From a virus, in the IMG/VR virus record IMGVR_UViG_3300037156_000109, positions 1-20,327 of that record: a DNA stretch of 20,327 nucleotides. The stretch is one strand, 5' to 3'. Each line of letters opens with the position of its first letter. Position 1 is the first letter of the stretch. Shown here piece after piece: positions 1-20,327 of the stretch. The position numbers and the translations under genes were made by a program. The notes beneath the pieces were generated by a model. It searched no databases, was not told the DNA's origin, and saw only the letters and a program-made list of their open reading frames with translations.

Positions 1-512
1 CCTTTATACCCATCGTCGGCTTTCGAGTTCGACGCCGCGAGCATCAGGTCCTCGAGAGGCGGGCGTGTGAAGGTTCGCATTGCGGCGATTTGCGCGTCGC
101 TTGCGTCCTTCGCCGGCATTCCAAGGAGCTCCCGGATCGTCTCTTCGTAGTCTTCGACCATGGTTTTACGGTAATTATCGCCGTTAACGGCAGTTCCCGA
201 GCCGAAATCGGTCCCGAGAACTTTGATAACGGCCTTCATATCGACGGCTTGCCGGATGGCCCGCTGGGTATGATTGGGGAGATTCGCGAAAGTCCCGCGC
301 GCGATCGAGCGGAAAGGGACGGCGTAGCGCCCGCGAAGGGCTTTCTCTACGTCCGTCTCGGCATCGATAATGAGCTGCAGGAGGAGATCGTCGGCGAGTT
401 CCCCGTCAAGGAGAACTTCCGGCGACTGTTGGAATTGGACTTTGTTCAGAAGCCGAACTTTCACGCTCTGCACTGTCGTGTAGATCGGCTCTAAGCTCGG
501 CTGTCCGGACAT
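1..512 (-). CDS. Mu gp36-like head-tail connector (DUF1320-like), 3' end off window
   Basis: The ATG at 510-512 opens a frame that stays open to the left edge (170 codons visible, no stop), so the C-terminus is missing. The N-terminal third has a stretch reading DAETDVEKALRGRYAVPF at about residues 46-63. This resembles the short DUF1320/gp6-type connector proteins, in which a helical region leads into an RYxxPF segment. Such proteins sit at the neck, closing the portal and joining head to tail. Position supports this: it follows the capsid gene and a gp35-like gene, the order seen in Mu-like head modules, and starts 3 bases after the upstream stop. The family call is from pattern recognition. 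A different neck protein is the main alternative. Confidence 0.6.
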   Translation of the reverse strand, partial: MSGQPSLEPIYTTVQSVKVRLLNKVQFQQSPEVLLDGELADDLLLQLIIDAETDVEKALRGRYAVPFRSIARGTFANLPNHTQRAIRQAVDMKAVIKVLGTDFGSGTAVNGDNYRKTMVEDYEETIRELLGMPAKDASDAQIAAMRTFTRPPLEDLMLAASNSKADDGYK

Positions 513-515
513 CGT

Positions 516-1013
516 TTACTCCTTCGCTTTGACGGGCTTCTCTTTTTTCACCGGCTCGACGTCCGGATGAATGCTCGCGGGTTTTACTTCCGGAGCGGCT
601 TCGGCTTTCACTTCCGCGGGAGCTTCGACCTTTACGGGCTTCTCTTTTTTCACCGGCTCGACCGGAGCGGCGCCCGCGGGAGCGGTTTCAACCGGCGCCA
701 CAGGTGCGGCACCAGCTACGCCCGGACCCGGCGCGGCTTCGGCTTGAGACTTCTTCAGCATCGCGAGGAAAGCCTCGTACTGAGGATCTGCCGGAGTGAT
801 AACGATATTTTTGCCAGTCGTCGAAAGCTCGTCTTGCTTCTGAGCTTCGGATTCGAGAATCGCGCGACGAACTTTCTTCACGCCGTGACCATCGTTGATG
901 GAAACCTCGCGACAGATCATATCGGCTTCGGACTCGGGAACTTCGATCTTTGTGCCCGCCATGTGACGGCCGACGCTCTGGAGGACGCGGACTTTTACCA
1001 TTTTTTCGGACAT
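516..1013 (-). CDS. Small Mu gp35-like protein with Lys/Glu/Pro-rich tail
   Basis: A 165-residue product. I chose the ATG at 1013 rather than an upstream ATG at 1073 because AGAGGAG lies just before it, and the longer version would begin inside a terminator-like hairpin. Residues 1-60 (MVKVRVLQSVG near the start, then KIEVPESEAD) look like a compact beta-rich domain, as in the small proteins after the capsid gene of Mu-like phages. The rest is low-complexity Ala/Pro/Val/Glu/Lys with two copies of VEPVKKEKPV, encoded by an exact 29-base repeat. In Mu-type modules the gene in this position has a head or head-tail joining role. That role is inferred from position only. Confidence 0.55.
   Translation of the reverse strand: MSEKMVKVRVLQSVGRHMAGTKIEVPESEADMICREVSINDGHGVKKVRRAILESEAQKQDELSTTGKNIVITPADPQYEAFLAMLKKSQAEAAPGPGVAGAAPVAPVETAPAGAAPVEPVKKEKPVKVEAPAEVKAEAAPEVKPASIHPDVEPVKKEKPVKAKE
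532..662 (-). repeat. Exact 29-bp direct repeat inside the gp35-like gene
   Basis: Positions 532-560 and 634-662 are identical over 29 bases. The offset is 102 bases (34 codons), so both copies are read in the same frame and encode VEPVKKEKPV. The region between them is Ala/Glu/Pro-rich. This is an in-frame internal duplication in a linker-like tail, which could expand or contract by recombination. Confidence 0.9.
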
Positions 1014-1032
1014 GAGTGGATCTCCTCTAAGT

Positions 1033-1060
1033 AAAAAGCCGGTGGTGGGTTTCCGCCGGC
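1033..1060 (-). terminator. Rho-independent terminator-like hairpin after the capsid gene
   Basis: Read on the minus strand, GCCGGCGG pairs with CCACCGGC across a 7-base loop (one internal C/A mismatch) and is followed at once by TTTTTA. This is the GC stem plus U-tract form of an intrinsic terminator. It lies between the capsid gene and the gp35-like gene, whose ribosome site begins a few bases later. Partial termination here would lower neck-protein expression relative to capsid. Confidence 0.6.
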
Positions 1061-1092
1061 GTTGGTTGCACAACGAAATGTTGACTCTACAA

Positions 1093-1119
1093 GTGGCCCC
1101 ACAAAATTAGTGAGGCCAC
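1093..1119 (-). promoter_or_regulatory. Strong hairpin just downstream of the capsid stop codon
   Basis: On the minus strand GTGGCCTCAC (1110-1119) pairs with GTGGGGCCAC (1093-1102): ten pairs including one G-U, with a 7-base loop TAATTTT. It starts 8 bases after the capsid stop. No T-run follows, so it is better read as an mRNA 3'-end stability or anti-degradation hairpin than as a terminator. The true terminator candidate is about 35 bases further on. Confidence 0.55.
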
Positions 1120-1126
1120 CTAAGAA

Positions 1127-2209
1127 TCAGATTACCGTGCCGGTCAGAGTATCGGGACCACGCTTCAAACGTGGGCCGCCGTAGAATCCGCCGAGGACGT
1201 CGATATACGGGTTGCCCGGACGATCTTTGATATGTTCATCGACGAGGATGAACTTACCAGGAGTCGGGTTATCGATATCGCCGTTCGACAAGTTCAGCGT
1301 CATCGCAACGTCGCCGATTTTGTCGCCGCCCGGGAGCTTCGTCTCGAAGTAGATCCGGCCGTCGGGGATGAAGAAGACCGCGTCCGAAACCGTGATCTGA
1401 CCAGTCGTCGCATCTTCCGACTCAGTCTGATACCAGCCGCCGTAGATCTCGACTTCCGGCATTCCGGGAATCAAGAACTGAAGCGCCGCGTTCACGTTAT
1501 GCTGAGTGTAGTTCTCAGCCGCGAATTTATTCTGGATGAGCGACTGAACAGCCGGGTTATCCAAAATCATTCGTGCAGTGTTCGGGTTCATGACCAGCTT
1601 CGTGATCTTGTACTTACGGAAGGGAGCGTACCCACCAAGGATCCAGTAGCGAAGATCCTGGATAGGAGTCGCCGAAGAGTTCGCAGTGGTGAAGTTGCCC
1701 GAACCGTCGTTCTCGCCCCAGGGCTGAACCGGAGCCACGTCATGACCGCTGAGTTTCCCGAAGGAAACAGTCAAGCCGTCATAAACGTAAGTGCCGTTCA
1801 AGATCGCCTGCCAACGCAAAAGCTCCATGCGAGCTTCCATTTTGTTGTTAAGAACGAGAGCGTTCTCGTTCAAGTGCTGACGGATGCCGCGCTTCGACTG
1901 GTCGTTCAAGCCGAGCTGACGAAGCTTCAGGATATCGCCTTCGTTGAATCGGATGAATTCCTTGTAGTAGCCAGGAGAGAACTGTTGAGTTCTGAACTGA
2001 CGACGGCTATCGGCCTGGGGATCGGTTCCGAGCGTGTGCTCTTTGAGCAACCCGCCGCGAGCTTCCCAAACGTCCACGAAGATCTCAGACGTCGGCATGT
2101 CGATCGAGGGCATGTACTTAGCCCCAAGATATTCAGCCGGGTCAGTCTCGATCTCGCGGATGACTTCGAGAATCGCGCGGGTATGTTCTGCTGCAAAAAC
2201 GTTAGACAT
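1127..2209 (-). CDS. Major capsid protein (lambda E-like)
   Basis: A 360-residue protein of typical length for the lambda E/Phage_cap_E capsid family, which builds the icosahedral shell. The N-terminal third is helical and charged. Around residues 120-150 is an LLRWQAILNGTYVYDGLTVSFG stretch, like the E-family segment in which a long helix is followed by a G-x-x-x-x-x-G beta hairpin. Later come IPDGRIYFE (about 273-281) and a C-terminal NPYIDVLGGFYGG. It follows the decoration-protein gene and precedes neck genes, the classic order. AAGGAGGG stands 7-9 bases before the ATG, inside a hairpin loop. A strong downstream hairpin and terminator fit very high expression. The family call is confident from context and less so from sequence alone. 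Confidence 0.85.
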   Translation of the reverse strand: MSNVFAAEHTRAILEVIREIETDPAEYLGAKYMPSIDMPTSEIFVDVWEARGGLLKEHTLGTDPQADSRRQFRTQQFSPGYYKEFIRFNEGDILKLRQLGLNDQSKRGIRQHLNENALVLNNKMEARMELLRWQAILNGTYVYDGLTVSFGKLSGHDVAPVQPWGENDGSGNFTTANSSATPIQDLRYWILGGYAPFRKYKITKLVMNPNTARMILDNPAVQSLIQNKFAAENYTQHNVNAALQFLIPGMPEVEIYGGWYQTESEDATTGQITVSDAVFFIPDGRIYFETKLPGGDKIGDVAMTLNLSNGDIDNPTPGKFILVDEHIKDRPGNPYIDVLGGFYGGPRLKRGPDTLTGTVI

Positions 2210-2214
2210 ATGTG

Positions 2215-2228
2215 GGCCCTCCTTGGCC
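2215..2228 (-). promoter_or_regulatory. Ribosome site of the capsid gene in a hairpin loop
   Basis: The mRNA reads GGCC-AAGGAG-GGCC upstream of the capsid ATG: four G-C pairs close a loop that is exactly the Shine-Dalgarno hexamer (2219-2224). A neighbouring 12-base palindrome, GCCAGCGCTGGC at 2226-2237, would compete for the upstream arm. The same layout occurs before the decoration gene. Confidence 0.45.
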
Positions 2229-2241
2229 AGCGCTGGCTAGA

Positions 2242-2655
2242 TCAGCCCGCAGCGTTAATTGTTAAAAGGTTAACTCCGTGCTCAACACCGGAAGCGCCAT
2301 TCATGTTCGTGATCGCGCCCGAGTCCAGGCCGATCAACTTGTCTTTGAACAGAGTTCCGCCAACGATGATTTGAGCTTCGCTGCCGTAGCCAGTGGAATC
2401 CGAGCCAGCGTTTTCGCCGAGAACTCCAACAGCTACTTGCGAGCCGTCAGTGTTGCCCGAGGCATACGCTTTGTAGAATCCAGCATCGCCGCCCGTGGCT
2501 GCGAGGCCGAGAACTTGGCCAGCGTTGTAGCTCACGTTCGGCTTCAGACGGCCACCTAAGAAGCGCACCAAGTCAGGGCGTTTCGCGATGATCTGTTTGA
2601 AGTTTGCTCTTGCGTCGGACGCGATGAAGCCGGCGTCCCGTAATCCTTGACTCAT
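2242..2655 (-). CDS. Head decoration protein (lambda D-like)
   Basis: A 137-residue protein with the features of the HDPD family, which binds the outside of expanded capsids and stabilises them against DNA pressure. Residues 37-50 (LKPNVSYNAGQVLG) match the family start, in which a conserved glycine turn leads into strand one. Then come Gly/Ala-rich text with a TDGSQVAVGVLGENAG segment and a C-terminal IIVGGTLFKDKLIGLD, as in the family's beta-tulip core. It lies directly upstream of the capsid gene, 32 bases away, as D precedes E in lambda. It has a perfectly placed AAGGAG before its ATG. The N-terminal 30 residues, rich in basic residues, are longer than in lambda D. Confidence 0.85.
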   Translation of the reverse strand: MSQGLRDAGFIASDARANFKQIIAKRPDLVRFLGGRLKPNVSYNAGQVLGLAATGGDAGFYKAYASGNTDGSQVAVGVLGENAGSDSTGYGSEAQIIVGGTLFKDKLIGLDSGAITNMNGASGVEHGVNLLTINAAG

Positions 2656-2673
2656 CTTTCACTCCTTTGAAAG
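2656..2673 (-). promoter_or_regulatory. Ribosome site of the decoration gene in a hairpin loop
   Basis: The mRNA immediately before the ATG reads CUUUCA-AAGGAG-UGAAAG: a perfect six-pair stem whose six-base loop is exactly the Shine-Dalgarno hexamer. The stem ends at the start codon. Loop presentation keeps the site single-stranded. Folding energy is modest because the stem is A-U rich. Confidence 0.55.
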
Positions 2674-2695
2674 TTGTTGAGGTTCCGGAGTCGGC

Positions 2696-4324
2696 TTATG
2701 CCTTCTCGTCGTCCTTTTTTTCCTTGCCCTTGTCATCTTCGCCACCGGCTGCAAGTTCTTTTTCCTTGCCAGCATCAGCGCCGAGTTCTTTTTCGCCGCC
2801 CTCTTTACCAGATAGCTCTTTCTCTTTGCCGGGTTCGGCACCGAGCTCTTTTTCACCCTTATCGCCAGGAGCCGACATTTCAGACTCGTCGCCGCCTTCG
2901 CCTTCGAGTTTCTTGTCAGCTGGATCCGCGCCCTCGAGGTCGGACTCTTCTTCTTGCTCGGCAGTCATGAGCTCCTGAACGAGACCAGCGATGCGCGCGA
3001 TCTGAGTTGTGAGCTCATCAATGCGCGTGCCCTGTTTTTCGATCTCAGTCATCTCGTCCTCAGAAAGCGGACCTGGAACATCGCCGCCTTCAGCGAGGCG
3101 CTTGGCTTCAGGGTCGCCGCCTTCTTTGCCGCCGAGATCTTTTTTGTCTTTGTCTTCCCCAGCGAGACCCTTCTTGTCGTCCTCGCCTTTGTCGCCAAGC
3201 TCTTTCTTATCGATCTTGTCGCCAAAACCGAGATCCTTTTTGTCCTTCTCGTCCTTGTCGCCAGCGAGTTTCTTGTCATCGCCTCCGCCATCTTCATCGC
3301 CGTCCTTGGCTTTGAATTTGATCTTGCCGCTGAGACGTTTCAGATCACCTTTGGCCTCAGCCTTGAGGCGTTTCATTTGCTTATCTTCAAGACCTTTCGC
3401 AAGGTCGCCGAATTCAACGGCTCCTGATGAGGTGCCACGTTGACCGACTGGAATCACATGCTCATAACTTTCGATGACGTCCATGACGATATCGACGGTC
3501 GCTTTGTCCATTTTCGCAAGGCGCTTAACGATGCCCTTGCCCTCGAGAGTTTTCAGAGTCGCCGGCGTGAGCTTCTGAGTCTCCATCGCTTTCGACAAAC
3601 GATGAGTGACCGAGCTCTTTGCCTTCGCGAGACGCATGATGTCCGCGGACTCTTTCACCTGACCGCCGAGAGTTTTCAGCGTGCCTTGAATTTCCTTAAG
3701 GGCCGCGAGACGCTTTTTAGTGGCTGCAAGTCTCTTCTTCGACACGTTTGCTCCTTTGGCCGTGTGGCCCTTCTTCAACAGCATCGCGCCAGGTGCAGCC
3801 GGTTCGATAACCGAGCTGACTTCGCCGAGGGTGTTGTGTTCTGGATTTTCTTCTTCGTCTGTAATGCCCACCGAGAGGTGGAATATTCGGCCGTCGTTAA
3901 CTCTCTTGACGGTCTCTTCGCCAAGGAAAGTGATTTCTGTCAGCACGCACGCGCACCCGATGCCAACGCCAGGAACATCTTGGATCTCAAAACGTAACAG
4001 GAAGTTAAGGCGCCCGATTAGGCGATCGTTTGAGTCGTCCTCGTGAGAATCGAGGATTGCCGGGAAGGCTCCGATTGGCATGTTCTCTAGGCCGCCGTAA
4101 TCTTCGGCGAGCTTCAGGATTTTCGCATTGTGCTTCGCGACTATGGCGCGAATTCGATCAGAATCAAAAGAGAGCTCACCATCGCTTGACTCGAGAGTCA
4201 GATTTGACCCATGCGGACCGGAATGGATAAGCCTCGCCGTTCGGACGATCTTATCGAAGCAGATTGGAGCGGTTGGTTGGGCAGGTGCCACCAGCTCGCC
4301 GGATGGTTGTTGTAGTCGCTTCAA
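2696..4324 (-). CDS. Prohead protease fused to a repetitive scaffold-like tail
   Basis: A 542-residue protein. I place the start at the TTG at 4322-4324, with GGAG 6 bases upstream. Residues 20-185 look like a phage head maturation protease (Mu I/U35-like): SDRIRAIVAKHN, then LDSHED (His94), GRLNFLLRFEI, and FHLSVGIT (Ser151). His and Ser are the likely catalytic pair, with an acidic partner not fixed. From about residue 195 the sequence becomes helical and then extremely Lys/Asp/Glu/Gly-rich, with about fifteen K-x-L-[A/S/G] motifs (KRLA, KELG, KDLG, KKLA). Residues about 425-460 (DELTTQIARIAGLVQEL) look like a coiled coil. Protease-scaffold fusions are known in phages: the scaffold guides capsid assembly and is then degraded. 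It sits between the gpF-like gene and the decoration gene. Confidence 0.78.
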   Translation of the reverse strand: MKRLQQPSGELVAPAQPTAPICFDKIVRTARLIHSGPHGSNLTLESSDGELSFDSDRIRAIVAKHNAKILKLAEDYGGLENMPIGAFPAILDSHEDDSNDRLIGRLNFLLRFEIQDVPGVGIGCACVLTEITFLGEETVKRVNDGRIFHLSVGITDEEENPEHNTLGEVSSVIEPAAPGAMLLKKGHTAKGANVSKKRLAATKKRLAALKEIQGTLKTLGGQVKESADIMRLAKAKSSVTHRLSKAMETQKLTPATLKTLEGKGIVKRLAKMDKATVDIVMDVIESYEHVIPVGQRGTSSGAVEFGDLAKGLEDKQMKRLKAEAKGDLKRLSGKIKFKAKDGDEDGGGDDKKLAGDKDEKDKKDLGFGDKIDKKELGDKGEDDKKGLAGEDKDKKDLGGKEGGDPEAKRLAEGGDVPGPLSEDEMTEIEKQGTRIDELTTQIARIAGLVQELMTAEQEEESDLEGADPADKKLEGEGGDESEMSAPGDKGEKELGAEPGKEKELSGKEGGEKELGADAGKEKELAAGGEDDKGKEKKDDEKA

Positions 4325-4454
4325 ACATCACTCCATGACGTTTTTAAGTGGCTACTTCAGCCAGTCGGTAGTGGGCCGCCTGAGCAGAAGGTTCTTTTGT
4401 GGGTCTGAACACGATTCTACGAACCTTTTTGAGAAAAACAAGCCCAATCGTGGT

Positions 4455-5306
4455 CTAGCCAGGTTGCCAGCCCTTCATCAAAGGAACGACTTTCACCTTC
4501 GAAGGGTCGCGAGCTGGATCTTTGAGCATCGCCCGATTCTCTGGAGTATCAGCTAACGGCAAAAGATGGCTTCTGCACTTGTAATGGCAAGCCGGGGTAT
4601 TTTCCGCGAGGAGCTTCGTCCCCGGACGGTAAACCAATCCATGTCTAGACCGGCAAATATCCGTTCGGCTGACGTCGCGAACCGAATCAAACAAGAAGCC
4701 GATGATGTCGTTATCACTCTCGAAATAGGCCACCTGCGTCTTAGAGAAATAGGTGGTGGTTTCAGTTCGAAAGATCGTCTCCACGCGGGCGCGGGAAGTC
4801 TGCCAAGCTTTCACCATTTTCTGTTTTGCCTCGGCTGGACTCATCTCCCCGGATAGAAGTTGTGGCACAAGTTTTTCGAAGTGGGCCTGGAGCTTCTTGA
4901 GATACGACTCGCGAAGTTTGGCCGTCATTATTTTTGAGCGCTTCATGATCTTAGGCCAGTATTTCTTGTTGCGGAAGATCTGGGCCAGCGAGCGAAGGTT
5001 CCGCGGGAGACCGGTCGGGCCTTGCGCGAGGCGCTTGCGCGGGTCGGTCTTTCGGCCTTCTTCTTTGCAGGTTCGCACGGCCTCGGTGATCAGGTCGTAA
5101 TAGAAGGCTTCGCTCACCTTCTCCATGCCTTCGAGGGTGGGGGATTTATATCGTTTGGTCTCATCCCAATTCGATATAATTTCCTCCGCGGCAGAGAGCA
5201 TCAGCTCCTCCATGCGCTTCGACGATTTCCGGACAATGCGGTGCTGGCGTGCGAATTTCTGGTTTAAGATTCGCTGTTGGGCTGGGGTGATCTTGAAAGG
5301 GACCAT
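4455..5306 (-). CDS. Mu gpF-like head morphogenesis protein
   Basis: A 283-residue protein of the Phage_Mu_F/SPP1 gp7 family, minor head proteins that associate with the portal and DNA ejection. The diagnostic C-terminal region is clear: RVETIFRTETTT (174-185), then a segment with a single cysteine in DICRSRHGLVYRPG (216-229) and PACHYKCRSHLLPL (238-251), the conserved P-x-x-H-x-x-C-R pattern. The N-terminus is basic and helical. The ATG at 5304-5306 is forced, because an in-frame TAG lies just upstream. It follows the portal gene by 124 bases, the usual place. It ends in an amber codon followed by 36 further open codons in the same frame (see findings). It also contains KRLA at 91-94, a motif recurring in the scaffold. 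Confidence 0.9.
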   Translation of the reverse strand: MVPFKITPAQQRILNQKFARQHRIVRKSSKRMEELMLSAAEEIISNWDETKRYKSPTLEGMEKVSEAFYYDLITEAVRTCKEEGRKTDPRKRLAQGPTGLPRNLRSLAQIFRNKKYWPKIMKRSKIMTAKLRESYLKKLQAHFEKLVPQLLSGEMSPAEAKQKMVKAWQTSRARVETIFRTETTTYFSKTQVAYFESDNDIIGFLFDSVRDVSRTDICRSRHGLVYRPGTKLLAENTPACHYKCRSHLLPLADTPENRAMLKDPARDPSKVKVVPLMKGWQPG

Positions 5307-5313
5307 TGGCCTC

Positions 5314-5339
5314 TATGTTAAAATCTAACATAATGTTAG
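5314..5339 (-). repeat. Three alternating copies of ATGTTA before the gpF-like gene
   Basis: TATGTTA at 5314-5320 and TAACATA at 5326-5332 form a seven-pair hairpin with a 5-base loop. The second arm also overlaps a near-perfect palindrome with ATGTTAG at 5333-5339. The set lies 8-33 bases upstream of the ATG of the head morphogenesis gene. It could be an operator, or a hairpin that tunes initiation. Nothing else in the 124-base gap (5307-5430) was recognised. Confidence 0.5.
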
Positions 5340-5430
5340 GTGCCCGGGACAAGATCCCTCTCAACTCTCTCGCACGAACCACTCTTCGCTTGAAAGAGCC
5401 CTTCATCCCTGAAGGCCCCGGACAGAATCA

Positions 5431-7119
5431 CTATAAATTATATTCTTTCGGCAGCTTTGGCATTTTCGCCTTTGGCTTCCGGAGGTTCTTTTTCGCGGCC
5501 ACTTTCGCCTTGCCGGCTTTGTTCTCCATGCCCTGGATGCGATCCTCGAGCTTCGAAGGATCCGCGTCGTCGCCGAGCTCGTTGGAATCAACGTCAGAGC
5601 CTTCCTCGAAATCTTCCTCAAGGTTTGGATCGCCGCCCTCACCCATGCCGGCATCGGCTGGGATGGCTTTCTTCTTCTTCATGCCCATTTTCTCGCGAAC
5701 GTGATCCAAGTCTTCTTGGTCGCTCGGGCTCATGTAGCCATCGGCTGTCAGGTTTGAGAAAACCGTCGAGAGCTGGGTCATGATCTCAGGATCGAACTCC
5801 TCGAGGACGAAATCTCCGTAGCCATGCTTCTCCCACATCGCGCGGGGGAAGTTGTAGGCGATGATCTTCTGGATGAATTGAGAGAGGTACGAGCGTTTGT
5901 AAGACTTGATCGTCCCATCGACGGTCTTGTTGAAAATCTTCGTGTGCTCCTGGCCCAGAGAGAAAGAGCCAGCGCCGTCGCCGGCGGACATGACCAACGG
6001 GGGAATCATCAGCCCACGCATGATCGCACGGTTGAAATATTCCACGCCGTCTTTGAACACGTTGAGGTCGCCCTGGATGCTGACCGCTTCGATGGAATAA
6101 TTCTCGTCCTTCTTGCCAGGCAAAACGATATAGCTCGAGTTGTGGATCGTGTCGAAGATGCGCTTCATGGCAACGTCGGCGCGCTCGGCCTGGGGTTGTC
6201 CATTAATCGCACCTTGCTCGAGCACCGTATTGTTTGCGGCCGCGTAGCCAACGACGAGAGGCGTGCCCTTGCGGTCGGCCGCGATCAGCCACATTTTCAG
6301 GAAGGCGTCTTTCAAGACCCAGTTCTTGTAGATGCGGCGGAACTTTGAGCGGCCGTAAGGGTTGCGGAACTTGCCTGTCGAAGCGCTCACGCAATGGATG
6401 ATCTTGTCGAGCGGGATGCGAACCGTCAGATAGGAAAGGTCCGCTGCCACGCGAATAGGATAAGGCAGGTCACCAGCGGCGGCCATAGTATCGGGTCGGA
6501 ACCCATTGAGATTATCAAAATCACCAAAGCCGTAGTAACCGTTAATGTATCCATTATAGTACCGCTGGTATTGATAGACACCATCCCGCATGACGTTGCC
6601 GTTTCGGTCGCACGCAAAAACGATCGTGAGTGGCGCGTAGGTCACCAAGTCCTTCGGCAGGAAGGCCGGCGCTCCGTCGAAGTCTTTTACGAACTCCCAC
6701 ATCATTTCGGTGGTGCTGAAGCCCGCCCACTCCGCTGAGAACATTTCTTCGAGGTACTCGTGCTGCGATCTCGGCATACGAGCGAGAGCACGTCGGACAA
6801 ATTTCTCGATCTCCGGAACTGGAAACTTAAACTCACCCCAGCGCGCGATCATCGCCAGGTTCATGAAGTCGACGCCGGCCCCGAGGGTCTCATCGGTGTC
6901 GAGCATTCGCTTGTAGGTCTCAACTGAAACTGTTGAGGGGTTGGTCACGAATCGGCCGAGCGAGCCGTAGAGCTGCGGGACCGAGGTGCCGAATTGTTCT
7001 TGTTCTTTCGAGAGTCGCTCGACTTCCCCCGCGCGTGCTTCGAGCTCGGACTTGATGGACCCCGGTACAGAGTCCACAAAATCGATCAAGGCATTAGACT
7101 TCGCGATGGATTGTGGCAT
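5431..7119 (-). CDS. Portal protein
   Basis: A 562-residue protein matching the size and plan of phage portals, the dodecameric ring at one capsid vertex through which DNA enters and leaves. Visible marks: ETYKRMLDTDETLGAGVDFM near residues 77-96 (the early 'M..D..i..a....' motif of portals), a central FRRIYKNWVLKDAFLKMWL helix-rich stem region, a glycine-rich SAGDGAGSFSLGQEH near residue 392, and IKSYKRSYLSQFIQKII after it. The last about 100 residues are acidic and then Lys-rich, with FEEGSDVDSNELGDDADPS and a final KAGKAKVAAKKNLRKPKAKM, probably flexible. AAGGAG precedes the ATG by 6-7 bases. It lies immediately upstream of the gpF-like gene. The DUF935-like portal group is a possible subfamily. 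Confidence 0.92.
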   Translation of the reverse strand: MPQSIAKSNALIDFVDSVPGSIKSELEARAGEVERLSKEQEQFGTSVPQLYGSLGRFVTNPSTVSVETYKRMLDTDETLGAGVDFMNLAMIARWGEFKFPVPEIEKFVRRALARMPRSQHEYLEEMFSAEWAGFSTTEMMWEFVKDFDGAPAFLPKDLVTYAPLTIVFACDRNGNVMRDGVYQYQRYYNGYINGYYGFGDFDNLNGFRPDTMAAAGDLPYPIRVAADLSYLTVRIPLDKIIHCVSASTGKFRNPYGRSKFRRIYKNWVLKDAFLKMWLIAADRKGTPLVVGYAAANNTVLEQGAINGQPQAERADVAMKRIFDTIHNSSYIVLPGKKDENYSIEAVSIQGDLNVFKDGVEYFNRAIMRGLMIPPLVMSAGDGAGSFSLGQEHTKIFNKTVDGTIKSYKRSYLSQFIQKIIAYNFPRAMWEKHGYGDFVLEEFDPEIMTQLSTVFSNLTADGYMSPSDQEDLDHVREKMGMKKKKAIPADAGMGEGGDPNLEEDFEEGSDVDSNELGDDADPSKLEDRIQGMENKAGKAKVAAKKNLRKPKAKMPKLPKEYNL

Positions 7120-7142
7120 CGAACGGCTCCTTCAGACGTGGA

Positions 7143-7748
7143 TTACTGATGTAAGACGGTGGCTTTGATCACGGCGTTGGCGCCTGGCGATGAAGCCCAC
7201 TGAACAGTAACCGCGTTTGTGCTCGGGCCTGAGTAGCCAATCGGCGGCAGGCTTGCGGTGCCCGGCAGCGATTGCGTCAGCGACAAGATTGAATCTGTGG
7301 ACAAAACTCCCGCACACGCGAGAGCCGCGGTCGCTGGAGTGCTTGCAACTGTTGGCGAGCAACCGATCGAGACTATCTTTCCGAGCGCTGAGCCCGGAAG
7401 AACGAGAGTGGTCATCGATGGGTTTGATCCGGCGGTGATTCCTGTCAAAGCGAACAGCGGAATTTTAGTGCCATCGGCAAGTTTCACCTGGGGAGGCTGT
7501 CCCAGTCCAGTCACTTGACTCGCGGGAACAGCTTGAAGCGCAGCGCTTGGCACGCCGGAAGCGCCCGAGGCGTTCAGAATGGTGATCGCTATCGCAGGAA
7601 TTTTGCTCGCGTTCTCGTCGGTGACGAATGCGTTCCCGTATTCTCCACGCGATGGGCTGAGCTGCGGGCTTTGTGTGACGGCAAGAGATCCGAAACTGGT
7701 GGACGAGAGCAGAATGGTTGCGGTCAGAATGAGCATGGACATTTTCAT
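7143..7748 (-). CDS. Exported protein of unknown function with signal peptide
   Basis: A 201-residue protein. Residues 1-24 (MKMSMLILTATILLSSTSFG) form a short Lys-start hydrophobic segment ending in small residues, a typical Sec signal peptide with cleavage likely near SFGSLA. The mature part is low in charge and rich in Ala/Ser/Thr/Pro/Gly, with two cysteines about 17 residues apart (GCSPTV and LACAG) that could form a disulfide once exported. The C-terminal part (SILSLTQSLPG, then VTVQWASSPGANAV) looks beta-rich. I do not recognise a family. A signal peptide is unusual in a head-gene cluster. An excellent ribosome site, AAGGAG, precedes the start. It could be a lysogeny or superinfection factor, or a surface appendage protein. 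It follows the Ig-like gene and precedes portal by 23 bases. Confidence 0.75.
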   Translation of the reverse strand: MKMSMLILTATILLSSTSFGSLAVTQSPQLSPSRGEYGNAFVTDENASKIPAIAITILNASGASGVPSAALQAVPASQVTGLGQPPQVKLADGTKIPLFALTGITAGSNPSMTTLVLPGSALGKIVSIGCSPTVASTPATAALACAGVLSTDSILSLTQSLPGTASLPPIGYSGPSTNAVTVQWASSPGANAVIKATVLHQ

Positions 7749-7774
7749 GGGAACTCCTTTTTTTGGTGACTAAA

Positions 7775-8140
7775 TTATGCGGGGGTCGGGTACAAAGCCG
7801 GTGCGACTGCGATCAAGTAGTTGCGCTGGATGATCGTGACCAGGCCGCCCTTGGTGATTCGGTACTCGATCGGCGCCGGGTTCTGAACCAGGAGCAAAGC
7901 CGATTGAGTCTTCGTCACAGCCAGGTTCACTTCACCGCCTCCGGCAGCTCCGACAACTGTGACGCCTTCGCTCGTCTTCAGAAGTTCGAGGTAGGTGCCA
8001 TCGGTGTTTGCAATGCGCGCGGAGATTTCGGTGACGCTGGTGAGGTCAAAGGGGGAGCCGTCTGGATTCTTGAGGAAGTCGTTGAAATTGGCGTCTTCGC
8101 CTTGGTACAGAACGATGCCGGACTGGCGTTCTAGTGACAT
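7775..8140 (-). CDS. Ig-like small protein resembling a baseplate BppU N-domain
   Basis: A 121-residue protein. I chose the ATG at 8138-8140 because GGAGG ends 5 bases before it, whereas an ATG four codons upstream overlaps that site. The sequence has the pattern GEDANFNDFLKNPDGSPFDLT (12-32), then alternating hydrophobic strands and a C-terminal GGLVTIIQRNYLIAV. This resembles the small beta-sandwich domains found at the start of phage receptor-binding/baseplate upper proteins, in which 'N-x-DGSPxDLT' is common. Here the domain stands alone. It may decorate capsid or tail, or act as an adaptor. The function is inferred. Confidence 0.6.
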   Translation of the reverse strand: MSLERQSGIVLYQGEDANFNDFLKNPDGSPFDLTSVTEISARIANTDGTYLELLKTSEGVTVVGAAGGGEVNLAVTKTQSALLLVQNPAPIEYRITKGGLVTIIQRNYLIAVAPALYPTPA

Positions 8141-8245
8141 CCATTCCTCCATGAAACGGGTTGTCGCGACTCAATTGTGGTTTCTAGGCGATTGTATCGG
8201 CAAAAACGTCCCATTTGCTAGCCGAATCAATAGACAGGACGTCTG

Positions 8246-9286
8246 TCAGACCTTCGGATCGGTTATTTTGTGCACGAACTCGAACCACATATCCTGGGCT
8301 TGAGCCGAGAAATTGAGCAAGAAGCGTTGATTCCAGCCGACCAGGCAGCGGGTTGACATCGCTCGGTGCATCTTGGAAACGATATCCGGGACTGAGTTGT
8401 CGATAGCCTTTGAGAAGCGTCCAGCCCAGGCGACTTCTTTAGAGAAGACCGTTGGAAGCCCAGCGCTCACATAATCAGCGCCGACAATATTGAAGGTCTC
8501 CGTCAGAGAAACCTGAAGGCCGATGTCGATCTTCTTTCTCAGCTCGTGCAGGAAATGGTCGGGCTCCATCCAATGGTGCTCCTCGAGCAGTCCAACGTCT
8601 GGCGCCAAGCCTTCAAAGAGCTGGCGAATCGATTTTAGGACTGGTTCTCCGCCGGTCTCGGTGCGCGTGCCATTGATATGGAAACGCAAGAACAGCCCAC
8701 GCTCTTTGGCGAACTGAATTGCGGCGAGCGCCTGAAGCAATTGGTTTTTCAGCGGCCTGACTGCTCCGAAGCACGCGACGTTGATCTCCCCGTCTTTCAC
8801 GAGGTTGCGCTTCACCGAGTGCTGCTCGCGAATATAGACGTTCGGTAAGTAGGAAAGGTGCTCTCGTTGGACAATGGCTTGTAAGGCTTCGTAAGATTCT
8901 CTGGAATTGGCGATCATATCGACGCCGCGCTTCAGATAGCCATGGATCCAGCCCATCGCAATCCCCTCGGTCGCAATGAATGGCATGTGGCTGTGGAGAT
9001 GAACAAACCACTTCACCCGGGGGTGGAGCTTCTTGAGGATGTCGAACTTCTCAGGCACGACCCACAAGGCTTCGATCACCACGATGTCAGGGCGCATCTC
9101 GGTCACCTGGCGATCGATGAAATCGTTATCGAGCACCTCGCACACGCGGGCGTCAATGTGCCGAGCCTGCAGAGCTCGGACAATGAATTCAGTTGAGTTC
9201 CACAAACCAGATGAGCGGCGCGTGTAGGTCTGAAAGCCGTAGGTTTCGTTTTTCTTGAGGATAAATAAAACCTTCGGCTTGATCAC
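8246..9286 (-). CDS. GT-B fold glycosyltransferase (family 1/4-like)
   Basis: A 346-residue protein starting with GTG and a GGAGG site 8 bases upstream. The N-terminal half has an alternating helix-strand plan with VKWFVHLHSHMPF (91-103) and DMIANSRESYEAL (123-135), the 'later in the cytosol a second domain begins' transition of GT-B enzymes. The C-terminal half has ACFGAVRPLKNQ (171-182), matching the G-x-x-x-x-x-KN loop, and ETFNIVGADYVSAGLP (263-278), the E-x(6)-A-D/E nucleotide-sugar binding motif. It is therefore very likely a sugar transferase. Its acceptor is unknown: a phage coat protein, phage DNA or host envelope are all possible. Phage genomes carry such genes to modify virions or host receptors. 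It lies in a five-gene cassette inserted between terminase and portal. A weak GACAG/CTGTC hairpin overlaps its stop codon (8233-8247). Confidence 0.85.
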   Translation of the reverse strand: MIKPKVLFILKKNETYGFQTYTRRSSGLWNSTEFIVRALQARHIDARVCEVLDNDFIDRQVTEMRPDIVVIEALWVVPEKFDILKKLHPRVKWFVHLHSHMPFIATEGIAMGWIHGYLKRGVDMIANSRESYEALQAIVQREHLSYLPNVYIREQHSVKRNLVKDGEINVACFGAVRPLKNQLLQALAAIQFAKERGLFLRFHINGTRTETGGEPVLKSIRQLFEGLAPDVGLLEEHHWMEPDHFLHELRKKIDIGLQVSLTETFNIVGADYVSAGLPTVFSKEVAWAGRFSKAIDNSVPDIVSKMHRAMSTRCLVGWNQRFLLNFSAQAQDMWFEFVHKITDPKV

Positions 9287-9288
9287 TG

Positions 9289-9507
9289 TTAGCGCCTCCG
9301 TGGCTTGTTTGAACGATGCGGCTTCCGGCGGTCGCGATCTTCGTGATCGTCGAACTCCCCGGGCTTGTCTTCTTCAGATGGCATTGAGCTCTTCAAGTCT
9401 GAGACGTCGGTGGTAATTTTGTCAATTGCAGCTCGACCACGGTTCCGCAGTCTCAGCCATTCCCGAAGCTCAGCGGCGCACTCGCCGTCTTTCGGCGGCT
9501 TTCTCAT
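9289..9507 (-). CDS. Small hypothetical protein with Arg-rich C-terminus
   Basis: A 72-residue protein. Its ATG overlaps the stop of the upstream gene (ATGA at 9504-9507), and its stop falls 3 bases before the glycosyltransferase GTG, so it is translationally coupled in both directions. The N-terminal half is helical and basic (AAELREWLRLRNRGRAAIDK). The middle is acidic (EEDKPGEFDDHEDRD) and the end is highly basic (RRKPHRSNKPRRR), which would suit nucleic acid binding. No family recognised. Confidence 0.7.
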   Translation of the reverse strand: MRKPPKDGECAAELREWLRLRNRGRAAIDKITTDVSDLKSSMPSEEDKPGEFDDHEDRDRRKPHRSNKPRRR

Positions 9508-9734
9508 TTCGCTTTTTTACTCAATTTTTTACTCACGGCCTTCTCGAAGTCCTCGCCGGAGCAAGACGCTGATAATTTCTTATCAGCCTGGACGGGCTCT
9601 TTGCCGTAGCGGTTGGAGTCTTTCGCGGAGGTCGCGCCGGGGGGAAGCTCCTGACCGGACGAGAGTTTCTTCTCGACCTCGTGAACTAGTCCACCCATCT
9701 TCTTGGTGCAAGCGCCAGCGAATCCATCGGACAT
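9504..9734 (-). CDS. Small hypothetical protein with KKLS motifs
   Basis: A 76-residue protein with a strong GGAGG site 5 bases before its ATG. It contains KKLS three times (EKKLSS, DKKLSA, SKKLSK) and ends in KAVSKKLSKKAK. The same K-x-L-[S/A/G] pattern is repeated about fifteen times in the protease-scaffold tail. It is probably the first gene of the glycosyltransferase cassette, since the palindromic non-coding region begins just upstream. No catalytic motif seen. Two cysteines (residues 9 and 58) show no metal-site spacing. Confidence 0.72.
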   Translation of the reverse strand: MSDGFAGACTKKMGGLVHEVEKKLSSGQELPPGATSAKDSNRYGKEPVQADKKLSASCSGEDFEKAVSKKLSKKAK

Positions 9735-9749
9735 CGAGACCTCCGAAAC

Positions 9750-9777
9750 AGTATATTTTATATCGATATATTTTCAG
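9750..9777 (-). promoter_or_regulatory. Possible sigma70-like promoter with palindromic spacer
   Basis: Read on the minus strand: CTGAAA (9772-9777, 4 of 6 to the -35 consensus), a 16-base spacer, then TATACT (9750-9755, 5 of 6 to the -10 consensus). The spacer holds the perfect palindrome TATATCGATATA (9759-9770), a possible repressor site. The predicted transcript would begin within or just before the ribosome site of the gene at 9734, which weakens the call. Confidence 0.3.
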
Positions 9778-9826
9778 CTTAGGTGCGGCCAAACGCCGCG
9801 CGCAAGTCCGGGCTGAGAAAGGTCCA

Positions 9827-9846
9827 GTGTTATCATTCGATAACAC
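9827..9846. repeat. Perfect inverted repeat, 8-base arms
   Basis: GTGTTATC and GATAACAC are separated by ATTC. No T-run follows on either strand, so it does not look like a simple terminator. It would suit a dimeric DNA-binding protein or an RNA hairpin. Confidence 0.7.
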
Positions 9847-9856
9847 CATCGATGAA

Positions 9857-9873
9857 ATACCTATTTTAGGTAT
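9857..9873. repeat. Palindrome with CCTATTTTAGG core, copy 1
   Basis: ATACCTA-TTT-TAGGTAT: seven-base arms and a 3-base spacer. It is a relative of the palindrome at 10106-10126. The third pair is A-T here and G-C there, so symmetry is kept through a matched change. Confidence 0.75.
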
Positions 9874-9944
9874 AACGAATGCGCTGGAAATCACCGATTC
9901 AGATATTTCAAGCGGAATGGATGTAGTCCAGCTCGGCAGATTTT

Positions 9945-9966
9945 CCCTACTTTTTGTAGGGTTTTT
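9945..9966 (+). terminator. Hairpin with T-tract, plus-strand orientation
   Basis: CCCTAC-TTTTT-GTAGGG is followed by TTTTT on the plus strand. It would work as a weak terminator for plus-strand transcription, although no plus-strand gene is seen. Its CCTA/TAGG ends recall the two related palindromes, so it may instead be a third member of that set. Confidence 0.35.
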
Positions 9967-9980
9967 CGGTAGGAAAGTTA

Positions 9981-10093
9981 CATTGTAAGCAGGACCGAGC
10001 CCGGGCTCCTCGACGCTTACAGTGTAAGCAAAGCCCACTAGATATGCCGAAGGCTGCACGCATCAAGCTGAACCATTTCGATGGCTTACACTT
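9981..10093. repeat. Four alternating copies of TGTAAGC
   Basis: TGTAAGC occurs at 9984-9990 and 10023-10029 on the plus strand, and as GCTTACA at 10015-10021 and 10085-10091. Flanks are partly shared, with AGTGTAAGC in two copies. Copies 1 and 2 close a ten-pair arm (with one G-U) around the palindrome GAGCCCGGGCTC (9997-10008). Copies 3 and 4 form a nine-pair arm around 55 bases. The alternation suggests protein-binding sites or nested RNA structure. Confidence 0.65.
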
Positions 10094-10105
10094 TTTAGAT
10101 GCGAA

Positions 10106-10126
10106 TTATGCCTATTTTAGGCATAA
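10106..10126. repeat. Palindrome with CCTATTTTAGG core, copy 2
   Basis: TTATGCCTA-TTT-TAGGCATAA: nine-base arms and a 3-base spacer, 30 bases beyond the terminase stop. It shares the CCTATTTTAGG core with 9857-9873 and differs by a compensating pair. Confidence 0.8.
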
Positions 10127-10155
10127 ACCCGCACGGTTGATAGAGGTTTCCACTA

Positions 10156-11658
10156 TCACTTTTTCGTCGCGCCCGAGTGGCCAGCCGTTGGAGCGAAGAC
10201 CGCGCCGGCCGTTCGGAACTGGACCAACGCTTGCGAAGCCGCATCCACGGTGTCGTCGTTTTTCACGAGGGGGAAGCTGCAGAGTTCGTTAACGTGATGT
10301 GGAACCCACGGCGCGATCTTAGGGCTCGGGTACCAGACGTTGCCGGCTTGGTACTCTGGCGCCACTGAGTTCAATCGCGCAGACTTATCGCCGTAAGGCT
10401 CGACTTCGACCAGCCCCGGGACTTGGCTCTTGAGCTGTTGCACGACGGCTGGACCGTTGGCCTTGGCTTCGATCAGCTTCATGTACGACTGTGGCCACTT
10501 GATCGAGAGCTTGATCAGCTCCTCGCACGCGCGGGGGAAGTCCCAGCGGCCGCGAACTTGATCGAGCAGATATTTGTTGGCGCCCTTGCGACCCCAGACT
10601 TGGCCGACGTAGAAATCGCTCGTCTGCTTATCCTTCGTGGCCATGTCCCAGGATTGGATGATCACGTCGAAGCGTTCTGGGAGCACGTCATAATACTGAA
10701 TCCAGTCAGCCTTGATGATGTTACCGCCCTCGATGTTCGGACGCTGTTGGTAGAGCGCAGCCCAGTCGCGATCCCCGATCGATCCCTTGAGCGCCATGAG
10801 TGACTGCACCGAGAACTTATCGGGCCACAGCGCTTCGCCGATTTGGCGTGAGTCGTATGGAGCGTCGTCGTCTTCCTTGATGGCTGGCAAACGGAGCACG
10901 ACCCACTGATCGGCCGTCGGATCTGACTTCGCTTGCTCGAGCAAACGTCCAACGAGATCGTCCGAATGCCAACGGGTCATCGTGATCAGCACCGAGCCAA
11001 CGCCTTCAAGGCGGGTGCGCAAGGTTGAGGTGTAGAACTTCCACACGTTCTCGCGAATGGTCGTTGAGTCAGCGTCCTCACGGTTCTTGATCGGATCGTC
11101 GATGAGAATCAGATCGGCTCCGCGACCCGTGAACGATCCACCGACGCCGGCAGAACGCATCGAGCCCGTGGGCCTGATCAGCTCAAGCCCTGACTTCGGA
11201 TCGTAGAGCGGCATCAGCTCGTGCTCGTGTTTATTGCGCGAGTATTTCGAGACCGACCCTTCCGGGGTGATCTTCGATAAGGGAAAAATCTCATGGTAAA
11301 TCGGCGTGTCCATGATCCGCTGCACGTCGGTCGTCATGTCGCCGGCGAGGTCTGAGTTGTAAGTCGCGAGCATGATCTCTTCCATTGGATAGAAACCATG
11401 CCACAACGCCGGCAAGCGGCGCGAGGTCAGCTCTGACTTCCCGTGACGAGGAGGCTCTTCCAAGATCAGCCGGCGGATCTTCTTACGGATGAAAAGGTTT
11501 AGGACCTTGCACGTCAGCTCGTGGTGCCAACCGACTTGGTAGCTCGGCATGGTCAGCGTTGTGAACGGGAGCATTTGCCCACGCCTTGCGGCGTTGATCA
11601 GCATCTCACGACGGATCAACTCCTCTTCGGCTGCGAGCTGGTCGAGTGTCTTGATCAA
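10156..11658 (-). CDS. terL: Terminase large subunit (packaging ATPase and nuclease)
   Basis: A 500-residue motor protein that cuts concatemeric DNA and pumps it through the portal. The ATPase domain shows a Walker A-like PPRHGKSE (69-76), Walker B LILIDD (183-188) and a coupling-type ITMTRWH (225-231). The C-terminal RNase H-like nuclease shows SWDMA with Asp338, EAK at 397-399 and a final acidic KNDDTVDAA (467-475). The start is the TTG at 11656-11658, overlapping the upstream stop as TTGA with GGAGG 5 bases before. A Met at residue 19 would remove conserved sequence. It resembles the Terminase_6 type with the TIGR01630-like C-terminus. It is the last gene of the coupled chain that begins at the methyltransferase, and is followed by the palindrome-rich region. 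Confidence 0.96.
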   Translation of the reverse strand: MIKTLDQLAAEEELIRREMLINAARRGQMLPFTTLTMPSYQVGWHHELTCKVLNLFIRKKIRRLILEEPPRHGKSELTSRRLPALWHGFYPMEEIMLATYNSDLAGDMTTDVQRIMDTPIYHEIFPLSKITPEGSVSKYSRNKHEHELMPLYDPKSGLELIRPTGSMRSAGVGGSFTGRGADLILIDDPIKNREDADSTTIRENVWKFYTSTLRTRLEGVGSVLITMTRWHSDDLVGRLLEQAKSDPTADQWVVLRLPAIKEDDDAPYDSRQIGEALWPDKFSVQSLMALKGSIGDRDWAALYQQRPNIEGGNIIKADWIQYYDVLPERFDVIIQSWDMATKDKQTSDFYVGQVWGRKGANKYLLDQVRGRWDFPRACEELIKLSIKWPQSYMKLIEAKANGPAVVQQLKSQVPGLVEVEPYGDKSARLNSVAPEYQAGNVWYPSPKIAPWVPHHVNELCSFPLVKNDDTVDAASQALVQFRTAGAVFAPTAGHSGATKK

Positions 11659-11870
11659 TGGGCCTCCGCGCGTTCAGCGGCGCGATCGAGGAGCATCTCG
11701 CCGATCTCATCACGCAGCACTGCGAATTCGTAAAGGACTCCGTCAATGATAACAGAAATCTCAAGGCGCTCTTCGGGGTCGGTTAACTTCTTGATCTCGA
11801 TGGACTCAAGTGGCAGGTCAAATGGCGCTATGCACGTCACGATCTTGCGAGCAGGTTTTGGGGTGCTCAT
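11655..11870 (-). CDS. Small hypothetical protein upstream of large terminase
   Basis: A 71-residue protein. Its ATG overlaps the previous stop by one base (TAATG), and its TGA overlaps the terminase start. The N-terminal 15 residues are basic and the remainder mixes beta (RLEISVIIDGVLYEFAVLRDE) and a C-terminal helix (IGEMLLDRAAERAEAH). Acidic overall in the second half. No family recognised. It may only transmit translation to terL or assist it. Confidence 0.7.
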   Translation of the reverse strand: MSTPKPARKIVTCIAPFDLPLESIEIKKLTDPEERLEISVIIDGVLYEFAVLRDEIGEMLLDRAAERAEAH

Positions 11871-12070
11871 TATCCACCGAGCGATTGCGAAGCTTCGTTA
11901 AGGGCCATCTTCTCGCGGCCGCAGGGGATGCAAAACTCTTTGCGCTGACCTAAGAGCATGAGAGTCACGCTCGCCGATTCCTTCTTCAACGGCTTCGCGC
12001 AGCTTGCGCAGAGGTGTTGAGGTTTCAGGTGCAGGTGGGTCACGCTCGACGTCCGTGTCAGAGTTTTCAT
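11870..12070 (-). CDS. Small protein with two CxxC pairs (zinc-finger type)
   Basis: A 66-residue protein with CASC at residues 21-24 and CIPC at 47-50, spaced like a zinc ribbon or treble clef: C-x2-C, 22 residues, C-x2-C. The rest is short and basic. Zinc knuckles of this kind in phage small proteins bind nucleic acid or stabilise a small fold. Its ATG overlaps the stop of the previous gene (ATGA at 12067-12070). The function is inferred. Confidence 0.72.
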   Translation of the reverse strand: MKTLTRTSSVTHLHLKPQHLCASCAKPLKKESASVTLMLLGQRKEFCIPCGREKMALNEASQSLGG

Positions 12071-12351
12071 TTTTTCACAACCTTAAGGTGAGATGGAGGG
12101 GGTTCAAGATTCGGCGGCAGATCAAACGCTTCTTCATCGTCGAAACCAAAGAGAGCCGCAACCGGTTCGTCCTTGGTCTCGTCATTCTCGAGCGGCATGC
12201 CGATTGGCTCAATCCGTGAGATCGGCATAAATGAGCAAAACTCTTCTTCCTTGCCCACGAGATAGAGCGGGCGAGTGCCGTCACCAAACAAGTGCTTGAT
12301 GTGCTGGAGCTGGGCGATCGCTTGGTTGATCGTGATGGGCGTGAACTTCAT
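12067..12351 (-). CDS. Hypothetical protein, acidic C-terminal half
   Basis: A 94-residue protein coupled at both ends by ATGA overlaps. The N-terminus (TINQAIAQLQHIKHLFGDG) resembles the helix of the next gene upstream (TIDELIAKLQNLKEEHNTG, 12348-12530), and both continue into a strand (LYLVGKEE here, LEVVVANP there). The two adjacent genes may be diverged duplicates. The C-terminus is acidic and proline-rich, ending in SHLKVVKK. No catalytic motif seen. Confidence 0.7.
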   Translation of the reverse strand: MKFTPITINQAIAQLQHIKHLFGDGTRPLYLVGKEEEFCSFMPISRIEPIGMPLENDETKDEPVAALFGFDDEEAFDLPPNLEPPPSHLKVVKK

Positions 12352-12530
12352 TCGCTTGGCTCACAAACGATTGAGATGACCAAGTGTGAGCGTCCGACTC
12401 GATCCTCTGAAAGCTGCTCGATTTTTCGGTAGCTCATGTTTACAGGGTTTGCGACAACGACTTCAAGCGAACCGGTGTTGTGCTCTTCCTTGAGATTCTG
12501 AAGCTTCGCGATCAGCTCATCAATGGTCAT
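12348..12530 (-). CDS. Small hypothetical protein
   Basis: A 60-residue protein with ATGA overlaps on both sides. It has an N-terminal amphipathic helix (MTIDELIAKLQNLKEEH) and a beta segment (LEVVVANPVN), followed by LVISIVCEP. This helix-strand-strand plan, with 'G/S-x-x-x-V' before the strand, is common in very small phage proteins of unknown role. It resembles its downstream neighbour at the N-terminus. Confidence 0.68.
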   Translation of the reverse strand: MTIDELIAKLQNLKEEHNTGSLEVVVANPVNMSYRKIEQLSEDRVGRSHLVISIVCEPSE

Positions 12531-12751
12531 CCGTACCTCTTGAGTTCGTGGATCTCATCGCCTGGGAACTTGCAGTAGATCACGCGCTTGTTCTCCCACT
12601 CAATGACTTGGCCTTTAAGTATGTGATGACCGCAGGGATCAACGCAAATCGAAACGCCAGCCTCAAACTTGTCGTCGGGTCGCTCCTTAGTCTTGACCCA
12701 GACGTAATCCTTGCGGATTTGAACTATGGCGACGACGAATCCACCGATCAT
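12527..12751 (-). CDS. Small hypothetical beta-rich protein
   Basis: A 74-residue protein. I chose the ATG at 12749-12751, which overlaps the previous stop as ATGA. The frame extends further upstream, but there the text is a shadow of the membrane-protein gene. The sequence alternates strands (MIGGFVVAIVQIRKDYVWVK), with two cysteines (SICVDPCG) and a HILKGQVIEWENKRVIYCKFPGD segment of SH3/KOW-like appearance. No firm family. Confidence 0.62.
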   Translation of the reverse strand: MIGGFVVAIVQIRKDYVWVKTKERPDDKFEAGVSICVDPCGHHILKGQVIEWENKRVIYCKFPGDEIHELKRYG

Positions 12752-13029
12752 GGTTGTTGATCCTTCAGCATCTCCATGAGCTGCTCTTTGGTGATCTCGA
12801 CCACCCGGACTCCTTGCGTGCGCGGAGCTCCGGAGCCGTGGGTCTGGATGAAATAAACAAACTTCTTTGCGGCAGCCATGGAACACGCAAAGTGCGGGCT
12901 ATTCCAATCGCGAACAGCCCGAAGTCCAGCTATGTAAAGCGTCAGAATGTAGATCAATATCGCGGCCGGCGCGAACAGAAGAAGGGTCATGAACCAATGG
13001 AATCGATGAATGAACGCGTCGGTCTTCAC
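12748..13029 (-). CDS. Small single-span membrane protein
   Basis: A 93-residue protein beginning with GTG in a GTGA overlap. Residues 13-36 (FMTLLLFAPAAILIYILTL and following) form one clear transmembrane helix flanked by basic residues. The remaining 55 residues are soluble, with GAPRTQGVRVVEITKEQLMEML near the end. A holin-like role would usually need different context. It is equally possibly a host-membrane interaction factor. Confidence 0.68.
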   Translation of the reverse strand: MKTDAFIHRFHWFMTLLLFAPAAILIYILTLYIAGLRAVRDWNSPHFACSMAAAKKFVYFIQTHGSGAPRTQGVRVVEITKEQLMEMLKDQQP

Positions 13030-13271
13030 GGCGTCGCCTTTCGCTTGGTCTTGCGACCGTCATAGATTTCTATCTCGATAGGCTGATCGTTGAACATCGA
13101 CAGCACGTCGGTCAATCGCTTAACGCCGAAAGCTTTGCAGATCTGGCAGACCTGAAACTGAACAGCGGTCTCGCTGATGCACATGCGTTGGGACATGCGC
13201 AAGTAAGGCTCCGGCTTCTTGATGAACTGATCCAGGACTGCTTTGTTTTGCGGAGAGAGACGAATCTTCAT
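13026..13271 (-). CDS. Stand-alone LuxR/GerE-type HTH protein
   Basis: An 81-residue protein consisting mostly of a LuxR-type DNA-binding domain. LSPQNKAVLDQFIKKP (4-19) matches the 'Lt.re..vL.li' start. MSQRMCISETAVQFQVCQICKAFGV matches the recognition-helix pattern with the conserved 'iSe.tV' element, and the end matches the following helix. There is no receiver or ligand domain. The ATG at 13269-13271 overlaps the previous stop as ATGA. An ATG four codons upstream would break that pattern. Its position inside the terminase cluster suggests a phage-encoded transcription factor, perhaps a late-gene regulator. This is inferred. Confidence 0.72.
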   Translation of the reverse strand: MKIRLSPQNKAVLDQFIKKPEPYLRMSQRMCISETAVQFQVCQICKAFGVKRLTDVLSMFNDQPIEIEIYDGRKTKRKATP

Positions 13272-13453
13272 GCGCGCGCGCAAGCCCGCGATCGGATCAA
13301 ACGCGACTTAACGTAAAGAGCAACGCGCGAGAGCTTGATCGGATCAAACGACTTTACAGGCGCTCGGCCGTATTCAGACCCCTGCATCCGGCGGGCTGAC
13401 TTGATCATCTTCTTCGACACTTTGATGTGGCTGGGCTTGAGGGATTTCTTCAT
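13268..13453 (-). CDS. Small basic protein
   Basis: A 61-residue, very basic protein (MKKSLKPSHIKVSKKMIKSA at the start, KSRLIRSRACARA at the end). The longer version of this frame begins inside the small terminase gene in a wrong-frame shadow. The ATG at 13451-13453 overlaps the small-terminase stop as ATGA. High positive charge suits DNA or RNA binding, but no motif is recognised. Confidence 0.68.
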   Translation of the reverse strand: MKKSLKPSHIKVSKKMIKSARRMQGSEYGRAPVKSFDPIKLSRVALYVKSRLIRSRACARA

Positions 13454-13914
13454 TTCTCTGACTCCTGTGGTTCGGGTTCGATGTAACTGCATTGCTCGCG
13501 TAGGATCTCCAAGCGCTTGAGCCGCTCTTCCGGGGGAACGTATGTCGCCTCGACTGGACCTCCGCCCTCGCCGGTGTGCTCGATAACCGTCGTCTCTTTC
13601 CACTTAGCCTGCGTGGAAAGCCAATACTTGATCATGTTCACGTTGCCCTTGATCGCCAGCTCGTAAGCTTTCTTGGCGACATTGGACAGAGCAATTGATT
13701 TCCCGCGGTCGAGTGCATCTGAAAACGCTGGAGAGGCGGCAGCCCAGCTTCGGATCGATCGATCACTAACTCCGAGCACGGCGCCGATCTGAAGTCTCGT
13801 AAGCCCTAGACCCGACAAGGTTTCGACTTGTTTGAGCTGGGCCTCGGTGAATTTGTTGTCCTCGACCTTTACGGGCTCGATGCTTCCGGTTTTGGCTTCT
13901 GGGATTTCACTCAT
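13450..13914 (-). CDS. terS: Terminase small subunit
   Basis: A 154-residue protein. Residues 24-58 form a helix-turn-helix (LTRLQIGAVLGVSDRSIRSW), which recognises the packaging site. Residues 81-107 contain AYELAIKGNVNMIKYWL, then TQAKWKE, the usual signature by which small terminases of this type are recognised. The C-terminus is acidic. It overlaps the methyltransferase stop by 8 bases. Unusually, eight small genes separate it from the large subunit, although all of them are coupled. Confidence 0.88.
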   Translation of the reverse strand: MSEIPEAKTGSIEPVKVEDNKFTEAQLKQVETLSGLGLTRLQIGAVLGVSDRSIRSWAAASPAFSDALDRGKSIALSNVAKKAYELAIKGNVNMIKYWLSTQAKWKETTVIEHTGEGGGPVEATYVPPEERLKRLEILREQCSYIEPEPQESEK

Positions 13915-15193
13915 CTTGACCTGCCTGGACCAGCGTTGCCTTGAGCCCTGTATAGTTCTCCCAGCGCTTCACGATGACGTCACAGTAGCGCGGTTCGAGC
14001 TCCATGAGCCTGGCCTTGCGATTCTCCTTCTCGCAGGCGATGAGAGTTGACCCGCTGCCTCCGAATAGGTCCAGGACCACGCCTTGAAGACTTGAGGAGA
14101 TCAGAAGCTCGTTCGTGATCAGATCCACGGGTTTTACCGTTGGGTGGTCTTTGCTGAGATCTCGACCGAACTCGAGGCATTTCGAATAGCTGACGTTTGG
14201 CACAGCGTTGTTCCAAGTTGCCGACTTGCGAAACAACAGAAGGTATTCGACGTCCGGACGATGGCTCCCGCCCAGAGGTATGGCGTTGGGTTTTTTCCAA
14301 AATAGGATATTGAAGCTGTAACCGGCCTCTACCGCCCATTGGAGATAATCTGGGACTAGATCCTTGTTGCAGAAAACATAGGCATTCATTTTACCGGCTG
14401 GGAAAACTGCGGATAGATTCTTAAGGAAGGCTACGGGGTCGAAGTCGCAAAGGTGGTTGATCATCTCGCCTTGCCGCTTTGCCGCCTTGCCTATCGGCTG
14501 ATTAGAGCCTCCCTCGACCTGCATTCGATACGGTGGATCAGTGAACACGAGCTCAGGGGTTTCTCCGCGCAAAAGCTTTTGAACCGAATCGAATTTCGTG
14601 GCGTCTCCGCAATGAAGACGATGGGCGCCCATCTGGTAAACATCTCCCAGGCGTGTTTTTGCAATGGCCGTGGCTTCAGGAATGGCGTCTGGATCCCCTA
14701 AATCCTTATCGGCTGGCTCCAAGACGAAATCTTTCAGGCCAAGCATGTCGAGCTTGAAACTCGGGTCGAGGGTCGCTAAGTCCTCGTTCACTCCCTTGAG
14801 GTCGAGATGCGCCCAAAGAGCTATGGCGTTATCAGCGATACCGAAAGAGAGTTCGTGATCATCGTCAATGAACTCTTGAAACGAGACAGGGTATTCGGTC
14901 CAGCCGTTTAACTTCGCCGCTTCAATGCTGCCGTGGCCCGTGGCCATGAATGATGATCTGGTCGAAACGATCACAGGTTTTCTTATGCCGTGAAAGCGCA
15001 GGAGTTCAGCCAGGCGTTCGATTTGATCCTGGGGATGGACGTTCCGATTCGATGGGTTAGGCTTCAGATCTGAGATCTTGACCATCTTATCGTAGGAGCA
15101 GCGGACAAAGTCCTTTGCGGTTTTTTCGATTACTTTCGAATATTTTCGATTCTTAGGTTCCTGCACTTTTGGTGCAGTCTTCTTGGTGCTCAT
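13907..15193 (-). CDS. ParB-like domain fused to a beta-class DNA methyltransferase
   Basis: A 428-residue protein. I chose the ATG at 15191-15193 because TAGGAG stands 9 bases before it. A longer start at 15220 has no site. Residues about 37-150 form a ParB N-domain-like unit (KISDLKPNPSNRN, then RKPVIVS and GHGSIEAAK). Residues about 180-428 are an S-adenosylmethionine DNA methylase with DPPY (219-222), HPTVKP (350-355) and DLFGGSGST (375-383). The order of DPPY before the FxGxG motif marks it as beta class, usually N6-adenine or N4-cytosine. ParB-methylase fusions are common in phages and may protect DNA from host restriction or mark the packaging site. The recognition sequence is unknown. 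Confidence 0.9.
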   Translation of the reverse strand: MSTKKTAPKVQEPKNRKYSKVIEKTAKDFVRCSYDKMVKISDLKPNPSNRNVHPQDQIERLAELLRFHGIRKPVIVSTRSSFMATGHGSIEAAKLNGWTEYPVSFQEFIDDDHELSFGIADNAIALWAHLDLKGVNEDLATLDPSFKLDMLGLKDFVLEPADKDLGDPDAIPEATAIAKTRLGDVYQMGAHRLHCGDATKFDSVQKLLRGETPELVFTDPPYRMQVEGGSNQPIGKAAKRQGEMINHLCDFDPVAFLKNLSAVFPAGKMNAYVFCNKDLVPDYLQWAVEAGYSFNILFWKKPNAIPLGGSHRPDVEYLLLFRKSATWNNAVPNVSYSKCLEFGRDLSKDHPTVKPVDLITNELLISSSLQGVVLDLFGGSGSTLIACEKENRKARLMELEPRYCDVIVKRWENYTGLKATLVQAGQDE

Positions 15194-15226
15194 TCCATGC
15201 GCTCCTAGGTCCTGCGTCATGCGGAC

Positions 15227-15270
15227 CTGTAATATGTTTCAGTTAACGCGGTCAGTCTGTAATAGGTTTC
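15227..15270. repeat. Near-identical 14-base direct repeat before the methylase
   Basis: CTGTAATATGTTTC at 15227-15240 and CTGTAATAGGTTTC at 15257-15270 differ at one base and lie 30 bases apart, about three helical turns. They flank the upstream gene's stop codon and precede the methyltransferase start. They could be a tandem protein-binding site for autoregulation, or chance. Confidence 0.4.
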
Positions 15271-15515
15271 GTCGGAGGCGGAAAGACTTCCAAGCGATAC
15301 GCAAAGAAAATGTCCAGCGGTCCGAGCTCAATGCCTAGCGAGAAAACGTCGATATTCAAAGAGCCCATCGACCAGTTCTTCGAATGACCCATAATTCTCA
15401 AGCTGAATTCAAAGTTCCATTTTTCAACTGGCCAGCGGTTAAAAATCCAGCTCTTCTTGATCAGGTGGCTGTCCGAGTAAAAGACCTCGTCGAAATGTCC
15501 GCGATCTAAGCTCAT
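15252..15515 (-). CDS. Small hypothetical protein
   Basis: An 87-residue protein. I chose the ATG at 15513-15515, which overlaps the stop of the small membrane protein upstream (ATGA). The frame continues further upstream only as a shadow. The sequence is rich in aromatics (FDEVFYSDSHLIKKSWIFNR, then NFEFSLRI) and alternates strands (FSLGIELGPLDIFFAYRLE), so it is probably beta-rich. No family recognised. Confidence 0.62.
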   Translation of the reverse strand: MSLDRGHFDEVFYSDSHLIKKSWIFNRWPVEKWNFEFSLRIMGHSKNWSMGSLNIDVFSLGIELGPLDIFFAYRLEVFPPPTKPITD

Positions 15516-15667
15516 GCGATCAGCTTCTTTTTGAGTTCTGTTATGGCGTTGAGGCGAAGGTTTGCACCGACTGAAGCTATAACGCCAAAAACCCACATGG
15601 GCCACGGAACTGCTATATCGAAACAGAAGTGAATAACGAGAAGGATGTCGAGTAGATCAAGCGTCAT
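15512..15667 (-). CDS. Tiny membrane protein (51 aa)
   Basis: A 51-residue frame with an AAGGAAAT-type ribosome site before the ATG at 15665-15667. It ends in an ATGA overlap with the next gene. Two hydrophobic stretches (LLDILLVIHFCFDIAV and WVFGVIASVGANLRL) suggest one or two membrane spans, followed by the basic tail ELKKKLIA. The coupled start/stop and good site support it despite its length. The function is unknown. Confidence 0.62.
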   Translation of the reverse strand: MTLDLLDILLVIHFCFDIAVPWPMWVFGVIASVGANLRLNAITELKKKLIA

Positions 15668-15689
15668 TTGATTTCCTTTCCTTAGATTT

Positions 15690-15971
15690 TCAATCGTTCG
15701 CAGCTCGCGGGCCGCATTCGCAATACTTGCTCTTCGTAGCCCCGCACCAAGTGCAGTAGGGACTCGGGTCCACTTCTTCTCCGCGGTTCGGGTTCATGTG
15801 CACCCACGTCAGCGCTACGCTTCGCGGAGCCTTGATGCTCAGCTTGACCCGCTGTCCTCTCACGCTCTCGATGAACACCTCAACGGTGCCCCCTTGCGGG
15901 TGATCGAATTGCACGCCATCGCCTTCCAGCATTCGGTGGACCATCTTCGTCGATTTCTCAGGTTGGTTCAT
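15690..15971 (-). CDS. Divergent CsrA-like protein with Cys-rich C-terminus
   Basis: A 93-residue protein. Residues 29-57 (TVEVFIESVRGQRVKLSIKAP, then RSVAL) align by eye with the CsrA core (V-x-V-x3-V-x-G-x2-V-R/K-I/L-x-V/I-x-AP-K/R-x-V). CsrA is a small dimeric RNA-binding translation regulator. The arginine of the CsrA HREE segment is replaced by Trp here, so normal GGA binding may be lost. Residues 73-86 (CTWCGATKSKYCEC) form a likely zinc knuckle not found in CsrA. It overlaps the resolvase stop as ATGA. The fold assignment is an inference from pattern. It could be another small beta-barrel. Confidence 0.5.
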   Translation of the reverse strand: MNQPEKSTKMVHRMLEGDGVQFDHPQGGTVEVFIESVRGQRVKLSIKAPRSVALTWVHMNPNRGEEVDPSPYCTWCGATKSKYCECGPRAAND

Positions 15972-16618
15972 TCTGCCGCCTTTTTGGTCCAGGACGCAAG
16001 CGCCTCGTCTCTGGTTCTGATTCTGTTAAAAGTGATACGAAACGTGACACAGCGATCTCCGCCATCGGTGAGGATGACCTTCTCGGTGGGGCCGGTGGTG
16101 AAATAATGATCAGGGACTTGGAGAATTCGGGAGAGAGCGTCATGGGCCGCCTTGATTCGGTTGGAGCCATCCCAGACCTTCAGCATAGCGCGAGCTCCTT
16201 TCTTTGCGGGCTTTGTCCAAATTGTCGTTTTGTCTGGCCCCGTGGGCGGCACGCAGAGGAGCATATCGAGCTGCATCGAATGGTGCTGGTCATGAACGGC
16301 GGTTTGGCTCATGGCCTTGGCCTTGGCCAGAAGAAGTGTTCTAGACTTAGCCCACCAAAAGACGTCGGATTCAAATTGCTTGTATTCGTCCGACTTCCGC
16401 CGGCCACCCCATCGAGTGTTAAAAAACATATTGTTGCTCTGAGGCGGGAATGGGAAGTCGTCGAGGACGATCTGAATAGATGTGGGTCTCATCGGTGGAA
16501 ATAACGGGCGGATGCCTGCCGTGATAGCGGCCAACGGGTCTGGGGGCTTCGGCTTCTTGGCCTTCGCTTTTTTCAAACTGATTTGATGAGTGTTTTCAGA
16601 CATCGGGAAAGGGGTCAT
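15968..16618 (-). CDS. RusA-family Holliday junction resolvase, altered active site
   Basis: A 216-residue protein. Residues 55-83 (FPFPPQSNNMFF, then SDEYKQF) match the RusA N-terminal signature, PWPPSNN followed by the YR region. Residues 150-171 (WDGSNRIKAAHDALSRILQ, then VPDHYF) align with the RusA core D-x-D-N-x-x-K-A-x-x-D-AL and the DD pair. Asp150, Asn153, Lys156, Asp160 and Asp170 are kept, but the positions of RusA Asp72 and Asp91 hold Ser152 and His171. The long N-terminus (residues 1-45) is extra. RusA resolves DNA branches during phage replication and packaging. ATGA overlaps are seen at both ends, and GTGCC-type text precedes the start. Confidence 0.78.
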   Translation of the reverse strand: MTPFPMSENTHQISLKKAKAKKPKPPDPLAAITAGIRPLFPPMRPTSIQIVLDDFPFPPQSNNMFFNTRWGGRRKSDEYKQFESDVFWWAKSRTLLLAKAKAMSQTAVHDQHHSMQLDMLLCVPPTGPDKTTIWTKPAKKGARAMLKVWDGSNRIKAAHDALSRILQVPDHYFTTGPTEKVILTDGGDRCVTFRITFNRIRTRDEALASWTKKAAE

Positions 16619-16875
16619 CCAACGGCACCTTTAAACAGCGGAATCTCGTCGATCAGCATTCCCATGATATCGTAGCCCATCATATCGTTGTGCAATTGCT
16701 CGAGCTCCAATTCGATAGACTCTTCTGATCCATCAGGGGGTCCAGCGCCGAACTTCCGACGAAGAATCCACATCCGGCGGATTTTCCAAAGCATCTCTTC
16801 TTTGCGTTCTCGTAATTCTCGCTTCTCTTCGTACATTTTCGCAGTCTCAGCCAAGGACGTCTTAGAGTTTGCCAT
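16615..16875 (-). CDS. Small coiled-coil protein
   Basis: An 86-residue protein. The first 40 residues are a highly charged helix (MANSKTSLAETAKMYEEKRE and RKEEMLWKIRRMWILRRKFG), followed by an acidic helix with SIELELEQLHNDMMGYDIMG. Two helices separated by a GAGPPDGSEE linker suggest a hairpin. It overlaps the upstream gene by 14 bases and the resolvase as ATGA. No family recognised. Confidence 0.68.
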   Translation of the reverse strand: MANSKTSLAETAKMYEEKRELRERKEEMLWKIRRMWILRRKFGAGPPDGSEESIELELEQLHNDMMGYDIMGMLIDEIPLFKGAVG

Positions 16876-17275
16876 CGCTGGGGATCATCCTTTCGTCTGT
16901 GACTCGGTTTTTCGATCCGGGCCGGTATTCAACACTAAAAGGCTTCTTGGAATCGATCAGCTGATCGTTCAGAGATTTCATGATCGAGTTCACGCGGTGG
17001 AAATCATCTCTCGACTGTCGAAAGCGGAGCTCGAGATCGTCGTTCTCTCTCTTAAGTCGAGCGCTTTGTTCCGAAATCGTGTCGTGAGCTTTTTTCAGCT
17101 TCAACAGCCGATCGTTCGTCGCTATAAGATACTGATCGGTAGTTCGATGCGAAAGCGTCAGGTAAGCGCAATGCTTCACGAGCTCCCGGTGCCGGCGCTT
17201 CCACGCTCGTGCTCGTCGGTAAAAGAGAAACGTCAAAGCGAAATCGAATATTAGTGCAGCTAATAAAATGTTCAA
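16862..17275 (-). CDS. N-terminal membrane anchor with coiled coil
   Basis: A 137-residue protein. I choose the TTG at 17273-17275, which overlaps the upstream stop as TTGA, with GGAGG 4 bases before it. Longer versions are shadows of the upstream gene. Residues 2-19 (NILLAALIFDFALTFLFY) are a membrane span, followed by a basic stop-transfer (RRARAWKRRHREL) and about 75 residues of heptad-like helix (KLKKAHDTISEQSARLKREN). This layout recalls inner-membrane spanins of phage lysis, but it lies in a DNA-metabolism cluster without other lysis genes. I make no functional call. Confidence 0.7.
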   Translation of the reverse strand: MNILLAALIFDFALTFLFYRRARAWKRRHRELVKHCAYLTLSHRTTDQYLIATNDRLLKLKKAHDTISEQSARLKRENDDLELRFRQSRDDFHRVNSIMKSLNDQLIDSKKPFSVEYRPGSKNRVTDERMIPSDGKL

Positions 17276-17496
17276 AAGACCTCCTGATAGGTTGCAATGT
17301 AAAATTGCTTCAGCTTCTCGACTTTGAGCAAGTGAAAATGACGAACCTTCACTTCGGGCGCTGGACTCTCGGGAACCAGGGAATATTTCACGGGGATACT
17401 CTCGAGGCGGTGCTTCTGCGGAATCAGCTGCTCGGCAACCGTCGCACCCCAAGTATTGAGCAGGATGATTTTGAGTTCCGGGTCTTTGCCAGCCAT
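17272..17496 (-). CDS. Small hypothetical protein
   Basis: A 74-residue protein. The ATG at 17494-17496 follows GAGGAG, 9 bases upstream, and begins 2 bases after the previous stop. The longer frame is a shadow of the upstream gene. Text alternates beta (ELKIILLNTWGATVAE) with PVKYSLVPESPAPEVKVRHF and ends in a helix (LLKVEKLKQFYIATYQE). It couples to the next gene by a TTGA overlap. No family recognised. Confidence 0.68.
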   Translation of the reverse strand: MAGKDPELKIILLNTWGATVAEQLIPQKHRLESIPVKYSLVPESPAPEVKVRHFHLLKVEKLKQFYIATYQEVF

Positions 17497-17498
17497 GC

Positions 17499-18008
17499 TC
17501 AGGGCTCCTCTAAAATGTCTACGAGGAGAGCGAACATCTCCGAGCTGGCTTCGAAGCGGCCTTCTTGCCGGCATTCCTCGGCACGATCTCGGAGGCGTTT
17601 CAACGTCGGGTCCACGGTGTCTTCGGACTCTTCGTTGTGAACAGTCTCGTCGTCGCCAACGGCGTCAGCCGTGATCCGAATGTTGAGCATGGCTCTTTGA
17701 AATTCGCACTTCCAATTGCGTCCGTGCTTCTCGCGAAGCTCGGCAATGATCTCGCAAACCGACTTGCGCATGTAGCGGCGCTTGCCGTGCTTTTCGGACG
17801 GGATTTCATTGTCCTTGATCATGTTCCAGACGAAGGCTTCAGAGACGCCGATAATGGGCGCGGCCTCGGGGATTGAAATCAGCTCGAGATCGTCGTCGAA
17901 GAGACCATGCTCGACGGCAAGCTCTTTGGCGTTCTCAATTTCGTCGGTGGCTTTCACGGAGCGGAGCGGGGGAGTTGGGGATAAACCTGCGGATAAGTTT
18001 GGCAACAT
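17499..18008 (-). CDS. Excisionase/MerR-type helix-turn-helix protein
   Basis: A 169-residue protein. Residues 45-90 (ISIPEAAPIIGVSEAFVWN, then IPSEKHGKRRYMRKSVCEI) match the winged HTH_17/excisionase pattern: an 'x-EAA-x-x-x-GVS-x-x-x-V' helix-turn-helix, then a basic wing. The C-terminus (about 120-169) is acidic and helical. A strong GAGGAGG site 6 bases before the ATG supports the start. It follows the repeat-rich leader at 18009-18267, which may contain its own operators. It could be a transcription regulator, or an excisionase if the phage is temperate. No integrase is in view. Confidence 0.72.
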   Translation of the reverse strand: MLPNLSAGLSPTPPLRSVKATDEIENAKELAVEHGLFDDDLELISIPEAAPIIGVSEAFVWNMIKDNEIPSEKHGKRRYMRKSVCEIIAELREKHGRNWKCEFQRAMLNIRITADAVGDDETVHNEESEDTVDPTLKRLRDRAEECRQEGRFEASSEMFALLVDILEEP

Positions 18009-18267
18009 TGGGTCCTCCTCGAGTTGCGGGTTTCTATTTAGAAATCAGATCGGTCAGGCGTCGGCCTCTAGAGACTTGCGCCGTAGGATTTATTAACGTC
18101 TCATTCCCGACCGAACTGAAGCTTGAATCTTATTAAATGGGCCGGGGAGAGTCTAGCACCGCGAAGCACCATTTGCCTCCCCCCGGCTTGCAAACCCGAC
18201 CGACGTTTTCTGCCATGCCGGCTCGAACGGTTTGCAGGGCACCTAACGTCGGCGGATTTATCTATGG
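18009..18267. other. Untranslated leader with interleaved inverted repeats
   Basis: This 259-base gap between the coiled-coil gene and the HTH gene holds no supported frame. It contains TGCAAACC (18189-18196) with GGTTTGCA (18229-18236), and CCGACGTT (18200-18207) with AACGTCGG (18245-18252). The pairs cross each other, so they cannot both form as simple hairpins. CCCGACCGA (18106-18114 and 18195-18203) and TAACGTC (18094-18100 and 18244-18250) are direct repeats. TTTCTATTTAGAAA (18031-18044) is a small hairpin close to the HTH gene. Confidence 0.65.
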
Positions 18268-18918
18268 TCAGTGTTTAGAACCAATGGCGTCAACAGAGGA
18301 ACGCTTCGTTTTGCGCGACGACTCCATTTTGTGGACGCTGGCGATATTCTCGCGCTCTTCGGCCGGGGTCTCGCTGGCGAGCTTCGACTCGGTGGTGTCG
18401 ATTACCTTCGCGCCAGGAGTCGCTCCCGGCATCATCATCGCAGCGCCGTTCATGTCTCTCTTTGCGGCGGTCTCTTCGATGAGCTTGCGGGTGTCTTTCA
18501 CGGACTTAACTTTTTTGCCAGAAGCCCGGGCCTGTTGCTCCTCGAGATCCTGTTGATTGTCGTCGGCATTCATCTCGCGATGATCGACGAGGTTGCCCTC
18601 GTAGTAATACTCGACGCGCTGTTGGTCGTAGTTCTTCACCATGACCACTTCGACCTGGCGCTCTTCTTTGCCCTCACGGATGGCGAGAAGGTTGATGTCG
18701 CGTTTGTTCTCGAGATCGTCGAGCTTCGCCTTCCAGTCTTTTTTGATCTGGTTGAAGCGGTCGCTCTCCTGGTCAAACGATGCGGCGAAATTCGCAGCCG
18801 CTTGCCCGCGCTCGGCGAGCTCGGTGGCCGAGAGACGAATCGGCACGCGCTTCATCATCTTGATCCCGGCGGGGTTTTTGAGGGTCTTCTTCAGGGTCGG
18901 TTTTTTGGCCTTCGCCAT
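18268..18918 (-). CDS. Conserved phage coiled-coil protein
   Basis: A 216-residue protein. The ATG at 18916-18918 follows AAGGAGA; an upstream ATG lacks a site. Residues about 20-110 form a charged helix pair (VPIRLSATELAERGQ, later LDDLENKRDINLL) leading to a beta segment (EERQVEVVMVKN, then YYYEGNLVDHREMNADD). This matches a family seen widely in early regions of siphophages: helices, then a conserved 'tGxvv.eR.Mt..e' strand. The role is unknown. The C-terminal 70 residues are low-complexity. It precedes the repeat-rich leader. Confidence 0.7.
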   Translation of the reverse strand: MAKAKKPTLKKTLKNPAGIKMMKRVPIRLSATELAERGQAAANFAASFDQESDRFNQIKKDWKAKLDDLENKRDINLLAIREGKEERQVEVVMVKNYDQQRVEYYYEGNLVDHREMNADDNQQDLEEQQARASGKKVKSVKDTRKLIEETAAKRDMNGAAMMMPGATPGAKVIDTTESKLASETPAEERENIASVHKMESSRKTKRSSVDAIGSKH

Positions 18919-18993
18919 GAGTTTTTCTCCTTGCAATGAGTGGTTAGAACGGGACCGATCTTTGTCGGACAATGCCGACTTGTCTAGACCTTT

Positions 18994-19098
18994 TTACCTA
19001 TAGGCGTCGGATTCTTCCTTGGTTTCTGCAAGCCAGCGCGAGGCGACCGTGCAGAAAATTATGAGCACGAATGCGAGCGCCAGAAGGGGCAGCCTCAC
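18994..19098 (-). CDS. Very small single-span membrane protein (34 aa)
   Basis: A 34-codon frame starting with GTG, which overlaps the preceding stop as GTGA. Residues 2-19 (RLPLLALAFVLIIFCTVA) form a clear transmembrane segment, followed by the charged tail SRWLAETKEESDAYR. Coupling by overlap, as elsewhere in this genome, is the main support. A distinct ribosome site is lacking. The function is unknown. Confidence 0.42.
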   Translation of the reverse strand: MRLPLLALAFVLIIFCTVASRWLAETKEESDAYR

Positions 19099-19568
19099 CC
19101 CGAAGAACCGGGGAGGAGCTGTGGCATCTTCGCGGAAGTATAAGCCTGGTGGATTTGCGGCTTTGCCCATTGGCCCACGGTCGAGCCATCCGGCAAAATG
19201 ATGTGGGAAAGAAACTCTGTTTCAAAATCGGTGATCCCGCTCTCGGAGGCTTCGAGCTTTGCCTTGATGACGAGAACCAGGGCGCGCCAACGCTGCCGGA
19301 GGGCCTGGTTGAATTTCTCTTCGATAGCGCCGGCGGTGCGCTTGCGATCCCAACCACCCGAGCGGTAGGTCGTGATTTCTTTGTCCGTCTTGTCGGGCAT
19401 CGGAATATTGAACCGCACCATTCGGTCGTGCATCGAGAAGCCAATGACGACACGGTTTTTCTCCGTGCCATAGATGAATTGGCTCGCGCCGTATTTCTCG
19501 AGGGTCTTCTCGAGCTCAGCGCGAGAGCGGTCGACCGGGACTTCAGTGTTAGCGGCGAACTTGGACAT
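19095..19568 (-). CDS. Conserved phage protein of unknown function
   Basis: A 157-residue protein. The pattern FAANTEVPVDRSRAELEKTL, then YGASQFIYG, a central beta region (VVIGFSMHDRMVRFNIPMP) and a C-terminal WRALVLVIKAKLEASESG with LPDGSTVGQWA is that of a frequent small protein of phage early modules. Family members have no known biochemical role. It overlaps the upstream gene by 20 bases and couples to the small membrane frame by GTGA. Confidence 0.78.
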   Translation of the reverse strand: MSKFAANTEVPVDRSRAELEKTLEKYGASQFIYGTEKNRVVIGFSMHDRMVRFNIPMPDKTDKEITTYRSGGWDRKRTAGAIEEKFNQALRQRWRALVLVIKAKLEASESGITDFETEFLSHIILPDGSTVGQWAKPQIHQAYTSAKMPQLLPGSSG

Positions 19569-19935
19569 CTTTCTTTTTTCCTTTTTTGATCGGCACCGGG
19601 GCTTTGCCTTCCGCCGGCGCTTCGACCTGGTCTTCGGGTCGTTTCTCGATGCCGAGAATTGCGGCTTCTTGGTCGCTGAATGAACCCGACTCAGCCATTT
19701 TTGTTTTGGTCAGCGCCCATATTTTTTCGACGGCTGCGTATTGGCTGGGGTAGACGCCTTTGTGGAAATTGTTAAACGAGTGGATCGTCATGATCACCGC
19801 CACCTTCCCGTAGCCCTTCTCCTTCGCCTTGTAGGCCAGGAAGTCTTGCAGCTCCGTCATCAACTCCTTCGACTGGTGAACCGTCCGGTCGATCGCTTCG
19901 ATGACCTTCTTCTCGTCTCTGTGGATTCCGCTCAC
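19549..19935 (-). CDS. Hypothetical protein with Lys-rich tail
   Basis: A 128-residue protein. I choose the GTG at 19933-19935 because GGAGG stands 7 bases before it. An alternative start at 19971 would be GTG too, but lacks a site. Residues 1-60 are helical (EKKVIEAIDRTVHQSKELMT and so on), followed by VAVIMTIHSFNNFHKGVYP and KKGKKKDVQVRR at the end. Residues 9-60 could be DNA-binding, but no motif is firm. It overlaps the preceding frame by about 164 bases (see findings). Confidence 0.66.
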   Translation of the reverse strand: MSGIHRDEKKVIEAIDRTVHQSKELMTELQDFLAYKAKEKGYGKVAVIMTIHSFNNFHKGVYPSQYAAVEKIWALTKTKMAESGSFSDQEAAILGIEKRPEDQVEAPAEGKAPVPIKKGKKKDVQVRR

Positions 19936-20122
19936 TTTGTGCCTCCATGGCTTCGTTGTAGAGATCTTCACTGATCTCAGAATAAAAAATCGGAAACTTC
20001 AAAACATTCCCGAAGTCGCGCTGGGCGTCATTAACTTGAGATATGGGGTGGATGGACGAAAATTCATGCCACCGATTTCCTATCGCTTTGCTTTGCCAGA
20101 CGACGTAATAGAATCGGCTCAC
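19772..20122 (-). CDS. Small hypothetical protein, C-terminal half uncertain
   Basis: A frame of 116 residues starting at the GTG 20120-20122, overlapping the previous stop as GTGA, with GGAG 6 bases before. Residues 1-63 look real (MSRFYYVVWQSKAIGNRW, then FPIFYSEISEDLYNEAMEAQ). From about residue 64 the text becomes charged, low-complexity and Gly-rich (GEGEGLREGGGDHDD), which looks like a shadow of the downstream gene. A sequencing or natural frameshift, or a simple long overlap, would explain this. The stop coordinate is therefore doubtful. Confidence 0.5.
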   Translation of the reverse strand: MSRFYYVVWQSKAIGNRWHEFSSIHPISQVNDAQRDFGNVLKFPIFYSEISEDLYNEAMEAQSERNPQRREEGHRSDRPDGSPVEGVDDGAARLPGLQGEGEGLREGGGDHDDPLV

Positions 20123-20238
20123 CGGCGGCTCCACAAAATGTAGAGGCTGAAAAATATCGTGCTGACGACAACGATCGCCAGAGGCGACCACCAGGGCATA
20201 GCTTTTTCGATGTGCTCTCTCAACTCCCAAACGCTCAT
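20119..20238 (-). CDS. Very small single-span membrane protein (39 aa)
   Basis: The ATG at 20236-20238 overlaps the upstream stop as ATGA, with TGGAGA 9 bases before. Residues 19-36 (PLAIVVVSTIFFSLYILW) form a membrane span, preceded by an amphipathic helix (MSVWELREHIEKAMPWW). It couples to the next gene by GTGA. Good site and overlaps on both sides support it. Confidence 0.6.
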   Translation of the reverse strand: MSVWELREHIEKAMPWWSPLAIVVVSTIFFSLYILWSRR

Positions 20239-20327
20239 TTTCGTGATCTCCATTTCAGAATTAAAACCGCAGTCAAAATCAAAAGCAGGTGCGTGCCGTT
20301 GATCGCGAGGAAGACGTAAATTGGCCA
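20235..20327 (-). CDS. Small membrane protein, 5' end off window
   Basis: A frame open from the right edge to a TGA at 20235-20237 that overlaps the next ATG. The visible 30 residues (WPIYVFLAINGTHLLLILTA and so on) form a membrane span ending in WRSRK. The start is beyond the window. The overlap and hydrophobicity support a small membrane protein. Confidence 0.48.
   Translation of the reverse strand, partial: WPIYVFLAINGTHLLLILTAVLILKWRSRK

Follow-up and report, generated by a model that had tools for sequence, protein, structure and literature searches.

Lambda-type repressors act at operators of about 17 bp, which are two-fold symmetric and overlap promoters. The stoperators of mycobacteriophage L5 are repressor-type sites that are intergenic among the late genes, and these lack symmetry and are spread across the genome. 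The cos and pac regions of tailed phages combine repeated sites and a central dyad adjoining the terminase genes. Little of the late-gene control of uncultured tailed phages has been mapped. A motif that also bears on the present work, TTACN3GTAA, is the reported LexA motif of Bdellovibrio bacteriovorus (PMC8565304).

We report the analysis of a gap that follows the terminase large subunit gene (terL) in an uncultured virus, the whole record of which (20,327 bases) forms the window. Within 421 nt, this gap holds repeated sites of two-fold symmetry in two families, far above the level of shuffled sequence. We consider it an even prospect that the gap is an operator/promoter control block, with predicted protein-binding switch sites for the nearby genes. 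The gap is a plausible regulatory region, though an ordinary one: dyad operators in repeated copies are a familiar type of element, and what is particular to this uncultured phage group is their position. The features are collected in Table 1.

Table 1. Features of the gap and its flanking genes, in positions of the window
Feature	Positions	Strand	Sequence or description	Basis
76-aa gene	9504-9734	-		N-terminus conserved in relatives (MSDGFAG-like)
Non-coding gap	9735-10155		terL to 76-aa gene	Codon scores; relatives' spacing; DNA similarity searches
Promoter-like pair	9750-9777	-	CTGAAA-16-TATACT, just upstream of 76-aa gene	Consensus match only
Inverted repeat	9827-9846		GTGTTATC-ATTC-GATAACAC	
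Palindrome A1	9857-9873		ATACCTA-TTT-TAGGTAT; coding (-) strand CCTAAAATAGG	Inverted-repeat scan, shuffles
Terminator-like hairpin	9945-9966 (stem-loop 9945-9961)	+	CCCTAC-TTTTT-GTAGGG-TTTTT, antisense to genes	
Palindrome B1	9978-9990		TTACATTGTAAGC, fits TTACN3GTAA	
Perfect palindrome	9997-10008		GAGCCCGGGCTC (GAGCCC/GGGCTC), centre of B1-B2 dyad	
Palindrome B2	10015-10029		GCTTACA-G-TGTAAGC (GCTTACAGTGTAAGC), fits TTACN3GTAA	
B-type half site	10084-10092		GCTTACACT	9/9 complementary to 10021-10029
Palindrome A2	10106-10126		TTATGCCTA-TTT-TAGGCATAA, with the core of A1	
Terminase large subunit (terL)	10156-11658	-		phrog_38, E 6.5e-106

All of the genes adopted in the window lie on the minus strand. 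Reading frames within the gap score lower in codon usage than most genes, which argues that it is non-coding; some of these frames run past 80 codons without a stop, yet their codon scores fall below those of the real genes and a hidden gene was rejected. The GC content of the gap is 46%, against 54% overall, and searches with its DNA against phage and plasmid collections and against relatives returned only short chance matches. An assembly chimera at this place is unlikely, because a homologue of the 76-aa gene also follows terL in three relatives (L107, L111 and L141). A sequence-only reading had described the genome as otherwise almost free of gaps. This is roughly right: with the genes as adopted the present gap is the largest, and the next, of 259 nt, lies at 18009-18267. 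That second gap is found upstream of an HTH_17 protein (17499-18008), near a stretch with a fold z of -3.8 in a crude scan, and carries TTTCTA-TT-TAGAAA at 18031-18044.

The palindromes A1 and A2 lie 251 bp apart and have a common core of 11 nt, CCTATTTTAGG. They differ by one symmetric base pair, A-T at 9859/9871 and G-C at 10110/10122, exactly as the sequence-only reading had noticed, and the arms of A2, at 9 bp, are longer than in that reading. A scan for the core, which it had proposed and which here allowed one mismatch at most, returned solely these two sites in the 20.3 kb window (0.14 expected), and two arm-7 repeats with 11 central bases in common arose in none of 2000 shuffles of the gap. 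If A1 and A2 descend from one ancestor, two random substitutions would land on paired positions and pair again with a chance of about 1/48 (1/16 x 1/3), which is suggestive but concerns only one event. The difference that had been called compensating is one between two sites in a single sequence, and the homologous gaps of relatives are without the palindromes. Exact matches to either 17-mer in IMG/VR were set aside as chance because all but one, which sits at the edge of a contig, fall inside ORFs of unrelated contigs. A paper search for the motif found none.

Between A1 and A2 lies a second palindrome family, TTACATTGTAA and TTACAGTGTAA, which had been missed. Its members, B1 and B2, are symmetric about GAGCCC/GGGCTC and are the only two copies of TTACN3GTAA in the window (9978-9988 and 10017-10027; 0.04 expected). 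The four inverted repeats of the sequence-only reading are all present, at or within 1-2 bases of where it had placed them; the 8-base repeat, which it had put between A1 and A2, in fact lies outside the pair. Inverted repeats with arms of at least 6 number seven in the gap against 1.07 expected, a count reached by 0 of 300 shuffles, and those with arms of at least 7 number four against 0.25. The gap thus shows one feature expected of an operator/promoter region, symmetric sites that recur within a stretch free of genes. Terminator-like sites in the region (three) are not above shuffles (2.2).

Close relatives, at 57-64% identity, were obtained by a portal search and others were added by TerL searches; TerL as a single query returned no relative. 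Where the homologous gaps were compared, as the sequence-only reading had proposed, the spacing from terL to the next gene was 0 to ~150 nt and the palindromes were absent from the terL-downstream regions of the relatives examined. The homologue of the 76-aa gene starts ~27 to 62 nt past the terL stop in L107, L111 and L141, and the gap is similarly short in L109, L110 and L116, which are near-identical to each other here. Other genes lie ~12 to 150 nt after terL in L104, L106, L138 and L269, and in L142 the gene after terL overlaps it. From this spacing, most of the gap, ~360 bases, is extra DNA in this phage. It stands at the edge of the terL-portal region, where the gene content is variable among relatives.

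Several further observations concern other places in the window and in relatives. The gap between the portal gene and a gpF-like gene (window 5330-5425, minus strand; L105 3832-3913; L113 1644-1725; L104 9569-9646; L109 9795-9905; L111 ~9750-9848) contains a tRNA-Thr called by ARAGORN in L105 and L113 and an Rfam tRNA in L104 and L105. In the window and in L109 it has a cloverleaf-like fold that neither program calls (window z -3.4), and in L109 and L111 it ends in GGATCACCA; such folds at a conserved place may represent degenerate tRNAs or tRNA-like structures. In this portal to gpF gap of the window, at 5313-5339, the inverted repeats TATGTTA-AAATC-TAACATA and CTAACAT-A-ATGTTAG overlap. The portal gene of L117 (the contig that is also L129 and G005) matches in two pieces, 8001-8765 and 9750-10550, ~1 kb apart and with overlapping query ranges (4-258 and 232-499), as if an insertion, intron or intein had split it. 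G005 and G011 have a major capsid protein and portal close to those of the window, with TerL missing (G005) or 33% identical (G011), and the terminase seems to have been exchanged among phages with the same head module.

Core A recurs in one relative. We scanned 312 kb of relatives for RCCTANNNTAGGY and found, after several patterns had been tried, the exact 13-nt core once against 0.02 expected, as ACCTATTTTAGGT at 37375-37387 of IMGVR_UViG_3300006162_000019 (G003). The element ACCTAAAATAGGT occurs in this relative alone and lies directly upstream of terS, in a stretch of ~70 nt from a RusA-like gene to terS, where the coding strand reads ATACCTAAAATAGGTAC; a degenerate second copy, ACCAAATAGGTAC, is placed ~42 nt farther upstream. 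The orientation to the genes is identical for A1, A2 and the G003 site, and the position directly before terS makes chance a less likely source of this core. G003 has the core without the rest of the block. Of the eight scanned relatives one has the site, upstream of terS, and this is a single case; most relatives have no A site in their terminase cassette. The selection on the palindrome that the sequence-only reading had argued for gains indirect support from this recurrence in the same orientation and is partly countered, on the terms that reading had set, by the short, palindrome-free gaps downstream of terL in relatives.

Other sites resemble core A less closely. G002 has TCATACTAAAGTAGTATGA between terS and terL, just upstream of terL, with the CTA-AAR-TAG centre alike and the arms different, which may be a weak parallel; a look-alike in G001, ATATCTAAAATAGATAA, is within coding sequence and was rejected. 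In L109, a gap of 420 nt (1290-1713) separates the RusA-like gene from terS; its inverted repeats are also strong (GGTTAAA-TCGAT-TTTAACC and GGGGCCAG-AGAAACC-CTGGCCCC), and the A motif is absent from it. In the window, a DNA methyltransferase with an N-terminal ParB-like domain (13907-15220, minus strand) lies directly upstream of terS (13450-13914). The 93-aa protein at 15690-15971 (minus strand) has a weak CsrA-like match (PF02599, E 0.0012, below the curated cut-off; phrog_9500, E 0.0031) and is a possible phage-borne CsrA-like RNA-binding protein.

As an operator/promoter region, the gap would be a compact transcription-control block that separates terL from the downstream accessory and head genes, which are variable. 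A1 and A2 would be putative 17-bp operators, with 7-bp half sites about a 3-bp centre, overlying -10-like hexamers, and dimer binding there would stop or modulate the transcription that runs into the 76-aa gene and those after it. The hexamer, TAAAAT, is found on the coding strand in all three A sites (A1, A2 and G003). At A1 it is preceded 16 nt upstream by TTTCCA, a promoter match of 9/12, and the -35 matches at A2 and in G003 are poor (3/6); promoter-like matches in the region number three against 0.7 expected. B1 and B2 may likewise be paired operators, served by a different dimeric protein, and the terminator-like hairpin would terminate transcription on the antisense strand only. Protein binding at A1, A2 and the B sites, their overlap with working promoters, the direction of regulation and the identity of the regulators are what we infer. 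Helix-turn-helix proteins common to the window and G003 were sought and none was found except TerS, at 25% identity. A more specific proposal, which we hold to be a rather improbable one, is that the late promoters of the terminase cassette are governed by a palindromic operator family, TACCTAAAATAGGTA, particular to this uncultured phage group and regulated by TerS or another phage protein, and that in this phage the extra block with its two families lets the accessory and head genes be controlled apart from terL. The dyad motif in the terminase cassettes of two related phages offers a short, concrete DNA target in the search for a regulator, and if the small terminase were the binder then packaging would be linked to late transcription.

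The sequence-only reading had allowed the palindromes to be either sites for a dimeric protein or RNA stems. Hairpins in the late transcript, affecting termination, RNA stability or translation, would agree with the folding of the gap (z -5.2 and -5.3 on its two strands, against shuffles), with the constant orientation, by which A1, A2 and the G003 site all have the loop AAA when read on the coding strand, and with the G-U pairs that lengthen the A2 stem on the coding strand and are absent on the other. The folding excess is, however, equal on both strands, and with the palindromes removed z falls to between -1.2 and -2.0, inside the spread of the remaining window, which leaves structured RNA beyond hairpins unsupported; the covariance models of Rfam 15 gave no match in the gap, and a known RNA family was likewise rejected. 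A1 and A2 are not intrinsic terminators, since no T-run follows either, and the sole site of that type (GC-rich stem and T-run), at 9945-9966, is on the antisense strand. As the folding excess is strand-equal and palindrome-derived and Rfam gave no match, the data favour DNA sites over structured RNA, and a role as RNA hairpins is rather unlikely. Among the DNA-based alternatives, a packaging recognition region of the pac or cosB type, in which the palindromes bind TerS and the GAGCCC/GGGCTC dyad is the cutting site, would accord with sites that adjoin terminase genes in both the window and G003. TerS is the sole DNA-binding-type protein common to the two, that of G003 matches an Xre-like HTH model, and a nested dyad surrounds position 10002. 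Nevertheless, the two TerS proteins are only 25% identical, the window sites lie downstream of terL and away from terS, the dyad block is absent from relatives and the contig is continuous through the gap; nor is a common genome end seen, because the distances from terL to the contig end differ among relatives. We regard a packaging region as unlikely.

The extra ~360 bp might instead be a non-autonomous mobile element or a recombination fragment, its palindromes having no role in the phage. The block is missing from this place in relatives and is lower in GC, but no further copy was found in the window, relatives, phage or plasmid records, a 19-nt direct-repeat consensus has no match in IMG/VR, clear terminal repeats or a target duplication were not seen, and the occurrence of core A in G003 with nothing else of the block also counts against an element of this kind, which makes it quite unlikely. 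It is very unlikely that the B sites serve as LexA boxes of the host and place the downstream genes under SOS control: B1 and B2 do fit the Bdellovibrio motif (PMC8565304), and both of its copies in the window are inside the gap, but the motif is not enriched over a reversed control in relatives, such short dyads could bind other regulators, and neither a usable host nor a prophage came out of searches of bacterial genomes with the major capsid protein and TerL.

Set against the described systems, the B sites are an exact fit to the LexA box of Bdellovibrio, from which they differ in their extra symmetric or shared flanks (GCTTAC...GTAAGC) and in a gap without an adjacent SOS gene. The gap resembles cos/pac regions in its repeated sites and central dyad beside terminase genes, but it follows terL instead of lying near terS, has no conserved counterpart in relatives and bears no sign of DNA ends. 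It has in common with the L5 stoperators that the predicted repressor-type sites are intergenic among late genes, and it is unlike them in that its two A sites are symmetric and share a single gap, the rest of the window having no other. Lambda-type operators differ from the present sites in that the gap is without an adjoining repressor gene, A1 and A2 are 251 bp apart and the setting is among late genes, not in an immunity region. The sites themselves are alike: A1 and A2 are repeated 17-bp dyads with 7-bp half sites, placed in a putative non-coding control region over a -10-like hexamer, and their geometry is that of many dimeric helix-turn-helix repressors.
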